Made by a program: the position numbers and the translations under genes. The notes under the pieces are model-generated. The model saw only the letters and a program-made list of their open reading frames with translations. It did not search any database and was not told where the DNA came from. From contig WRPE01000013.1 of the NCBI GenBank assembly GCA_009773315.1, positions 1 through 61,413 of the forward strand: a stretch of 61,413 nt of DNA, given 5' to 3'. Origin of the DNA: Syntrophaceae bacterium. Lineage in GTDB: Bacteria; Desulfobacterota; Syntrophia; Syntrophales; Smithellaceae. Below are positions 1 to 61,413 of this stretch, piece by piece (the stretch's first letter is position 1; each line of letters begins with the position of its first letter).

Positions 1-1
1 C

Positions 2-98
2 CTACAGCTTTTCCAGTTTCCCGGAAGCCCCACCACGAGATTTCAATGACTTACGCCATTCCAAAGACCAAAATGTGCCTACAGCTGTCGAACGTCGG
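2..98 (+). repeat. Left arm of a 97-bp terminal inverted repeat
   Basis: Bases 2-98 are the exact reverse complement of 61317-61413, with position i pairing with 61415-i. The match breaks at base 99. Both copies carry the same open frame, which ends at a TGA just past the repeat here and continues into the HD-GYP gene at the other end. Either a repeated genomic segment or an assembly boundary would explain it. Confidence 0.95.
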
Positions 99-101
99 TG
101 A
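3..101 (+). pseudogene. 3' fragment of an open frame, shared with the HD-GYP gene
   Basis: The frame is open from the window edge and stops at TGA 99-101. Its translation ends in SKDQNVPTAVERR. The same residues precede the GAF region of the HD-GYP gene at the right end, where the frame continues instead of stopping. This could be the truncated end of a paralogous sensor gene, the true C-terminus of another protein, or an artefact of the window ending in a repeat. No domain can be recognised in 32 residues. Confidence 0.4.
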
Positions 102-153
102 AAACAATACAGATACTTTCTTACTCAATTTTTCTTCTATCATCGTACCCCCT

Positions 154-408
154 CTATAAATCGTACTTTCGTGGTCTTCCAACCCTTGACCTTTGTTCAT
201 CCTTCATAAGATAGTTTTCAATGATACGTTTTCTGATCGTTCCTGAAATCCTGTGTATGTCTGACACACGATAAATTGATACAATTCTTATCTGTCCTAC
301 TTGTAAAATAAGATCTTTCACAACATCTTGTTCATCGGTTCCAATTACCTTACAAATAAAGGTAATTCCAGATTGTAAAACTTCATATTCTACACTGAAC
401 AGAACCAT
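154..408 (-). CDS. Small protein of unknown function, AT-rich region
   Basis: This is an 84-residue protein starting MVLFSVEYEVLQSG and ending in a basic GRPRKYDL tail. I chose the ATG at 408 because AAGGTGG lies six bases upstream; a TTG two codons earlier would overlap that ribosome binding site. The middle is predicted to alternate strands and helices, with no signal peptide, membrane segment or cysteine cluster. I do not recognise the family. The gene is markedly richer in A+T than the genes beyond the tRNA-Thr, and it sits in what looks like an integrated element. It is preceded by an 11-bp inverted repeat at 437-471 that could be its operator. Coding status is supported mainly by the ribosome binding site and codon frame. 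Confidence 0.5.
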   Translation of the reverse strand: MVLFSVEYEVLQSGITFICKVIGTDEQDVVKDLILQVGQIRIVSIYRVSDIHRISGTIRKRIIENYLMKDEQRSRVGRPRKYDL

Positions 409-436
409 AAACAACCACCTTCGATAAACTTATATG

Positions 437-471
437 AATGATATTATTTATAAAAAACAGATAATATCATT
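437..471. repeat. 11-bp inverted repeat upstream of the small gene
   Basis: AATGATATTAT at 437-447 is repeated as its exact reverse complement at 461-471, with a 13-base AT-rich spacer. It lies 29 bases upstream of the start codon of the small leftward gene. It could be an operator or a stem-loop; nothing in the sequence decides between them. Confidence 0.7.
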
Positions 472-587
472 TATTATAGGATGGATTTACGAGTGAAAAT
501 AATGAAGGTAATCAATAGCTTACGGGCGCGTCAATAATAACGTAAATTGTTGAAATTGCTCATAAATATACGATTTTATTGTACATG

Positions 588-609
588 AAAATGTTTACAA
601 AATGTTTAC
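588..609. repeat. Tandem 11-bp repeat, possible integrase arm site
   Basis: AAAATGTTTAC occurs twice head to tail (588-598 and 599-609), a spacing of about one helical turn. It lies 47 bases outside the 3' end of tRNA-Thr. Short tandem sites beside a tRNA 3' end are typical of arm-type binding sites of tyrosine integrases. No integrase gene is visible in the window. Confidence 0.6.
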
Positions 610-655
610 TATAAAAAAATAGTGTTCGGGGAAAACCCCTAAACCCTTGATTTTC

Positions 656-731
<76 letters not shown>

Positions 732-847
732 ATCCATTAAAGAGATGTCGTATTTATATGATGGACTATCGCTTGTCAATATCAATCTGCACTTCCTTAA
801 TGATTGACTTCTTTTTCATTTTCCTTTAGCTTCCGCTGATAAAGCTG

Positions 848-1981
848 ATGATTATGGAAACCAAAATGATTATTTTTCTTTTAACCTTTTTATGCCTTTA
901 CGGCGGAATTAATTTTTATTTCTTTTTGCGTGTCAGAAGCATCCTCCATTTTTCCGGTATTTTGCAGGGTTTACTCCTGTGCCTTCTTGTTTTACTCATT
1001 ATCGCGCCGATTCTGGTGCGGCTTGCCGAATCCTTTTATCTGGAACAGATGGCGCAGACGGTCGCTTATGTCGGCTATATCTGGATGGCTTTTGTTTTTT
1101 TATTTTTCTTTTTGAGTATTTCATTCGAACTCATTCGAGTGATTTATAAGCTGATCAAGCCTTCGGCAAGCGTTGCTACTCTCCAAACAATCACTTTCGG
1201 TCTGGCGGCGTTTCTGTCTATTGTTCTGGTCACTTACGGCTATATCGACGCGCAGAGAGTCCGGGTAAAACATCTGGAAATAATGACACGGCAAGCCTTG
1301 CCTGAAAGCGGCAAGCTTCGTATCGTTCAGATATCCGACGTCCACGTGGGGATTATCATCCGTGAAAAACGCCTGGAGGCGATGCTAGAACGCATTCGGG
1401 AGGCCAACCCTGATATTCTGGTTTCCACGGGCGATCTGCTTGACGGGGAACTGGAAAATATCATGCATGATGCCCAGCGTTTTGCTGGAATTAAAGCTAA
1501 ATATGGTAAATTTGCCATTCTGGGCAATCATGAATATTACGCCGGCCTCAATCGCTCAATGCAGTTTATCAAAGCGGCCGGCTTTGAACTTCTGCGCGAC
1601 GACATGACACAGGCAGCAGGGATCACGATCTTCGGCGAGGACGATATCACCAGTCGCAGATCAGGCCTGACAAATAAAGGTGAAGAATTCAAAAAAGCCC
1701 TGGCCGAAAAGCGCGATGGTTTTGTCTTGCTGTTAAAGCATCAACCTTATATCGATAAGGGGGCAAATTTTAATTTACAGCTTTCCGGCCACACGCACGG
1801 CGGGCAGCTTTTTCCTTTCGGCATTATCACCCGTTTGTATTTTCCGAAGATCTACGGCCTGCATGAGTTGGCCCCCAACAAGTTGCTGTATGTAAGCCGC
1901 GGCACCGGCACCTGGGGTCCGCCCGTGCGCGTCTTCGCCCCGCCGGAAATTACGGTAATTGATTTGATCGGCCAAAAATGA
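848..1981 (+). CDS. Membrane-anchored metallophosphoesterase (YkuE/YaeI-like)
   Basis: The 377-residue protein has an N-terminal membrane region with about four hydrophobic segments in the first 140 residues, followed by a calcineurin-type phosphoesterase domain. The metal-binding motifs are visible in order: QISDVHVG (D-x-H), STGDLLDG (GD), LGNHEYY (GNHE) and SGHTHGG (GHxH). The family hydrolyses phosphoesters with two metal ions; YaeI/YkuE members are membrane-associated and some act on lipid-linked phosphates such as UDP-diacylglucosamine. Here the substrate is not known. A second ATG lies two codons in, and neither has a strong ribosome binding site. It stands alone between the tRNA-Thr and the convergent rpsT. 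Confidence 0.85.
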   Translation: MIMETKMIIFLLTFLCLYGGINFYFFLRVRSILHFSGILQGLLLCLLVLLIIAPILVRLAESFYLEQMAQTVAYVGYIWMAFVFLFFFLSISFELIRVIYKLIKPSASVATLQTITFGLAAFLSIVLVTYGYIDAQRVRVKHLEIMTRQALPESGKLRIVQISDVHVGIIIREKRLEAMLERIREANPDILVSTGDLLDGELENIMHDAQRFAGIKAKYGKFAILGNHEYYAGLNRSMQFIKAAGFELLRDDMTQAAGITIFGEDDITSRRSGLTNKGEEFKKALAEKRDGFVLLLKHQPYIDKGANFNLQLSGHTHGGQLFPFGIITRLYFPKIYGLHELAPNKLLYVSRGTGTWGPPVRVFAPPEITVIDLIGQK

Positions 1982-1996
1982 ATTGATTCACTATCA

Positions 1997-2008
1997 GGTC
2001 TAAAGACC
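1997..2008. repeat. Short palindrome GGTCT-AA-AGACC
   Basis: A 12-base palindrome just after the phosphoesterase stop codon. It shares its core with the larger palindrome at 2636-2668, so it may be a remnant of the same repeat family. There is no T-run, so it is not an obvious terminator. Confidence 0.4.
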
Positions 2009-2165
2009 CATACTACTGTTGATTTTTGACGGCGACTTGGTATCAATAGTTTCCTGGATATACCCTGATGGGCATACCGCCGGCCTTCGCAACCTAAAGG
2101 TCACAAGACCGATATGACGATTAGAGAGGTTGTGCAAAGCTCATTGCTTTTGAAAATGATGCGGG

Positions 2166-2204
2166 AATAAAAAACGCGGCCTGCCGGTGAGCAAGACCGC
2201 GTCC
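2166..2204 (-). terminator. Rho-independent terminator of rpsT
   Basis: Read on the minus strand, ACGCGG and CCGCGT pair as the two ends of an interrupted GC-rich stem and are followed directly by a run of six T residues. The hairpin starts a few bases after the rpsT stop codon. Confidence 0.8.
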
Positions 2205-2211
2205 GTATGAA

Positions 2212-2478
2212 TTATGCCTGAAGGGCGTTAACTTTCTTGGTTAAGCGTGAAATTTTGCGGGAAGCGTTTTTCTTATGGATCAGGCCTTTTGCCGCGGCTT
2301 TGGCCAATGCGGGAACGGTTGCTTTCATGGCATTTGCCGAGTCTTCTTTGTTCTTGTCTTCAACGGCCGTCAGAACCGATTTGACTTTGGTTTTGATCGC
2401 GGACTTGGCTGCAATATTGCGCTCCCGGCGGACTTTGCTTTGACGATCGCGTTTTTCTGCTGATTTATGTGTTGCCAA
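2212..2478 (-). CDS. rpsT: 30S ribosomal protein S20
   Basis: An 88-residue, very basic and alanine-rich protein beginning MATHKSAEKRDRQSK and containing the S20 signature KGLIHKKNASRKISRLTKKV. It binds 16S rRNA early in assembly of the 30S body. Length is normal for the family. The start codon is TTG (2478-2476), preceded by a strong AGGAGG. A UUG start is also used by Escherichia coli rpsT, where it is tied to translational autoregulation. The gene has its own promoter-like and terminator sequences, so it is probably monocistronic. Confidence 0.97.
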   Translation of the reverse strand: MATHKSAEKRDRQSKVRRERNIAAKSAIKTKVKSVLTAVEDKNKEDSANAMKATVPALAKAAAKGLIHKKNASRKISRLTKKVNALQA

Positions 2479-2519
2479 AAGTATCTCCTCCTGAACTTCT
2501 TTTTTATTAAGGTTTGGCT

Positions 2520-2547
2520 GTTTAACGCAATTGTTTCAGGCTGTCAA
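2520..2547 (-). promoter_or_regulatory. Putative sigma-70 promoter of rpsT
   Basis: The minus strand carries a perfect TTGACA (2547-2542), then 16 bases, then TTAAAC (2525-2520). The -10 match is weak. The position, 42-69 bases before the start codon, suits rpsT. Confidence 0.45.
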
Positions 2548-2635
2548 GCGCAATTTATCGAGCAAACAGATTGCAAACCCATAAAATGAGCGAAATAATG
2601 AGTAAAGTTGACATGGGGTGGCTGCCGGGAATTTC

Positions 2636-2668
2636 AGGTAGAGACAGGTCTAAGACCCGTCTCTACCT
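2636..2668. repeat. 33-bp palindromic intergenic element
   Basis: AGGTAGAGAC (2636-2645) pairs with GTCTCTACCT (2659-2668), and inside it GGTCT pairs with AGACC around a single base. The whole is a near-perfect palindrome with one mismatch. It lies ten bases beyond the stop codon of the acyl-CoA dehydrogenase. Palindromes of the GTAGAGAC...GTCTCTAC type are recurrent intergenic repeats in many bacteria. There is no T-run, so any terminator role is unproven. Confidence 0.7.
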
Positions 2669-2677
2669 TGTTTGCGG

Positions 2678-4486
2678 CTAACCTTCAAAATACTCATTCT
2701 TCATGGTAACCGTGAGGCCATCGCCGTTTAACAGGCGCGTGGCCAAACCTTCGATCTTGGGCATTTCATAGCCAAAGAAATAACGGCAGGTCATTACTTT
2801 ACCGTTGTAGAAATTGATATCGGCCGGACCTGCGTTGCCTTGAAGCGCTTTATTGGCCACTGTCGCCTGAAGCAGCCACTGCCAGGCAATGGCGATAATG
2901 CCGAAGAATTCGAGATACAGGGTAGCATCAGCCAGGAACATTTCCGGACCTTCCTTGGCGGCAACGCCAAAGAGATGAGCCGTAACTTTTTCCAGCTTTC
3001 CTAATGCCGCATCAAGAGCAGAAGCAAAAGGCTTCAGTTCGTCATCAGCTTCCGCAGCCTTGATGGTTTTACGGACTTCCGCAAGATAAAGCTGGGCCGC
3101 CTTGCCCTTTTTCATCATCATCTTGCGACCCAGAAGATCCATGCCCTGAATACCGGTTGTGCCCTCGTGAATCGGATGAATTCTGACGTCGCGGTAGAAC
3201 TGCTCCAGGGGGAACTCGTCACAATAACCATAACCACCCAGAATCTGAACCCCAGCGCTGCATGACAGAATGCCCATTTCCGATGGATACGTCTTGGCAA
3301 CAGGCGTCAAAAGCTCGAGAAGCAGGTTGTAATTCTCGTGATCTTCCCCTTCCGATACCTTTTCCATATCATGGTAACGGCAGCATTGCATGAGCAGGGA
3401 TAGAGACCCTTCGACGATTGCTTTCTGGAATAGAAGCATCCGTTTAATATCGGGATGTTCGATGATAGACACCTGGGGACTCAAAGGATCTTTCGATGAC
3501 AGCTTTCGCCCCTGAGGACGTTCTTTGGCATACTCCAGAGAGGCATAATAAGCGGCGGACGAAATACAGGCCGCGCCCAACCCCACATCAATTCTCGCCC
3601 CATTCATCATCTGAAACATATAGCTGAGCCCCTTGTTGGGTTCACCGACAAGCCAACCCCGGCAATCATCATTTTCCCCGAAAGCCAGTTGGGTGATGGG
3701 TCCGCCTCGATAGCCCAGCTTATGATAAATGCCGGCACAGTTGACATCGTTATGCGTAAGCGCGCCATTGGCCTCAATCCGCAGCTTGGGAATGATAAAC
3801 AGAGAAATTCCTTTTACGCCTGCCGGCGCCCCTTTGATCCTGCCGATAGCCAGATGAATGACGTTTTCCACGCCGTCATGCTCGCCGGCGGAAATGAAAA
3901 TCTTCTGGCCTTTGAATTTGTAATAACCCTGATCCGTCGGCTCTCCCGTGAGCGAAATATCAGTCAGAGAACTTCCTGCCTGGGGTTCCGTGAGCGCCAT
4001 GGTCCCCTGCCACTCACCGGCCATCATCTTGGGCAGATACAGGTCTTGCATCTCCTGCGTGCCGTAAGAAGCGATCAAACCGGCCGCTCCGGTGGTCAGA
4101 CCATGATAGATCGACCCGGAATAATTGGCAGCCGCAAAGATTGCCGTCGGCACCATCATGCCTATCATCTCCGGCAATTGCTGCCCTCCATGCTCACAGT
4201 TGAAAGTAGCGCCAATCCAACCCCCGGCGCCGCACTCCCGCATGATCGTCTTAACCTGAGGATGAACCTTAACTTCACCGTTCACATATTCCGGTTGATT
4301 CCGGTCCATTTCATGGAGGGTCGGCTTAAAGAGGTCTTTCCCCATCTTCATGGCCGTCTCCAAAACCATGTCAAAGACCTCACGGCTGTGGTCGGCATAA
4401 CGGGGATACTTAAGAAGGGACTCTGCGTCAAACATCTCGTAGAGCAAAAACTTTAAATTTCTATCGCTGATAAATTTTTCGGCCAT
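2678..4486 (-). CDS. Acyl-CoA dehydrogenase with C-terminal extension
   Basis: A 602-residue flavoprotein that would oxidise an acyl-CoA to the 2-enoyl-CoA and pass electrons to electron-transfer flavoprotein. Family motifs are MALTEPQAGSSLTDI (FAD/substrate region) and IHEGTTGIQGMDLLGRKM, whose Glu matches the catalytic base. At about 600 residues it is longer than the roughly 380-residue classical enzymes. It carries the extra C-terminal helical domain seen in the DmdC/AcdA-like branch, which acts on various acyl-CoAs. ATG 4486 follows GAGGAG by a normal distance. It lies downstream of the thiolase, separated by a strong hairpin, so it may be transcribed separately. The exact substrate cannot be read from the sequence. 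Confidence 0.93.
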   Translation of the reverse strand: MAEKFISDRNLKFLLYEMFDAESLLKYPRYADHSREVFDMVLETAMKMGKDLFKPTLHEMDRNQPEYVNGEVKVHPQVKTIMRECGAGGWIGATFNCEHGGQQLPEMIGMMVPTAIFAAANYSGSIYHGLTTGAAGLIASYGTQEMQDLYLPKMMAGEWQGTMALTEPQAGSSLTDISLTGEPTDQGYYKFKGQKIFISAGEHDGVENVIHLAIGRIKGAPAGVKGISLFIIPKLRIEANGALTHNDVNCAGIYHKLGYRGGPITQLAFGENDDCRGWLVGEPNKGLSYMFQMMNGARIDVGLGAACISSAAYYASLEYAKERPQGRKLSSKDPLSPQVSIIEHPDIKRMLLFQKAIVEGSLSLLMQCCRYHDMEKVSEGEDHENYNLLLELLTPVAKTYPSEMGILSCSAGVQILGGYGYCDEFPLEQFYRDVRIHPIHEGTTGIQGMDLLGRKMMMKKGKAAQLYLAEVRKTIKAAEADDELKPFASALDAALGKLEKVTAHLFGVAAKEGPEMFLADATLYLEFFGIIAIAWQWLLQATVANKALQGNAGPADINFYNGKVMTCRYFFGYEMPKIEGLATRLLNGDGLTVTMKNEYFEG

Positions 4487-4544
4487 ATTTTCTCCTCGAT
4501 TCTAAGATTGCGGAAAACCGCAATAAATTTGCCTGATAACTTAA

Positions 4545-4578
4545 AATGCCGCCAGGATAACGTGAACCTGGCGGCATT
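4545..4578 (-). terminator. Strong hairpin after the thiolase gene
   Basis: A perfect 12-bp stem, AATGCCGCCAGG (4545-4556) with CCTGGCGGCATT (4567-4578), and a 10-base loop. On the minus strand it is followed by ATTTTAA, a short T stretch. It probably terminates or attenuates the thiolase transcript ahead of the acyl-CoA dehydrogenase gene. Confidence 0.65.
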
Positions 4579-4637
4579 AATAAATTTCATCCTACAATTT
4601 TACACTTTTCCACACAGGGCAGTCAGCGTAAAACATC

Positions 4638-5846
4638 CTAAAGCTGCAGATTCTCGATAACAGTACCGACACCCAAGCCACCACCGCAGCAGGAGCTGAA
4701 GCAGCCGTAGCGTCCGCCTTTCTTGATCAGCTCTCTCATGGTGAAGATACAGATACGGGCACCAGACGCGCCGTTGGGATGGCCGTAGGAAATGGCGCCG
4801 CCATTGGGATTCCATTTGTTAAAATCAACCTTATCGCCGGTCTGTTTCTCAAGTTCCGCCGCAACCGCCAAGTTTTGCACGGCGAAAGCCTCATTGCATT
4901 CAATAACATCCAATTGCGAAAGTTTCACGTTGGCGCGTTTCAGGGCCTGGGGAACTGCGTAAGCAGGACCGATACCCATGATCTTGGGATCGACACCAAA
5001 GTCACCACCGGCCAGCCATTTTGCCATCGGCTTGTAGCCAAGCTGTTCAGCTTTTTCTTTGCTCATCATGAGCACAAAAGCAGCGCCGTCATTACGGCCG
5101 GACGAGTTACCGGCGGTGACGGTTCCGTCTTTGATGAAGGCGGGGGGCAGAGCGGCCAGCGCTTCCATCGTCGATACGCGGGGGAATTCATCAACTTTAA
5201 ACTCCAGCGGCGGATTTTTCTTTCCTTGGGGAACCATAACGGGGATAATATCCTGGGTGCAGAAACCGGATTCAATGGCTTTTTTTGTCCGCTCCTGGCT
5301 GCGGAATGAAAATTCATCCTGGGCCTGACGGGAAATATTGTACATTTTCTGCAGAGCTTCTGCGGTGAATCCCATGTTCATGGTTGCCGCATCCCGGGTG
5401 GGAGAACTGGAGTACGCTACCGGCATCGGAGGAATCATCCGGAAAGGTTCCTGTGCCATGGAAAATCTTGCACAGGCCTGACTGTAGGATTCAAAACCGC
5501 CGGCAATCATGATATCGGCCTGATTGGCCAGAATTCTCCAGGCGGCATGGTTGATCGAATCAATGGCCGAACCGCACTGCATTTCGACATAGGAAGCAGC
5601 GGTGCTGATGGGAAGTCCGCTGGCCAGTACCGCCCAGCGCGCCGGATTGATGGCGGATGTCGGTCCAATGGCTGATCCCATGAAAACACTGTCAACCACA
5701 CCACCCTTTTCGATAATCTTTGATTTTTCGACCAAACCTTTGAGCGCCAGGCCGGCCAGTTCTTCACCGATGATGTTGCGCAGGGTTTTCCCCATCGTGC
5801 CGAATGCTGTTCTAGCACAATCTACAAATACTACTTCTCTAGTCAT
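4638..5846 (-). CDS. Thiolase (acetyl-CoA C-acyltransferase)
   Basis: A thiolase-superfamily enzyme of 402 residues that cleaves a 3-ketoacyl-CoA with CoA, or condenses two acyl-CoAs in reverse. The nucleophilic Cys is in YVEMQCGSAIDS. Other motifs are CNEAFAVQ, GGAISYGHPNGASG (His base) and the C-terminal CCGGGLG. I chose ATG 5846, which follows AGGAGG; the open frame extends 30 codons further upstream, but those residues do not resemble a thiolase start. It sits between the epoxide-hydrolase-like gene and the acyl-CoA dehydrogenase, consistent with the last step of a beta-oxidation-type route. Confidence 0.95.
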   Translation of the reverse strand: MTREVVFVDCARTAFGTMGKTLRNIIGEELAGLALKGLVEKSKIIEKGGVVDSVFMGSAIGPTSAINPARWAVLASGLPISTAASYVEMQCGSAIDSINHAAWRILANQADIMIAGGFESYSQACARFSMAQEPFRMIPPMPVAYSSSPTRDAATMNMGFTAEALQKMYNISRQAQDEFSFRSQERTKKAIESGFCTQDIIPVMVPQGKKNPPLEFKVDEFPRVSTMEALAALPPAFIKDGTVTAGNSSGRNDGAAFVLMMSKEKAEQLGYKPMAKWLAGGDFGVDPKIMGIGPAYAVPQALKRANVKLSQLDVIECNEAFAVQNLAVAAELEKQTGDKVDFNKWNPNGGAISYGHPNGASGARICIFTMRELIKKGGRYGCFSSCCGGGLGVGTVIENLQL

Positions 5847-5982
5847 AACTCCTCCTGTATATTTTAGTTTTTTACGATGAAATCGTTTTTGAAATTTATC
5901 GAGGCTTACAAAAAAAACGATGTCTCCCGAAATCAATTCGAGGCGTTATCATACCTAAAAGGTCACGTCAAGCATATGGCGA

Positions 5983-6843
5983 TCAGGCCTTCTTAAAAAA
6001 ATCTTCGATCAGGGGATTGATCTTGCCCGCTTCTTCATGCTGTACCCAGTGGGAGGCGTCCTCGAATTTGACCAGCCGTCCCTGATCGCAGAAGGCCATG
6101 CTGGCCTCCGCCTGCTCGGGAATAATGGCGACATCATTGACGCCCCATAAGACGAGGGTAGGCATGGTGATTCTGAAACTGGCGGGTTTTTCCGAAGGCG
6201 TCTGCAGAGATGCCCGGTACCAGTTTACCATGGATGTGAAGGCATGAGGCTGCATGAAGGCTTCCCTGTATTTCTCCAGATCCGCAGGCAGGAATGCTCC
6301 CGGCCGACTGGTCTCCATGAGCAGATTAACAGGCCACTGATAATTATTGGCCGAAGCAAACTGCTCGACCGCGCCGGGAATCTGGAAATAGAAGATATAC
6401 CAGCTTCGCTCCATCTGTTTCTGATTGGAAAAGAGCGTCTTGCCCATAATAACCGGGTGGGGTACGTTCATAATAATGAGGCGTTCAATGCGCTCCGGAT
6501 ATTTAATCGCCGTCCACCAGGATACCGCAGCGCCCCAGTCATGGCCGACAAGGAAAATCTTTTTGCGGCCATAGGCATCAATCAGACCAACGATATCTTT
6601 GGCCAGTTCGTCTGACTTGTAGGGTGCAATTCCTTTGGGCTTATCGCTGAGATTGTAGCCTCGCTGGTCAGGCGCAACAACCAGATATCCTTTGTCAGCA
6701 AAATATTGAAGTTGTTTGCGCCAGGCATACCAGAATTCCGGAAAGCCATGGAGAAACAAAATCATCGGACCATCGGCCGGCCCGGCTTCCATAACGTGTA
6801 ATTTAATTCCGTTGGTCTCAATAAAACGTTCGCGTAAATCCAT
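5983..6843 (-). CDS. Alpha/beta hydrolase, epoxide hydrolase-like
   Basis: The 286-residue protein has the epoxide hydrolase/haloalkane dehalogenase layout: oxyanion-hole motif HGFPEFWYAW, then GHDWGAAVSW with Asp as nucleophile rather than Ser, and a C-terminal DASHWVQHE supplying the catalytic His. An Asp nucleophile normally forms an alkyl-enzyme ester, and the partner residues would open an epoxide or displace a halide. Length is usual for the family. There is no signal peptide, so it is cytoplasmic. In an anaerobe an epoxide substrate is unexpected; the true substrate may be another ester or a lactone. The gene lies within the leftward acyl-CoA cluster. Confidence 0.87.
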   Translation of the reverse strand: MDLRERFIETNGIKLHVMEAGPADGPMILFLHGFPEFWYAWRKQLQYFADKGYLVVAPDQRGYNLSDKPKGIAPYKSDELAKDIVGLIDAYGRKKIFLVGHDWGAAVSWWTAIKYPERIERLIIMNVPHPVIMGKTLFSNQKQMERSWYIFYFQIPGAVEQFASANNYQWPVNLLMETSRPGAFLPADLEKYREAFMQPHAFTSMVNWYRASLQTPSEKPASFRITMPTLVLWGVNDVAIIPEQAEASMAFCDQGRLVKFEDASHWVQHEEAGKINPLIEDFFKKA

Positions 6844-6869
6844 TTGGGCCTCCTTTAATAGAGGGGTTT

Positions 6870-7010
6870 AGGCTGAAGACTGAAGACTGTTAGGTCATTT
6901 TGTGGGGTGCTTCGCACCCGGTCACTTCATCATGCAGTCCACAGTCGGATGAACAAGCCACTGATCTCTGTTCCTTTAGCCTTCGGCCCTCAGTCTTCAG
7001 CCTTCAGCCT
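6870..7010. repeat. Intergenic inverted repeat, arms 19/20 matched
   Basis: Arms 6870-6889 and 6991-7010 are reverse complements with one mismatch (AGGCTGAAGACTGAAGACTG against AGGCTGAAGGCTGAAGACTG). Each arm is itself built from short TGAAGACT-like units. The 101-base interior holds a smaller hairpin, GGGTG/CACCC. The element fills the gap between the OYE reductase stop codon and the hydrolase start and carries no gene I can support. Confidence 0.7.
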
Positions 7011-7014
7011 ATTT

Positions 7015-8973
7015 CTATATTTCCCAGGCCGCTTTCGCTCCATCCGTCGTCGCTTCAATAATCCGGCGGGGTGCAACGGCATCGCCAACAATAAAATGAC
7101 GAATGCCTTTTTTCAAAAGCATGTCTTTGAGGGTATTTCTTGGCGTCACGCCGATGGCGACAATAACTTGATTGACTGGTTCGATCTTACGATCTTCGCC
7201 GTTTTGGGTAACAACAACCGATCCTTCAGTAATAAGCTTTACCGTTGTGCCGAGCATCAGTTTAATCCCACCAGCCTCAAGACGCTTATGCAGCATGTAG
7301 CCATGTGCAGCCATTGCCAGAACCGGCGAAGCGGCCAGCATTTCCACGATGGTAATACCCTTGACGCCCTTCTCGCGCAGAAAATCGGCTGTTTCCATGC
7401 CGACAAGCCCGCCGCCAATAATAACAACTTGATCCTTGGGCTTTACTTCGCCATCCATGATCTGCCAGGCGTCACAAACCACTGATGCATTGATGCCCTC
7501 GGCCGGGCAAGTGGATTTGCCGGCGCCGATAGCCAGGATGACTGCATCGGGTTTGCCCGCTTCAATCATGGCCTCAGTGACTTCTGTGCTTGTTTTAATA
7601 TCCACACCCTTCTTTTTGCAGTTTGCCGTCAGGGTCTTAATATACCTGCCGTACACCTCTTTGTGGGGCGCTTTTGCAGCATAGCGAACATTTCCGCCCG
7701 TTTCTTTTTCCTGTTCAAAGAGCGTTACCTTATGTCCCAGGCGTGCAGATTCGAAAGCAGCGGTCAGACCTCCCGGTCCACCGCCAACAACCCAGACGTT
7801 GCGGCTGGTTGCCGCCAGACCCGCCGGGTAAATCAGTTCCTGCCCTGTTTGTGGATTAATGGCGCAACGGATTGGGAGAACTTCTAATGCAAGGCGCTCG
7901 ATACATCCCTGATTGCAGGCCAGGCATTCCAGGGTATCTTCCGGATGTCCTTCTCTGGCATTTTTCAGGAAATCGGGATCGGCCAGGTGCTGCCTTGCCA
8001 CGGCAACGAGGTCGGCGTCTCCCCGGGCAATCACGTCATCCATGGCATACGGATCAACATAGCGTCCGACGGAGATCACGGGAACTTTTGTCACCTCTTT
8101 TATTTTCCGGGCCAGATGGGCTTTGAAGCCAGGGTCGTATTCAATGGGAGCGCTCGGGTTCGGCGTATCAATGTTCACCTCGGGGCTGCCGTGTGTGCCA
8201 AAAGAGACATTGATCATGTCCGCGCCGGCACTTACGAAATCGGGAATGATGGTCTGCATGTCAGCGATGGTATAGCCGTTCTTGATGCATTCCTCGCCGG
8301 AAATCCGAATGGATATAGGAAAGTCAGGACCTACCTGCTTGCGCGCTTCCTCGAGGCACTCAATCATGAAGCGGGAGCGGCCGCGGAAATCGCCTCCGTA
8401 TTTGTCCGTACGCTGATTGCTGTTGGCCGAAAGAAACTGCATGAGGAGATAGCCATGTGCTCCGTGAAGCTCCACGGCATCAAATCCTGCCTTCCTGGCC
8501 CGAACGGCCGCACTGCCGAATGCTGCAATGGTCTCCTCGATATCTTCCAGCGTCATCTCGAGCGGCGCTCCCAGAAAACCGAAGATATAGCTCGGGATAG
8601 CCGAAGGCCCGATAGCCTTCTTTTTCCGCTGAAGCAGATAATTCTCGCGACCCGTATGGTGAAGCTGCATGGCAATCTTGCTCCCCTGGGCATGAACAAC
8701 ATCAGCAAGCTTGGCGAGCCCCGGAATAAATTTATCATCCCAGACGGCAATGCATCGGGGTCCCGCGGAGCCCAGAGGATGCACTTCAGTGATCTCGGTG
8801 ATGATGAGACCGGCGCCACCCTCAGCCCGGCGCTTGATATACGCCAGGTTCGCTTCGCTGACGGTGCTGTCAGCATTGCCGAGGGCTGTTCCCATAGGCG
8901 GCATGACGACCCGATTCGGTATTTCCAAAGATCTTATCTTGATGGGCGCCAATAAATGTTCTAATATCTTCAT
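7015..8973 (-). CDS. OYE-family Fe-S/FAD reductase (2,4-dienoyl-CoA reductase-like)
   Basis: A 652-residue enzyme with an N-terminal TIM barrel that binds FMN (start PIKIRSLEIPNRVVMPPMGT), a Fe-S motif CLACNQGC followed 11 residues later by Cys, and two dinucleotide-binding folds (VVGGGPGGLTAAFESARLG and VIIGGGLVGMETADFL). This is the architecture of FadH 2,4-dienoyl-CoA reductase, enoate reductase and trimethylamine dehydrogenase. It probably reduces a C=C bond in an unsaturated acyl-CoA or acid with NAD(P)H, or runs in reverse. ATG 8973 follows GAGGG. Lying between an SDR and a hydrolase in the acyl-CoA cluster, it is likely part of the same pathway. Confidence 0.92.
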   Translation of the reverse strand: MKILEHLLAPIKIRSLEIPNRVVMPPMGTALGNADSTVSEANLAYIKRRAEGGAGLIITEITEVHPLGSAGPRCIAVWDDKFIPGLAKLADVVHAQGSKIAMQLHHTGRENYLLQRKKKAIGPSAIPSYIFGFLGAPLEMTLEDIEETIAAFGSAAVRARKAGFDAVELHGAHGYLLMQFLSANSNQRTDKYGGDFRGRSRFMIECLEEARKQVGPDFPISIRISGEECIKNGYTIADMQTIIPDFVSAGADMINVSFGTHGSPEVNIDTPNPSAPIEYDPGFKAHLARKIKEVTKVPVISVGRYVDPYAMDDVIARGDADLVAVARQHLADPDFLKNAREGHPEDTLECLACNQGCIERLALEVLPIRCAINPQTGQELIYPAGLAATSRNVWVVGGGPGGLTAAFESARLGHKVTLFEQEKETGGNVRYAAKAPHKEVYGRYIKTLTANCKKKGVDIKTSTEVTEAMIEAGKPDAVILAIGAGKSTCPAEGINASVVCDAWQIMDGEVKPKDQVVIIGGGLVGMETADFLREKGVKGITIVEMLAASPVLAMAAHGYMLHKRLEAGGIKLMLGTTVKLITEGSVVVTQNGEDRKIEPVNQVIVAIGVTPRNTLKDMLLKKGIRHFIVGDAVAPRRIIEATTDGAKAAWEI

Positions 8974-9063
8974 GGTTTTTCCCTCTTTCTCTTTTTCATT
9001 CTGATGATGTGATGATTCATTGATTATTTTTTGCGGCTTCTGCTGCGAAATATCGCTTCATGA

Positions 9064-9094
9064 ATAAGTCCCGGCATGGCCTGCCGGGACTTAT
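9064..9094 (-). terminator. 13-bp perfect stem-loop after the SDR gene
   Basis: ATAAGTCCCGGCA (9064-9076) pairs perfectly with TGCCGGGACTTAT (9082-9094) around a five-base loop. It lies 28 bases beyond the SDR stop codon. There is no T-run, so it may stabilise or attenuate the transcript rather than end it fully. Confidence 0.6.
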
Positions 9095-9121
9095 CAGGCG
9101 TCATTTCTGTTTTGCCTGCGA

Positions 9122-9934
9122 TTAGTGTCCTTCTACAAGATTCATAGTGGACAGCAACACAGCACCGTCGATGATGATCTCGGTTCCCGTGGTATAGCTG
9201 GAAGCCTCGGAGGCCAAATAGATGGCGGCGCCCGCGATATCATCAGGATAGCCGATGCGGCGCATGGGCAGGATATTTTCCAGATCTGCTTTTGCCTTCT
9301 TGGCTTCTTCCGGCGTGAGATTCCACCAATGGGAATCCATCATCTTCGTGCTGATGGGCCCCGGGGCAATGGTGTTCACCTGGATGTTATGGGAGGCTAG
9401 TTCCATGGCAAAGGCTTTCGTGATCATTCGTACACCCGCCTTGGAGACGGAATAGACACTGACAAAAGGTTCCGGCTTAAAGCCATCGATGGAGGCTACA
9501 TTGATGATCTTTCCACCGCCTTGGTTCTTCATGATTTTGGCACAGGCCTGACTGAGGAAATACAGCCCCTTCAGGTTCAGGTTCATGATGGTGTCCCAGA
9601 GACGCTCGTCGGAATCCAGAACGCTTCCCATGGCGGGGCTGGCGCCGGCATTGTTGACCAGAATGTCAATTCGGCCGTATTTAGCCATGACGGTGTCGAC
9701 AACTCTCTGGATCTCTTCCATTTTACCTAAGTGAGCGGGAAGGACTAGTGCTTCTCCGCCGAAAGCCTTGATTTCCGAAGCCGTCGCTTCGAGATCCTGG
9801 GCCTTGCGGCTGGTAACAACTACTTTGGCGCCGGCCTTGGCAAAGCCAAACGCAATACCCTGGCCAATGCCGCGGCTACCGCCGGTGACAATGGCTACTT
9901 TGTCTTTTAAGGAAAATTTAGACATATCAAACAT
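9122..9934 (-). CDS. Short-chain dehydrogenase/reductase
   Basis: A classical SDR of 270 residues. Visible motifs are the nucleotide-binding VTGGSRGIGQG, NNAGA, and the catalytic Y-x3-K in YSVSK with a preceding Ser in NVASIDGF. The C-terminal IIIDGAVLLS matches the usual end of the FabG/glucose-dehydrogenase branch. It would interconvert an alcohol and a ketone with NAD(P)H, plausibly a 3-hydroxyacyl-CoA step given its neighbours. ATG 9934 follows AGAAAGGA by eight bases. Strong hairpins flank the gene on both sides, so it may be regulated apart from abfD. Confidence 0.93.
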   Translation of the reverse strand: MFDMSKFSLKDKVAIVTGGSRGIGQGIAFGFAKAGAKVVVTSRKAQDLEATASEIKAFGGEALVLPAHLGKMEEIQRVVDTVMAKYGRIDILVNNAGASPAMGSVLDSDERLWDTIMNLNLKGLYFLSQACAKIMKNQGGGKIINVASIDGFKPEPFVSVYSVSKAGVRMITKAFAMELASHNIQVNTIAPGPISTKMMDSHWWNLTPEEAKKAKADLENILPMRRIGYPDDIAGAAIYLASEASSYTTGTEIIIDGAVLLSTMNLVEGH

Positions 9935-9960
9935 AGCAGAAATCCTTTCTTTGCTAGGAT

Positions 9961-10001
9961 AAAACCTTTCCCTCCCTTGTCTTCCGGGAGGGAAAGGTTT
10001 T
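9961..10001 (-). terminator. 15-bp hairpin between abfD and the SDR
   Basis: AAAACCTTTCCCTCC (9961-9975) pairs perfectly with GGAGGGAAAGGTTTT (9987-10001) across an 11-base loop. A-rich and T-rich ends make it terminator-like in either direction; for the genes here it would act on the leftward abfD transcript. Confidence 0.8.
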
Positions 10002-10022
10002 TAGGTGAGATGATGGGGTAAT

Positions 10023-11531
10023 TTATTTCTTAGCTTTTTTCGCCACGGGGCTCAAGGCCTCCCGGTCACCTCCGCTCATGCCGGCAATATACTTCACCAG
10101 CTTCTTGCGGGACTCGATGTCGTACTGGGTCGTAATGGCAATCTGCTCCATGATCGGCGAGCCGCCACCATGATAGTTGCCCACATTCATGATGCCGCCT
10201 GTGGCCGAACAGATCATGTCGCCCAGGTATCTCCAGAACTGGGCCTGATCCTCAGCCGGCATGTTGGGATTACGCTTGGTGTATTTGAGGAGGGCTGCAC
10301 CCGTCTCCGGGTTTGCAAAATCCGCCTCATGGGGGAATGTTGCCGTCACACCACCCGAGATATCACAGAGAATCTCCGCCTCACGGAAAACTGCTTCACC
10401 GGACAGACAACGACCGACATTGCAGTAAATCGAATGCGGAATATAAGAACCGGGGCCATAAGGCACAAAACCGATGCCGGGTATGTAAACCTCCGGCTTG
10501 CCCAGGGCGGATGCCGTGTAACCGGCGGCATAACCCAATTCGATGGTCATGATAAGCTCGGCCAGCTTCTCCCGGACATGGGATTCTTTGTGAATGTTAT
10601 TAACTTCAGCAGCCAATGCTGCCGTGCCCAAAATCATGTCGCCGATGGCCGGCTTGCAGCCGGAATAGGAATGGCGATGGAACAGGGCGAAGAGAAGCGC
10701 ACAGGCGCCGCCGTGCTGATGTTCGCCGGCTAGAAAGACCCGCTCCCAGGGAACAAAGCAGTTGTCAAAGATCATGTAAGAATCCGTCGCACCCGGTGTA
10801 AACCCACGCTTGTAATGCTCGCGGGGGCGGAGGTTATGGATCGTCGTAACCTGTTTGAGACCGTCCCAATCGCCCGGTATGGCAAAAGCTACGGCATAAT
10901 CCTTGTCTTCAGGACGGAGTGCCCTGGTGGGAACGACAAGAACTTCATCGGCCACGGAGGCCTCGGAGATATGGACCTTGCAGCCTTCAACAACGATCCC
11001 GTCCTTCAGACGTTCCTTGATATGCACATAGGAACCGGGGTTAGGCTGGTCGGCGGGACGAAGCAGCCGGTCACCCTTTGTATCCGTCTGGGCGCAGCAG
11101 CCGATAAGATCTTCTGTCTGGAAGCGTGTCAACCACTTCTTGAAGTTCTCATGGTACTGGGTGGCGCCATTGTTTAGCTTGTCGGCCTCATAGGAAACAT
11201 TGTAAATGGCGTTCGTACCGTCAATACCCATGCAGCGCTGGATGCAGCCGCCGACCTTCTGGCAGAGCATGCGGGTCATGTCCTGCTTCTTGTGCAGGTC
11301 GTCCTTGTTCTGGTGAACGTGGGTGTAGCGGTTGATTCTCTCTCCTGTGAGGTGAGAAATAGCCGTACACAGATCCTGATTTTCCGGCTTTAAAGCCTCA
11401 TCGTAAGTTGTGCCGATGGTATTGATGCAATCCATCTGCAACTCATCGTCACGGTCGATCAACTTGCCGTCGAAGTAAATGTTCCGCTTCATCTTGGATA
11501 ATCCCTTGATATAATCCTGTTTTGTTCTCAT
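10023..11531 (-). CDS. abfD: 4-hydroxybutyryl-CoA dehydratase
   Basis: A 502-residue member of the HpaB/AbfD family. In the Clostridium aminobutyricum enzyme the [4Fe-4S] cluster is held by two Cys in C-x3-C, a His and a Cys in H-x6-C. All four are here: C96 and C100 (GGCIQRC), H285 and C292 (HRHSYSGC). Flavin hydroxylases of the same fold lack this set, so dehydratase is the better call. The enzyme dehydrates 4-hydroxybutyryl-CoA to crotonyl-CoA through a ketyl radical with FAD and can isomerise vinylacetyl-CoA. Start ATG 11531 follows AAAGGAG. Only 18 bases separate it from the TetR gene upstream, so the two are probably co-transcribed. A related 4-hydroxyacyl-CoA substrate is possible. Confidence 0.9.
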   Translation of the reverse strand: MRTKQDYIKGLSKMKRNIYFDGKLIDRDDELQMDCINTIGTTYDEALKPENQDLCTAISHLTGERINRYTHVHQNKDDLHKKQDMTRMLCQKVGGCIQRCMGIDGTNAIYNVSYEADKLNNGATQYHENFKKWLTRFQTEDLIGCCAQTDTKGDRLLRPADQPNPGSYVHIKERLKDGIVVEGCKVHISEASVADEVLVVPTRALRPEDKDYAVAFAIPGDWDGLKQVTTIHNLRPREHYKRGFTPGATDSYMIFDNCFVPWERVFLAGEHQHGGACALLFALFHRHSYSGCKPAIGDMILGTAALAAEVNNIHKESHVREKLAELIMTIELGYAAGYTASALGKPEVYIPGIGFVPYGPGSYIPHSIYCNVGRCLSGEAVFREAEILCDISGGVTATFPHEADFANPETGAALLKYTKRNPNMPAEDQAQFWRYLGDMICSATGGIMNVGNYHGGGSPIMEQIAITTQYDIESRKKLVKYIAGMSGGDREALSPVAKKAKK

Positions 11532-11549
11532 TCGTGGTACTCCTTTCTT

Positions 11550-12296
11550 TTATTTTTCTTGTTGTTTATTGGGTTTCTTTTTAACATTATTCTTCTGTTT
11601 TACAGATTCCGTCGATATTTCTTTGTGCTGGAGAAGTTTCCCCAGAACATTGACGTCTTCCAGGTTCAGGTGAAGCGTCAGCCCCGTTTCTTCTTTTCTG
11701 GCCCTGGTGCCGGACAGAACAATTTCCAGAAACGGATCGAGCATCTCCATCATACTTTTATCGCGCTTCGGCATTCCCTGCATGTGCCAGTGGATAAAAA
11801 GATGTTCGATGGTCCCCATCAATATAGATCGTATCAGATAGGCATCGGCATCTTTGCGGAAAGTGCCGTCAGCGATACCATCGCGGATACAATCTAATAG
11901 ACCGTGGGCGGAACGGCGAATAGCCTCATGAGCAGTCGTCTGCCGGAAACGCTTATTGGACATGAGCTGCAATAACACCAGAGCCGAATAATGAGGGTTA
12001 TTCTGATAGAGGAGGATATAGCCCAATAAGATTGCCCGCATCCGTCCTTCCACATCCTTGATGAAAGGCAGAACCTGTTGTGACTCTTCAAAAGTATCGT
12101 TGGATATTTTTTCGGGAATAGCGAAGAGAAGATCTTCTTTGGTGCCGAAATATTCATAAATCGTGGCTTCGGAGACACCGGCTTCTTTACTGATTTCGGA
12201 GATGGTCGCTTCTTGAAAAGACTTCTCGGCAAAGATGCGCAGAGCCGCATCCATAATGCGGTCTTTTCTGCTTTTTGTTTTGACATGATCTGCCAT
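11550..12296 (-). CDS. TetR-family regulator of the acyl-CoA cluster
   Basis: A 248-residue regulator. The N-terminal helix-turn-helix reads RIMDAALRIFAEKSFQEATI then AGVSEATIYEYFGTKEDL, typical of TetR. The C-terminal ligand domain resembles those of acyl-CoA-responsive regulators and ends in a lysine-rich tail. Regulators of this type usually repress fatty-acid or acyl-CoA degradation genes until a CoA ester binds. It is the first gene of a leftward unit with abfD. Its promoter spacer holds a near-palindrome (12327-12341), which suggests autoregulation. ATG 12296 follows AAGGG. Confidence 0.92.
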   Translation of the reverse strand: MADHVKTKSRKDRIMDAALRIFAEKSFQEATISEISKEAGVSEATIYEYFGTKEDLLFAIPEKISNDTFEESQQVLPFIKDVEGRMRAILLGYILLYQNNPHYSALVLLQLMSNKRFRQTTAHEAIRRSAHGLLDCIRDGIADGTFRKDADAYLIRSILMGTIEHLFIHWHMQGMPKRDKSMMEMLDPFLEIVLSGTRARKEETGLTLHLNLEDVNVLGKLLQHKEISTESVKQKNNVKKKPNKQQEK

Positions 12297-12321
12297 AACA
12301 CACCCTTTTCAAGTTTGGTGT

Positions 12322-12377
12322 AACCTAGACCATCATAGTCTTACTGTCAAGTATTATTTTATTCCGTAGTCAGACTA
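12322..12377 (-). promoter_or_regulatory. TetR promoter with candidate operators
   Basis: On the minus strand TTGACA (12350-12345) and TAGGTT (12327-12322) are 17 bases apart. The spacer is largely filled by the imperfect palindrome AGACTATGATGGTCT (12341-12327), symmetrical at 12 of 15 positions. Upstream lies a second palindrome, TAGTC-A-GACTA (12367-12377), with the related half-site AGTC. This is where a TetR repressor would bind to block RNA polymerase. The -10 match is only partial. Confidence 0.5.
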
Positions 12378-12419
12378 TTTTTTTTATACGATATTCATAG
12401 TGTGTAAAAAATCGCAGGC

Positions 12420-12722
12420 CTATCTTTTTTTTATTTTCTGAAGGACCGTCGCTGCTAACTGATCCTCCGGCAACTCCTGAAAATTGACGGTTTTTCCGGC
12501 AATCACAATCCATTGCCCGGCTAAATCGACAAGCTCCGGCTTTTGAGCACACCCTGATGGGCAACCGCAAACCAAAATGCCGGCAAAAAAAGGCGCGAAG
12601 GAGATATCTGTCGTGAGTTGATAACCGATCTCAAGAGAGTTTTCAATGTCTCTGATGATCTCTGATCTGTCAATCTGACAATTACAACCGCCGCAGTATT
12701 TAACGACAATATCCAAACGCAT
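12420..12722 (-). CDS. Small cysteine-rich CGGCNC protein
   Basis: A 100-residue protein with a CGGCNC motif near its start (VVKYCGGCNCQIDR) and a second cluster CGCPSGC mid-protein, seven cysteines in all. Small CGGCNP-type proteins with this opening are common in anaerobes, but no function is established that I know of; metal or Fe-S binding or thiol redox chemistry is plausible. There is no signal peptide. ATG 12722 follows GGAG by four bases. It starts 22 bases after the thioredoxin-like gene, so the two probably form an operon and may share a redox role. Confidence 0.75.
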   Translation of the reverse strand: MRLDIVVKYCGGCNCQIDRSEIIRDIENSLEIGYQLTTDISFAPFFAGILVCGCPSGCAQKPELVDLAGQWIVIAGKTVNFQELPEDQLAATVLQKIKKR

Positions 12723-12744
12723 TGAACTCCAAATCTCGTCAACA

Positions 12745-13086
12745 TTACATCAGAGGGCAGGACTGAATGAAATCAGCAATCTGCTTATCATTCAGACCAA
12801 TGCCGGGTTTGCCGTCCAGGCGTTTAACCACCTTACTTTTATCAAAGAGGATCAAGGTTGGAAAAACATCGATGCCGTATAAATCGGCAACATGCTCCTC
12901 ATCATCGGCCACCAGCAGCAGCTGACGCTGTTCTTCGCGTGCCTGCTTTTCAAACACGGGCAAGACTCTTCGGCAAAAAGGGCACCAGGACGCGTAAACC
13001 ATGGCGATCACCCTGTCCTTTTCCCGGAGAGCCTGTTCCAGATCACGAAGGTTGTTCACTGATGCGCATGACTCGTTTGTGCCCAT
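12745..13086 (-). CDS. Thioredoxin-like protein
   Basis: A 113-residue thioredoxin fold with the redox motif WCPFC, a downstream cis-proline in DVFPTLILF, and a C-terminal amphipathic helix. I chose ATG 13086 (MGTNESC) because AGGAAGGGAAG lies just upstream. The frame continues back to 13224, but that extension overlaps the 3' end of the SDR gene. Proline and phenylalanine between the cysteines differ from the CGPC of general thioredoxins, so it is a specialised or glutaredoxin-like member. It is probably the partner of the cysteine-rich protein that follows. Confidence 0.88.
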   Translation of the reverse strand: MGTNESCASVNNLRDLEQALREKDRVIAMVYASWCPFCRRVLPVFEKQAREEQRQLLLVADDEEHVADLYGIDVFPTLILFDKSKVVKRLDGKPGIGLNDKQIADFIQSCPLM

Positions 13087-13160
13087 AGATGCTTCCCTTC
13101 CTGATAATGACATAGCGAGGCGACTCGTGCCGGACGAAATCGTTCTCGACATTTTTATAA

Positions 13161-13946
13161 CTATTTTTTCAGAGGCGCTCCCGTGAAAAATCTGTCCTGT
13201 AACCTGCGCATCCCCTGAAGCCATCGGGTATAATCCGCCGCTTTCCGCTGCATATAGGTTTTGACTTCCTTGTGCGGCAGGATCAAAAATTCATCAGACG
13301 CGAAAGATTCCATAACGGCGTCCGCCAATTGTTCCGGCTTCATCAGACCATCCACCCCGGCCACGCCGCCGCCCTCATGATCACGCGTCATTTCCGTATC
13401 GACCGCCTGCGGGCAAAGGGCAAATACCTGAATACCCTGGCCACCATAGGTAATCGAGAGATTCTCCGCCAGCCCCACCGCCGCGTGCTTGGTAACGGAA
13501 TAAGGAAGAGACCCGATCTGGCTTAAAAGCCCCGCCGCCGAAGCTGTAATCATAAATGCGCCGCCGCCGCGCTTGATCATGCCGGGACAAACCGCCCGCG
13601 CCGCGAAAACATGCGCCAGCACATTAATCTCCCATATACGCTGCCAGGATTCGTTATCAACCTCATAGCCGCCAATAGCAATAATCCCGGCGTTGGAGCA
13701 GAAAACATCGACACTGCCAAACTTATCTTCCGTAAATTTGACCAAGCGAATAATATCCTCTTCTTTGCGCACATCGCAGACAACGGCGGCACCGCCAACT
13801 TCCTGCGCCACGGCCTTTGCGCCTGCCTCATTGACATCAGCCGCAATAATCGCTTTAGCGCCTTCTTTTGCAAACCGTAAACACAACCCCCGGCCGATGC
13901 CGGAAGCCGCGCCTGTAACAATAACGATCTTTCCTTTAATTTCCAT
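13161..13946 (-). CDS. Short-chain dehydrogenase/reductase
   Basis: A 261-residue classical SDR: VTGAASGIGRG at the start, CDV for the adenine pocket, SNAG, ITASAAG with the catalytic Ser, and YSVTK. The C-terminal 60 residues are longer and more basic than in FabG-like enzymes, ending RRLQDRFFTGAPLKK, which could form a helix that contacts membrane or partner. It would oxidise or reduce a hydroxyacyl or similar substrate with NAD(P). It lies between the lipoprotein esterase and the thioredoxin-like gene, transcribed left with them. Confidence 0.92.
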   Translation of the reverse strand: MEIKGKIVIVTGAASGIGRGLCLRFAKEGAKAIIAADVNEAGAKAVAQEVGGAAVVCDVRKEEDIIRLVKFTEDKFGSVDVFCSNAGIIAIGGYEVDNESWQRIWEINVLAHVFAARAVCPGMIKRGGGAFMITASAAGLLSQIGSLPYSVTKHAAVGLAENLSITYGGQGIQVFALCPQAVDTEMTRDHEGGGVAGVDGLMKPEQLADAVMESFASDEFLILPHKEVKTYMQRKAADYTRWLQGMRRLQDRFFTGAPLKK

Positions 13947-14027
13947 TATAATCCATCTCCCTGTTTCCGGTTATTCACATAAACCCTTTGCCCGGCTTTA
14001 CAACAGTGCAAAAGGTTTCTTCTCGCA

Positions 14028-15803
14028 TTAACGTCTACGGTAAGGCGAAGCGTCCCAGAAGGGCTGAATTTCTTTTTGCCGTGGTTCGTCCTTCAGCGCC
14101 GCTTCAATCATTTCTTGTGTTAATTCGCTTCTACCCATGGTGATTTTGGCCTTTTCCAGATCGGCATCCAGAAGCATGGTTTTGGGGAACCCCTGAATAT
14201 TGGACCAGGGCGACCATTTGGGAAGACTGGAACCTTGCTTATTGGGATTGCCCGTCCAAGCAAACGCCGACCAGTAATCCATCATCGCATTCGACAGAGC
14301 AACACGCCCCGGTTTGTTTTTATCGTTGAAAACCACCGCGCCCAGCGATGCTTTTTCCGTGCCGAAAACAAAGTCAATTTCCATCGCGTGACAGGCGCCC
14401 AGAATGATATTTAAGGGCGGATTGATGACATTGTTCTTCGCCCCACCAGCGCCCCACATAAACTGATACGTGAAAATAAAGGGCTGGCCTTCATTGTCCC
14501 GCATGATTCGAGCCGGCTGATCCACGGCCATCACTTTCCATCCGTCACTCTGAAATTTGGCTACCAGATCAAATAATTCCGTTTTAACCGGTTCTTTAAA
14601 CAGGGATCCGTCCTGACGCCAGGCGGCAAAGGGCTGATAACTTCTCAAAAAGACTTTGGCCTCTTCCTTGTTGGTCCCCATAAGCATCGGGACTTTATTA
14701 TATTTATCCGACGCGAGAGCCGCATAAAAATCAGCTGGCAGAACTTTGCCGTCACTATACGCGGTGGGGAAATAGATCATTCCCAAAGCCTTTCCTTCAG
14801 GATACATCTCCAGAAAATCAGCCGCTGTCTTGGATCTCATATAGGCTTCGATATCTTTCGCGGACATGACCGCCAGAACCTTTGCCGCAGCTTCGGCATC
14901 GGCGGCCTTACCGTCTTTCACCATCAGTTTAGCCAGAATGCCATTGATATGGGTGGCTCCCTCCTGGGGTGTCGAGGGACGGATCAAACCGCTTTGGGAA
15001 ATGGCGCGGTGGAATAAACCGTTGGCCATTGGCGATGAAACCAGACAAAAGACATTCTGCCCTCCGGCTGATTCGCCGGCAATTGTGACATTTTCGGGAT
15101 CGCCGCCGAAATTCTTAATATTGGCCTGCACCCATTTCAGGGCCGCAATTAAATCCAGAATGGCGAAGTTTCCGGAATCGCCCGCTGCATCACCGGTTTT
15201 CAATGCTGGATGGCTGTAGAATCCCATGGGTCCCAGTCGATAATTGAAGGTAATGACAATCATGTTACCGCGATTGGCTAAGATGCCGCCATCCTGCATG
15301 GAAAGAAGCGGCCATTGAATGCTGTTGCCGCCGCCATGAATCCAGAAAAATACAGGCAATTTGCCTGTCGCGTTTTTCGGCGACCAGATGTTCAGATACA
15401 GACAGTCCTCATTGCCCAGGACAACCTGGGCTGTTGCTGGGTTGCGATCATGATCGATATACTGAGGACAGATTTGGCAAAACTTGTCGGCCTGAAGAGG
15501 TTGCGACCGTTTTTCGGCCGGTTGAGGCGCTCTCCAGCGCAATGCACCTATGGGCGGCTTGGCATAGGGAATCGCCTTCCAGGTATTCGTATTCGTGGCG
15601 GCGTTTTCCTCGCCGATCACAATGCCTTCCGTGGTCTGGCGCTCCACGGCAATCGGCGCAGGCTTGGTCTGTCCCGCGTCAGGCGCCTGAACATTTTTAA
15701 CACTGCCGCATCCCGACAAAAGCAGCAGTAACGCGGCGCCAAAAAACAGGACAAGCCGCACGGAATAGGAACGAGCTGAAACCCATCTTTTTCCCGGCAT
15801 CAT
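14028..15803 (-). CDS. Type B carboxylesterase, predicted lipoprotein
   Basis: A 591-residue protein with a signal peptide ending in a lipobox (LLLLLSGC, Cys32), so it should be lipid-anchored outside the cytoplasm. The carboxylesterase motifs follow: NEDCLYLNIW, the oxyanion hole HGGGN, nucleophile GESAGG (Ser245), and a catalytic His in ACHAMEIDFVFG. Such enzymes hydrolyse esters or amides and some are polyester- or drug-degrading. Here it may release acids that the downstream acyl-CoA genes use; that link is inference. ATG 15803 follows GGGAG. The 5' end is separated from proC by a repeat element. Confidence 0.93.
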   Translation of the reverse strand: MMPGKRWVSARSYSVRLVLFFGAALLLLLSGCGSVKNVQAPDAGQTKPAPIAVERQTTEGIVIGEENAATNTNTWKAIPYAKPPIGALRWRAPQPAEKRSQPLQADKFCQICPQYIDHDRNPATAQVVLGNEDCLYLNIWSPKNATGKLPVFFWIHGGGNSIQWPLLSMQDGGILANRGNMIVITFNYRLGPMGFYSHPALKTGDAAGDSGNFAILDLIAALKWVQANIKNFGGDPENVTIAGESAGGQNVFCLVSSPMANGLFHRAISQSGLIRPSTPQEGATHINGILAKLMVKDGKAADAEAAAKVLAVMSAKDIEAYMRSKTAADFLEMYPEGKALGMIYFPTAYSDGKVLPADFYAALASDKYNKVPMLMGTNKEEAKVFLRSYQPFAAWRQDGSLFKEPVKTELFDLVAKFQSDGWKVMAVDQPARIMRDNEGQPFIFTYQFMWGAGGAKNNVINPPLNIILGACHAMEIDFVFGTEKASLGAVVFNDKNKPGRVALSNAMMDYWSAFAWTGNPNKQGSSLPKWSPWSNIQGFPKTMLLDADLEKAKITMGRSELTQEMIEAALKDEPRQKEIQPFWDASPYRRR

Positions 15804-15865
15804 GTATGATCTCCCTTTTCGTTTTATAAAGTATAATAATGCCGCTGTTGCTGAATAATTTTATT

Positions 15866-15968
15866 CAATCACCTCGCGAGCTCGCTGTCGAGGTATGAAA
15901 TGAACGTCATTATATCGCGAGCAAGCTCGCGGAGAATTAACGCTCATCCCGCAACAGCGGGATTCAAG
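15866..15968. repeat. Intergenic repeat element, copy A
   Basis: About 103 bases shared with copy C at 24232-24338 and, shortened, with copy B at 20301-20358. It holds stems CGCGAGC/GCTCGCG and CCCGC/GCGGG. The last bases (GATTCAAG) contain the reverse complement of TGA, which is the stop codon of proC (15964-15966). It therefore ends inside the coding strand boundary of the neighbouring gene. Confidence 0.9.
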
Positions 15969-16779
15969 AACCGGCCAGTTCTTTCGCGCGTTTTGCCGCC
16001 GCCTCCACGGCAGCCATCAGCGTGGCACGAATCTTTCCTTCCTCCAGCACTTTTAATCCGGCGGCGGTGGTGCCGCCCGGCGAGGTCACCATGTTTTTCA
16101 ACTGCGCGGGATGCTGTTTGCCCGTAAGACACAGACGCGCCGAGCCCAGCATGGTCTGGGCGGCAAGTTTCTCGGCCAAATCGCGCGCAAGCCCCAGTTG
16201 CACACCGGCATCGGCGAGCGCTTCGATCATCACAAAACAATAAGCAGGCCCACTGCCGCTCAATCCGGTCACGGCGTCCATGAGTTTTTCGTCCACTTCC
16301 ACGGCTAAACCAACAGCGCTTAAAATCGCCATTGCGTATTGCACGTCGTCTTTTTGAACAAAATGCCCCCGGGCCACGGCGGCGGCGCCTTCACCCGCCA
16401 GCGCAGCGACATTAGGCATCACCCTTAACACACGCGGGGTTTTAGATAATGCCTTTTCAATAAAATTGGTCGTAATGCCTGCGGCGATCGAAATAAAAAT
16501 TTTCGACTTCGTCGCGACTGGACGAATATCTTTCAGGGTTTCTGGAAAATTCTGAGGTTTGACCGCCAGGATAATAATGTCGGCATCCTTCACTGCTTTC
16601 TTGTTGTCGGCAGTAACCTGTAATTTCAGGGAAGAGCGCAGATCATTGAGTCTGGCGGGATCAATGTCCGTCACCGTGATATTCTGCGCGGAAAGAATTT
16701 TGCGGGTTATCATCCCCTGGGCAAGAATACTGCCCATCTTTCCGCCTCCGATAATGGCTACTTTCTTGCCTGTAAACAT
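15964..16779 (-). CDS. proC: Pyrroline-5-carboxylate reductase
   Basis: A 271-residue enzyme for the last step of proline synthesis, reducing 1-pyrroline-5-carboxylate with NAD(P)H in the cytoplasm. It opens with the Rossmann motif IIGGGKMGSILAQGM. The signature for the C-terminal dimer domain is MDAVTGLSGSGPAYCFVMIEALADAG, followed by MVTSPGGTTAAGL. Length matches the family. Its stop codon lies inside repeat element A. The ATG at 16779 faces away from an alpha/beta hydrolase gene; a perfect TTGACA on the minus strand at 16839-16834 could be part of its promoter. Confidence 0.97.
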   Translation of the reverse strand: MFTGKKVAIIGGGKMGSILAQGMITRKILSAQNITVTDIDPARLNDLRSSLKLQVTADNKKAVKDADIIILAVKPQNFPETLKDIRPVATKSKIFISIAAGITTNFIEKALSKTPRVLRVMPNVAALAGEGAAAVARGHFVQKDDVQYAMAILSAVGLAVEVDEKLMDAVTGLSGSGPAYCFVMIEALADAGVQLGLARDLAEKLAAQTMLGSARLCLTGKQHPAQLKNMVTSPGGTTAAGLKVLEEGKIRATLMAAVEAAAKRAKELAGS

Positions 16780-16857
16780 AGTCTTTCAGCCCTCCGCGAT
16801 AATGGCAGATACATGCACTTTTTCCCCGCATCCTGTCAATATAAATCCATTCTTCCA

Positions 16858-16885
16858 TTGCATAAAAATTTACTTTTGTGATAGT
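16858..16885 (+). promoter_or_regulatory. Putative promoter of the hydrolase/yggT unit
   Basis: TTGCAT (16858-16863) and GATAGT (16880-16885) are 16 bases apart, and TG two bases before the -10 makes it an extended type. An AGGAGG ribosome binding site follows before the ATG at 16910. Only a partial consensus match. Confidence 0.4.
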
Positions 16886-16909
16886 CAATTCTCAGGAGGA
16901 CGATAATCG

Positions 16910-17701
16910 ATGATGAAGTATTTCAAGGTGAAAGAAAATAAAGTGGCCTGCTGGATCAATCCGCGCGATTTCGGCGCGCAGTCGCAAAGCCTTGTTTTTA
17001 TCCACGGTTCCGGCGGCAATTCCAGTGCCTGGTCTCATCAATATTCAAAGCTGCACAAGTTCTTTAATATCGCCGCCGTCAATCTCCCCGGGCATGGAAA
17101 ATCCGGTGGTCACGGAGAACAATTCATCCCGGAATACGTCCTCGGCTTAAAAGAAATTCTCGGCGCTTTAAAACTGGAGCGTCCGATACTGATCGGCCAT
17201 TCGCTGGGCGCGGCGATTGCTCTTGGTTTTGCCGCAACCTATCCGCAGGAGCTAAGCGGTGTCGTAGCCGTTGGCGGCGGATTAACCATGCCGGTTAATC
17301 CCGATATTCTGGAAGGATTGCGCCAACAACCGGAAGTCGTTATGGACCTGATCTGCAAAATTTCCCTGGCCAAAGAAAACCGTCCTAAATTTTTTGATGC
17401 CCTGCGCACAAGCCTCGGCCAGGCCAATATCGATGTTTTGTCCGGCGACATGCTGGCCTGCAGTAAATTCGATCTGACGGGGGAACTCAAAAAAATCATC
17501 GTGCCTACCCTGGTCATCTGCGGCGCAGAGGATAAAATGACACCACCGGCAGCGTCGAGAGAGATCGCCGCCGGCATCGCCTGCGCAAAATTCGTCCTGA
17601 TCGAAGGCGCGGGACACATGGTCATGATGGAAAAACCATTGGAATTTAATGAAGCCTTGAAAAATTTCTGCACAGATATTTGTTTGGCCCCTCTCCCTTG
17701 A
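16910..17701 (+). CDS. Alpha/beta hydrolase
   Basis: A 263-residue Ser hydrolase: oxyanion motif FIHGSGGNSSAW, PGHGKSGG, nucleophile elbow GHSLGAA, a C-terminal acid in CGAEDKMTPP and the His in GAGHMVMMEKP. The fold is that of the MenH/BioH/proline-iminopeptidase group and the substrate is open. It has no signal peptide. ATG 16910 follows AGGAGG; a second ATG is next to it. It points away from proC and is followed by a repeat-rich 110-base gap and then yggT. Confidence 0.9.
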   Translation: MMKYFKVKENKVACWINPRDFGAQSQSLVFIHGSGGNSSAWSHQYSKLHKFFNIAAVNLPGHGKSGGHGEQFIPEYVLGLKEILGALKLERPILIGHSLGAAIALGFAATYPQELSGVVAVGGGLTMPVNPDILEGLRQQPEVVMDLICKISLAKENRPKFFDALRTSLGQANIDVLSGDMLACSKFDLTGELKKIIVPTLVICGAEDKMTPPAASREIAAGIACAKFVLIEGAGHMVMMEKPLEFNEALKNFCTDICLAPLP

Positions 17702-17704
17702 TCC

Positions 17705-17766
17705 CCTGACCACCTGATGACCTGACCACCTAAAGGTGGCACGAGGTCACACGAGGTGGCACGAGG
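17705..17766. repeat. Paired direct repeats between hydrolase and yggT
   Basis: CCTGACCACCT occurs at 17705-17715 and 17721-17731 (period 16). AGGTGGCACGAGG occurs at 17734-17746 and 17754-17766 (period 20). The two units share the inverted core ACCACCT/AGGTGG(C), so the block can also fold. It resembles slipped-strand or REP-derived debris and holds no gene. Confidence 0.7.
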
Positions 17767-17811
17767 GCAAGCGTCCCACAAGGGGAGGGAAAATATAAAT
17801 GTGAGGTGTTT

Positions 17812-18108
17812 ATGTTTGCATTGAGTAATTTAATTATCGCACTGGCGAAAGTTCTTGATATCGTCCTGACGGTTTATATGTGGATTATCGTCGCCCGCGC
17901 CCTGATATCCTGGATAAATCCCGATCCCGGGAATAAAATCGTAATCTTTTTGTATCGCGTGACCGAACCGGTGCTCGGGCCGATACGCAGGATCATTCCC
18001 CGACACAATCTGCCCATTGATTTTGCGCCACTGATCGTTTTGCTGGTCATTATCTTCCTACAATCTTTCCTTGTTCAGACGATAATTCAGTGGGCGCAAG
18101 AGTTTTAA
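17812..18108 (+). CDS. YggT family membrane protein
   Basis: A 98-residue integral membrane protein with two hydrophobic segments (about residues 5-30 and 65-90) and the YggT motif RALISWINPDPGNK followed by RVTEPVLGPIRRIIP. YggT proteins often sit beside proC and yggU, as here. They have been linked to osmotic or potassium stress and, in cell-division clusters, to septum assembly; the molecular role is not settled. I chose ATG 17812, five bases after GAGG, over the GTG at 17806. Confidence 0.88.
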   Translation: MFALSNLIIALAKVLDIVLTVYMWIIVARALISWINPDPGNKIVIFLYRVTEPVLGPIRRIIPRHNLPIDFAPLIVLLVIIFLQSFLVQTIIQWAQEF

Positions 18109-18131
18109 TATCGCCGGGAAAGGCAAAATGC

Positions 18132-18446
18132 TTGACCGAGAAACTGCTTATTCGCGAAACAAAAGACGGATTGTCCTTCGATATCCATGTCAATCCTCAC
18201 GCCTCGCGGGCTGAGATCGCGGGTATTTCAGACGGCATGCTGAAAGTGAGGGTCACCGCGCCGCCGGTGGAAGGGGCAGCCAATGAGGCCTGTATCGGGT
18301 TGTTGTCCAAAAAGCTGGATCTCCGGAAAAGTCAGATCAAAATATCTTTAGGCACCAAGGGCCGCAAGAAAACGATTCTCGTCGGTGAAATCAACAAAAC
18401 CGAATTGGAGCAGAAGATCCATCAACTAGATGTGCAGGATCAATAA
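18132..18446 (+). CDS. YggU/DUF167 family protein
   Basis: The C-terminal motif VTAPPVEGAANEACIGLLSKKL is diagnostic of the UPF0235/DUF167 family, a small alpha/beta protein of unknown function often found after yggT. From TTG 18132 (GGGAAAGG eight bases upstream) the protein is 104 residues, close to the roughly 96 of Escherichia coli YggU. The frame is open back to a GTG at 18090, which would overlap yggT by 19 bases, so the start is uncertain. It is probably translated with yggT. Confidence 0.85.
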   Translation: MTEKLLIRETKDGLSFDIHVNPHASRAEIAGISDGMLKVRVTAPPVEGAANEACIGLLSKKLDLRKSQIKISLGTKGRKKTILVGEINKTELEQKIHQLDVQDQ

Positions 18447-18478
18447 TGCTAATAGCAGTTTGCGCAAGCCAGTATTCT

Positions 18479-18553
18479 GTCATTTCGACCACAGGGAGAA
18501 ATCTTTTTAACGATTTTAAAGATTTCTCAGTCACTTCGTTCCTTCGAAATGAC
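18479..18553. repeat. REP-like palindromic element (GTCATTTCGA type)
   Basis: Outer arms GTCATTTCGA (18479-18488) and TCGAAATGAC (18544-18553) match perfectly. Inner arms GAGAAATCTTT (18496-18506) and AAAGATTTCTC (18518-18528) also match perfectly. The nested 75-base palindrome lies between yggU and murJ. Elements with this outer arm are common intergenic repeats. Confidence 0.85.
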
Positions 18554-18626
18554 ATCTTTTTCACAAGTAAGTATTAGATATAAACATCTCACAACCTAAT
18601 TGATTTTGCTAAAGTTGAAATTTAAA

Positions 18627-20213
18627 ATGGAAAACCAGCCGGAAAAATCAGAAAACGTCAAAGTGGCCAAGGCCGCCGGAATTGTAGGCGCGGCCACGAT
18701 GGTCAGCCGCGTTTTCGGGGTGATTCGGGATATGGTGATCGCCGCCTTTTTCGGCGCGAACTGGATGACCGACGCATTCTGGGTGGCGTTTCGCATACCC
18801 AATATGCTCAGGCGTCTGCTGGGTGAAGGCTCGCTTACCGTTTCCTTTGTCCCAATTTTTACCGAGTACCTCCAGAAAAAAACAAGAGAAGAAGCCCTTG
18901 AACTGGCCTCCAATGCTTTTACTATTCTATCCGTCATTCTGGCGGTTGTATCGGTGCTGGGCATTCTCCTGTCGCCTTTGATTGTCGGACTGATTGCGCC
19001 CGGCTTTATTGCAAAACCCGAGCAGTTTGCACTGGCTGTTTTTTTAAACCGCCTGATGTTTCCGTATATCTTTTTTATCGCGCTGGTGGCTTTATGCATG
19101 GGTATTCTAAATTCCTTCCGGCATTTTACCGCACCGGCCTTATCGCCGGTGATGTTAAATATCGCCATGATCGCGGCCGCGCTGGCTTTGCACGACACCT
19201 TTGCCCAACCGATTACGGCGCTGGCCGTAGGTGTATTGATCGGCGGTGTGTTGCAACTGGCTATGCAGTGGCCGGTTTTGCTGAAATTTGGTGTTAAATT
19301 TAAATTTCGATTCAATTTGCGGCATCCAGGGCTTAAGCAAATCGGCCTGCTGATGCTTCCGGCGATCTTCGGCGCGGGCGTGGGCACCATTAATGTTTTT
19401 GTCGGAACGATTCTGGCCTCGACGCTTCCGGGCGGCTCTATCACCTATCTTTTTTATGCCGACCGGATCATGGAATTCCCACTGGGCATTTTTGCCATCG
19501 CCATCGGAACGGCAGCGCTGCCAAGCTTTTCTGCGCATGTTGCCGCAGGTCAAATGGATGAGTTAAAATCCAGCATTTCTTTCTCCCTTCGGCTGATGCT
19601 TTTTTTAACCATCCCGGCGATGGTTGCTTTAATGGCGCTGAACCTGCCGATCATTTCCGTTTTGTTTCAACGCGGCGCTTTTGACGCCCAGGATGCTATC
19701 TATACCGGCCAGGCTCTGTTCTGTTATGCGTTGGGCCTCTGGGCGTTTTCGGTTCTCCGTGTGTTTATTTCTTCTTTTTATTCTCTCCAAGACTCCAAAT
19801 GGCCGCTGAAAGCAGCCACCATCACACTGATTGTGAATGTGCTTTTCAGTCTGGCCCTGATGTACCCTTTAAAACACAATGGCCTTGCCCTGGCTAATTC
19901 CATCTCCGCCGCGGTCAATGTCTTGATTCTGGCATTTGTCCTGAGAAGAAAAATCGGAACATTCCTCGATCGTACCTTTTACACCTCTGTTTTTAAAATT
20001 ATCGTATCTGCCGCTATTATGCTCGGCGCAATCGGGCTGATTGAGTATTTTATGCCGTGGGATACACACGCCGGCCTTAAAACAAGATTAACTTACCTGA
20101 TCAGCACCGTTGTTGCGGGAGCCTCTGTATTCTTTATCTGCGCTTACCTGCTGAAAAGCCCTGAAATTCACGCCGTGGTCAAGATGCTAAAAAAGAGGTT
20201 AAACCGCCCATAG
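18627..20213 (+). CDS. murJ: Lipid II flippase MurJ
   Basis: A 528-residue polytopic membrane protein of the MOP superfamily that moves lipid II across the inner membrane for peptidoglycan synthesis. N-terminal signature: AAGIVGAATMVSRVFGVIRD, then WVAFRIPNMLRRLLGEGSLT and SFVPIFTEYL, followed by about 13-14 hydrophobic segments. Size matches the family. I prefer ATG 18627; the frame opens nine codons earlier with a TTG, and neither has a strong ribosome binding site. It is followed by repeat B and serS in the same direction. Confidence 0.95.
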   Translation: MENQPEKSENVKVAKAAGIVGAATMVSRVFGVIRDMVIAAFFGANWMTDAFWVAFRIPNMLRRLLGEGSLTVSFVPIFTEYLQKKTREEALELASNAFTILSVILAVVSVLGILLSPLIVGLIAPGFIAKPEQFALAVFLNRLMFPYIFFIALVALCMGILNSFRHFTAPALSPVMLNIAMIAAALALHDTFAQPITALAVGVLIGGVLQLAMQWPVLLKFGVKFKFRFNLRHPGLKQIGLLMLPAIFGAGVGTINVFVGTILASTLPGGSITYLFYADRIMEFPLGIFAIAIGTAALPSFSAHVAAGQMDELKSSISFSLRLMLFLTIPAMVALMALNLPIISVLFQRGAFDAQDAIYTGQALFCYALGLWAFSVLRVFISSFYSLQDSKWPLKAATITLIVNVLFSLALMYPLKHNGLALANSISAAVNVLILAFVLRRKIGTFLDRTFYTSVFKIIVSAAIMLGAIGLIEYFMPWDTHAGLKTRLTYLISTVVAGASVFFICAYLLKSPEIHAVVKMLKKRLNRP

Positions 20214-20300
20214 TATTGATTAAACCGACAAAGTCATTGACTTCAATATTTCAAAGTGATAGGAGTTCCCCACTTTGGCAGGCATCATCAGCAAAAGGTT

Positions 20301-20358
20301 AATCAACCACCTCGCGAGCTCGCTGCGGAGAATTGACGCTAGTCCCGCAACAGCGGGG
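20301..20358. repeat. Intergenic repeat element, copy B (internally deleted)
   Basis: It matches both ends of copies A and C but lacks about 45 central bases, as if lost between the two GCTCGC units present in the full copies. It lies 12 bases before the serS start codon, and the serS ribosome binding site AAGG follows directly after it. Confidence 0.85.
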
Positions 20359-20370
20359 TTAAGGTAATTT

Positions 20371-21645
20371 ATGTTGGATGTTAAATACTTAAGACAGAAT
20401 ATCGATTTGGTCCGGAAAAAAATGGACGACCGGGGCCAAAAAATTGATTTTGACCGTTTTTTAGGTTTAGACACGAAAAGACGCGACATTTTGCAGTCAG
20501 TGGAAACCCTGCGCAACGAACGCAACAGCGTTTCCAAGCAAGTAGGTGAACTCAAAAAGAAGAAAGAGGACGCATCACAGCTCATTGAAAAGATGGGTGA
20601 CGTATCGGCCCGGATAAAAGAATATGACGAAAGCCTGCGCATCACGGAAGAAGAGCTGAACGCCTTTGTCCTGATTGTGCCCAATATTCAGCACGAATCC
20701 GTGCCGCAAGGCGGCGGTTCCGAAGATAATACCGTTGTGCGCACCTGGGGTGAAAAACCGGTTTTCACCTTTGAGCCCAAACAACATTTCGAGCTTGGCG
20801 AAAACCTGAACATTCTGGATTTCGCGCGCGGCGCAAAAATTACCGGAGCGCGCTTTACGGTTTACCGTGGAGCAGGCGCTGCCATAGAGCGGGCGTTAAT
20901 CAGCTTCATGCTTGATCTGCACACGGAAAAGCATGGTTATACGGAAGTTTTAACACCGTTTATGGTGAACCGTGAAAGCATGACCGCAACGGGTCAGTTG
21001 CCCAAATTTGCGGAAGATCTTTTTAAAATTGAAGGCATGGAATATTACCTGGTTCCAACAGCGGAAGTTCCGGTCACGAATATTTACCGGGATGAAATCC
21101 TCGAGGAAGAGAAACTGCCGATTTGTCTGGTGGCTTATTCACCTTGTTTCCGTGCAGAAGCCGGCTCCTACGGCAAGGACACGCGGGGATTGATCCGTCA
21201 GCATCAGTTTAATAAAGTAGAGATGGTCAAGTTTTCCAAACCGGAAACTTCTTATGATGAATTGGAAAAACTGACCGCCAACGCGGAAGAAGTTCTCAAA
21301 ATGCTCGGCATCCCATACAGGACTGTATGTTTGTGCACCGCCGACCTTGGCTTTTCTTCAGCCAAAACCTACGACGTAGAAGCTTGGATGCCAGGACAAA
21401 ATAGCTACCGGGAAATTTCTTCGTGCAGCAATTTCGAAGATTTTCAGGCTAGGCGTGCGGCGATCCGGTTCCGGAAAAAAGACAGCGGCAAAGTGGAACT
21501 TGTCCACACTTTAAACGGTTCGGGCCTGGCTGTCGGCAGAACGGTTGTGGCAATACTGGAAAATTATCAGCAAGCTGACGGAAGCATCATTATTCCGGAA
21601 GCTTTGCGTCCTTACATGAGAGGCCTGGAACGAATTACTCTTTAA
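20371..21645 (+). CDS. serS: Seryl-tRNA synthetase
   Basis: A 424-residue class II synthetase that charges tRNA-Ser with serine. The N-terminal coiled-coil arm (residues about 1-110, with heptads around [20 protein letters not shown]) grips the long variable arm of tRNA-Ser. Class II motif 2 appears as [26 protein letters not shown] and motif 3 as [20 protein letters not shown]. Length is standard. ATG 20371 follows AAGG. Two tRNA-Ser genes lie immediately downstream, so enzyme and substrates are clustered. Confidence 0.98.
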
Positions 21646-21680
21646 GGAATTTTCCCGAAAGCATGATGATATAAAAATAT

Positions 21681-21766
21681 GGAGGGATGGCCGAGTGGTC
21701 GATGGCGGCGGTCTTGAAAACCGTTGGATGAAAGTCTCGCGGGTTCGAATCCTGCTCCCTCCGCCA
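21681..21766 (+). tRNA. tRNA-Ser (anticodon TGA)
   Basis: An 86-base tRNA with acceptor stem GGAGGGA/TCCCTCC, anticodon loop CTTGAAA (TGA), a long variable arm as expected for Ser, T loop TTCGAAT and an encoded CCA end at 21764-21766. It starts 35 bases after the serS stop codon. Confidence 0.96.
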
Positions 21767-21834
21767 GAATAATTAACACGCGTCTTGAATCATTAGACGT
21801 CTTGTTTCAAAAATACAGGCCTGAAATAATCAGC

Positions 21835-21929
21835 GGAGAGATGGCTGAGTGGCCGAAAGCGATCGCCTGCTAAGCGATTGTACGCCCTTCAAAGGTGTAC
21901 CGCGGGTTCGAATCCCGCTCTCTCCGCCA
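21835..21929 (+). tRNA. tRNA-Ser (anticodon GCT)
   Basis: A 95-base tRNA with acceptor stem GGAGAGA/TCTCTCC, anticodon loop CTGCTAA (GCT), a long variable arm, T loop TTCGAAT and an encoded CCA end. It reads AGC/AGU codons, complementing the TGA isoacceptor 68 bases upstream. Confidence 0.96.
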
Positions 21930-21997
21930 TTATTTATTAATCTCACCTTATTGATTCATTCGATTTGAAACAATTCTAATAAAGGATTTCCGTAGCT

Positions 21998-23824
21998 ATG
22001 AACTGGGAAAAGAATTATGTCCTGCTCGAAACACTGCGCCGGGACCAGGATAACACTCAAAACTTTTTTTTCGCAAACCCGTTGGATACTATCGCCTGCT
22101 CCTCGCCGTCAGGAATCCAAAAATGTTTCCGGAAAATGGAGTCCTATCGGCAAGAAGGATATTTTCTGGCCGGATTTTTTTCTTATGAACTGGGCTACTT
22201 CCTGGAAGACACTTTAAATCAATACTGTCCGAAAATAAATTATCCGCTTCTGTGGTTTGGCGTTTACCGCAAACCTTGTAAGCCGAAGGCTTGTTTTCTG
22301 GAAAATCGGGACACACATTACATCTTTTCCTCGCCGCTACTCGCAGAAAAGTATTCTTCATACAAAAGAAATATTGCCAAAATTAAAACCTGCCTTGCAC
22401 AGGGCGAAACTTATCAGATTAACTATACGTCCCGATATAATTTCAACTTCATCGGCAACATTTTTGATTTTTACAATCAATTGAAACATCATCAAAAAGT
22501 GTCTTACTCATCCCTCATCAATTATCATGGCAATAGTATTATTTCTCTCTCACCTGAACTGTTTTTCCGCATTGACAAAAATCGAAACATCAAAGTCAAA
22601 CCAATGAAAGGAACAGCACCCATCGGCACGCCCCCCGGCTGGCTGCAAAAAGATATTAAGAACACAAGCGAAAATGTGATGATTGTGGATCTGCTGCGCA
22701 ACGATCTTGGTCGAATCTGCAAATCGGGAACGGTGCGGGTGCGGGAACTCTTTGGCGTTGAAACATATGAAACCCTTTTACAAATGACCTCCACCGTCAC
22801 CGGTAAATTACAATCCCAGATCAGTATATTGGATTTGATGAAAAGTCTGTTTCCCTGCGGCTCCGTGACCGGCGCGCCAAAGATTTCCAGCATGAAAATA
22901 ATCCGCACGCTGGAGACAGAGCCCAGAAATATTTATACAGGCGCCATTGGTTACTTTGCGCCGGACGGACAGGCTGCTTTCAATGTCGCCATCCGGACAA
23001 TCGATCTCCAGACACGGCGGAATCAAACATATTCCGCGCAAATGGGAGTCGGCGGCGGCATTGTGTTTGATTCGCAACCGCAAGAGGAATATGCTGAATG
23101 CCAACTGAAAGCAAAGTTCCTGTTTGATGCCATGCCTGACTTTGCCCTGATTGAAACCATGCTTTTCACAGAGGGGAAAATTCAATATCTTTCCCGGCAT
23201 CTCCAACGCTTAAAGGCGTCAGTCGATTATTTCAACATCCCCTGCCCCATCGGGAAAATTCAAAACGCTTTAAAAGAATACACAACATGCTTGACCGGCA
23301 AAATCCGCCTGCGCCTGCTTCTGAAATCAAACAGTGAAATCGTTCTGGAACACCAGCCGCTGCCTGCAACCAAACCCTCCATGCCGCTGATTGCATTATC
23401 CAGTTTCCAGACACGATCGGACGACCCGTTTCTTTATCACAAATCAACCCTTCGAAAGCTATATGATGAAGAATATAAACGATGTGCATCAGAAGGCTAT
23501 TTCGACGTTATCTTCAGGAATGAAAAAGATCAAATCACCGAAGGCGCGATATCCAATATTTTTGTCCGAATCAAAGACCGCTATTTCACACCGCCGATTT
23601 CCTGCGGTCTGCTCCCTGGAATCAGACGGCAGATCATGATCAAAAAATTAAAAGCCCGTGAAAAAATTATCTACCCCAAAGACTTGAAAACGGCCGATAA
23701 AATCCTCCTGACCAATTCCGTCCGGGGCACAACCGAGGTAACTCTGAAGAGAAGCATCAATCCCGCTCAAGCATTTCCCCCACCAGCATCGCTGTCTCGC
23801 CGACAATGCGGATGCATTTCTTGA
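21998..23824 (+). CDS. pabB: Fused aminodeoxychorismate synthase/lyase (PabB-PabC)
   Basis: A 608-residue fusion for p-aminobenzoate, the folate precursor. Residues about 1-370 are a chorismate-binding domain with VKPMKGTAPIGT, whose Lys marks aminodeoxychorismate synthase rather than anthranilate synthase (Ala there), then DLLRNDLGRI and PCGSVTGAPK. Residues about 380-590 are a PLP-dependent aminodeoxychorismate lyase domain (FALIETMLFTEGKI, then EGAISNIFV and LLPGIRR). No separate glutaminase (PabA) is in the window. The last 68 bases overlap the convergent C_GCAxxG gene, and the C-terminal tail after NSVRGTTEVTL is proline- and serine-rich and probably unstructured. Confidence 0.93.
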   Translation: MNWEKNYVLLETLRRDQDNTQNFFFANPLDTIACSSPSGIQKCFRKMESYRQEGYFLAGFFSYELGYFLEDTLNQYCPKINYPLLWFGVYRKPCKPKACFLENRDTHYIFSSPLLAEKYSSYKRNIAKIKTCLAQGETYQINYTSRYNFNFIGNIFDFYNQLKHHQKVSYSSLINYHGNSIISLSPELFFRIDKNRNIKVKPMKGTAPIGTPPGWLQKDIKNTSENVMIVDLLRNDLGRICKSGTVRVRELFGVETYETLLQMTSTVTGKLQSQISILDLMKSLFPCGSVTGAPKISSMKIIRTLETEPRNIYTGAIGYFAPDGQAAFNVAIRTIDLQTRRNQTYSAQMGVGGGIVFDSQPQEEYAECQLKAKFLFDAMPDFALIETMLFTEGKIQYLSRHLQRLKASVDYFNIPCPIGKIQNALKEYTTCLTGKIRLRLLLKSNSEIVLEHQPLPATKPSMPLIALSSFQTRSDDPFLYHKSTLRKLYDEEYKRCASEGYFDVIFRNEKDQITEGAISNIFVRIKDRYFTPPISCGLLPGIRRQIMIKKLKAREKIIYPKDLKTADKILLTNSVRGTTEVTLKRSINPAQAFPPPASLSRRQCGCIS

Positions 23825-24218
23825 CCTTGTCGCCTTGATAAAACGCTCTGGCCTCTCCGCGGTCTGTCCAGTCCACGCCTGCAATGTCCCGGCAGTTAAT
23901 TGTGCCGGCTTGATTCACAATCTCGTCGCGAAACCGCTGCACCATTTCCCGAGCATCAGCCCACATTTTCGGGTTTTCCTTTTCATCATGATGCGCACGG
24001 CTGTAGCGTAAACCGAGCACCGCCAGTCCCCCGGCCAGCGCACCACAGACTTCGCCGTTGCCTCCCAATCCCCCGCCGAACGCCCCCATGGCGCGGATAA
24101 CGTCATCGTTACCCTTGCCCAGTTTTTCCTGGCCTACGGCGGCAATAGCCTGGCTGCAATGAAACCTTTCTCCGGCCATCATCTCGATGGCTTTTTTTCT
24201 CATCTCTTTGGGCGTCAT
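23757..24218 (-). CDS. C_GCAxxG_C_C family protein
   Basis: A 153-residue protein of the C_GCAxxG_C_C family, with Cys in FHCSQAI, the core NGEVCGALAGGLAVLGLRYS, and later Cys in INCRDI and KKCIRIV. The family is frequent in anaerobes and syntrophs and is thought to be a redox or metal-binding protein; the role is not proven. I chose ATG 24218, after GGAGGAAGG. The frame runs 16 codons further upstream, but that part lies in repeat element C. The 3' end overlaps pabBC by 68 bases, convergently. Confidence 0.88.
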   Translation of the reverse strand: MTPKEMRKKAIEMMAGERFHCSQAIAAVGQEKLGKGNDDVIRAMGAFGGGLGGNGEVCGALAGGLAVLGLRYSRAHHDEKENPKMWADAREMVQRFRDEIVNQAGTINCRDIAGVDWTDRGEARAFYQGDKVKKCIRIVGETAMLVGEMLERD

Positions 24219-24231
24219 AACCTTCCTCCTG

Positions 24232-24338
24232 TAATCAACCACCTCGCGAGCTCGCTGTCGAGGCACGAAATGAACGTCATTATATCGCGAGCAAGCTCGC
24301 GGAGAATTGACGCTCGTCCCGCTTAAGCGGGATTCAAG
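24232..24338. repeat. Intergenic repeat element, copy C
   Basis: A full-length copy, nearly identical to copy A from the CACCTCGCGAGC start to the GATTCAAG end; the CCCGC/GCGGG loop differs. It lies between two leftward genes. The last bases provide the stop codon of the SDR (24334-24336), the same relation copy A has to proC. Confidence 0.9.
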
Positions 24339-25098
24339 TCCCCGGCGTCAGATTGGCAATATATCCCCGATTCCATGTCGGGCTGATAATCATTTCGTTG
24401 ATACACACGGTTTTAGGCAGGCGCGCGACAAACACAATGGCCTCACCCACGTCTTCGGGTTTCAGCATTTTGGCTTTCACGTCGTCGCCCAGCTGATCAG
24501 GCCTTCGATCCATGATCGGCGTCCAGACCTCGCCGGGACAAATCGCGCAGGCTCGGATGCCGTTTATGCATTCTTCCATGTTGATGCTGGCGTTCATGGC
24601 CATCATGCCATGCTTGGCCGCGCTGTAGGCCGGTCCGGTAAGATGTGTGTAAAAGCGCCCCGCCCAGGAAGACACGTTGATAATCAAACCGTCTTTTTGT
24701 TTTCTCATGACGGGAAGGACCGCAGACGCGCAATAAAACGCGCCATTCAAATCTATGTCAATGACCTCGTTCCATTTCTCCGGCGTGACCTTTGACCAGT
24801 GCCGCTCCGTGATGTTCGTTCCCGCATTGTTGACCAGAGTATCCAGCCGTCCATGGCGTTCGACAATGCGGTCCACTACCGCATGGATTGATAACGAATC
24901 GGATACATCCAGCACTTTCAGTGATGCACGACCGCCGGATGAAGTAACAAGGTCCGCCGTCTTTTGGAGTGTGTCGATTCTGCGCCCCGAAAGAACAACA
25001 TTCGCGCCGTTCTGGGCCAGGGCGACTGCCGCCGCCTGACCGATCCCCGTTCCCGCCCCGGTGATCCAAAAAACTTTGTCTTTCAAAGATTCAGGCAT
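24334..25098 (-). CDS. Short-chain dehydrogenase/reductase
   Basis: A 254-residue classical SDR: WITGAGTGIGQA, LDVSD, NNAGT, NVSSWAG with the catalytic Ser, and YSAAK. The C-terminal half carries PGEVWTPIM, typical of clavulanate/ribitol-dehydrogenase-like SDRs. It would use NAD(P)(H) on an alcohol or ketone; the substrate is unknown. ATG 25098 follows AGGAGG. Its last codons and stop abut repeat element C. It stands alone between the YchF-like gene and the C_GCAxxG gene, all transcribed left. Confidence 0.92.
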   Translation of the reverse strand: MPESLKDKVFWITGAGTGIGQAAAVALAQNGANVVLSGRRIDTLQKTADLVTSSGGRASLKVLDVSDSLSIHAVVDRIVERHGRLDTLVNNAGTNITERHWSKVTPEKWNEVIDIDLNGAFYCASAVLPVMRKQKDGLIINVSSWAGRFYTHLTGPAYSAAKHGMMAMNASINMEECINGIRACAICPGEVWTPIMDRRPDQLGDDVKAKMLKPEDVGEAIVFVARLPKTVCINEMIISPTWNRGYIANLTPGT

Positions 25099-25255
25099 AG
25101 GCCCTCCTTATAAAAAGTGTTATCGGAACATCCTAATAGCTTATAATATCCCGATCAATCTGCCCCTTTGATGAAGAATGAGGGCCGTTTTTAACTTTGC
25201 CATTTGATCCTGATGATCCTCAATCAGGCAGTGCCACCCGCCGCTTGCCGGCCCG

Positions 25256-26290
25256 TCAGACATTGAAGCGGAAGTTGATGATGTCGCCGTCCGAGACGAT
25301 GTATTCTTTCCCTTCCAGGCGCAGGCGACCGGCTGATTTTACCTGTGCCTGTGAACCGTTGTGGGCGATGAAATCGTCGTAGGACATAACTTCCGCTTTG
25401 ATGAAACCCCGTTCGAAATCATTGTGAATGGCGCCGGCGGCTTTGGGGGCTTTGGTCTCGACTGAGATGACCCAGGCTTTGACTTCGTCCTCGCCGACGG
25501 TGAAAAAGGACATGCGTCCTAAAAGAGAAAAGGCTGCGCGAATGATCCGGCCAAACGCCGGTTCGGCAATACCCATCGAAGATAGAAAATCTTTTTGATC
25601 GGCTAAATCCAGTCCGGCCAGTTCCGCTTCGATTTTGCAGCAGATGCCCAGGACGGGTTCTTCTAATTTTGCCTCGCACGCGAAAGTATCGGCAAAGGAA
25701 AGATTATCTTCCGCCACATTAACGACGACAAGTTCCGGCTTGATGGACCAGAATGAAAAGCTCCGTAGCATAGAAACTTCCGCAGGCGTGAGACCCGCCG
25801 TGCGAATGGGCTTCCCGGCTTCCAGGCATTCTTTTAACCGGGGCAGAAGATCATTTTGCGCTGTCTCCTGTGGAGAGATCGCCTTTTTGTTGGACATCTT
25901 GGCCAGTCGCTCCAGTTTCTTTTCAATAATTAAAAGATCGGAGAAAATAAGTTCGTCTTCCAGTTTGCGGTATGAATCCAGGCTCAGCGAAACATCCGGC
26001 AGGGAAAAACCATCAACAACATGCAGGATACTGTCGGTGCCGCTCAGGTTCTGGCGGATGGCGTCCCAGGGATGTTCGCCTACGGCGTGAACGTCCACAA
26101 AGGGGACTTTGGCGGGCGATACTTTGACCGGTTTGTAGATTTCAACAAGTTTGTCAAAGCGCTCATCCGGCACGGACGCCTGGCCGCGTACGATCGTTTC
26201 GCTATGCGAGGCGCCGCCTTTTACGCCGGTCATAATTTCGAATAATGTGCTCTTCCCGCTCTGGGGAAGGCCCAAAATACCTATTTCCAT
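25256..26290 (-). CDS. YchF-like GTPase/ATPase
   Basis: A 344-residue Obg-like P-loop protein with a C-terminal TGS-type domain (SAGRLRLEGKEYIVSDGDIINFRF). The P-loop reads GLPQSGKST where YchF proteins have GLPNVGKST, so it is a diverged relative rather than ychF itself. Length is near the usual 360. YchF/OLA1 proteins hydrolyse ATP and associate with ribosomes in stress and iron responses; whether this paralogue does so is inference. It begins with a TAATG overlap at the dapL stop codon, so it is translated with the DAP genes. Confidence 0.85.
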   Translation of the reverse strand: MEIGILGLPQSGKSTLFEIMTGVKGGASHSETIVRGQASVPDERFDKLVEIYKPVKVSPAKVPFVDVHAVGEHPWDAIRQNLSGTDSILHVVDGFSLPDVSLSLDSYRKLEDELIFSDLLIIEKKLERLAKMSNKKAISPQETAQNDLLPRLKECLEAGKPIRTAGLTPAEVSMLRSFSFWSIKPELVVVNVAEDNLSFADTFACEAKLEEPVLGICCKIEAELAGLDLADQKDFLSSMGIAEPAFGRIIRAAFSLLGRMSFFTVGEDEVKAWVISVETKAPKAAGAIHNDFERGFIKAEVMSYDDFIAHNGSQAQVKSAGRLRLEGKEYIVSDGDIINFRFNV

Positions 26291-27465
26291 TATTTAAATT
26301 CTTTCTCGATGCGCCCCATCGCTTCTTTCAGCCGGTCATCCGGCACCGTGAGCGAGATGCGGACAAAGCCTTCGCCGTATTGACCATAAGCCGTACCGGA
26401 GGCAACCACTACGGCGGTTTTATCAAACAGGCGGTTGGTGAATTCAAGCGACGTCATGCCTTTGGGCGTCGGCACCCACAGATAAAATGTGCCGCGCGGT
26501 GGATTAAAATCAATGCCGATCTGCTTGAGTGTTTTCAAAACCAGCTCTCGCCTGCGCCCGTAAATGGAGAGCATCTCCTCAATAAATCCTGCTTCGTTAT
26601 GCAAGGCCGCAATCCCGGCATACTGCACCGCATTAAAAATTCCGGAATCAGTGTTTTCCTTAACCTTGCTGATGCCGGCAATCAGATCGGGATTGCCACA
26701 GGCCATTCCCAGCCGCCAACCGCACATATTAAAAGGTTTGGAAAGAGAATTCAGTTCAATGCCCACATCTTTCGCGCCGGGCGCCATCAGAAAACTGATG
26801 TGTTCCTGTCCGGCAAAGACGATCTCGCTGTATGGATTATCGTAACAAACGGCAATGTCATAATCACCGGCAAAGGTCACCAGCTTGTTCAAAAATTCCA
26901 ATGTGGCACAGGCGCCGGTCGGATTGTTCGGGTAATTCAAAAACATGGCGGTGGCTTTTTTCGCCACGTCCGTGGGAATGTCTTCCAATGCCGGCAGATA
27001 ATTATTCTGCGGAAGGATAGGAACATTATGAGGAACGCCCTCACCCATCAGGATGCTGGATCGATACGCCGGATAGCCGGGATCGGTCATTAAAACCGTA
27101 TCGCCGGGATTGACGCGCGCCAGAACAAAGTGATGACAGCCTTCCTTAGAGCCGATGAGGCCCAAAATTTCGTTTTCAGGATTGAGGCTTACCCCGTAGC
27201 GCTCCGCATACCAGCGGGCAACCTCTTTGCGGAAAGCCAGCATGCCTTTTTCTTCATCGGTGGGATAACGATGATTTTGTGGATCGCGGGCCGTCCGGCA
27301 TAGTTCATCAATAATAGAATTCGGGGTTGCTTCCACCGGGTCGCCAATGGCGAGCGATATCACATCCACACCCTCAGATTTGGCTTTATTAATTTTCTTC
27401 CTCAATTCCATAAATAGATATGGTGGTATTTTCTTTAATCGATCCGCCGTTTGCACAGTTATCAT
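26290..27465 (-). CDS. dapL: LL-diaminopimelate aminotransferase
   Basis: A 391-residue fold-type I PLP aminotransferase. Motifs include LAIGDPVEATP, NYPNNPTGA, YDNPYSEI and the PLP lysine in ELNSLSKPFNMCGWRLG. It resembles DapL, which converts tetrahydrodipicolinate to LL-diaminopimelate in one step with glutamate, bypassing the succinylase route. The call is supported by the gene immediately upstream, dapF, which takes the product onward. It lies 16 bases after dapF and overlaps the YchF-like gene by one base. A broader aminotransferase role cannot be excluded. Confidence 0.9.
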   Translation of the reverse strand: MITVQTADRLKKIPPYLFMELRKKINKAKSEGVDVISLAIGDPVEATPNSIIDELCRTARDPQNHRYPTDEEKGMLAFRKEVARWYAERYGVSLNPENEILGLIGSKEGCHHFVLARVNPGDTVLMTDPGYPAYRSSILMGEGVPHNVPILPQNNYLPALEDIPTDVAKKATAMFLNYPNNPTGACATLEFLNKLVTFAGDYDIAVCYDNPYSEIVFAGQEHISFLMAPGAKDVGIELNSLSKPFNMCGWRLGMACGNPDLIAGISKVKENTDSGIFNAVQYAGIAALHNEAGFIEEMLSIYGRRRELVLKTLKQIGIDFNPPRGTFYLWVPTPKGMTSLEFTNRLFDKTAVVVASGTAYGQYGEGFVRISLTVPDDRLKEAMGRIEKEFK

Positions 27466-27481
27466 CCCTTCCTGATCAAAT

Positions 27482-28321
27482 TTATTGATACGCTTCTTTA
27501 AAAAGCATTCCCTGGTAGACTATTTTTACTTTCCCTTCAAGATATATTTCCTTGAAAGCGCCCTCCCGACAGGTAAAATAAACGCGCAATGTTTCGCCGC
27601 TCTGCACAGTCACATCAACCGGTGAATCCACGAGATTCCTCCCGGCGGCGGCCAGCACCGAGGCCACAACGCCCGTACCGCAGGCCAGCGTTTCATCTTC
27701 GACGCCGCGCTCGTAAGTCCTGACCTTCATCTTATGCCGGTCCAGCGTGCAGGCAAAATTCGCGTTCGTACCTTTGGGCTGGAAAAACTCATGACAACGG
27801 ATTTTACGCCCCCTGTCGAAAACAGCGCACGTCTCCAGATGATCCACAAAACTGACCGCGTGAGGCACGCCTGTATCGATAAAGTCCAGGAGGCTTTCTT
27901 GACCGTCGAGAAGAATCTTTTGCCCTATCTTCAAGGGAGAGGGATCGGTGAGTTGAACTTTGACCGCATCATTGGAGACCTCACCATCAATAATGCCGGC
28001 AAGTGTTTCGAAAGACAGCCTTGAGCCAGTGATACCGTTATGATAAGCCCAGCGGGCCACGCAACGGGCGGCATTGCCACACATTTCCGCAACACTGCCG
28101 TCGGAGTTGAAAAAACGCCATTTAAAATCGGCAACGGCGGATGGTTCAATGAGCAGCAGACCATCTGCGCCCACAGAAATTTTTCTCTGGCAAACCTTGT
28201 GTGCAAAGGTCGACCAATCGCCGACATCAAGCGACAGATCGCGGTTGTCGATGATGATGAAATCATTGCCGCTGCCGCTCATTTTGTAAAAGCTTATTAA
28301 ATGTGATTTATCTCTGTCCAT
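27482..28321 (-). CDS. dapF: Diaminopimelate epimerase
   Basis: A 279-residue enzyme that converts LL- to meso-diaminopimelate for lysine and peptidoglycan. It has the two active-site thiols, Cys in MCGNAARC and in ACGTGV, and the N-terminal KMSGSGNDFI. I chose ATG 28321; the frame runs on nine codons into gspE. The gspE stop codon lies only four bases before this start, so dapF appears to be the gene that follows the type II secretion operon, and it may depend on that operon for transcription. Confidence 0.96.
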   Translation of the reverse strand: MDRDKSHLISFYKMSGSGNDFIIIDNRDLSLDVGDWSTFAHKVCQRKISVGADGLLLIEPSAVADFKWRFFNSDGSVAEMCGNAARCVARWAYHNGITGSRLSFETLAGIIDGEVSNDAVKVQLTDPSPLKIGQKILLDGQESLLDFIDTGVPHAVSFVDHLETCAVFDRGRKIRCHEFFQPKGTNANFACTLDRHKMKVRTYERGVEDETLACGTGVVASVLAAAGRNLVDSPVDVTVQSGETLRVYFTCREGAFKEIYLEGKVKIVYQGMLFKEAYQ

Positions 28322-28325
28322 ATTG

Positions 28326-30119
28326 TCACGTTTCCTGAACGATATCATCTTTGCGGTTGAGCGATCGCGTCACACGCAACACTTCTTCGGTCGTCGTGAT
28401 GCCGGCCATGACCTTCTGAATGCCATCCTGCTGCAACGTAATCATGCCCTGCTTGACGGCCAGTTCGTTAATCTGATTGGCGTCGGATGTTTTCAACACC
28501 AGTCTTCGAATATTATCATCCACGACCATAATTTCAAAAATCGCCGACCGTCCCCGGAAACCGGTCTGCATGCAGAGATTACAGCCCTTTTTCCGGTAAA
28601 AGGTATTGTTTTGCAGCACCGACAGATTGAGACCGAGGTTATCCAGGGTTTCTTCATCGGGCGTGTAAACTTCCTTACAATGCAGACAAAGAACGCGGAC
28701 AAGACGCTGTGCGATAATCGCCACAATCGAGGAGGTCACCAGAAACGGTTCAATGCCCATGTCAATCAGGCGTGTCACGGCGCTGGCCGCGTCATTGGTA
28801 TGGAGCGTCGAGAAAACCAGATGTCCGGTCAGCGACGATTGGATGGCGATTTCGGCGGTTTCCCGGTCGCGGATCTCACCAATCAGAATCACGTCTGGAT
28901 CCTGGCGGACGATGGACCGAAGTCCAGCGGCAAAGGTCAGATCAATTTTGGGATTGACCTGAATCTGCCCGACACCGTCCATTTGATATTCAATCGGGTC
29001 TTCAATGGTGATGATATTGATTTCCGGCCGGTTGATGGTGGAAAGCGCTGCGTACAACGTGGTGGTCTTGCCGCTGCCGGTTGGGCCGGTCACCAGAATG
29101 ATGCCGTACGGCGATTTAATCAGGCGGTTGAGCAGTTTGATGCGGTCGTCGTGCATCCCTAAATCCGACAGCAACAGGATATTGCCGGATTTGTCCAAAA
29201 GACGCAGCACCACGCGTTCACCGAAAGCCGTGGGAATCACGGATACGCGCACATCGACCAGGCGGTCGGCAATTTTTAATTCAATCCGGCCGTCCTGCGG
29301 CAGGCGCTTTTCGGCGATATTGAGCTTCGCCATAATCTTAAGACGGGACGTAAGCGGTGACTGAATCCGGCGCGGAAGGCTCAGGATATCATATAAAATA
29401 CCGTCAATCCGGTAACGGATTTTTAAATTGCCGGAATAGGGTTCGACGTGAATATCACTGGCCCGGTCTTTGATGGCGCCGGAAACCAGCAGGTTCACCA
29501 GTTTGATAATCGGGGCGTCGCTGGTTTCATCGAGCAGATCGGCTGTCTCGCTGATTTCCGAAATCAGGTCATCGGCCGTCGCTTCGCTCATTTCTTCAAA
29601 GTAATCCTTGGCGGAAGAACGGCTCATATCATAGGCTAGATTAATGGCGGCAGTAATCGCGTCCTGCGTTGCCAACACCATCGGCAGTTTCTGTGTTTTT
29701 AAAAGCAGGCGCAGGTCGTCGGCGGGCTGAAAATTGGCGGGATCATTGACGGCAATCACCTGGGTTTCGGCGGTGATGATCGGGACCATCTTGTGCTTTT
29801 TTAAATAGTGGATCGGAACGCTTTGCGTAAAATCGATGTTGATGCTCTCCATCGGCAGTTCCCGCCAGAAGGGAATGCTGAAATGCTCCGAAAAAATACG
29901 CAAGAGCGGGATTTCATCGATGGCTTTCTTGCGGATCAACAGTTCAAAAAATCCCGCGCCGCCCTTGCTTTTAGTACTGTACGCTTCAGTCAGCGCTTCG
30001 GAGGACACGCCCGCAGCAAGCAATTTTTCATCGAGCGATGAGGCCTTTTTTTCTTCAGAAACGGCAACATTTTTATCGATACCCGCGGAAACATTTAAGG
30101 CTGTATGAATTGTGGACAT
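28326..30119 (-). CDS. gspE: Type II secretion ATPase GspE
   Basis: A 597-residue cytoplasmic ATPase that powers pseudopilus assembly. The N-terminal part has an N1E-like domain that docks to GspL. The Walker A box is GPTGSGKTTTLYAALS, followed by the Asp box ITIEDPIEYQ and Walker B region PDVILIGEIRD. A zinc-binding CxxC pair of motifs (CLHC and CNLC, about 25 residues apart) is present as in classical GspE. Length suits the family. It is the last gsp gene of the leftward operon, which continues into dapF. Confidence 0.96.
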   Translation of the reverse strand: MSTIHTALNVSAGIDKNVAVSEEKKASSLDEKLLAAGVSSEALTEAYSTKSKGGAGFFELLIRKKAIDEIPLLRIFSEHFSIPFWRELPMESINIDFTQSVPIHYLKKHKMVPIITAETQVIAVNDPANFQPADDLRLLLKTQKLPMVLATQDAITAAINLAYDMSRSSAKDYFEEMSEATADDLISEISETADLLDETSDAPIIKLVNLLVSGAIKDRASDIHVEPYSGNLKIRYRIDGILYDILSLPRRIQSPLTSRLKIMAKLNIAEKRLPQDGRIELKIADRLVDVRVSVIPTAFGERVVLRLLDKSGNILLLSDLGMHDDRIKLLNRLIKSPYGIILVTGPTGSGKTTTLYAALSTINRPEINIITIEDPIEYQMDGVGQIQVNPKIDLTFAAGLRSIVRQDPDVILIGEIRDRETAEIAIQSSLTGHLVFSTLHTNDAASAVTRLIDMGIEPFLVTSSIVAIIAQRLVRVLCLHCKEVYTPDEETLDNLGLNLSVLQNNTFYRKKGCNLCMQTGFRGRSAIFEIMVVDDNIRRLVLKTSDANQINELAVKQGMITLQQDGIQKVMAGITTTEEVLRVTRSLNRKDDIVQET

Positions 30120-30140
30120 AAGCTATACTGCCTTTCGGAT

Positions 30141-32450
30141 TCAAGGATTGGCCGGAACATTTTTCTCGTCAGGTTTTACGACGCCGGACGGATAGGTATC
30201 CTGTTTCCGTTCATTCAACTTAATGATTCCTTCAACCACCTCACCCATGGCTTCTCTCTTTTGCTGATACAAGCCGGCAGCGTCCTGCTGTGTGCGGATG
30301 ATACGCGGCGTGATAAAGACATACAGGTTTGTTTTTTCCCTTTTCACCGTCTTGGCCTTAAAAAGCCAGCCCAGCACAGGGATATTGCTAAATAAAGGCA
30401 CCCCCGTCGTACCATCCTCCGTGCTGTCTCCCACCAGGCCGCCGATGACAACGGTTTCATTGTCTTTAACGACTACTGTTGTCTTGGCCGTCCTTTTCAA
30501 TGTTGTTGGTATCGATGGTATTTTCGTATCGGTGGACACGCCGGACGTCACCTTGGTGACCTGCTGTGATATTTTCAGGCGGACAAAATTTCCCTCGTTG
30601 ATATGCGGCGTAATATTTAAAATTATTCCGACATCCTTGTATTCATAAGTGCTGTAATTTGTTGCACCCCCAACGCCGCTAGTGTTTGTTTGATCCTGTC
30701 TTGTTACATAAGGAACATTCGACCCCACATTAATTTCCGCTTCTTCATTGTTTAGGGTCAGGATCTGTGGTGTTGAAAGAATCGACACATCGGAATCACT
30801 CTTATAAGCCTGAACCATCGCGCCGATCGTGGGAAACAACACGCCGCCGATTGTAATTCCCGCGCCAATAATGCCCATTGAAAAACCGGCGGGTAAAGCA
30901 AGGGAGGCAAGGTTAGTGGCCGTATCAAAAGAAACGCTGGGCAAGAGACCGGTGCCTGAACCGATAAAAGATCCCAAGGGTTTACCATCTATCGAACCTG
31001 TCTCCGTAACCCCTCGCCATTCCACGCCCAGTTTAAAATCTTTATTGGTCTTGACTTCCATAATCAGCGCTTCAATATAAACCATCGCCCTCGGCACATC
31101 GAGCTGTTTGATAATATTTTCCAGAACCTTATAGTCCTCGCGTTCGGCCATGATGACCAATGTATTGGTGGCCTTATCCGGCACGATTTGAACATTTTTG
31201 GACACAACCGGCGTGGCAACCCGTTGCGCCGCCGCGCCTGCCGCGCCACCGGCGGCGCTACCCGTTTCTTTAATAATATTATTGAGCACCTTGGCCAGAT
31301 CTTCGGCAATGCTGTTTTGCAGACGATAAACCTGAATATTGGACTCGCCGCGCGGCACGTCTTTATCCATCATCGCCACCAGCTTACGGACACTTTCCGT
31401 GTCGGCGACACTGGCAAAGATAATCATGGAATTTGTTCTGGGATCGGCCACCATGCGAACCGGCGTGAGGTTGGGGCGGCGCTGCTGAAATACGGCTGTC
31501 ATAGATTTGGCCACTTCCGACGCGGAGGCATTTTGCAGGGGCAGGTAGGTAATCTGTTCTCCCGCGCCCTCCACATCCAGCGCTTTGACAATCTCTTGCA
31601 GCCGTCGGATATTGGACAGATAATCGGTAATAATCAGAATACCGGCCGGCGGGTAGGAAAGCACCGAACTGGATCTGGAAATAATCGGATCCAGAACACG
31701 CTTGACTTCATCAGGGTTGGCCCGCTCCAGTGCGATGATCTGGGTGACCATTCTGTCATCCGGCTCGGAACTATCCTTTTTACTCCTCGTTTCCACACTC
31801 TTTTCCCTGGCCACAACCGACGGCACGATCTTGATCATATCCCCCACGGGAACCGTGGCAAAACCGTTGATTTCCAGGACTGATAAAAAAACCTTATAAA
31901 CGTCACGGAGTGGAATTTTCCGGGGTGAAAGAATCGTGACTTTGCCTTTGACTTTTTCATCGATGATAAAATTCTTGCCGGTAAGTTCGCTGATAAATTT
32001 CACAAAAACTTCAATATTCACGTTATCGAAATCCAGCGTGACATATTGATCGGTGGTTTTCCTGATCGCATGCGCCGCGGGAGCTTTCTTTGCAGACGCC
32101 TTATCTTCCGCTTTGCGTAAAATGGTTTCCTGTCTCAAAACCTTTGATGATGGGGCGGCGCCAGTTTTATCAGTTTGCGGGGCTTCCGCAGGCTCACTTG
32201 CAGCTTGTTCGGACTCGGACTTTTCCGGCAAGGCGGCGCCTGAAGGTTGCATGATAACCACCTTCCCGCTTTGACCCGCTGCGGGAGATTTTTCTTCAGT
32301 CGCTGCCGGAGTCACGGTCGATGACTGCCTGGCTGGACGGCCATCATCTATCCGTGCGGCGAATACGGGCGGCGCCAAGCAAATCATAAAAGCCGCCGCC
32401 ATCGCAAATCGTAATGCCGATGTTCTTATGGCGTTATTGACAAATTTCAT
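30141..32450 (-). CDS. gspD: Type II secretion secretin GspD
   Basis: A 769-residue outer-membrane secretin. A signal peptide (about residues 1-31) precedes a Pro/Ala/Glu/Ser-rich linker, then the N0 domain (TLDFDNVNIEVFVKFISELT), N1-N3 repeats, and the secretin barrel with VQAYKSDSDVSILSTPQILT and NETVVIGGLVGD. It forms the export channel. Length is in the normal 650-770 range, with the linker a little longer than usual. It lies two bases after the GspB-like gene and 21 bases before gspE. Confidence 0.97.
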   Translation of the reverse strand: MKFVNNAIRTSALRFAMAAAFMICLAPPVFAARIDDGRPARQSSTVTPAATEEKSPAAGQSGKVVIMQPSGAALPEKSESEQAASEPAEAPQTDKTGAAPSSKVLRQETILRKAEDKASAKKAPAAHAIRKTTDQYVTLDFDNVNIEVFVKFISELTGKNFIIDEKVKGKVTILSPRKIPLRDVYKVFLSVLEINGFATVPVGDMIKIVPSVVAREKSVETRSKKDSSEPDDRMVTQIIALERANPDEVKRVLDPIISRSSSVLSYPPAGILIITDYLSNIRRLQEIVKALDVEGAGEQITYLPLQNASASEVAKSMTAVFQQRRPNLTPVRMVADPRTNSMIIFASVADTESVRKLVAMMDKDVPRGESNIQVYRLQNSIAEDLAKVLNNIIKETGSAAGGAAGAAAQRVATPVVSKNVQIVPDKATNTLVIMAEREDYKVLENIIKQLDVPRAMVYIEALIMEVKTNKDFKLGVEWRGVTETGSIDGKPLGSFIGSGTGLLPSVSFDTATNLASLALPAGFSMGIIGAGITIGGVLFPTIGAMVQAYKSDSDVSILSTPQILTLNNEEAEINVGSNVPYVTRQDQTNTSGVGGATNYSTYEYKDVGIILNITPHINEGNFVRLKISQQVTKVTSGVSTDTKIPSIPTTLKRTAKTTVVVKDNETVVIGGLVGDSTEDGTTGVPLFSNIPVLGWLFKAKTVKREKTNLYVFITPRIIRTQQDAAGLYQQKREAMGEVVEGIIKLNERKQDTYPSGVVKPDEKNVPANP

Positions 32451-32451
32451 T

Positions 32452-33198
32452 TCACTTATCCCGTATCTGTACCAATTGGTTGAACTCGGGCAGATCTACC
32501 AGAGCTTTTAAATCGTCATCCTGGACCGCCCATTGCTTTGCTTCCGGATTAATATCAATCGCGTTTTTCAGGTATAACAGGCTTTGTTTGGTATCATTTT
32601 TTTGCGCGTAAAGACAGGCCAGATTATAATGCGCATCAACATAATTGCGCCGGATATGAAGCGCTTCATTAAAACTTCCGAAGGCCTGTTTATACATTTT
32701 CTGGTTCATGAAGATCACACCCAAATTGTTCAAGGCGGATACATGACGAGGATCTGCTTTGATAACTTTTTTATAAAGTGCTTTAGCTTCTTCCAGTTTA
32801 CCCTTGTTTTGCTTTTGCAATGCCTGCGCGTAAAGAATTCCAGAATCAGAAGGGGACGGTTTAGGCGACGCTTCCTGTTTCTTTCCGCCCGCCGGAATGA
32901 GTACGTTTTGCTTTTCTTCTTTAACCTCCATGGCGTCATTCTGCAAGGGCTGCACAGTCGCAACGATTGGACCTTGAATAACAGTCGCGGCACGGGGCTT
33001 CATATTCATTTCCGGCCAATACAGAAAAACAATCATTCCAGCGGCATAGAAAAAAACGATCGCGAGGCCGATTACCGAAAACCGTTTCCGCCCGTGATCG
33101 GGGGTTTTACCCTCTGACGAAACAATATCTCCATAAGGAGCGTAGGGCGATTCCTTTTCCTTTTGGACTTTTTGTAAAGCTTCATTTATGTAGCTCAT
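32452..33198 (-). CDS. TPR protein, GspB-like
   Basis: A 248-residue protein beginning MSYINEALQKVQKEKE, the opening typical of GspB/ExeB partners of GspA, with one transmembrane helix (about residues 45-65) and a periplasmic region that ends in about three tetratricopeptide repeats. I chose ATG 33198, which follows AGAGGG. The preceding ExeA-like ATPase and the following gspD suggest a role in placing the secretin, as GspA-GspB do through peptidoglycan. The TPR part is unlike the short ExeB proteins, so this is a variant, and the symbol is left blank. Confidence 0.75.
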   Translation of the reverse strand: MSYINEALQKVQKEKESPYAPYGDIVSSEGKTPDHGRKRFSVIGLAIVFFYAAGMIVFLYWPEMNMKPRAATVIQGPIVATVQPLQNDAMEVKEEKQNVLIPAGGKKQEASPKPSPSDSGILYAQALQKQNKGKLEEAKALYKKVIKADPRHVSALNNLGVIFMNQKMYKQAFGSFNEALHIRRNYVDAHYNLACLYAQKNDTKQSLLYLKNAIDINPEAKQWAVQDDDLKALVDLPEFNQLVQIRDK

Positions 33199-33230
33199 AA
33201 TTGCCCTCTGGTCAAGACATTCCGGTATTT

Positions 33231-34097
33231 TCAGGTGGTCAGCCGCTGCCACAATTTTTTTGTGCTGCTGATAGTCTTCTGGAAATACTCACTGCCGATA
33301 TCCCTCGCTGCAAGGCGGATGATTTTGCGGTCAATCTTCACGATATTTTTTGTATAGGCAATCAAGAGCGCCCTGTCGCAAAGCGCGTTGATCCGGCGCG
33401 GTATCCCTTCGGAAAAATCATCCACCAGACGATAAGCGCCTTTGGTAAAGCTGACCTTCCCGGGCCCCCCGGCAACACTCAGGCGATGATGAATATAAGC
33501 GACGACTTCATCTGCCGATAATGGCCTCAGATCATAGCGCACCGTAATTCTTTCATTCAACTGCCGAAGCGCAGGCTTTGTCAACGTGGCTTTGAGTTCC
33601 GGCTGGCCGATTAGAATAATCTGCAACAGCTTTTCTTTTTCCGTTTCCAGATTGGACAGCATGCGAATTTGCTCCAGGACGCCGTGCGAAAGATTCTGCG
33701 CCTCGTCAATGAGCAGTACCGCGTTTCTACCAGCGGCAAAATTTTGCAGCAGAAAACCATTCAAAGCGTCAACATAGGCTTTTTTTGTTCCGGTCTCCCT
33801 GGGAATCTCAATGCCGAATTCCGAAACAACCGTTTCCAGAAGCTCGACGTCGGAAATCGCCGTGTTGAAAATCAGGGCGGTCTCCACCGAGTCTTCCAGC
33901 AGATTAAGCAGCGTGCGGCAAAGGGTGGTTTTACCCGTACCGATATCGCCGGAAATTAAAATAAAACCCTTCTTCTCCTTAATGCCGTAAATCAGATAAT
34001 TGAGCGCATCGCGATGCTGCTCGCTTAAAAACAGATAGCCCGGCTCCGGCGACAGTTTAAATGGATTATCTTTTAAACCAAAATATGCAGCATACAT
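33231..34097 (-). CDS. ExeA/GspA-type AAA ATPase
   Basis: A 288-residue AAA protein with the ExeA start (FGLKDNPFKLSPEPGYLFLSEQHRDAL), Walker A SGDIGTGKTTL, Walker B LLIDEAQNL and a sensor region INALCDRALLIAY. ExeA/GspA helps insert the secretin into the outer membrane, with GspB. Full-length ExeA has a C-terminal peptidoglycan-binding domain; this 288-residue protein ends with the AAA domain, so that part is missing or supplied by the adjacent TPR protein. It sits between gspC and the GspB-like gene. Confidence 0.85.
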   Translation of the reverse strand: MYAAYFGLKDNPFKLSPEPGYLFLSEQHRDALNYLIYGIKEKKGFILISGDIGTGKTTLCRTLLNLLEDSVETALIFNTAISDVELLETVVSEFGIEIPRETGTKKAYVDALNGFLLQNFAAGRNAVLLIDEAQNLSHGVLEQIRMLSNLETEKEKLLQIILIGQPELKATLTKPALRQLNERITVRYDLRPLSADEVVAYIHHRLSVAGGPGKVSFTKGAYRLVDDFSEGIPRRINALCDRALLIAYTKNIVKIDRKIIRLAARDIGSEYFQKTISSTKKLWQRLTT

Positions 34098-34127
34098 GGC
34101 TAGTCAAATCTCCCCGCGGCGGCCTTT

Positions 34128-35048
34128 TCAGTGAAAAGAATAGTTAATGGTCTCGTTCTGCCCATTACGCATCAGATTGACGGATACGCTTCCGCCGGCC
34201 TGCATCACATTCACCAGTTGTAGAATATCGTCGGCGCTTTCCAGTCGCTTATTGTTTACATCCACAACGACGTCACCATTTTTCAGGCCCAGCTTCTGAT
34301 AAAGACTGCCGGGCGCAATATTAGAAACGACAAATCCCTGCTGAACGCCTTCATTTAAAAAAGGTCTGACAACCGCCTGGCTCATGATAGACTTTAAATC
34401 ACCCAAGCTTTGCGTCACATCCTGGCGGCTTACGGCAATACCGCTTCCGGTTACGGCCGGCCGGGGAGATCGTCCCATCAGGGGGCCTTCGGCGACTTCC
34501 TTGATTTTCATCACAAACTCTTTTTCCCCGCTTTTCAAGATGGCCGTGTTGCGCGTAATGCGAATCAGTCTGGCTGAGCCGATCATCTCGCCCAAGCGGT
34601 AGAGCTTCTGGTTGCCTTTGCCTTTTTCTTCAACAATGGCATACCCCAGAGATTGATCGACCGCTATCGTCCCCTTCAAATCAAAAGCCGTATATTCCTC
34701 GCTGGGCAGAAGATATTCGCCCGCATTTTTATCAACAATCGCTTTGAGTGTCGTCAAAAATAAATTGCGCTCCGTAATGATGTTGTAGCGCTCTATGGGA
34801 TGCCCCTGGCCGGAAAACATAGTAACGGCGGAAGTTTGTCTGGCGTCAACTGTCTGGCGGCCAACAACCTGTAAACTGACTATTTTATAAAAGATATCCA
34901 CCCCGAGAAAAGACAAAATCGTGATCGCGACGACAATAAGCAAAGGCCTTGCGGCGCCCGCCAGCACCGAAAAGTCGGCCGGAATATCTGTGATCCGGTC
35001 AAATCTTTGTTTAATCAACTTTATGATATTTGTCCACATATCCTTCAT
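34128..35048 (-). CDS. gspC: Type II secretion protein GspC
   Basis: A 306-residue inner-membrane protein: a short cytoplasmic start, one transmembrane segment (about residues 32-52, LLIVVAITILSFLGVDIFY), an HR domain around NIITERNLFLTTLKA that contacts GspD, and a C-terminal PDZ domain (NIAPGSLYQKLGLKNGDVV). GspC links the inner-membrane platform to the secretin and may recognise substrates. ATG 35048 is the first of two close start codons. It lies between gspN and the ExeA-like gene. Confidence 0.93.
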   Translation of the reverse strand: MKDMWTNIIKLIKQRFDRITDIPADFSVLAGAARPLLIVVAITILSFLGVDIFYKIVSLQVVGRQTVDARQTSAVTMFSGQGHPIERYNIITERNLFLTTLKAIVDKNAGEYLLPSEEYTAFDLKGTIAVDQSLGYAIVEEKGKGNQKLYRLGEMIGSARLIRITRNTAILKSGEKEFVMKIKEVAEGPLMGRSPRPAVTGSGIAVSRQDVTQSLGDLKSIMSQAVVRPFLNEGVQQGFVVSNIAPGSLYQKLGLKNGDVVVDVNNKRLESADDILQLVNVMQAGGSVSVNLMRNGQNETINYSFH

Positions 35049-35078
35049 GTCTTCTTGCCCTGTGCCGCCGCCCGATCC

Positions 35079-35906
35079 TCAGATGTAGCGGAATGACGGA
35101 CGGGCCAGCGTTCCACCCACCGTAATATTCATCTTGATTTTGTTTTTGCCGGCAATCTCCAGCACACCCTTCAAATTCAGCCGGCTTTCATCTACCCGAT
35201 CCGCAAGCAAAATACTGCCGTTTAAAAAGCAATTCATCTGCGCTCCGTAAATTTCAAACTTGTCGAGCGTCACGCTGCCATTTTTCAATTGCGCCTGAAT
35301 CTCACCGCGGTCAAACTCGATGCGGCTCATCCCCAGAAAGGGTTCCGTAAGCGGGTAGGCGCCCCGGCTCAGATAGAGTGATAATTTCCCGACAGAATTT
35401 TGGATGACCGCATCGTTCATCACATAAAATGCGGACCCCCGGGCAAGGCCTGTCATTCCTTTGAACAAGAAGAAGCCGGTCGGACTGTACCGGGCCAAAT
35501 CTATATTCTGAAAATTGATTTTTCCTTCAGCGGGCAAACTCATTTGGGCCAGTGAGAGGAAGCCCGCGTGGCCGTCGACATTGCCGTTGTATGCTTTGCC
35601 TTTGAAATAGATAGTTTTGTGCTTCTGGAAAATACTGACCGGACTTACTTGCAGATCCAGTAATTCACCCTGAAAAAAAGCATCGGCCGGCGTTGGCGCC
35701 AGGCGCACCGTCAGATCTTTGAGTTTAATGCCCAAAGGCAAAGAGGGACGCAAAAACCCGGCCTTTAGATTTAAACCGGCGGAATCGGCGGAAGCCTCCA
35801 ACTGCTGCAAGACCAGTGAAGAGGGAAAAAGAAGATATAAAAAGATGAAGGTTACGCCTATCGCATAAATCGTCATCCATAGAACCTTACTCTTCAAAAA
35901 TCGCAT
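35079..35906 (-). CDS. gspN: Type II secretion protein GspN
   Basis: A 275-residue protein with an N-terminal transmembrane segment (about residues 7-30) and a mostly beta-rich, weakly conserved remainder rich in DLTVRLAP- and SLPAEGKINFQN-like strands. These properties fit GspN, an optional inner-membrane component. The fit is by position (between gspM and gspC), size and topology rather than a strong motif. ATG 35906 follows GGGAGG. Confidence 0.8.
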   Translation of the reverse strand: MRFLKSKVLWMTIYAIGVTFIFLYLLFPSSLVLQQLEASADSAGLNLKAGFLRPSLPLGIKLKDLTVRLAPTPADAFFQGELLDLQVSPVSIFQKHKTIYFKGKAYNGNVDGHAGFLSLAQMSLPAEGKINFQNIDLARYSPTGFFLFKGMTGLARGSAFYVMNDAVIQNSVGKLSLYLSRGAYPLTEPFLGMSRIEFDRGEIQAQLKNGSVTLDKFEIYGAQMNCFLNGSILLADRVDESRLNLKGVLEIAGKNKIKMNITVGGTLARPSFRYI

Positions 35907-35911
35907 GATAC

Positions 35912-36472
35912 CTATTGACCTCCCGAACGCGGAGTGGCCGGTGTATAAGAGGCAATTAAAAGCTGGACGCTTATGTAATCCGGGCTTTCCTTCATTTTAC
36001 TAATCGTGATTCTTTTAATCTTGATCATCTCTGCCGGTGATTCGACCTGATACAAAAAGTCCGTCAATTGCTTGATCGTTATTTTTTCCAGTTTCAGATC
36101 AATGAGCGTTTCCTCAAAGGATGGGGACTTAACACCTTGCATGGAATTCATCTGTTTGATACTGCCCTTCACACTGGCCGAAACCGCTTTTTTCTCCAGA
36201 TAAGCAAACAGTGTAAAATCGGCACGGCGCAAGGCAATCGCATTTTTGATCCGGGATATTTTAGCATCCTGAAAGGCAAAGTCAGAATCGATCTTAACCA
36301 TTTCCTCGAGCTTTTTTGAACTGGTCGCGATGGTTTTCTTCATTTTGGCCTTAGCGTCCCATATCGGGAAAACGGCAAACGTAAGCAACAGAGCGATGGC
36401 TACCACAGCTACGCAAACGGCAACAAGGTAACGCTGTTTGCTATCCAACTTTGTCCAGATGGCTTTCATCAT
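35912..36472 (-). CDS. gspM: Type II secretion protein GspM
   Basis: A 186-residue protein with a short cytoplasmic start, a transmembrane segment (about residues 15-36, LVAVCVAVVAIALLLTFAVF), a predicted coiled-coil stretch and a ferredoxin-like periplasmic domain. GspM binds GspL and GspC in the inner-membrane platform. It overlaps the gspL stop by four bases (ATGA), a usual sign of translational coupling. Confidence 0.88.
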   Translation of the reverse strand: MMKAIWTKLDSKQRYLVAVCVAVVAIALLLTFAVFPIWDAKAKMKKTIATSSKKLEEMVKIDSDFAFQDAKISRIKNAIALRRADFTLFAYLEKKAVSASVKGSIKQMNSMQGVKSPSFEETLIDLKLEKITIKQLTDFLYQVESPAEMIKIKRITISKMKESPDYISVQLLIASYTPATPRSGGQ

Positions 36473-37995
36473 CGCAGTTCAATCCTCAAATCAAAATTCA
36501 ATTTGGCGCCTTCTCTGGCCAGACTGGTTGAGTTGATCGCAACATTTTTGAAGTATTTTGATTTCAAAAGTTCATTTTTTACGTTCGTCACATCCTCAAT
36601 TTTTTTTGCTTCGCCTGTGAGCAGAACGATATTGTTTTCATAATGCATATGGGTGAAAATAATATCCATCGCGGGTGAAATAAGTCCTGACATGTCTTTG
36701 AATAACTCCAGAACTGTTACTCCCAAACCACCGTCATCCACGCCATACGTTTTCCTGTCTCCGGCAAGCTTCGTTCGCAACTGTGCGACCGGGTCAACCA
36801 TTTGAGCCTGGGGATAATGCTTTTTAAAAATCAGACTGATCTGACTTTTTAGATGGCCTGCCTGACGCGCCTGCCATTGATAATCAAGGAGCAGATCAAC
36901 CGCCGCCAAAAGTAAAATAATCCCGGCGATAATCGCTCCCCACTTGAATTGTTTTCCGAGATCGCCGCGAACACTTTTTGCCGCAAATTCCCCCTGACGG
37001 AAATTAAAGGATTTGCGCGAAGCAAAGGCTCTTTTCGCCGTCGCGAGCGCCGTATTCATGATAGGTGGCGAATAGAGGTTTTGCAACTTTTCGTCAATTT
37101 CCAGCTGTCCGGACCTGCCAAAATCGAGAGCCTTGATAGGCACGCCGAAAGTTTTTTCCAGATCATCACTCAACGGTTTAAATAAAGAGCCGCCGCCTGT
37201 GACCAAAATCTCGGCAGGTGGGCTCTGCAGCGTTTCATTGAGCCGCATCAATTCAACGGTATTGGCAAGCGAGACACAAAATGTACGGCAAGCGGCCAGG
37301 GCTCCGCCGGTTTTTGTTCCATAGGCAGCGCAAATTTTTAAGGATTCAGCCTCCGCAGGATCACAAGCTAAATCCTCGGCCAGGGCGCGGGTGATCGTGT
37401 TTCCTCCAAAGGTAAAAGAGCGTATCTGGACCAGCGCGTTTTTTTCATAAAATACCGCAAAGGTGGAAGAGGCGCCGATATCCAGAAGAATGCCCGCGCC
37501 GGTTAAAGCTTCTTGTTCCAAAAGTGGCAAAGCCAGAGCAGCCGTTGCAGTGTCGATGACGGCTACCTCACCTAAGTGCACCTCTACCGCCGAAAGGACT
37601 TTCTGTATTCTTTCTTTTCCAACGGCGGCCGTAAGCAGCCCGCCGTCGGGAAGATGCACATAGTCGGCAACAACTTCCTCAATAGGCAAAGGCAGGAGCG
37701 GCTCCAATTCAAAAGGCAGGGTTTTCTTGATTTTGCTTTCATCACGGAAAGGCAGGCGGATTTGACGAAACATGACATCCGAGGGCGGCAGGGACACCAC
37801 ACAGCGAATCCTTGACGACGCCATGGGCAGGATCTTTTCAGCCATTCTTTTTAACGCCACATCCAGATCAACGCCGTCCTCCAACCGGACGGTTTCGGAA
37901 GCGATCACACGGACACCCATCCGGCCGGAGGCGTTCGCCAAAACGGCTTTGATGGAGTCAGCTCCAATATCCAGGCCGAGAATCGTCTCTGGCAT
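36469..37995 (-). CDS. gspL: Type II secretion protein GspL
   Basis: A 508-residue protein with a large cytoplasmic actin-like (PilM-like) domain (start ETILGLDIGADSIKAVLAN), one transmembrane segment (about residue 355, AIIAGIILLLAAVDLLLDY) and a periplasmic ferredoxin-like domain. It anchors GspE at the membrane. I chose ATG 37995, which overlaps the gspK stop codon by one base; the frame continues 59 codons upstream inside gspK. The internal GGAGG in gspK would serve as its ribosome binding site. Confidence 0.92.
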   Translation of the reverse strand: MPETILGLDIGADSIKAVLANASGRMGVRVIASETVRLEDGVDLDVALKRMAEKILPMASSRIRCVVSLPPSDVMFRQIRLPFRDESKIKKTLPFELEPLLPLPIEEVVADYVHLPDGGLLTAAVGKERIQKVLSAVEVHLGEVAVIDTATAALALPLLEQEALTGAGILLDIGASSTFAVFYEKNALVQIRSFTFGGNTITRALAEDLACDPAEAESLKICAAYGTKTGGALAACRTFCVSLANTVELMRLNETLQSPPAEILVTGGGSLFKPLSDDLEKTFGVPIKALDFGRSGQLEIDEKLQNLYSPPIMNTALATAKRAFASRKSFNFRQGEFAAKSVRGDLGKQFKWGAIIAGIILLLAAVDLLLDYQWQARQAGHLKSQISLIFKKHYPQAQMVDPVAQLRTKLAGDRKTYGVDDGGLGVTVLELFKDMSGLISPAMDIIFTHMHYENNIVLLTGEAKKIEDVTNVKNELLKSKYFKNVAINSTSLAREGAKLNFDLRIELR

Positions 37996-38969
37996 TAATC
38001 CTGCCTCCAACTCATGATCTGGAAAGGCGACCGTTGCAAAACGCCGCTGATGTTCTGTTCCATTTTGTCGGCCACTCCGGTTGCGTAAATCCTGAAGTAA
38101 TTGCTTTTCGCTACGCCAATCAACTCCTGTTTTATCGTCACGTTCTCCATGCCGGGAACTTTTTGATACCAATCCACCGAAGACAGATTGTTGCTTTTAC
38201 TTCTTCGGTATTTATCCATCTTATCGGCCAGTTCGACCGTGATATCAGGTGAAAGGGCGCGCAAAACCATTTTCGGCGCCGTATTGATGCTGATAATCCC
38301 CGTGCCATAAATGGTCACAAGCTGTCTCAGGGCGGGTTTTTTTTTTGTCCCGGCAAAAAGTTCATTAGTAATGCCTCTTATCATAAGCAATTCTTCAATG
38401 CAATCCAGCGTTGCATTTTTCGCGGCATAGGGCGTAGCCAGTGACCTGTAATAGGAGCTTTCCGCGCCCGAAGCAGAAACCGTATCGTCAGCATCTATCC
38501 AGTCAATGATCGCATCAACAATTTCCGCCGCCTCGCGTTCATTCAGTTTGAATTCCGACTGCTTCAGAAGCCGCAGCAACATATCTTTAATATCTTCCTT
38601 CACAACGCTGCCCGTCACGAGTTTATTGAGCGGAATTTTCCCTTGCTCGTCTTCGATGCTCACCATGAAATAACCTTTGGTAAACAGGGCTTTGGACTGG
38701 GCGGACAAAACCTGGGCGTTGGCCCAGTCATCGCTCAGGGTTTCATAGGAATTTTTGGAATTGGCGAGCAAAGCCGCCGCTCCGTAAAAACCCGATTTGG
38801 CAATATAGGTGAGCTTGAGGCCGTCGCTGATATTGGCGGCAGAATAGATATCGGCGCGCGACGACCGGTTCAATTCCAGCGCGGCGGCCACCAGAATACT
38901 GATAATCAATATCACGGTTATCAACGCGATGCCCGATTGATTTTGTAAAATTTTGTTAAACCGCTTCAT
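37995..38969 (-). CDS. gspK: Type II secretion pseudopilin GspK
   Basis: A 324-residue minor pseudopilin with a prepilin-like hydrophobic N-terminus (NQSGIALITVILIISILVAAALEL) and a large alpha-helical domain, including the Asp-rich EIVDAIIDWIDADDTVSA typical of GspK. It caps the pseudopilus tip with GspI and GspJ. The residue at +5 after the cleavage site is not the usual Glu, as is normal for GspK. It overlaps gspJ by four bases (ATGA). Confidence 0.94.
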   Translation of the reverse strand: MKRFNKILQNQSGIALITVILIISILVAAALELNRSSRADIYSAANISDGLKLTYIAKSGFYGAAALLANSKNSYETLSDDWANAQVLSAQSKALFTKGYFMVSIEDEQGKIPLNKLVTGSVVKEDIKDMLLRLLKQSEFKLNEREAAEIVDAIIDWIDADDTVSASGAESSYYRSLATPYAAKNATLDCIEELLMIRGITNELFAGTKKKPALRQLVTIYGTGIISINTAPKMVLRALSPDITVELADKMDKYRRSKSNNLSSVDWYQKVPGMENVTIKQELIGVAKSNYFRIYATGVADKMEQNISGVLQRSPFQIMSWRQD

Positions 38970-39631
38970 TTTCTCACCGGCAGAAACACTTTGGTTATAA
39001 ACTTATATGGCTTTTCAGCATCCCGGGCATTTACCAGAATCAATTCGATTTGAATCAACACAGGAGGTTTACCTTTTTGCGACTCCGACGAAGACGCCGT
39101 ATCCCAGGATTCATAATCCCTCCCACCTTCATCGTAGAATTTCAAATTGATGCCCTGAAGGTTCTGACAAATAATCAACCCGCTGTCCGTTTTCCTGTCC
39201 GTGGAAGGCTTGACGCCCACGATATCGGAACGCCAGAGCGAAAAACCACCGTCTTTATCTTCCTTGACAAAATAGGCAATCGAAGCCGGAGGGCCGGAGA
39301 GTCCATCTTCCTCAAAAGCCAGATGAGCCGCTGACCAGAAAGCAAGTGAACCGAACTCGCGGTTGCCGATCCTGCTTTTTTCAGATTGCAAGACAAAGGC
39401 ATCCCCGGAGCGCTGCAATGACGATAAATCCCTGCTCATTCTGTCTAGCGTGATACGCGCCATTTGATAAGCGCGGGAGTCGTCATCCAGCTCCTTGATG
39501 ACCGTTAATGTCCCACTATAGGCGGCATAGATCGTCGTGAGTACGATGCCCAAAATAAAGATGGCAATCAAAATCTCCAGCAGGGTAAAACCACGCGAAT
39601 CGTGATGATGGACGGACAGCCTGTCAGGCAT
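38966..39631 (-). CDS. gspJ: Type II secretion pseudopilin GspJ
   Basis: A 221-residue minor pseudopilin. The prepilin motif is RGFTLLEILIAIFILG, with Glu at +5 after the cleaved Gly. The rest is the beta-rich globular GspJ domain. It forms the tip complex with GspI and GspK. It begins four bases after the gspI stop and is coupled to gspK by ATGA. Confidence 0.93.
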   Translation of the reverse strand: MPDRLSVHHHDSRGFTLLEILIAIFILGIVLTTIYAAYSGTLTVIKELDDDSRAYQMARITLDRMSRDLSSLQRSGDAFVLQSEKSRIGNREFGSLAFWSAAHLAFEEDGLSGPPASIAYFVKEDKDGGFSLWRSDIVGVKPSTDRKTDSGLIICQNLQGINLKFYDEGGRDYESWDTASSSESQKGKPPVLIQIELILVNARDAEKPYKFITKVFLPVRK

Positions 39632-39634
39632 GGG

Positions 39635-40003
39635 TCATATCCCACTCGTCTTGTAGAAAACAAGTTGATAAGCGCCGCCCCGGATCAGCGCCTGATGAAA
39701 GACGTTTACTTCAATTCTTTTGAGCTTGGCTATTTGAGTATCCGTCACTTGGATTGTCCAGGCGTACTCGGGATGGTCAGGCGCAAAATCACCTTTTTGA
39801 CTTAGGTTGCCAAGCGATTTGCCGGCCTCAATATCGGCCATTTTACTCTGAGCCAAAAGCGACGCCGTGGTCATAAAGCGTGACTCCGAGGACATGGAAA
39901 TGCTCTGCGATTGCAGCTGAAAAACCGCCACCAGCGCAATCGCCAGAATGGCCATGGCGATCATAACCTCCAGAAGCGTAAACCCGGTTTGTTTTTCTCG
40001 CAT
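39635..40003 (-). CDS. gspI: Type II secretion pseudopilin GspI
   Basis: A 122-residue minor pseudopilin with prepilin motif TGFTLLEVMIAMAILAIALV and a short globular domain of the expected size. I chose ATG 40003 (MREKQTG), after AAGGG; the frame extends eight codons further. It joins GspJ and GspK at the pseudopilus tip. Near-direct succession with gspH and gspJ. Confidence 0.92.
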   Translation of the reverse strand: MREKQTGFTLLEVMIAMAILAIALVAVFQLQSQSISMSSESRFMTTASLLAQSKMADIEAGKSLGNLSQKGDFAPDHPEYAWTIQVTDTQIAKLKRIEVNVFHQALIRGGAYQLVFYKTSGI

Positions 40004-40013
40004 TGCCAACCCT

Positions 40014-40589
40014 TTATTTTGCCGCATCTTTGCCTAATCCGTCATCCAGGGAAATATCGACATATTTATCGTAAACAGCGGTTACCCCTAAAAAGGGATT
40101 AACGACCAGCGTCATACGGCCTTCCTCTTCGGCCAAATGAATCACCAAAGGCGGACAAATATTATTCTTGCCGAATTTTATTTTTACAACGCCCTCCACA
40201 ATCTTTTCATTTTTTTGGTTAATAATATCCAAAACGGCAACCCCGGCGGGAAACTTTTTCGCGTTTTTTTTAACATCATCTTGCTTTTCCGGGGTCATAT
40301 CAGGCGTGATCACGTAGTAGCTCGCGCCGGGAATATCTAAAAGAAGGATATAATCAACCTGATCGCGGACCGCCTCCACGCGCAGTTTCCTCTCCAGGCC
40401 AATAAGCTGTCTAGACGCCTTTTTGAGACTGCTGGTGGTTAATATATCGCGAGTAACGGGCACCGCCATCACCAGAATGATTCCGACAAGCGCAATCACC
40501 ACAAGCAGCTCGACCAGTGTAAAACCTTGCTTATTCAATTTCCCAGTTATTGATGTCCTTATCGACACCTTCTCCACCAGATTCTCCAT
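40014..40589 (-). CDS. gspH: Type II secretion pseudopilin GspH
   Basis: A 191-residue minor pseudopilin with motif QGFTLVELLVVIALVGIILV and a beta-sandwich domain. The start is uncertain. The ATG at 40589 would give a 22-residue leader and a 59-base overlap with gspG. A TTG at 40538 (LNKQGFTLVE) would give a five-residue leader with almost no overlap, but a poor ribosome binding site. It lies between gspG and gspI in the canonical order. Confidence 0.88.
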   Translation of the reverse strand: MENLVEKVSIRTSITGKLNKQGFTLVELLVVIALVGIILVMAVPVTRDILTTSSLKKASRQLIGLERKLRVEAVRDQVDYILLLDIPGASYYVITPDMTPEKQDDVKKNAKKFPAGVAVLDIINQKNEKIVEGVVKIKFGKNNICPPLVIHLAEEEGRMTLVVNPFLGVTAVYDKYVDISLDDGLGKDAAK

Positions 40590-40983
40590 CGGCCCCCAGA
40601 CTGGTCAAATCAAAGTCGCCGTGGCTGCCGGGACTGACATAAATAAATTCATTGCTCCAGGGGTCTTTGGGCACCTTCCCTTTTTCCAGATAGCCGCCGG
40701 CCCGCCAGTTTCTGGGTAGATTGCCGGCCGTAGGCGCTTCCACTAAAGCTTTTAGCCCCTGTTCCGTCGTGGGATAACTGCCGTTGTCGAGCTTGTAAAG
40801 TTTTAACGCCGACTCGAGGCTTTCAATCTGCATTTTCGCTTTGGTCTGGCGCGCTTCATCGGGACGGCCCATCACGCGGGGAATAATCAACCCGGCTAAT
40901 ACGCCTAAAATGATGATGACCACCATCAACTCAATCAGTGTAAACCCGGCTTCCCTGTTGCTTTTTTCTCTGTATTTTTTCAT
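40531..40983 (-). CDS. gspG: Type II secretion major pseudopilin GspG
   Basis: A 150-residue major pseudopilin with AGFTLIELMVVIIILGVLAG and the GspG-specific C-terminal region YPTTEQGLKALVEAP and KDPWSNEFIYVSPGSHGDFD, which holds the calcium site. It forms the shaft of the pseudopilus. I chose ATG 40983, after AGAGGA; the frame opens two codons earlier with TTG. Confidence 0.96.
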   Translation of the reverse strand: MKKYREKSNREAGFTLIELMVVIIILGVLAGLIIPRVMGRPDEARQTKAKMQIESLESALKLYKLDNGSYPTTEQGLKALVEAPTAGNLPRNWRAGGYLEKGKVPKDPWSNEFIYVSPGSHGDFDLTSLGADGESGGEGVDKDINNWEIE

Positions 40984-41001
40984 AATCAATCCTCTTGTTT
41001 T

Positions 41002-42228
41002 TTATCTCACGAGTTGGTTCATTTCAAATATCGGCAGCAAAATGGACACAACAATAAATCCGACAATCAAGCCCATGGCCAGAATCATAAGGGGTTCCAG
41101 CAAAGACGTCATCACCATAATATCGGATTGCGCCTCCGTTTCATATGCTACGGCAATGCGGTTGAGCATTTTTTCCAGCGATCCGCTCTGTTCTCCAACA
41201 GCGATCATTTCCGTCACCATCGGCGGAAAGAGACCGCTTGCGGCCAGTGGCGCGGCCAGACTCTGACCTTCTTCCACTTCTTTCGCCGCCCGCGCAATCG
41301 TCTCGCCGATGACAATATTATTAACTACGTTGCGGACGATATCCATAGCCGCCAGAAGCGGGACGCCGCTTTGTAGGAGCGTCGCCAACGTCCGCGAAAA
41401 CCGCGCGATGGCGATTTTGAGATTCACCGAACCCCAGACGGGCGCTTTTAGGCGAATTGAATCCCAGAAACGGCGGCCGTTTTGTGTACCTGCCGTCAGA
41501 TATCTAAAGGCGACAGTCCCGGCCAGGATGAGAAGAAAAATCAGCCACCAGAAAGATTTCAGAAAATTACTGGCTGCAATCAGGATGATCGTAATAAGCG
41601 GCAGTGTTTGTTTCATGTCGGTAAAAATGTCTGTGATTTTTGGAACCACAAAGGCCATGAGCAAAAAAATAACCAGAGAACCGACCCCAAGCATGATCAG
41701 CGGATAGGCCAAAGCAGCGCGGATTTTGCTCATCAGCGCCTGCTGGCTTTCACTGAAGTCGGCTAGGCGCTCCAAAACCAGATTCATGGTGCCGGAGGCT
41801 TCGCCAGCCTTGACCATATTAATATAAAAAGGAGGAAAGACGCGCGGGAAATTTTCCATGCCGGTGGTCAGGCTTTTCCCTTCATTGAGATCGGCCCGGA
41901 TCTGCGCCAGTATTTTTTTCAGGAGCGGATTCTTAGTCTGTGCCAGCAGAACTGAAAATGAAGGCACCAGTGGAATACCCGCGCCCAGCAGCGTGGAGAG
42001 CTGGCGGGTAAAAATCGAAACTTCTTTGATCGAAACCTTCTGCAGAAAACCGACTTCCATCATGCCGGATAGAACTGAATTTTTTTTCTCGCGGGTCTGA
42101 TGGATCTCAACGGGATAAATCCCTTCCTCGCGCAACTGCTGTCTGGCTGCTGAAACACCGGGAGAATCCACGAAACCTTTACGTTCGCGTCCTTTTTCAT
42201 CTAATGCCAAGTATTCATAGACACTCAT
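41002..42228 (-). CDS. gspF: Type II secretion inner-membrane protein GspF
   Basis: A 408-residue platform protein with two T2SSF domains (each starting FTRQLSTLLGAGIPLV- and FSRTLATLLQSGVPLL-like) and three transmembrane segments, the last near FIVVSILLPIFEMNQ. It is the first gene of the gsp operon. I chose ATG 42228 (MSVYEYLALDEKGRERKGF), nine bases after GGAG; the frame opens 19 codons earlier. The operon lacks a prepilin peptidase, which must be encoded elsewhere. Confidence 0.95.
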   Translation of the reverse strand: MSVYEYLALDEKGRERKGFVDSPGVSAARQQLREEGIYPVEIHQTREKKNSVLSGMMEVGFLQKVSIKEVSIFTRQLSTLLGAGIPLVPSFSVLLAQTKNPLLKKILAQIRADLNEGKSLTTGMENFPRVFPPFYINMVKAGEASGTMNLVLERLADFSESQQALMSKIRAALAYPLIMLGVGSLVIFLLMAFVVPKITDIFTDMKQTLPLITIILIAASNFLKSFWWLIFLLILAGTVAFRYLTAGTQNGRRFWDSIRLKAPVWGSVNLKIAIARFSRTLATLLQSGVPLLAAMDIVRNVVNNIVIGETIARAAKEVEEGQSLAAPLAASGLFPPMVTEMIAVGEQSGSLEKMLNRIAVAYETEAQSDIMVMTSLLEPLMILAMGLIVGFIVVSILLPIFEMNQLVR

Positions 42229-42369
42229 CCGCTCGATCTCCGCCGCGATAAATAAATGATGTAACTTGTAAAAGTCGTTTAACACAATTCAGAAAATGAT
42301 TCAAATAGTTCTGCCGCCATGGCCCGCGCGCTCATCACAAACATCGGGTCCAAACAGCGTCGAATCCAA

Positions 42370-42398
42370 TTGACAGGCAAGCGATCTTTCGCTACGGA
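42370..42398 (+). promoter_or_regulatory. Putative promoter of the thioesterase gene
   Basis: TTGACA (42370-42375), 17 bases, then TACGGA (42393-42398). The -35 is perfect and the -10 weak. It sits 28 bases upstream of the ATG at 42426, which follows AAGGAG. Confidence 0.35.
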
Positions 42399-42425
42399 TG
42401 CGAAAGACAAAAAGGAGAATATCTT

Positions 42426-42845
42426 ATGAAACTGAAAACGCACGTCATCTGCAGACTGGTGAAAAGTGAAGACCTCAACCATCACGGCACACTGTTTGCC
42501 GGCAAAACGGCCATGTGGTTTGTCGAAGCGGGGTTCATTGCCGCCGCCAGCCTCACCCATCCCGAAAACATCGTCTGCATCAACGTGCACGGCATGCTTT
42601 TCAAAAAACCGGTGAGCAGCGGACAAATCATCCGACTGGAAAGCAAAGTTGTGCTGGCATCAAGAACGCGACTGGTTTCTTATGTTAAAGTGTTGGACAA
42701 CGTCAGCGATCAGTTATGCCTGGACGGATTCTTAAGTTTTGTTCATGTGAATTTGCAGGGCAAGGCCATACCGCACAACATTGTTCTTGAGCATACTGAT
42801 GCTGACGATATAGCCCTGCTTGAGAAAGCAAAGGCTCTTAAGTAA
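42426..42845 (+). CDS. Acyl-CoA thioesterase (hotdog fold)
   Basis: A 139-residue hotdog-fold protein of the YciA/BACH type: HHGTLFAGKTAMWFVEAG in the position of the catalytic helix, then VHGMLFKKPVSSGQIIRLES. It would hydrolyse an acyl-CoA to the free acid and CoA. The residue in the general-base place is Glu (FVEAG) rather than the Asp seen in YciA. ATG 42426 follows AAGGAG. It is a single-gene rightward unit facing the leftward gspF. Confidence 0.85.
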   Translation: MKLKTHVICRLVKSEDLNHHGTLFAGKTAMWFVEAGFIAAASLTHPENIVCINVHGMLFKKPVSSGQIIRLESKVVLASRTRLVSYVKVLDNVSDQLCLDGFLSFVHVNLQGKAIPHNIVLEHTDADDIALLEKAKALK

Positions 42846-42857
42846 AAATAGGGTCAT

Positions 42858-43523
42858 CTATTGCATCTTCCGAATCCGCACCTCAATGCCCTTCTCGTCC
42901 TTGAGCAGCGCAACCAACTTTGCTGTATCCGTCTCGCCATAGTGATAGGGATACAAAATCGTCGGCTTGAACTCTTTGGCCGCATCGGCAACCATTTCCG
43001 GCGTCATGGTATAAGGCAGGTTCATCGGCAGAAACGCGATGTCGATATTCCGGAGTTTCTTCATCTCCGACGTGTTTTCCGTATCCCCGGCAATATAGAG
43101 GCGCTTGTCGCCGAAGGTTACAATATAGCCATTGCCGACACCTTTGGGGTGAAACGGCTTCCCCGGTGCTTGCATGTTGACGATATTGTAGGCAGGTACG
43201 GCCTCAATCTGCAAACCATCCACCGTTTGCCGGTTGCCGTTTTTCATCACCACAATACCGGGTATTTGACTGGCCACCTCGGACGTGCCGACGATTTTTG
43301 TAGCAGCGGTTTTAATGCTATTGACGGCTTTCAAGTCCAGATGGTCATAATGCTCATGGGTAATGAAGATGATGTCCGCCTTGGGTAATTTCGCGTAATC
43401 CGCTTCCGACGAGACCGGATCAATATGGATTGTTTTCCCGACATAGGTCATCATCAATGAGCCATGCCCAAGAAAACTGATGACAAGGTCTCCTTGCGAC
43501 GTTTTAATGGTATCTGCTTCCAT
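42858..43523 (-). CDS. MBL-fold metal-dependent hydrolase
   Basis: A 221-residue metallo-beta-lactamase fold. The metal motif THEHYDHLD (HxHxDH) is present, then a His/Asp-bearing loop at IAGDTENT, and a terminal His at YPYHYGE. It belongs to the UlaG/UPF0173-like branch. Substrates of that branch vary (lactones, phosphodiesters). ATG 43523 follows GGAGGG. It is convergent with the thioesterase and faces away from the HTH gene to its right. Confidence 0.88.
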   Translation of the reverse strand: MEADTIKTSQGDLVISFLGHGSLMMTYVGKTIHIDPVSSEADYAKLPKADIIFITHEHYDHLDLKAVNSIKTAATKIVGTSEVASQIPGIVVMKNGNRQTVDGLQIEAVPAYNIVNMQAPGKPFHPKGVGNGYIVTFGDKRLYIAGDTENTSEMKKLRNIDIAFLPMNLPYTMTPEMVADAAKEFKPTILYPYHYGETDTAKLVALLKDEKGIEVRIRKMQ

Positions 43524-43583
43524 GTTTCCCTCCTTTTTTTGAATCCATCAATAAGCGCATTCCCCGTAGCTTGCGCTAAAATT

Positions 43584-44243
43584 TTACTTTTGCGACAATC
43601 GCGCGACGGTATCCATATAACGGGTGCTGAGTGCTTCCACTGGTTCCAAGCACAAACACTTCAAATATGATTTGACAAATCCCTTGAGAAAAACGGCTGC
43701 CGGCAGGCGCGCGACATGATCTTCTTCCATACTGCGCAAATGATCATGTCGTATTTTCGTCTCCTGCGCGATTTGTTCAATAAGCACCCCAAGCTCCGTG
43801 CGGATTTTTTTCAAGTCTGCTCCGCATAATTCATTCTGGGCCAAGATATCGCCAATGAGTTGACTTTGATTGATTTTGTTTTTTAATGTTTCATTATTCG
43901 TTAAAGCAACTTTGGCGACAGGATTGCGACTGATATTAAAAATACTCACCGGTTTTTTAGCGGTGGACGTAGCTTCTTTTCTTACGTCGAGCTCCCCTCT
44001 GCGGATTAATTCTTCATTGTAATCTTTCCTTGCCTGGTCACTGATCAGCGTCCGATATGCTGTCTCGACGAGAGACAGGATATCCTGTCTTTCATCCTCC
44101 GGGAAAAAAGAATAGCTCGCGAGCGAACCGGGCTGATAGACCTGCAGGGCGGCGTTATAAGCATGTCGTATTTCAAACGCCACTGCGTCCGGTTTGATGT
44201 CCAGCACTTCATAATAGTTTAATTGCGTAAAATCTTTGGGCAT
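43584..44243 (-). CDS. Degenerate J-domain with RodZ-type helix-turn-helix
   Basis: A 219-residue protein. The N-terminal part (LNYYEVLDIKPDAVAFEIRHAYNAALQVY) has the helix pattern of a DnaJ J-domain, but the HPD tripeptide that activates DnaK is replaced by a loop around YQPGS. The C-terminal 80 residues (AQNELCGADLKKIRTELGVL, then PAAVFLKGFVKSYLKCLCL) are the RodZ/HTH_25-type domain. There is no transmembrane helix, so it is not a full RodZ. It lies 48 bases after the MinD-like gene, probably in one operon; a link to MinD-like positioning is inference. Confidence 0.75.
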   Translation of the reverse strand: MPKDFTQLNYYEVLDIKPDAVAFEIRHAYNAALQVYQPGSLASYSFFPEDERQDILSLVETAYRTLISDQARKDYNEELIRRGELDVRKEATSTAKKPVSIFNISRNPVAKVALTNNETLKNKINQSQLIGDILAQNELCGADLKKIRTELGVLIEQIAQETKIRHDHLRSMEEDHVARLPAAVFLKGFVKSYLKCLCLEPVEALSTRYMDTVARLSQK

Positions 44244-44291
44244 GCAAAATCTCCGTTGCCGTTGCCTGACGGCCGGGGTTGATGGTTTTCT

Positions 44292-45212
44292 TTACAGATA
44301 GCGGAACATTAATTGCTGGCCGCCAGGCTGAACAATCTGCTTGCCCACCTCATGGAGGTCACACGCGGTTCTGGTACAGGGATAGCGGTCCAGAAAAGAC
44401 ACTCGCTGACAAATCGCATCATGAACATGATCATCATAAGCCACGTTGCCTGCAAACTCGATATGCAGTCCCAGATGTTTCTCGAGCATTCTGCTCATCT
44501 GCATCCCAAGCGCGGCGTTGTCATGTTTGCGCACCTGATTGATAATGAGCTTGAATCGAAACGCACTGAACGCATCTTGCAGTTGCTCGTATTTTTCCGG
44601 ATACACATCCGCAATGACTTTGATCATGCATTCAGGCTTATTGAAGGAACCATCGCCGAATTGGATGACGACCTCGTCCTCCAGCGCTTTGAAATCCGTC
44701 ACATTGAAGCAGTATCGAATCCGGCGGAAGTAAATAGAGCGAATCAGCCGATAAACATTTTCAATGGATGTTGGTTCCGGTGTGGTGATAAAAATGCCGT
44801 GTTGCGAGATCAGGAAAAAATCAAGCGTGTTGAAAGATGTCCCGGCGCCCAAATCCAGCAGGACGCTGTCATAGTCTAATTTCATAATGGCGCGGAGTGT
44901 TTTAATTTTCTGCTCATAGGGCAGGTTGGCGACATCAAAATTGTCGTGAGCGCCGCTGATCAGAAAGAGGTTTTCAAAAGGCGTCTCCACGACCGTGTCT
45001 TCCAGTCGGAAAGTCTTTTTACGGATAAAATCGGAAAACCCTTTTTTCGGATAAGGAACACCAACCAGGGTATGCAGATTGGCCGCCCCCAGATCAAGAT
45101 CGATCACCAGCGTTCTCTTGCCCAGTCGCGCCGACAGCCGTCCTAAGGAACTGGTTAAAAAACTCTTGCCGGAACCGCCCTTCCCTCCTCCAATGGGCCA
45201 GATATATGCCAT
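44292..45212 (-). CDS. MinD/ParA-family ATPase
   Basis: A 306-residue P-loop ATPase with the deviant Walker A GGKGGSGKS, DLDLGAANLHTL, DSVLLDLGAGTS and TTPEPTSIENVYRLI, matching the MinD/FlhG (MinD2) branch. There is no obvious C-terminal membrane-targeting amphipathic helix like that of MinD. Such ATPases position division sites, flagella or other cargo. Its partner here is the J-domain/HTH protein downstream. A good promoter (45240-45268) precedes it. Confidence 0.88.
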   Translation of the reverse strand: MAYIWPIGGGKGGSGKSFLTSSLGRLSARLGKRTLVIDLDLGAANLHTLVGVPYPKKGFSDFIRKKTFRLEDTVVETPFENLFLISGAHDNFDVANLPYEQKIKTLRAIMKLDYDSVLLDLGAGTSFNTLDFFLISQHGIFITTPEPTSIENVYRLIRSIYFRRIRYCFNVTDFKALEDEVVIQFGDGSFNKPECMIKVIADVYPEKYEQLQDAFSAFRFKLIINQVRKHDNAALGMQMSRMLEKHLGLHIEFAGNVAYDDHVHDAICQRVSFLDRYPCTRTACDLHEVGKQIVQPGGQQLMFRYL

Positions 45213-45239
45213 AAGCCATCCGCCGATCTTTTTTGCGCG

Positions 45240-45268
45240 TTTATATCTGATAAATTAATAATATTCAA
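45240..45268 (-). promoter_or_regulatory. Putative promoter of the MinD-like operon
   Basis: On the minus strand TTGAAT (45268-45263) and TATAAA (45245-45240) are 17 bases apart, 28-56 bases before the start codon. The -10 matches at five of six positions. The AT-rich spacer is typical. Confidence 0.5.
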
Positions 45269-45386
45269 GCGATATATTCAACACTGCCGATGATTCCACA
45301 GGTTAATAGTGACTTCAAAAAAGGGATGTGTGACTCGACGGAAATAACTGTCAGAAAAAGAAGAATACAGGGCGGCAATAACTTTC

Positions 45387-46772
45387 TTGACTTATCATTC
45401 TATTGCCTCTAAAAAAACCAATAACTTTTTAAACCGCGCGGATGAAGGCATGATCGATTGCGAACCGAAAATTAAAGTAGCGCTGCTGCAAGATTCCCCC
45501 GAAGCCCGCCTGAAGCTCACAGGTTCTTTTTTTCTACCGGACGGCCGAGCTGTTACAGGCGAGCTTTCCGTCCGCGCCGCAAACGGGCAGCTCGTTCTTA
45601 CTGCTTCCGACGGCGGGCAGATCATCCGTCAAAAAGAAATCTTCCTTACACCCGATGCGCTAACCGCAATTTATTTTACCGTCCTGGATGTAAAAATCGG
45701 CATCAATTTTCACTGGCAGAGAGTCCAGGAGCAATCTTTTCGCGGCGCACTGCTTCTGTCGGGACACAGCGAGACCACCTTCGATCTCATCAATATCATC
45801 TCACTCGAAGAATACCTCGCCTCGGTGATCTCGTCGGAAATGGCGGCAGGAGCTCCCCTGGCTTTTCTCAAAGCACAGGCTATTACAGCGCGCAGCTGGC
45901 TTGTGGCGATGCTCGCGAAAAAGGAATTTGTCCGGACGCTGCCCCGGCAGAAAGAAGATGAAATTCTGACCTGGCAGGATGTCAACGATCATCAAGACTT
46001 CGACGTCTGTGCCGACGACCACTGCCAGCGGTATCAGGGCGTCACCAAAATCATCTCTGAAAATGTCGCCCGGGCCATCGACGCCACGCGCGGGATATTC
46101 CTGACAAGCGGCGGTCAAATTTGCGATGCACGCTATCACAAATGCTGCGGCGGACAGACGGATGTTTTTTCGACGGCCTGGGAGGATGTGTCTTTTCCCT
46201 ATCTTGCCGGCAGAACCGACTATGCGGAAAATCAGCCCCCGGTGACCTCGGAGGAAGAAGCGGCCGCCTGGCTGCGATCAAAACCGGCCGCCTATTGCAA
46301 CACAAACGATCAGGGAATCCTGCGGCGGATATTGCCCGCATTTGATCTGGAAACATTGAATTTCTATCGCTGGCAGGTTGCCTACACCAGAAAGGAGCTG
46401 GAGGAAATTCTTAAGGCAAAATCCGGTATCGACTTCGGCATCCTGCAAAATCTTGAACCTATGGCGCGCGGCCCATCCGGAAGAATCCATCGTCTCAAAA
46501 TAGAAGGCTCGCTCGGCACAGTGGTTGTCGGCAAGGAACTGGAAATCCGCCGCTGGCTCTCGCCCACACACTTACTTTCCAGCGCATTTGTCGTCACCAC
46601 CGAGCGGGATACAGACGGAACGGTTTTACGTTTTATCCTGGACGGCGGTGGCTGGGGGCACGGCGTGGGCCTGTGTCAGATCGGTGCAGCGGTTATGGCG
46701 GTTCAAGGACACGACGCCGAGAATATTTTAGCGCACTACTTCACAGGCGCGATTTTGAGGAAGCTGTATTGA
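45387..46772 (+). CDS. SpoIID/LytB domain protein
   Basis: A 461-residue protein with the SpoIID/LytB domain: ISLEEYLASVISSEMAAGAP, LKAQAITARSW, the cysteine-bearing HKCCGGQTDVFSTAWED, and the C-terminal GGWGHGVGLCQIGA with GHGVGLCQ. SpoIID is a lytic transglycosylase that cleaves glycan strands and leaves 1,6-anhydroMurNAc. The start is the first codon available after an upstream stop (TTG 45387, AGGGCGG upstream); no signal peptide is visible from it, which is odd for an enzyme acting outside. It is followed by an AmpG-like permease and muropeptide kinase genes. Confidence 0.9.
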   Translation: MTYHSIASKKTNNFLNRADEGMIDCEPKIKVALLQDSPEARLKLTGSFFLPDGRAVTGELSVRAANGQLVLTASDGGQIIRQKEIFLTPDALTAIYFTVLDVKIGINFHWQRVQEQSFRGALLLSGHSETTFDLINIISLEEYLASVISSEMAAGAPLAFLKAQAITARSWLVAMLAKKEFVRTLPRQKEDEILTWQDVNDHQDFDVCADDHCQRYQGVTKIISENVARAIDATRGIFLTSGGQICDARYHKCCGGQTDVFSTAWEDVSFPYLAGRTDYAENQPPVTSEEEAAAWLRSKPAAYCNTNDQGILRRILPAFDLETLNFYRWQVAYTRKELEEILKAKSGIDFGILQNLEPMARGPSGRIHRLKIEGSLGTVVVGKELEIRRWLSPTHLLSSAFVVTTERDTDGTVLRFILDGGGWGHGVGLCQIGAAVMAVQGHDAENILAHYFTGAILRKLY

Positions 46773-46829
46773 CGCAGTTCCTCAAAGAAGAACTGGAGAA
46801 AGCGCGTAAAAACGAGTTAAAGGAATTTC

Positions 46830-48122
46830 ATGTCCCCATCAAACGAAAAAACAGCGGAAAGAACCCGTAACCCGTGGCTCTGGGTGCCTTCCATTTATAT
46901 AGCTGAAGGCATTCCCTATATGATCGCCATGACCGTCAGCGTGGTACTTTACAAAAACTTGGGACTCTCCAACACACAAATCGCTCTTTACACCAGCTGG
47001 CTTTATCTTCCTTGGGTGATCAAGCCGATTTGGAGCCCCTTTGTCGATCTTTTCCGCACCAAGCGCTTCTGGATTATCGCCATGCAGCTGACCATCGGCG
47101 GATCGTTCGCCTGTGTGGCTCTGACTTTGCCCACAACAGATTTTGTCAGATACACCCTGGCGATATTCTGGATTATGGCTTTCAGTTCCGCCACGCATGA
47201 CATTGCCGCCGACGGCTTTTACATGCTGGGGCTCGACACGCCCGAACAGGCTGCGTTTGTCGGCGTACGCACGGTTTTTTACCGCGTGGCCACCATCGCC
47301 TCCAAAGGCGGCCTGGTGATTCTGGCAGGCCTTCTACAAAAATACGGCTATCCAGTCGCTTCCGCCTGGTCGATTACGTTTCTGGCCGCCGGGGCGGTTT
47401 TCCTGGCTTTGTGCCTTTATCATTTTTTCGTTCTGCCCTACCCTGAATCGGATCATAGCGCGCCGCTGGATAAAGGAAAAAGTCCGGTTGCCGAGTATTT
47501 TCGCATTTTGACGTTGTTCTTCCGGCGCAAGGATATTGTCACCATCATCTGCTTCTTTTTGTTTTACCGCTTTGCCGAAGCACAGTTGGTGAAAATGGTC
47601 GCTCCCTTTCTACTCGATTCCCCCGCCAAAGGCGGTCTGGGGCTTTCCACCACCGAAGTCGGTTTGATCTACGGCACCATCGGCGTTGTGGCGCTCATGC
47701 TGGGCGGGCTTTTGGGCGGCTATGTCATTTACAAAAACGGCTTGAAATTCTGGCTTTGGCCGATGGTAATCATGATGCACGCGCCGGATGTGATTTTTGT
47801 GTATCTGTCGCACGCACTGCCTCAAAATCTGTGGCTGATCGGCTCTGCCGTGGCGATTGAGCAGTTCGGCTACGGATTTGGTTTTACCGCTTACACGATG
47901 TATATGATTATGGTGTCGCAGGGGGAATACAAAACCGTTTTTTACGCCATCGGCACCGGCATCATGGCCTTGGGCATGATGCTGCCGGCAATGGCCAGTG
48001 GCTGGATTCAGGAGAAGCTGGGGTATATCAATTTCTACTACTGGATATTGCTCACGACGATCCCCGGATTCATTGTTACGGCACTGGTAAAGATTGATCC
48101 GGAGTATGGGAAGAAGATTTAA
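46830..48122 (+). CDS. AmpG-like muropeptide permease (MFS)
   Basis: A 430-residue major-facilitator protein with about twelve hydrophobic segments. The opening NPWLWVPSIYIAEGIPYMIA and TSWLYLPWVIKPIWSPFVD, then HDIAADGFYML, are typical of the AmpG family, which imports anhydro-muropeptides or related products. ATG 46830 follows AAAGGA. It lies 57 bases after SpoIID and 23 before the MurU-like gene. Export or another amphiphile cannot be excluded, but the neighbours favour peptidoglycan recycling. Confidence 0.87.
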   Translation: MSPSNEKTAERTRNPWLWVPSIYIAEGIPYMIAMTVSVVLYKNLGLSNTQIALYTSWLYLPWVIKPIWSPFVDLFRTKRFWIIAMQLTIGGSFACVALTLPTTDFVRYTLAIFWIMAFSSATHDIAADGFYMLGLDTPEQAAFVGVRTVFYRVATIASKGGLVILAGLLQKYGYPVASAWSITFLAAGAVFLALCLYHFFVLPYPESDHSAPLDKGKSPVAEYFRILTLFFRRKDIVTIICFFLFYRFAEAQLVKMVAPFLLDSPAKGGLGLSTTEVGLIYGTIGVVALMLGGLLGGYVIYKNGLKFWLWPMVIMMHAPDVIFVYLSHALPQNLWLIGSAVAIEQFGYGFGFTAYTMYMIMVSQGEYKTVFYAIGTGIMALGMMLPAMASGWIQEKLGYINFYYWILLTTIPGFIVTALVKIDPEYGKKI

Positions 48123-48145
48123 GGTTTTAAGGAGAATACATTAAC

Positions 48146-48859
48146 GTGCCATCCAAAATAATCAAAACAGCCTTCCTATTAGGGGCAGGGTTAGGGACAA
48201 GGCTTCGGCCGATTACGGAAAATATGCCCAAGCCGCTTTTGCCTATCGGTGGTCGCCCGATGATCACTTATGCGATGGAACATCTGCGGGCCATTGGCGT
48301 GCAAAGGTTTATTGTTAATACGCATCACTGTGCCGAGAAATATTCCGAAGCATTTCCTGACGGCAACTGGCATGGCCTTCCAATCATTTTCCGGCATGAA
48401 ACGATGCTTTTGGACACCGCAGGCGGCATCAAAAATATCGAAGACCTGATTGAAAAAGACGAACGTCTGATTGTTTACAACGGCGATATTATCACCAATT
48501 TGCCTCTGGAGCCGATTATCGACAGGCATTTTGGAGGTAAAGCACAGGTAACACTGGCTCTGCGCAGCCGCGGACCACTCACGAACGTCAATATTGACAG
48601 CACGGGCTTTATCTGCGATATGAGAAATACTCTGCATAACCCCGGCGTTCAAAGCTGTCTTTATGCAGGTATTTACATTATGGAAATATCGTTTTTACAG
48701 CGGCTCACGGCGGGTAAAATCGAATCGATTGTTTTGCCGCTGATCGAAAGTATCAGGGAAAATCCCCGCTCCATCGGAGGGATTGTGATTGACGAAGGTT
48801 TCTGGTACGATCTCGGGACGATTGAAGAATACAATAAATTGCGCGAGCAATACTTATGA
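48146..48859 (+). CDS. Nucleotidyltransferase, MurU-like
   Basis: A 237-residue sugar-1-phosphate nucleotidyltransferase: AFLLGAGLGTRLRPITENMPKPLLPIGG, then DTAGGIKN and YNGDIITN (Asp for metal). MurU makes UDP-MurNAc from MurNAc-1-phosphate; its short size and its position just before an AmgK-like kinase and after AmpG fit this. Other NDP-sugar roles are possible on motif alone. The start is GTG 48146. Its stop overlaps the AmgK-like start by four bases (ATGA). Confidence 0.85.
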   Translation: MPSKIIKTAFLLGAGLGTRLRPITENMPKPLLPIGGRPMITYAMEHLRAIGVQRFIVNTHHCAEKYSEAFPDGNWHGLPIIFRHETMLLDTAGGIKNIEDLIEKDERLIVYNGDIITNLPLEPIIDRHFGGKAQVTLALRSRGPLTNVNIDSTGFICDMRNTLHNPGVQSCLYAGIYIMEISFLQRLTAGKIESIVLPLIESIRENPRSIGGIVIDEGFWYDLGTIEEYNKLREQYL

Positions 48860-49848
48860 ACAAAGAAATACGAAAATTCTTAAATGATCATCTGGGTGTG
48901 GTGGACTTTCAATATGATCCTATTAAAAAGGGCGGCTCCGACCGCAATTTTTATCGGGTACACCTGCCTCATGGTCCCGCTTTCATTTTCATGCAATACG
49001 GAACCGATGTCGAGGAAAACGCCTACTGGGCGGAAATCAACCGCTTTATGACCGAAATCGGCATACCGGTACCGGTCATCATTGCCTATGATTACCGGCA
49101 GCGTTTTTTATTGCTCGAAGACCTGGGTGACATTGATTTGTATTCGCTCCGCACCCTTCCCTGGTACAAAAGGCGTCACTATTATTTAAGGGCGCTTTCG
49201 GAAATACACAGGCTGCATCGCATTCCACCGGCCGACTTGCCGGCTCATTTGAAACTGACTAAAGGATATGACCGATCTCTCTACGTGTGGGAGCACAACT
49301 ACTTTAAGGAAAATTTTGTTGAGACGGTCTGCAGGTTGGAGTTGTCCGATTCCTTGATGCGCGACTGGACAGAAGAATCAGACGGGCTGATCGGCCGTCT
49401 GCAAAAAAATCAAACATGCCTGATCCACCGGGATTTTCAGTCCCAGAATATTATGATTAAAAACGACCGGCCTGTTTTCATTGATTTTCAGGGGATGAGG
49501 CTGGGCAACCTGTTTTATGATCTGGGGTCGCTGATCTGCGATCCCTATGTGACGTTCAGCAACGATGAAAGAAACGAACTGATTTCCTTTTATTACCGGA
49601 TTATGCAGCCGAATTACACCTTGGATCAATTCACCGATTATTTCTGGGACGGTGCCGCCCAACGCCTGATGCAGGCCCTGGGCGCCTACGGTTTTCTGGG
49701 AATCAAAAAAAACAAGCCGGATTTTCTCGACCACATACCCACCGGCATTAAAAATTTAGTAACAGCCACCTCCAACGCCGGAACCCTGCCGGTTCTAAAC
49801 GAACTGGCCCGGAATTGCATGAACAAACTTTCATCAAAGCCAGGATGA
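48856..49848 (+). CDS. Phosphotransferase, AmgK-like
   Basis: A 330-residue aminoglycoside-phosphotransferase-fold kinase with the Brenner motif LIHRDFQSQNIMI and the metal Asp in VFIDFQGMR. AmgK phosphorylates MurNAc or anhydroMurNAc at the anomeric position, giving the substrate of MurU. Translational overlap with the MurU-like gene and the AmpG neighbour support that role. Without them it would be called only a phosphotransferase. It ends the rightward four-gene group. Confidence 0.85.
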   Translation: MNKEIRKFLNDHLGVVDFQYDPIKKGGSDRNFYRVHLPHGPAFIFMQYGTDVEENAYWAEINRFMTEIGIPVPVIIAYDYRQRFLLLEDLGDIDLYSLRTLPWYKRRHYYLRALSEIHRLHRIPPADLPAHLKLTKGYDRSLYVWEHNYFKENFVETVCRLELSDSLMRDWTEESDGLIGRLQKNQTCLIHRDFQSQNIMIKNDRPVFIDFQGMRLGNLFYDLGSLICDPYVTFSNDERNELISFYYRIMQPNYTLDQFTDYFWDGAAQRLMQALGAYGFLGIKKNKPDFLDHIPTGIKNLVTATSNAGTLPVLNELARNCMNKLSSKPG

Positions 49849-50097
49849 TCCTCTGTTTGGCAGTGAGACACAAATATATTCATCACCTCATTCTGTCTTG
49901 CCAGATAGGTCCGGAAAATTGAGGATTGGTTGAGGAAAACCGTGCAGGACCGGATGGCCAAACGGCCCGATTGGACGGCATAATGAGAAAATAGCGCTGT
50001 CCATCATTAGAAACATATTCCCAAATAGGCGGACAAAAAGAACTTGTTCTAAAGATCAACATTTCACAGCATCACGCCGGAAGAGGATATAAGACTT

Positions 50098-51384
50098 ATG
50101 GAAGCTTTGAAACCGGGGCCCCTTTCCCACATAACCGTTTTGGATTTCACCTGGGTGCTGGCGGGACCTCACGCCACGAAGACCTTGACCGACATGGGCG
50201 CCAAGGTCTTTAAAATTGAACATTACAAAAACGGCACCAATGAACGTCATCAGGCCCTGCAGGTGGAAAAGAACGGCATTACCCAGTGTTCCTATCATCT
50301 TCACCTCAACCGGGGAAAGAAGAGCCTTTGCGTCAATCTCAAGCATCCCAGGGGAATAGCGCTGATCCATGGTTTGATTCAGAAAAGCGATATCATCGTC
50401 GAGAACTTCGCCCCCGGCGTCATGGAAAGACTGAAGCTGGATTATGAATCCGTCAAGAAGATCAAGCCCGATATCATCTACTGCTCCATTTCCGCCTGGG
50501 GGCACTGGGGTCCCAATACGCACAAGCCCGGTTATGACGCCATTGCCCAGGCGGCAAGCGGCTGGGTGGGTCTGACGTCAACCCATGTGGGGGCTCCCGT
50601 GGCCATCGGCGACACCACCGCTTCCATGCATGCCTGTACGGCCATGCTCGCGGCGCTGGTGCATCGCATGCTCACGGGACAGGGTCAGAATATCGATATT
50701 TCCCTTGTAGACTGCCTCTTCTCCGTCCACGAAACTTCCTTCCCTGCCTATTGGATCAGTGAGGCCGTGGGCAAGCCCTTTATCATGCCCCGGACCTCGA
50801 AACAAAGCCCCACTTCTTCGCCCTATGGCGTTTACACGGGAAAGAACGGATCGATCTCCATTGCCCTTCTCTCGGATAACCGCTGGCCCGAATTGGTTGA
50901 TCTCATGGGACCGGGATATGAATGGCTGAAAACGGATCCCCGGACCATAGATCTGGCCGCCCGGTGCAAGAGCGATAACGTTCGCCTTGTTCATGATGCC
51001 CTTGATGCCTGGGTCTTGTCTCAGGATTCGGTGGAAGAGGCCGAGCGGAAACTGGAGGCAACAGGCATCCCCTGCTGCAGGGTAAAAAGTATCGAAGAAC
51101 TGGCCACGACCGATCCTCATATCGGGGCGCGGGAGATGCGCATGTCCATGGATCAGCCCTTTTTGGGTCCCGTCAAGATGTACGGCAGCCCCCTGAAATT
51201 TTCGGAAACACCCGCCGGCATCAGAGGCTATGCTCCTTTTCTGGGCGAGCACAACCGGGAAGTCCTCATAACGGAATTGAGATATACGGAAGAAGAGATC
51301 GAGACCCTCTATCAAGAAGATGTCCTTTATCAGACACCGGAAGTGGAAAAGCTCCCCGAAGAACTGAAGAAGATGGGAAAATAG
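50098..51384 (+). CDS. CaiB/BaiF family III CoA-transferase
   Basis: A 428-residue family III CoA-transferase. It has DFTWVLAGPHATKTLTDMGA at the start, VENFAPGVMERL and the catalytic Asp in PGYDAIAQAASG (Asp147). Enzymes of this family pass CoA from one carboxylate to another, e.g. succinyl-CoA to an aryl- or carnitine-type acid. The substrate is open. It stands alone between the AmgK-like gene and leuS, and may serve acid activation for the acyl-CoA cluster earlier in the window. Confidence 0.92.
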   Translation: MEALKPGPLSHITVLDFTWVLAGPHATKTLTDMGAKVFKIEHYKNGTNERHQALQVEKNGITQCSYHLHLNRGKKSLCVNLKHPRGIALIHGLIQKSDIIVENFAPGVMERLKLDYESVKKIKPDIIYCSISAWGHWGPNTHKPGYDAIAQAASGWVGLTSTHVGAPVAIGDTTASMHACTAMLAALVHRMLTGQGQNIDISLVDCLFSVHETSFPAYWISEAVGKPFIMPRTSKQSPTSSPYGVYTGKNGSISIALLSDNRWPELVDLMGPGYEWLKTDPRTIDLAARCKSDNVRLVHDALDAWVLSQDSVEEAERKLEATGIPCCRVKSIEELATTDPHIGAREMRMSMDQPFLGPVKMYGSPLKFSETPAGIRGYAPFLGEHNREVLITELRYTEEEIETLYQEDVLYQTPEVEKLPEELKKMGK

Positions 51385-51519
51385 ATGGCCGTTAACCCAC
51401 GGGAAGCTATCGTCATCCCTTGCCTATCGCCCATAACCCATGGGCCTGTATAAACCCATTGCAAGCACCCTGCCGATATGTTAAGCAAATCGCCGATTAA
51501 TATCTTTAGGGAGCGCATG

Positions 51520-54105
51520 ATGCCTATGAAGTATGAACCGAAAACCATCGAAGAAAAATGGCAAAAAAAGTGGGAAGAAGAAAAAGCCTTTAAAGTCACC
51601 GAAGACCCGCAAAAGAAAAAATACTATCTGCTGGAAATGTTCCCCTACCCGTCCGGGAAAATCCATATCGGCCATGTCCGTAATTACACAATCGGCGATG
51701 TCGTCGCCCGCTATAAGCGCATGAAAGGGTTCAATGTCCTGCATCCCATTGGCTGGGATGCCTTCGGCATGCCCGCGGAAAATGCCGCCATCGAACACAA
51801 AATTCATCCGGCCAAATGGACCCATGAAAACATCAACCACATGCGCAAACAACTCAAGCGTATGGGCTTCAGCTACGACTGGGATCGGGAACTGGCCACC
51901 TGCGAACCGAAATATTACCGATGGGAACAACTCTTTTTTATCTGGATGTACGAAAAAGGGCTGGCCTATAAAAAACGTTCCAGTGTCAATTTCTGCGTCA
52001 AGTGCGACACGGTGCTGGCCAACGAACAGGTCGAAGGCGGCCTGTGCTGGCGATGCAGCACGGAAGTGACCGAAAAAGTACTGGATCAGTGGTTCTTTAA
52101 AATCACGTCCTATATTGAAGAGTTGCTGGACTACTGCGACAAGCTGCCCGGCTGGCCGGAGCGCGTCATGACGATGCAGAAAAACTGGATCGGCAAAAGC
52201 TACGGCTGCGAGGTGGATTTTCCCATGGTCGGTGCCTCGGGCGCGATCAAGGTTTTCACCACCCGTCAGGACACACTCTTCGGCGCGACCTTCATGCTGG
52301 TGGCCGCCGAACATCCGCTGGTCATGCAACTGGCCAAAGGGAAGCCCTGCGAGGGCAATGTCCGGCAGTTTGTGGAAAAAGTCAAAAAGCAGGACAAGCT
52401 GATGCGGACGTCCGAATATTACGAAAAGGAAGGTCTCTTTCTGGACGCCTACTGCAAAAACCCGTTAACCGGCCGGGAAATGCCTATCTATGCCGCAAAC
52501 TTTGTTCTGGCCGATTACGGCACCGGCTGCGTCATGGCCGTCCCCACGCATGATCAGCGCGACTTTGAATTTGCCAAAAAGTTTAACCTGCCGCTGATTG
52601 TCGTCATTTCACCAAAAGACAAAACGCTTGATCCGGGAACAATGACCGAAGCTTATGTGGATGAAGGCATCCTGGTCAACTCCGGCCAGTTCAACGGCAT
52701 GGAAAATACGAAAGTCCTGGAGGCCATCGCTGATTTTATGGAGGCGGAGCAGAAAGGGCGGCGAACGATTCAATACCGTCTGCGCGACTGGGGCATCTCG
52801 CGCCAGCGTTACTGGGGCGCGCCCATCCCGATGATCCATTGCGAAAAATGCGGCATCGTCCCCGTCAAAGAAGAAGACCTGCCCGTTGTCCTGCCCGAGA
52901 ATGTTGTATTCAGCCCGGAGGGCGGCTCGCCGCTCGCGGCGCTCAAAGAATTTGTCGATACGACCTGCCCCAAATGCGGAGGCCCCGCAGCTCGTGAAAC
53001 CGACACGATGGACACATTTGTGGAATCGTCCTGGTATTTCGATCGTTATTGCAGTCCGGATTACGACATCAAACCGGGCTTAGACCGCAAAAAACTCGAT
53101 TACTGGATGCCGGTGGATCAGTATATCGGCGGCATTGAACACGCCATTTTGCATCTGCTCTACTCAAGGTTCTACACCAAGATGCTGCGCGACTTCGGCG
53201 TACTCGGTGTGGATGAGCCTTTCACCAATCTGCTGACACAGGGCATGGTCTGCAAGGAAACGATGAAGTGCCCCGAGCATGGTTATCTTTTCCCCGAGCA
53301 GGCCGTCGACGGCAAATGTCACATTTGCGGTCAGGACGTTATGATCGGCAAGACGGAAAAAATGTCCAAATCACTCAAGAACGTGATCGATCCGGATTAT
53401 CTGGTCAAAACCTACGGCGCGGACACGGCGCGCATCTTCTGCCTGTTTACCGCACCGCCGGAAAAAGACCTCGAATGGAGCGAACAGGGCGTGGAAGGAT
53501 CGTTTCGATTTCTCAGCCGCTTGTGGCGCATCTTTGACGAATACCTGGAGGACATCAAAACGATTGCGCCTGCATCAGGAAATCTGCTGCTGGAAGGCGA
53601 TCTCAAGGGACTGAGGCGAAAGACGCATCAGACCATCCGCAAGGTCACATCCGACATTGAAGATCGCTTCCACTTCAACACGGCGATCAGCGCGGTGATG
53701 GAACTGGTCAACACCCTGTACGGGGTGAAGCATCCCGCAAAGGATGATCAAACCGCCCTGGCGGTCGTCCGCGAAGCGCTGGAGGCGGCGTTATTGCTGC
53801 TTGCGCCCATTGTCCCGCATATGACCGAAGAGCTCTGGCAGATGCTGGGCCATACGACATCCGTGGCCGATGCGTCCTGGCCTGACTTTGATCCGGCGAT
53901 AGCCAGCGAAGAAGAAATGACCATCGTCATTCAGATCAACGGCAAGTTGCGCAGCCGGATGATGGCGCCCGTCGGTGAAGATGCTGAAAAAATTAAAGCC
54001 GACGCGCAGGTGGATGAAAAAATCGTAGCGATGCTGAAGGGAGCAAAAATTCTGAAAATCATTTACGTTCCCAAAAAGCTGGTGAATATTGTCGTTAGTC
54101 AATAA
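51520..54105 (+). CDS. leuS: Leucyl-tRNA synthetase
   Basis: An 861-residue class I synthetase that charges tRNA-Leu. Signatures: HIGH as [17 protein letters not shown] as KMSKSLKN, and zinc-type CxxC pairs (CVKC/CWRC, CEKCG, CPKCGG). An editing domain lies between. I chose ATG 51520, six bases after TAGGGAG; ATG 51517 is equally possible and the frame opens 14 codons earlier. lptE begins two bases after the stop, a common leuS-lptE arrangement. Confidence 0.98.
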
Positions 54106-54107
54106 CT

Positions 54108-54656
54108 ATGGTTAATTTTATGAAAAAACAAAACTCGTTTTCCAGAATTAAATTTGGCTTGCTGTTCGCGCTCGTCTTTGCGGTCTTCGGGTGCGGTTAC
54201 GCCTTCGCGCCGCAAGGCGAACACATCGACCGCCGTATAAAAACTGTTTATGTTGAGCCTTTCGGCAACAAAACCGCTCAGGCGGAAGTAGAAAATTTCA
54301 TACGGACAGCGTTCATTGATCAGATCATCCAGAACAGTCGCTTTAAAGCCGTATCGACTATCGAACAGGCGGACGCGATCATCAGTGGCAATGTTCTCAG
54401 TCTCAACACCGCGGCGCTTTCTTACCGGAAAAGCATCTTGGCCGCCGAAGAGAGAATGGCTATTACTCTGGAGTCCAGCTTCCGTGAAAAGGACACTGGC
54501 AAGACGCTCTGGTCTTCCCGAAATGTCACCGCAACAGTCGATTACGAGCTGCAAGACGATATTAATCTGATGCCCGCCACCCGAAAGAGAGCGCTGACCA
54601 AACTGTCCCGCGATACGGCGGAAAAAGCTTTTAATCTGATGATGTCTAATTTTTAA
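54108..54656 (+). CDS. lptE: LPS-assembly lipoprotein LptE
   Basis: A 182-residue protein with a lipoprotein-like signal (LLFALVFAVFGCGYAF, Cys about residue 29) and the compact LptE domain (YVEPFGNKT, then QADAIISGNVLSLNTAALSYR). LptE plugs the LptD outer-membrane LPS translocon. Size suits the family. The position right after leuS is classical. In many relatives holA follows; here the next gene is a glycosyltransferase fusion instead. Confidence 0.9.
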   Translation: MVNFMKKQNSFSRIKFGLLFALVFAVFGCGYAFAPQGEHIDRRIKTVYVEPFGNKTAQAEVENFIRTAFIDQIIQNSRFKAVSTIEQADAIISGNVLSLNTAALSYRKSILAAEERMAITLESSFREKDTGKTLWSSRNVTATVDYELQDDINLMPATRKRALTKLSRDTAEKAFNLMMSNF

Positions 54657-54678
54657 CGGCTCCCCGGCGCGAGTATCC

Positions 54679-57258
54679 ATGAAACCTTCGGTTTATAAAT
54701 TAGGACGTTTTTTACTCTGGAGCGCAACGGATGAAAAACAGGCGGCAAACGCCTGGCCCGCCGGAGCGGACACGGGCAAATCCGCCGGCCGGCCTTCTTC
54801 GTTCTTCAGTAAAATATCGTCTGATTATTTACTGGTGCTGGATTCGACGACGGACGTCTCATGCGATCAACAGTCATTGCGAAGACTCTTGGCCATCGCC
54901 CGCGATACCGGGGCGGGGATAATTTATTCAGATTTCCTTCGCCGCGACGGGGATGATATCAGCGCGCACCCGTTGAACGACCATCAGGAAGGTTCAATTC
55001 GCGATGATTTCAGCTTCGGCTATTTTTTTATAATTTCTGCGGCAGCCATTAAAACCGTTTTGCAAAAATACGGCATGCCACCCCATGACGCATCCACCGC
55101 TCTATATGATCTGCGTCTGAAAATTTCCATCGATCATGCCTTGATTCATGTGCCGGAGTTTTTATACACGGTATCCGCAAAAAAGATTAAACCGGCAAAA
55201 TCATCAGGCAGGCAAACAGAGGAGCAATTTGCCTATGTCGCAGAAGAAAATTTCGTCCGTCAGCAAAAGATGGAGAAGATTGCAACAAACTATCTGAAGC
55301 AAATCGGAGCACACTTACCTGCGCGTACAAAAAGGACTGATAAAGAGCCGGAGGCTTTCCAATGGAAGGCCAGTATCGTCATTCCCGTGCTCAACCGTAA
55401 AAAAACCATTACCGACGCGCTGACGAGCGCTTTGGGACAGCAGACGGACTTTCCCTTCAACATCCTGGTTGTGGATAATCATTCCACGGACGGTACCACA
55501 AACATTTTGAAAAGATTTGCCGCAAAGTATCCCCACATTCAACATATTATCCCTTCTAGGCATGATCTCGGTATCGGCGGTTGCTGGAATGAAGCAATTT
55601 GTTCGCCGCATTGCGGTCGATATATCATTCAACTGGATTCCGACGATCTTTACAGCTCACCACAGACACTTCAAAAAATCGTCACCACCTTACGACGGGG
55701 ACAATATGCGATGGTCGTGGGTTCTTATACGTTGGTTGATGAAAAGCTCAAATCCATTCCGCCGGGATTGATCGACCACCGTGAATGGACGCCTCAAAAC
55801 GGCCACAACAATCTGTTGCGGGTCAACGGTATGGGCGCACCGCGGGCTTTTGACGCCGCCGTCATCCGCCAGATCGGTTTTCCCAATGTGAGTTATGGAG
55901 AGGATTACGCCGTGGCCCTGCGTTTGACACGGGAATATGCAATCGGCCGAATTTACGAAAGCCTGTATTTATGCCGCCGCTGGAGAGACAATACCGATGC
56001 CGGTCTTTCCGAGGAGAAACAAAACCACAATGATTATTATAAAGATAAACTGAGAACGATCGAAATTCAAACCAGACAGCAGATAAACGAAAAAGAAAAA
56101 TCTACTCAGAATATAAACGATAAAAATCACAAAGAGTGTCGTCATTCCCGCGCAGGCGGGAATCCAGAATTTTTAAATACTGGATTCCGGGTCGCGCTTC
56201 GCTTGCCCGGAATGACAAATGAAGCAGTTACGGCGCCTCCTCAAACAGCAGACCGGCAGACTGGTTCCTCTGCTTCGCTTGCACCAAATCAAATCTTTGC
56301 CGAATTCCCCGGGAAAGATGATAAAACACTCCCTCAGATTTGTCACAATTTCTTTAAGTCGCAAAAGAAGAGCTGGCCTGCTCTCGCCTCTGCCTGCCGC
56401 GATCTGACCGGAACAAAAATTCGGAAACTTTCTTGCGGCAACTATTCAATCACCTTGCAATACAACCCCGCCCGCGCTCTCAGCAGTGGCGCAGCGGTGG
56501 ATGCAAAATCCATCAAAAAAAGACCCTGCTTTTTATGCCGGGGAAATTTACCGCCCGGTCAACATGGCATTTTATACCGCAATCGCTACCTGATTCTCTG
56601 CAATCCCGCGCCGATTTTCGACCGTCATTTTACCGTTGTTACACTTAAACACCAGCCGCAGGACATTATGGCATCCCTAAGTTGGCTCTTACAAATAGCC
56701 AAAGACGCTTCGCCGGATTATACGGTTTTATACAATGGCCCGGCCTGCGGCGCCTCCGCGCCCGATCATTTGCATTTTCAGATGATCCCGTCGGATACCC
56801 TTCCCTTCCTGAAGGAGTTGAACGAACTGCCGCCGATTAAAGTTGGCGCTACTGTTCAAATCTTTGCAGGAAAAGGGTTTGATCGCGCTGTTGTCGTACT
56901 GGCATCTGAAGACACAGAAGCTTTGAAAGAACAATTCATTCATTTATTAAAATCCGCACAGGAAGTGTTCACAATAAACGATGAACCGCCGGTGAATGTC
57001 TTTTGTGATCACGATAAAGGTTGCCTGCGTCTCACGGTCTTTTTGCGCCGGAAGCACCGTCCCGATGCCTACTATGCCGAAAGTGAAGACAGAATTTTCG
57101 TCTCACCCGGGGCCATTGATATAGCCGGCGTGATCATTACACCGCTATTGAAAGATTTTGAAAAACTTAATTGCGATACAATGCGGAAAATATACCAGGA
57201 AGTGTCGCCGGATGAAGAAACACTCGAAAAAATTATTTCTTCCATACGAACGTGCTAA
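54679..57258 (+). CDS. Glycosyltransferase 2 - DUF4922 fusion with in-frame repeat
   Basis: An 859-residue protein. About residues 1-225 resemble a degenerate glycosyltransferase fold; residues about 230-480 are a GT2 domain (ASIVIPVLNRKKTITDALTS, DxD in QLDSDDLY). Residues 488-513 are encoded by a palindromic repeat (56140-56217). The C-terminal half has CFLC (617-620) and the HIT-like triad H697-x-H699-x-Q701 (DHLHFQ), as in DUF4922 and GalT-type phosphorylases or uridylyltransferases. The two activities suggest glycosyl transfer coupled to a nucleotide-sugar or phosphorylase step; the substrate is not known. No strong ribosome binding site precedes ATG 54679. Confidence 0.8.
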   Translation: MKPSVYKLGRFLLWSATDEKQAANAWPAGADTGKSAGRPSSFFSKISSDYLLVLDSTTDVSCDQQSLRRLLAIARDTGAGIIYSDFLRRDGDDISAHPLNDHQEGSIRDDFSFGYFFIISAAAIKTVLQKYGMPPHDASTALYDLRLKISIDHALIHVPEFLYTVSAKKIKPAKSSGRQTEEQFAYVAEENFVRQQKMEKIATNYLKQIGAHLPARTKRTDKEPEAFQWKASIVIPVLNRKKTITDALTSALGQQTDFPFNILVVDNHSTDGTTNILKRFAAKYPHIQHIIPSRHDLGIGGCWNEAICSPHCGRYIIQLDSDDLYSSPQTLQKIVTTLRRGQYAMVVGSYTLVDEKLKSIPPGLIDHREWTPQNGHNNLLRVNGMGAPRAFDAAVIRQIGFPNVSYGEDYAVALRLTREYAIGRIYESLYLCRRWRDNTDAGLSEEKQNHNDYYKDKLRTIEIQTRQQINEKEKSTQNINDKNHKECRHSRAGGNPEFLNTGFRVALRLPGMTNEAVTAPPQTADRQTGSSASLAPNQIFAEFPGKDDKTLPQICHNFFKSQKKSWPALASACRDLTGTKIRKLSCGNYSITLQYNPARALSSGAAVDAKSIKKRPCFLCRGNLPPGQHGILYRNRYLILCNPAPIFDRHFTVVTLKHQPQDIMASLSWLLQIAKDASPDYTVLYNGPACGASAPDHLHFQMIPSDTLPFLKELNELPPIKVGATVQIFAGKGFDRAVVVLASEDTEALKEQFIHLLKSAQEVFTINDEPPVNVFCDHDKGCLRLTVFLRRKHRPDAYYAESEDRIFVSPGAIDIAGVIITPLLKDFEKLNCDTMRKIYQEVSPDEETLEKIISSIRTC
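56140..56217. repeat. REP-like palindrome inserted in frame in a coding gene
   Basis: 78 bases with outer arms GTCATTCC (56141-56148) and GGAATGAC (56209-56216), and inner stems CCCGC/GCGGG, AATCCAG/CTGGATT and CCGGG/CCCGG. It contributes exactly 26 codons, RHSRAGGNPE...RLPGMT, between the GT2 domain and the DUF4922 domain. A decayed relative lies at 57307-57418. Confidence 0.92.
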
Positions 57259-57306
57259 TTGTCTGGCGAAGAGACGTTGTTTTACGTTATAAATAATCAT
57301 CAGAGT

Positions 57307-57418
57307 CGTCATACCGGCAAAAGCCGGTATCCAGATTCATTAATAATACTGGATTTACCCTAATCACATGAAGGTGACGCGAGGGCACAAGCCGGGTCAC
57401 GCTTCGCTTGCCCGGAAC
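57307..57418. repeat. Second copy of the GTCATTCC repeat family, decayed
   Basis: It has CGTCAT, the stem ACCGGC/GCCGGT, ATCCAG...CTGGAT, and CCGGG...CCCGGAA, in the same order as the copy inside the glycosyltransferase, with a longer middle. It lies just upstream of the M15 peptidase, and its end contributes the false upstream extension of that frame. Confidence 0.8.
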
Positions 57419-57482
57419 GCGTGACCTGAAAGGTTATGACAAAAACAGTAGTTTTGCAAATTACCTAACGGAGTTAAGCCCA

Positions 57483-58034
57483 ATGCCCAATGAAGAAATC
57501 ATTATCGACAGCGACATGAGCTTTGCCGAAGCCATTGAAGGCAGCGCCGCGCCGCTTGAAGTCATTGATTCCTTATCAATGATCGATGTGACTTATTATT
57601 CTTTTGACGGCCTGCGCCATCAGGGGCAGATGATGGTGAACGCAACGCTTGAAGACGACATCTACGAAATATTTCAGATGATTGAAAAACTCAAATTTCC
57701 GGTCGGCAAAGTCATCCCCATTATCGCCTACAACTGGGAAGACGGCGATTCCATGGCCGACAATAATTCTTCCGGGTTCAACTTCCGGGTGATTGAGGGA
57801 ACCAATAAGCTTTCACTGCACTCTTTCGGACGCGCCGTGGATATCAATCCTGTTCAGAATCCGGTCATCTACCCGGCCGGAATTATCGCCCCTGCCGGAG
57901 CGACCTACCGCCTCAAAAATAACGGCACCTTCGCTGCCGGGCACCCCATTGTGCAAGAGTTCATCAAACGCGGCTGGCATTGGGGCGGCAATTTTGAGCA
58001 GCCGAAAGATTATCATCATTTTGAGAAAACGTAA
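57483..58034 (+). CDS. M15-family peptidase
   Basis: A 183-residue metallopeptidase-like protein with SLHSFGRAVDINP (H-x6-D type, here HSFGRAVD) and the C-terminal YHHFE, the zinc ligands of M15 D-Ala-D-Ala or L-Ala-D-Glu peptidases. It would trim peptidoglycan peptides. No signal peptide is seen from ATG 57483, which follows GGAG; the frame opens 25 codons earlier inside a repeat. It may act on muropeptides in the cytoplasm or leave by another route. Confidence 0.85.
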   Translation: MPNEEIIIDSDMSFAEAIEGSAAPLEVIDSLSMIDVTYYSFDGLRHQGQMMVNATLEDDIYEIFQMIEKLKFPVGKVIPIIAYNWEDGDSMADNNSSGFNFRVIEGTNKLSLHSFGRAVDINPVQNPVIYPAGIIAPAGATYRLKNNGTFAAGHPIVQEFIKRGWHWGGNFEQPKDYHHFEKT

Positions 58035-58146
58035 AAAAGGCTATTAGACTGTAGGCCGAATGGGAAAAACAGAAGTAAAATTAATCATTTGAATATGACG
58101 GCTGCTCTGGCATTAACATGAAACTTTATTCACGCCCCGACCTATG

Positions 58147-58180
58147 CATGACTTGACAGCAAGTGTCCGGTAAAGTCATG
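58147..58180. repeat. Inverted repeat between M15 peptidase and the cyclase gene
   Basis: CATGACTT (58147-58154) and AAGTCATG (58173-58180) match perfectly with 18 bases between. The 228-base gap between the convergent genes holds nothing else I can support. A terminator is possible, but there is no T-run. Confidence 0.55.
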
Positions 58181-58262
58181 TCGCGACAATCATAACACCT
58201 ACGAGTCAATGGTGCACGATGTCGGGATGAGGTGAGGATTACCGCTCGAACTGTTCCTTCGA

Positions 58263-59660
58263 CTATGACTCACAACAAACCCTGTCTTTTCCGTTCTTTT
58301 TCCCCTGATACATGAGCTGGTCAACCCGATGAACGAAGACTTTCATATCTTCACTTGTCTTGTACTGACCAAGACCGATGCTCACCGTCATATTTACGTC
58401 TTTACCAGGGTCGGGTGAAAAGTTCTCTTTTTTGAATTCTGCCCTGATTCTTTCCGCTGTAACAGCGCCGTCCGCGCTTGTTGTCATGGGCAGCAGGATC
58501 GTAAATTCCTCGCCGCCGTAACGATAGGCAGAATCGGTCTCCCTCAGGCATCGTTTCACCACCTGGCCGAGCCGCGTCAAGACACGGTCCCCTTCAACAT
58601 GGCCGTACGCGTCATTGAATGCCTTGAAATCGTCGAGATCGAGCAGAAGGAGGGTTAAAGGCAGTTCATATCGGCTCGATCGCTCTACTTCGATTTTAAG
58701 TTGAACGTAAAAATGCCTGGAATTGTAGCACTGGGTAAGCTCATCAACAATACTGAGCGCCTGGTATCTCTTTTCGCTCTCCCGCAACGCCTCCTCGGCC
58801 TGCCTGCGTTCGGTGATGTCGCGGGCCACTGCTTGAAAAGCTATCCCCTTGCCGTCCTGAAAGAGCAACTGGACGTTTTGCCCGACCCAAATCTCGCGGC
58901 CATCTTTCAAAATAATGGGATATTCGGAGTAGGTATTGGGAATCCCCTTCACGAACTGACGGCCAAAGAACTTCATGGCCTCCTCGCGCATGTCCGATCG
59001 GATCAATGTTGCATAATGTTTTCCGATAAGCTCCTTTTCCCCGTACCCAACAATGCGGCGTGCCACCGGATTGACAAAGGTGAAGTGCCCGGCGGCGTCC
59101 AATCTAAAGACAAGGTCACTTGCATTTTCCACCAAGGCCCGATACCGCTTCTCGCTCTCCAGCAGTGCCTCCGTCGCCTGCTTGCGGTCGGTGATGTCAC
59201 GAGAAACACCCCGAAATCCGATTGGTTTACCTTCTGAATCCCTGATGAGAGATACCGACGTTTCGTAAATCACTTTAATCCCATCTTTTCTGAAAGATTC
59301 AACTTCTAATGTCTCAATCGATTTGCCTGTTCGGTAAAGTTCGTAATAGGGCTGATACAATTTTTTAGCGGTTTCTTCATCAGTATGCTGCCGGTAGTTC
59401 ATCCCGACCAATTCTTCTTTGGTATATCCTAGAAATCTGCAGTTAGCTTCATTAACAAAAGTATAATTACCGGCAAGGTCAAGTTCAAAATAGCCCTCCT
59501 GGATGCTCTCCAGAATATTGCGATATTTTTCTTCAGACTCCCTCAGTGCCTCTTCCACATGCTTGTGCTCGGATTCCGCTCGTTCCAGTTCTTGGATTCT
59601 ATGTTTCAAAGAAGACAGTTCCTGGATCAGGGCCTGCTTTGTCTTGGTTTGATCTTTCAT
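58263..59660 (-). CDS. PAS-PAS diguanylate cyclase
   Basis: A 465-residue sensor enzyme. An N-terminal coiled coil (residues about 3-50) leads to two PAS domains (about 46-160 and 170-285) and a C-terminal GGDEF domain with GGEEF (YGGEEF). The inhibitory site RxxD is present as RETD, five residues before GGEEF, so product feedback is likely. It makes cyclic di-GMP from two GTP. No transmembrane segment, so sensing is cytoplasmic. It lies 51 bases downstream of the HD-GYP gene, the two being probably one operon. Confidence 0.93.
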   Translation of the reverse strand: MKDQTKTKQALIQELSSLKHRIQELERAESEHKHVEEALRESEEKYRNILESIQEGYFELDLAGNYTFVNEANCRFLGYTKEELVGMNYRQHTDEETAKKLYQPYYELYRTGKSIETLEVESFRKDGIKVIYETSVSLIRDSEGKPIGFRGVSRDITDRKQATEALLESEKRYRALVENASDLVFRLDAAGHFTFVNPVARRIVGYGEKELIGKHYATLIRSDMREEAMKFFGRQFVKGIPNTYSEYPIILKDGREIWVGQNVQLLFQDGKGIAFQAVARDITERRQAEEALRESEKRYQALSIVDELTQCYNSRHFYVQLKIEVERSSRYELPLTLLLLDLDDFKAFNDAYGHVEGDRVLTRLGQVVKRCLRETDSAYRYGGEEFTILLPMTTSADGAVTAERIRAEFKKENFSPDPGKDVNMTVSIGLGQYKTSEDMKVFVHRVDQLMYQGKKNGKDRVCCES

Positions 59661-59711
59661 GGGACAACCTCTGAATTTAAAAGATTTTCGATGGCTGAAC
59701 TAAGATTACGA

Positions 59712-61413
59712 TCAAATCCCTTCAAGTTTAAACCCTTTCTCCCGAAATAATCTCAGACAGGCATCTACGACAGCATCGTCGTAAAAGATACCTCTGTTCT
59801 TTTCGATTTCACCCAAAGCTTCATCAATGCCCAAGCTGGGACGATAGGGCCGGTGGGACGCCATGGCTTCCACCACATCGGAAACAGAGAGGATGCGGGC
59901 TTCTATGAGAATCTCATCCCCCTTCAGATTTCTTGGATAGCCGGAACCGTCCATCCGTTCATGGTGCTGATGGACGATCTCCGCCAGCGGCCAGGGAGAT
60001 TCCACATCCTTCAGCATCTCGTACCCTTTCCGGGAGTGCTCTTTGATCAGGGAAAACTCAAGGTTTGTCAGTTTGGTAGGCTTGGATAATATCTCCGCAG
60101 GAATAGATAATTTCCCGATATCATGGATGGAACCGGCCATCCGGAGTCCCTCGATTTTATCCTGATGTAATCCCATCTCCGTGGCAATGGCACGGGCAAG
60201 ATCAGCCGAACGGATCTGATGGCCGGCCGTATAGGGATCTCTGGACTCCACAGCAGCCACCATGACCTGAATGATGGTGGCAAACGATTTCCTGAGACTT
60301 TCGAGGGTATCCTGAAGTTTTTCCTCTGACCGCTTGCGGTCGGTGATGTCCTCGGAAATGCCCAACAGGAATTTCGTGGTCCCATCGGAACCCCGGATAC
60401 AAACCTTCCGGGTATGGAGATGCCGCTGGCCTTTCTTGGCCGTCAGGATAGGCTCTTCCGGGATGTCCAAGAAGCCAAGCTCTCCATCGAGCACTTCCCG
60501 GTCCTTGGCCATGAAATGGACTGCCTGTTCAAGAGGAAATAGGTCCAGGTTGTTCTTCCCTATCAAATCCCTGCGGTCATATCCCAGGAGCTCCTCTCCA
60601 GCGCGATTTAATATTACGAAGCGCAGGGCTGTTGCCTCTTTAAGGAAAATCATGAGTGGGACATTTTCCACGACTGCCTCAATGAGTGCTTTTGACTCTT
60701 TCAGTTCCACCTCCACCCGCTTGCGCTCCGCAAGTTCCCGCTTCAGGTCCGCATTGCTATTCTGAAGCTCTCGGGTTCGCTCCCGAATAACAGCCTCTTG
60801 CTGTTCAAACAGAATTGCGTTCCGCAATACCAGCGCAACGATGGTGGAAAGGGTATCCATAAGATCCATCACTTGCTTGATATGGATCTGGTCGGGAAGA
60901 CCAAGTGCAAGCAATGCGCCCATACGTACTTTGCCGACATTGAGTGGAATGGTCAAAGACAGGCCGAATTGCATCTGGTCCAGGATAAGCATAGCCTCTG
61001 ACTGTTCTTCCGGCAGCCAAAGCTTTGTTTCGGTTGTATTATGGATCAAGGGAAGCAATCTTTCCATGTCTGACGATTCGGCCACTGGGCGGTTCCGTTC
61101 AGGACTGATTCCCATAATTTCATGGACGAAAGAGTCGCTGCTATTAAAGCACTTAAAAAAAATTACACATTTCGCTCCGGTGATTTCCCGCACCTCTTCC
61201 GTCAGGTATGTTCCCAATTTCCCGGGATTGTCGGCACGGCTCAGCACATTGTTGAGGATGTCCATAGTCATCATCGAAAACGCCCCATCAATAAGGCTGT
61301 TATCTTGGACCATTACCCGACGTTCGACAGCTGTAGGCACATTTTGGTCTTTGGAATGGCGTAAGTCATTGAAATCTCGTGGTGGGGCTTCCGGGAAACT
61401 GGAAAAGCTGTAG
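59712..61413 (-). CDS. GAF-PAS-HD-GYP phosphodiesterase, 5' end outside window
   Basis: From the first in-window start (GTG 61340) it is 542 residues: a GAF-type domain (about 30-190), a coiled coil, a PAS domain (about 215-335), and an HD-GYP domain with HDIGK and HHERMDGSGYP. The intact His/Asp set predicts an active phosphodiesterase that hydrolyses cyclic di-GMP. The frame is open to the window edge through the 97-bp repeat, and neither GTG 61340 nor a later ATG has a convincing ribosome binding site, so the true start probably lies outside. With the cyclase it forms an opposing pair. Confidence 0.92.
   Translation of the reverse strand, partial: YSFSSFPEAPPRDFNDLRHSKDQNVPTAVERRVMVQDNSLIDGAFSMMTMDILNNVLSRADNPGKLGTYLTEEVREITGAKCVIFFKCFNSSDSFVHEIMGISPERNRPVAESSDMERLLPLIHNTTETKLWLPEEQSEAMLILDQMQFGLSLTIPLNVGKVRMGALLALGLPDQIHIKQVMDLMDTLSTIVALVLRNAILFEQQEAVIRERTRELQNSNADLKRELAERKRVEVELKESKALIEAVVENVPLMIFLKEATALRFVILNRAGEELLGYDRRDLIGKNNLDLFPLEQAVHFMAKDREVLDGELGFLDIPEEPILTAKKGQRHLHTRKVCIRGSDGTTKFLLGISEDITDRKRSEEKLQDTLESLRKSFATIIQVMVAAVESRDPYTAGHQIRSADLARAIATEMGLHQDKIEGLRMAGSIHDIGKLSIPAEILSKPTKLTNLEFSLIKEHSRKGYEMLKDVESPWPLAEIVHQHHERMDGSGYPRNLKGDEILIEARILSVSDVVEAMASHRPYRPSLGIDEALGEIEKNRGIFYDDAVVDACLRLFREKGFKLEGI
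61317..61413 (-). repeat. Right arm of the 97-bp terminal inverted repeat
   Basis: The exact reverse complement of bases 2-98. It lies in the upstream part of the HD-GYP frame. The match ends at 61316. Confidence 0.95.

Follow-up and report, generated by a model that had tools for sequence, protein, structure and literature searches.

Anabolic recycling of MurNAc in Pseudomonas runs through NagZ, AnmK, MupP, AmgK and MurU. SpoIID enzymes are known as wall cutters that are exported. SpoIID-type enzymes produce anhydroMurNAc ends (PMC6635528, PMC6221140). The C. difficile enzyme, whose catalytic residue is E101, cleaves denuded glycan (PMC6221140). The Waddlia enzyme can use water and is then a muramidase on denuded glycans; B. 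subtilis SpoIID lacks this activity (PMC6635528).

In T. forsythia, the AmpG (Tanf_08365) is functional in E. coli. Tanf_08350 and Tanf_08355 are called glycosyltransferases and their operon is linked to protein glycosylation; the available text assigns no function to Tanf_08350-08360 (PMC5388701). The MurU-AmgK route is reported to be used by this species too. The AmpG substrates named are disaccharides with or without peptides; T. forsythia AmpG also imports GlcNAc-MurNAc, and extracts yielded 8.6 times as much GlcNAc-MurNAc as GlcNAc-anhMurNAc. The bacterium grows on GlcNAc-anhMurNAc without a predicted AnmK, and its route for anhMurNAc is called unexplored (PMC7670621). No AnmK match was found in its genome (G262) by our own search.

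The four-gene set and the genes linked to it

The window is the whole stretch of DNA analysed (61,413 nucleotides). All features mentioned lie on its + strand. The SpoIID-family protein is encoded by the open reading frame 45387-46772. Its start is probably ATG 45450 (45450..46772, 440 aa) rather than TTG 45387, because the alignment of relatives begins there. It is followed by genes for an AmpG-like muropeptide permease of the MFS type (46830..48122; PF07690, 51.2 bits), a MurU-like sugar-1-phosphate nucleotidyltransferase (48146..48859, GTG start; PF00483, 81.9 bits) and an AmgK-like sugar kinase of APH fold (48856..49848; PF01636, 78.2 bits). The gaps are 57 bp (SpoIID-AmpG) and 23 bp (AmpG-MurU); the last two genes overlap by 4 bp (ATGA). 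Order, strand and overlap agree with the original prediction, and the same order, which it had proposed to look for, was found in other genomes: among 14 loci taken from the window's genus and family, AmpG lies 3′ of SpoIID in 13, and MurU-AmgK comes next in 11. Because the order recurs in this way, the four-gene arrangement is more than chance.

Two linked genes, overlooked earlier, lie further downstream, separated from the four-gene set by genes for a CoA-transferase, LeuS and LptE. One (54679..57258) encodes an 859-aa fusion of a GT2 glycosyltransferase domain (55372-55776; PF00535, 86.9 bits) and a DUF4922 domain (56350-56787; PF16269, 180.3 bits). The other, a peripheral member, encodes an M15_4 peptidase (57408..58034; PF13539, 67 bits). 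The peptidase has no obvious signal peptide (over its first 60 residues the hydrophobicity is 0.94) and gave zero matches in a PDB sequence search. Its gene is directly 5′ of SpoIID in loci L049, L076 and L082.

The window permease is filed as AmpG-like despite missing the TIGR00901 subfamily cut-off (165.7 bits; cut-off 350), because it shares 56% identity with the AmpG of T. forsythia, which is functional (locus L126). The MurU-like protein missed both NF045761 (118.2 bits; cut-off 250) and NF045697 (61.8; cut-off 370), and the mannose-1-phosphate guanylyltransferase model outscores the former (131.7 vs 118.2). It matches the PDB MurU 8hhd (E 1.8e-12), which is outranked by eight other nucleotidyltransferase sequences. 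The AmgK-like protein likewise missed NF045759 (91.2 bits; cut-off 550) and NF045698 (57.7; cut-off 500); it matches PDB 3csv with E 1.9e-13. The sugar specificity predicted for this pair rests on context. The two genes adjoin, and are fused in loci L052, L076 and L082. The permease identity and the adjoining MurU/AmgK-like genes bear out the assignment of the locus to peptidoglycan recycling.

A distinct SpoIID family and its partner domains

By profile, fold and catalytic Glu, the window protein is a member of the SpoIID/LytB domain family. The frame from 45387 scores 78.4 bits with PF08486 (cut-off 23) and 166.9 bits with TIGR02669 (cut-off 83.3); with the sporulation SpoIID equivalog TIGR02870 it scores 116.6 bits, below the cut-off of 234.75. 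The predicted model (pLDDT 86.6) aligns with C. difficile SpoIID 5i1t over 266 residues (VIA-align Z 23.7, rmsd 2.6). In a profile alignment to 5i1t/5txu, Glu130 (codon 45837..45839) falls on catalytic E101, and His181...Cys187-x3-His191-Cys192 (45990..46025) on the zinc ligands H134, C140, H145 and C146. The Glu and all four zinc ligands are invariant in 38/38 aligned family members. The protein belongs to a distinct SpoIID family, with members in deltaproteobacteria, Ignavibacteria and Bacteroidota. In the literature found, coverage of which leaves out most subscription journals, no function is assigned to this family.

Location was called by a hydrophobicity scan over equal stretches in both groups; 3 of 80 members, whose match begins late, were left out. 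A hydrophobic N-terminus (window >1.6, first 60 residues) is absent in 76 of 77 family members, and present in all six classical SpoIIDs; over 45 residues, it is absent in 76/77 members and present in 5/6 classical SpoIIDs. The scan thus gave no N-terminal signal or membrane anchor, by which an exported wall-acting SpoIID would be recognised. In the window, the best 17-residue values for the two candidate starts are 0.29 and 0.40; a signal peptide hidden by the TTG 45387 start was considered and rejected, neither start yielding one. The missing signal peptide had been noted originally as a puzzle. The absence stands; it reads as a clue to a cytoplasmic role instead of a side issue.

The partner domains point the same way. 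GT2, DUF4922 and SpoIID form single open reading frames of 1276 and 1297 aa in two genomes (loci L130 and L135), and DUF4922 and SpoIID one of 755 aa (locus L144). Domain relatives of GT2 and DUF4922 act on nucleotide sugars or nucleotides. Because signal sequences are lacking and these domains are fused to it, the SpoIID family looks cytoplasmic. The GT2 motifs LDSDD and YGED are invariant in 17/17 aligned sequences, and the DUF4922 motif H-x-H-x-Q in 35/35. In fold, the DUF4922 model resembles both Ap4A phosphorylase 4i5t (Z 23.5) and ADP-glucose phosphorylase 2h39 (Z 9.3). Fold and motif place DUF4922 among the predicted nucleotidyltransferases/phosphorylases of the HIT superfamily; the assignment rests on the model, because a PDB sequence search gave a match at chance level only (E 0.073).

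Across 79 named loci (L077 was left out), AmpG is near the family SpoIID in 47 and GT2 in 51. The phylum sample comprises 198 genomes, 23 of which carry the SpoIID family; judged by named relatives, the phylum is Desulfobacterota (deltaproteobacteria). Of the 198, 23 score above the Pfam cut-off for DUF4922: 17 strong (at least 148 bits), all carrying the cytoplasmic-type SpoIID, and six weak (about 23-27 bits, in some cases reached only together with adjacent matches in the frame), from which this family is absent. DUF4922 is absent in 6 of the 23 SpoIID-family genomes; two of these six show no GT2 near SpoIID (L149, L151).

Distribution against NagZ, AnmK and MurQ

A NagZ elsewhere in the genome, sought as originally proposed, was not found: in the window's genome, GH3 and AnmK are both without match at E 0.001, and these are the two by which Pseudomonas-type recycling would be recognised. 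The SpoIID family and GH3/NagZ are nearly exclusive of each other. In the phylum sample, GH3/NagZ occurs in 3/23 SpoIID-family genomes vs 135/175 others (Fisher p 2.7e-9); the three exceptions encode frames of 669, 728 and 833 aa. Counted by taxonomic family, GH3 occurs in 2/7 with this type of SpoIID vs 60/70 without (p 0.0025).

The count of proximity to AmgK used 135 of the 138 genomes with GH3 and 123 of the 135 with AmgK (unlisted or <108 bits: excluded). Among the listed phylum-sample genomes with both genes, SpoIID lies at most 6 kb from AmgK in 15/20, and GH3 in 29/101. The place beside AmgK is thus taken by SpoIID or by GH3, depending on the genome. AmgK-like genes occur in 135/198 phylum-sample genomes, in a search that did not separate recycling types; only the AmgK subset of at least 344 bits (16 genomes) is confined to genomes with the cytoplasmic-type SpoIID family.

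AnmK is below cut-off in 59/59 relatives, the five NagZ carriers among them, so that its lack in the window's relatives does not set the SpoIID family apart. In Bacteroidota, AnmK is found in 8/22 SpoIID-family genomes vs 95/126 others (p 6.5e-4). Among 25 named genomes, 6 keep it. E. coli-type catabolism through MurQ was rejected for the window and its relatives: 0 of the 59 genomes, the window's included, had a TIGR00274 match above cut-off, and the best matches lay in frames of about 200 aa.

Proposed route, alternatives and known systems

SpoIID is probably a cytoplasmic enzyme that works on wall sugars after their import and before the MurNAc kinase. The fuller reading, a cytoplasmic module for recycling peptidoglycan sugars with ring opening by SpoIID and GT2-DUF4922 in the place of NagZ, has an even chance of being right. 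Gene order, conservation, the lack of a signal sequence, the conserved active site, the fusions and the near-exclusion with GH3/NagZ were observed; we infer the substrate, the opening of the ring and the parts played by GT2 and DUF4922, as follows. AmpG would bring GlcNAc-(anhydro)MurNAc into the cell. SpoIID would seat the disaccharide in its -2/-1 subsites and run lytic-transglycosylase chemistry hydrolytically, water opening the 1,6-anhydro ring to give MurNAc whose anomeric hydroxyl is free. AmgK (or MurK) would then receive free MurNAc without need of AnmK/MupP; AmgK would phosphorylate it at C1, and MurU would convert the product to UDP-MurNAc. GT2-DUF4922 may remove or convert the GlcNAc, substituting for NagZ. 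Ring opening by SpoIID is itself tentative, slightly more likely wrong than right. It may not be the main need, because T. forsythia AmpG also takes GlcNAc-MurNAc, the disaccharide made in larger amount (PMC7670621).

A bolder form of this proposal is doubtful. GT2, DUF4922 and SpoIID would be one catalytic unit dismantling GlcNAc-anhMurNAc with its energy conserved; in syntrophic anaerobes and those of the gut, it would replace NagZ, NagK, AnmK and MupP. SpoIID, a lytic transglycosylase acting as a hydrolase, would open the anhydro ring; GT2 in reverse would turn GlcNAc-MurNAc and UDP into UDP-GlcNAc and MurNAc; DUF4922 would split UDP-GlcNAc with Pi into GlcNAc-1-phosphate and UDP. The net products would be free MurNAc and GlcNAc-1-phosphate.

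GT2 enzymes normally synthesise. This usual direction favours a biosynthetic module, in which GT2 and DUF4922 build an NDP-sugar and, with MurNAc in it, a glycan or glycoconjugate, SpoIID edits the latter and salvage is the supply line; so do the glycosyltransferase names and the protein glycosylation link in T. forsythia (PMC5388701). The module is nonetheless distinctly unlikely, given the exclusion between the SpoIID family and NagZ and the adjoining AmpG and MurU-AmgK genes. Trimming in the cytoplasm is unlikely too, if less so. SpoIID would then be an ordinary lytic transglycosylase or muramidase cleaving those imported oligosaccharides that exceed a disaccharide, and another, unrecognised enzyme would split GlcNAc-MurNAc. 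The family's intact lytic-transglycosylase residues and the cutting of denuded glycan by C. difficile SpoIID (PMC6221140) agree with this, but disaccharides are the named AmpG substrates, so that longer strands are not expected inside (PMC7670621), and the GH3 exclusion and AnmK deficit would stay unexplained.

The two remaining readings are weaker still. The loss of NagZ in the clades with the SpoIID family may have unrelated causes, with different hexosaminidases in use there; the exclusion would then be phylogenetic. The restriction of the family to 7 of the phylum sample's 77 taxonomic families would fit, as would the 8 of 59 relatives with neither NagZ nor SpoIID family; but such an accident of ancestry is improbable when the GH3 deficit persists by taxonomic family, three families of the same order (f2, f6, f18) have NagZ without the SpoIID gene, and SpoIID and GH3 swap at the same spot beside AmgK across genomes. 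Least probable is the original idea of an exported lytic enzyme, co-transcribed with the salvage genes, that releases anhydro-muropeptides and couples release to salvage. AnhydroMurNAc ends are what SpoIID-type enzymes leave (PMC6635528, PMC6221140), but export was rejected on the hydrophobicity scan (76/77 members) and the fusions with GT2 and DUF4922.

If true, the recycling module would put lytic-transglycosylase chemistry to a new use, in a widespread cytoplasmic SpoIID branch fused to nucleotide-sugar-type enzymes, and would be a further way of recycling muramic acid. It could explain the reuse of wall pieces in some bacteria without the usual recycling enzymes, and is a candidate for the gap in print on anhMurNAc use by T. 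forsythia without AnmK (PMC7670621).

The locus shares an AmpG-type importer, an AmgK-like kinase and a MurU-like nucleotidyltransferase with Pseudomonas anabolic recycling, and UDP-MurNAc is the expected end of both; it differs by a cytoplasmic-type SpoIID, GT2 and DUF4922 in a genome without GH3/NagZ or AnmK match. The window's family has the fold and catalytic Glu of the C. difficile, B. subtilis and Waddlia SpoIIDs, and shares a zinc site with the first of these; it differs from them by its lack of a hydrophobic N-terminus, its fused or linked GT2/DUF4922 and its score below the sporulation SpoIID cut-off. In model fold and H-x-H-x-Q motif, DUF4922 resembles the HIT-superfamily enzymes GalT, ADP-glucose phosphorylase and the Ap4A phosphorylase Apa2, but it is about 18% identical to Apa2 and is linked to GT2 and SpoIID. 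The T. forsythia operon Tanf_08345-08385 (L126) has the same core order of GT2, DUF4922, SpoIID (annotated lytB) and AmpG; NamZ and MurT-MurK-MurQ genes lie downstream, where the window has MurU-AmgK (PMC5388701). The same SpoIID core thus precedes two MurNAc-using routes: MurU/AmgK in the window, MurT-MurK-MurQ in T. forsythia.

Gene content and spread of the locus

The locus is better read as a cytoplasmic SpoIID-GT2-DUF4922 recycling module that is found in place of NagZ (family GH3) and perhaps also replaces AnmK. The anatomy of the module is solid; its chemistry is an unproven proposal. The original prediction of SpoIID, AmpG-like, MurU-like and AmgK-like genes in this order on one strand is borne out by the coordinates, all on the + strand: SpoIID, 45450-46772 (likelier start) or 45387-46772; AmpG-like, 46830-48122; MurU-like, 48146-48859; AmgK-like, 48856-49848 (overlapping the MurU-like gene by 4 bp). 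CoA-transferase, LeuS and LptE genes (the last two names presumed from sequence) separate the AmgK-like gene from a GT2-DUF4922 fusion (54679-57258), which is followed by an M15_4 peptidase gene (57408-58034). The sugar specificity of AmgK, MurU and AmpG is contextual because all three miss the NCBIfam cut-offs.

SpoIID of the window kind (E below 1e-100) is found in 46 of the 59 genomes searched, the window's own counted, and 6 carry a classical SpoIID whose match is weak (best E 1e-9 or less); one of these six (G049) has both kinds on separate contigs, and another genome (G006) has a second match of 41 residues. Among 14 loci from the genus and family, AmpG follows SpoIID in 13 and MurU-AmgK follow AmpG in 11; the usual continuation is LeuS, a short ORF (LptE), GT2-DUF4922 and M15. 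Elsewhere in the order, 13 loci of other families do not have LeuS in that position; 10 of these carry MurU and/or AmgK. The divergent block upstream of the window SpoIID (42858-45212) encodes a MinD-like ATPase, a DnaJ plus HTH_25 protein (weak RodZ similarity, far below the cut-off) and a metallo-hydrolase; a MinD gene precedes SpoIID in all 14 genus and family loci. The M15_4 peptidase has no obvious signal peptide, and in L049, L076 and L082, loci of other families, its gene lies directly upstream of SpoIID; it is possibly a cytoplasmic stem-peptide cleaver.

SpoIID relatives are encoded by 548 of 591 candidate stretches in the genome collection, and the best 80 of the 548, from deltaproteobacterial, ignavibacterial and Bacteroidota records, were analysed. 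The closest named relatives among the matches listed are from deltaproteobacterial MAGs, several of them Smithellaceae, Smithella or Syntrophaceae. An ORF scan of 79 of these loci (L077 left out; several contigs short) gave GT2 in 51, AmpG in 47, DUF4922 in 40, MurU in 16 and AmgK in 15; by a best-hit rule, DUF4922 is present in 45/80. GT2, DUF4922 and SpoIID are consecutive or fused in 28/80. A single ORF encodes GT2 and DUF4922 in 11 of the best 80 loci, and also SpoIID in two of these (Xylanibacter caecicola, L130, 1276 aa; a Paraprevotella MAG, L135, 1297 aa); L144 encodes a DUF4922-SpoIID fusion (755 aa). Pfam confirmed which domains these three ORFs contain and how they are arranged. In L076, L082 and L052 one ORF carries both MurU and AmgK.

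The GT2/DUF4922 linker of the window includes an in-frame stretch (56131-56232, translated HSRAGGNPEF...) resembling, by eye, an inverted-repeat element; the 24-base core of this stretch is present at a single place in the window. The fusion ORF of the close relative L068, whose SpoIID is 93% identical, has 817 aa vs 859 aa in the window (42 aa less). AmpG-like ORFs of 615-677 aa (L075, L095, L104, L110, L114, L120, L127, L129, L140, L141) match the window AmpG with an interruption that falls in residues 170-179 of the latter, which suggests an inserted domain of ~200 aa.

Predicted activity and location of SpoIID

The AlphaFold model of the window SpoIID (mean pLDDT 86.6) matches C. difficile SpoIID (5i1t; Foldseek E 1.0e-12; VIA-align Z 23.7, rmsd 2.6, 266 aligned). 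In the profile alignment, E130 corresponds to E101, and H181, C187, H191 and C192 to H134, C140, H145 and C146 (window numbers derived from chain positions); these five residues are invariant in 38 family sequences. E101, C140 and H145 are reported as required for in vitro activity (PMC6221140). The zinc motif is described as unique to C. difficile SpoIID in passages of the same source; it is common to all 38 aligned members here. From sequence and model, the window SpoIID looks active.

The DUF4922 model (pLDDT 93.7) matches yeast Ap4A phosphorylase Apa2 (Foldseek E 8.3e-11; Z 23.5, rmsd 3.1, 268 aligned), followed at Z 8-11 by a DUF4931 protein, uridylyltransferases and Arabidopsis ADP-glucose phosphorylase (Z 9.3). 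H-x-H-x-Q of DUF4922 is invariant in 35 sequences and LDSDD and YGED of GT2 in 17; both domains look active on these grounds.

No N-terminal hydrophobic stretch was found in the window SpoIID from either start; the method was a scan for hydrophobicity rather than a dedicated signal-peptide predictor. Over 60 residues in both groups, no 17-residue window exceeds 1.6 in 76/77 family members (highest 1.59), and one does in 6/6 classical SpoIIDs of relatives (1.96-2.37); over 45 residues, equal again for both groups, the counts are 76/77 without and 5/6 with. The sole exception (L123) has a reading frame that continues upstream into a transporter-like segment; this ORF of 940 aa reflects a fusion or a lost stop codon. 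The fusions also point to a cytoplasmic SpoIID, because the nucleotides on which GT2 and Ap4A-phosphorylase-like domains act are cytoplasmic. Coupling of wall release to salvage by SpoIID, as originally proposed, is thus not supported, the family being without a hydrophobic N-terminus (76/77) and, in a few members, fused to GT2/DUF4922.

Occurrence relative to NagZ and AnmK

NagZ, sought elsewhere in the genomes with the new SpoIID, was not found: GH3 is present in 0/46 of them, the window's own included, and the 5 of 59 with GH3 all lack the new SpoIID (Fisher p 2.6e-4). Ancestry is not fully corrected for in this or any of the following co-occurrence tests. In the phylum sample (n=198; new SpoIID at 216 bits or more with profile A1), 23 genomes have the new SpoIID, 138 GH3 and 3 both (p 2.7e-9); GH3 frames in these 3 are long for NagZ (669-833 aa; in the other genomes GH3 was counted at any length). 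Per taxonomic family, any GH3 occurs in 2/7 with vs 60/70 without the new SpoIID (p 0.0025). Among listed genomes with both genes, the distance to the AmgK start is under 6 kb for GH3 in 29/101 and for the new SpoIID in 15/20: either GH3 or the new SpoIID occupies the place next to the kinase. Against replacement, eight of the 59 relatives, some with incomplete genomes, have neither NagZ nor the SpoIID family.

A DUF4922 match of at least 148 bits is found in 17/198, all inside the 23 new-SpoIID genomes (p 6.6e-20); six further genomes, all without the SpoIID family, exceed the Pfam cut-off at ~23-27 bits. Against the module as a fixed set, 6/23 lack DUF4922; GT2 is nonetheless next to AmgK in four of these and is not seen nearby in the other two.

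In Bacteroidota (n=148), AnmK occurs in 8/22 genomes with the SpoIID family vs 95/126 without (p 6.5e-4). Retention of AnmK in these eight, and alongside the family in 6/25 named genomes, counts against its replacement. AnmK is below the cut-off in all 59 relatives (nine with sub-threshold matches); its absence near the window says little, because NagZ carriers are among them.

Proposed mechanism and comparison with known systems

GlcNAc-anhMurNAc, a lytic transglycosylase product, would be expected to fit the -2/-1 subsites of these enzymes. AmgK requires a free C1 hydroxyl, which anhMurNAc does not have. The SpoIID Glu would protonate O6 and water would attack C1, giving GlcNAc-MurNAc; GlcNAc removal, the less clear step, might on a bold reading combine GT2 in reverse with DUF4922 phosphorolysis. 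The same core precedes MurU/AmgK in the window and MurT/MurK/MurQ in T. forsythia, and free MurNAc is the starting point of both routes.

Water is used by Waddlia SpoIID, a muramidase on denuded glycan; passages of the same source give B. subtilis SpoIID no such activity (PMC6635528). In Pseudomonas, free MurNAc is obtained from MurNAc-6-phosphate by the phosphatase MupP (PMC5371407), upstream of which AnmK acts (PMC13041923). Few species are reported to date with the anabolic AmgK/MurU route, which is nevertheless described as commoner than had been assumed (PMC13046382).

T. forsythia is reported to grow on GlcNAc-anhMurNAc and weakly on anhMurNAc; no AnmK ortholog was predicted, the authors leaving the anhMurNAc route open in the passages concerned (PMC7670621), and no AnmK match was found here in its genome (G262). 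GlcNAc-MurNAc, which predominates among the products of T. forsythia extracts, is likewise taken up by its AmpG (PMC7670621), so the module might serve this compound first. In T. forsythia (L126), a NamZ exo-muramidase gene (L126:12637-13875) directly follows AmpG. The operon, annotated as xanthan lyase, two glycosyltransferases, lytB amidase enhancer, ampG and ybbC (PMC5388701), corresponds on the same contig to genes for a Golvesin-domain protein, GT2, DUF4922, SpoIID, AmpG and NamZ.
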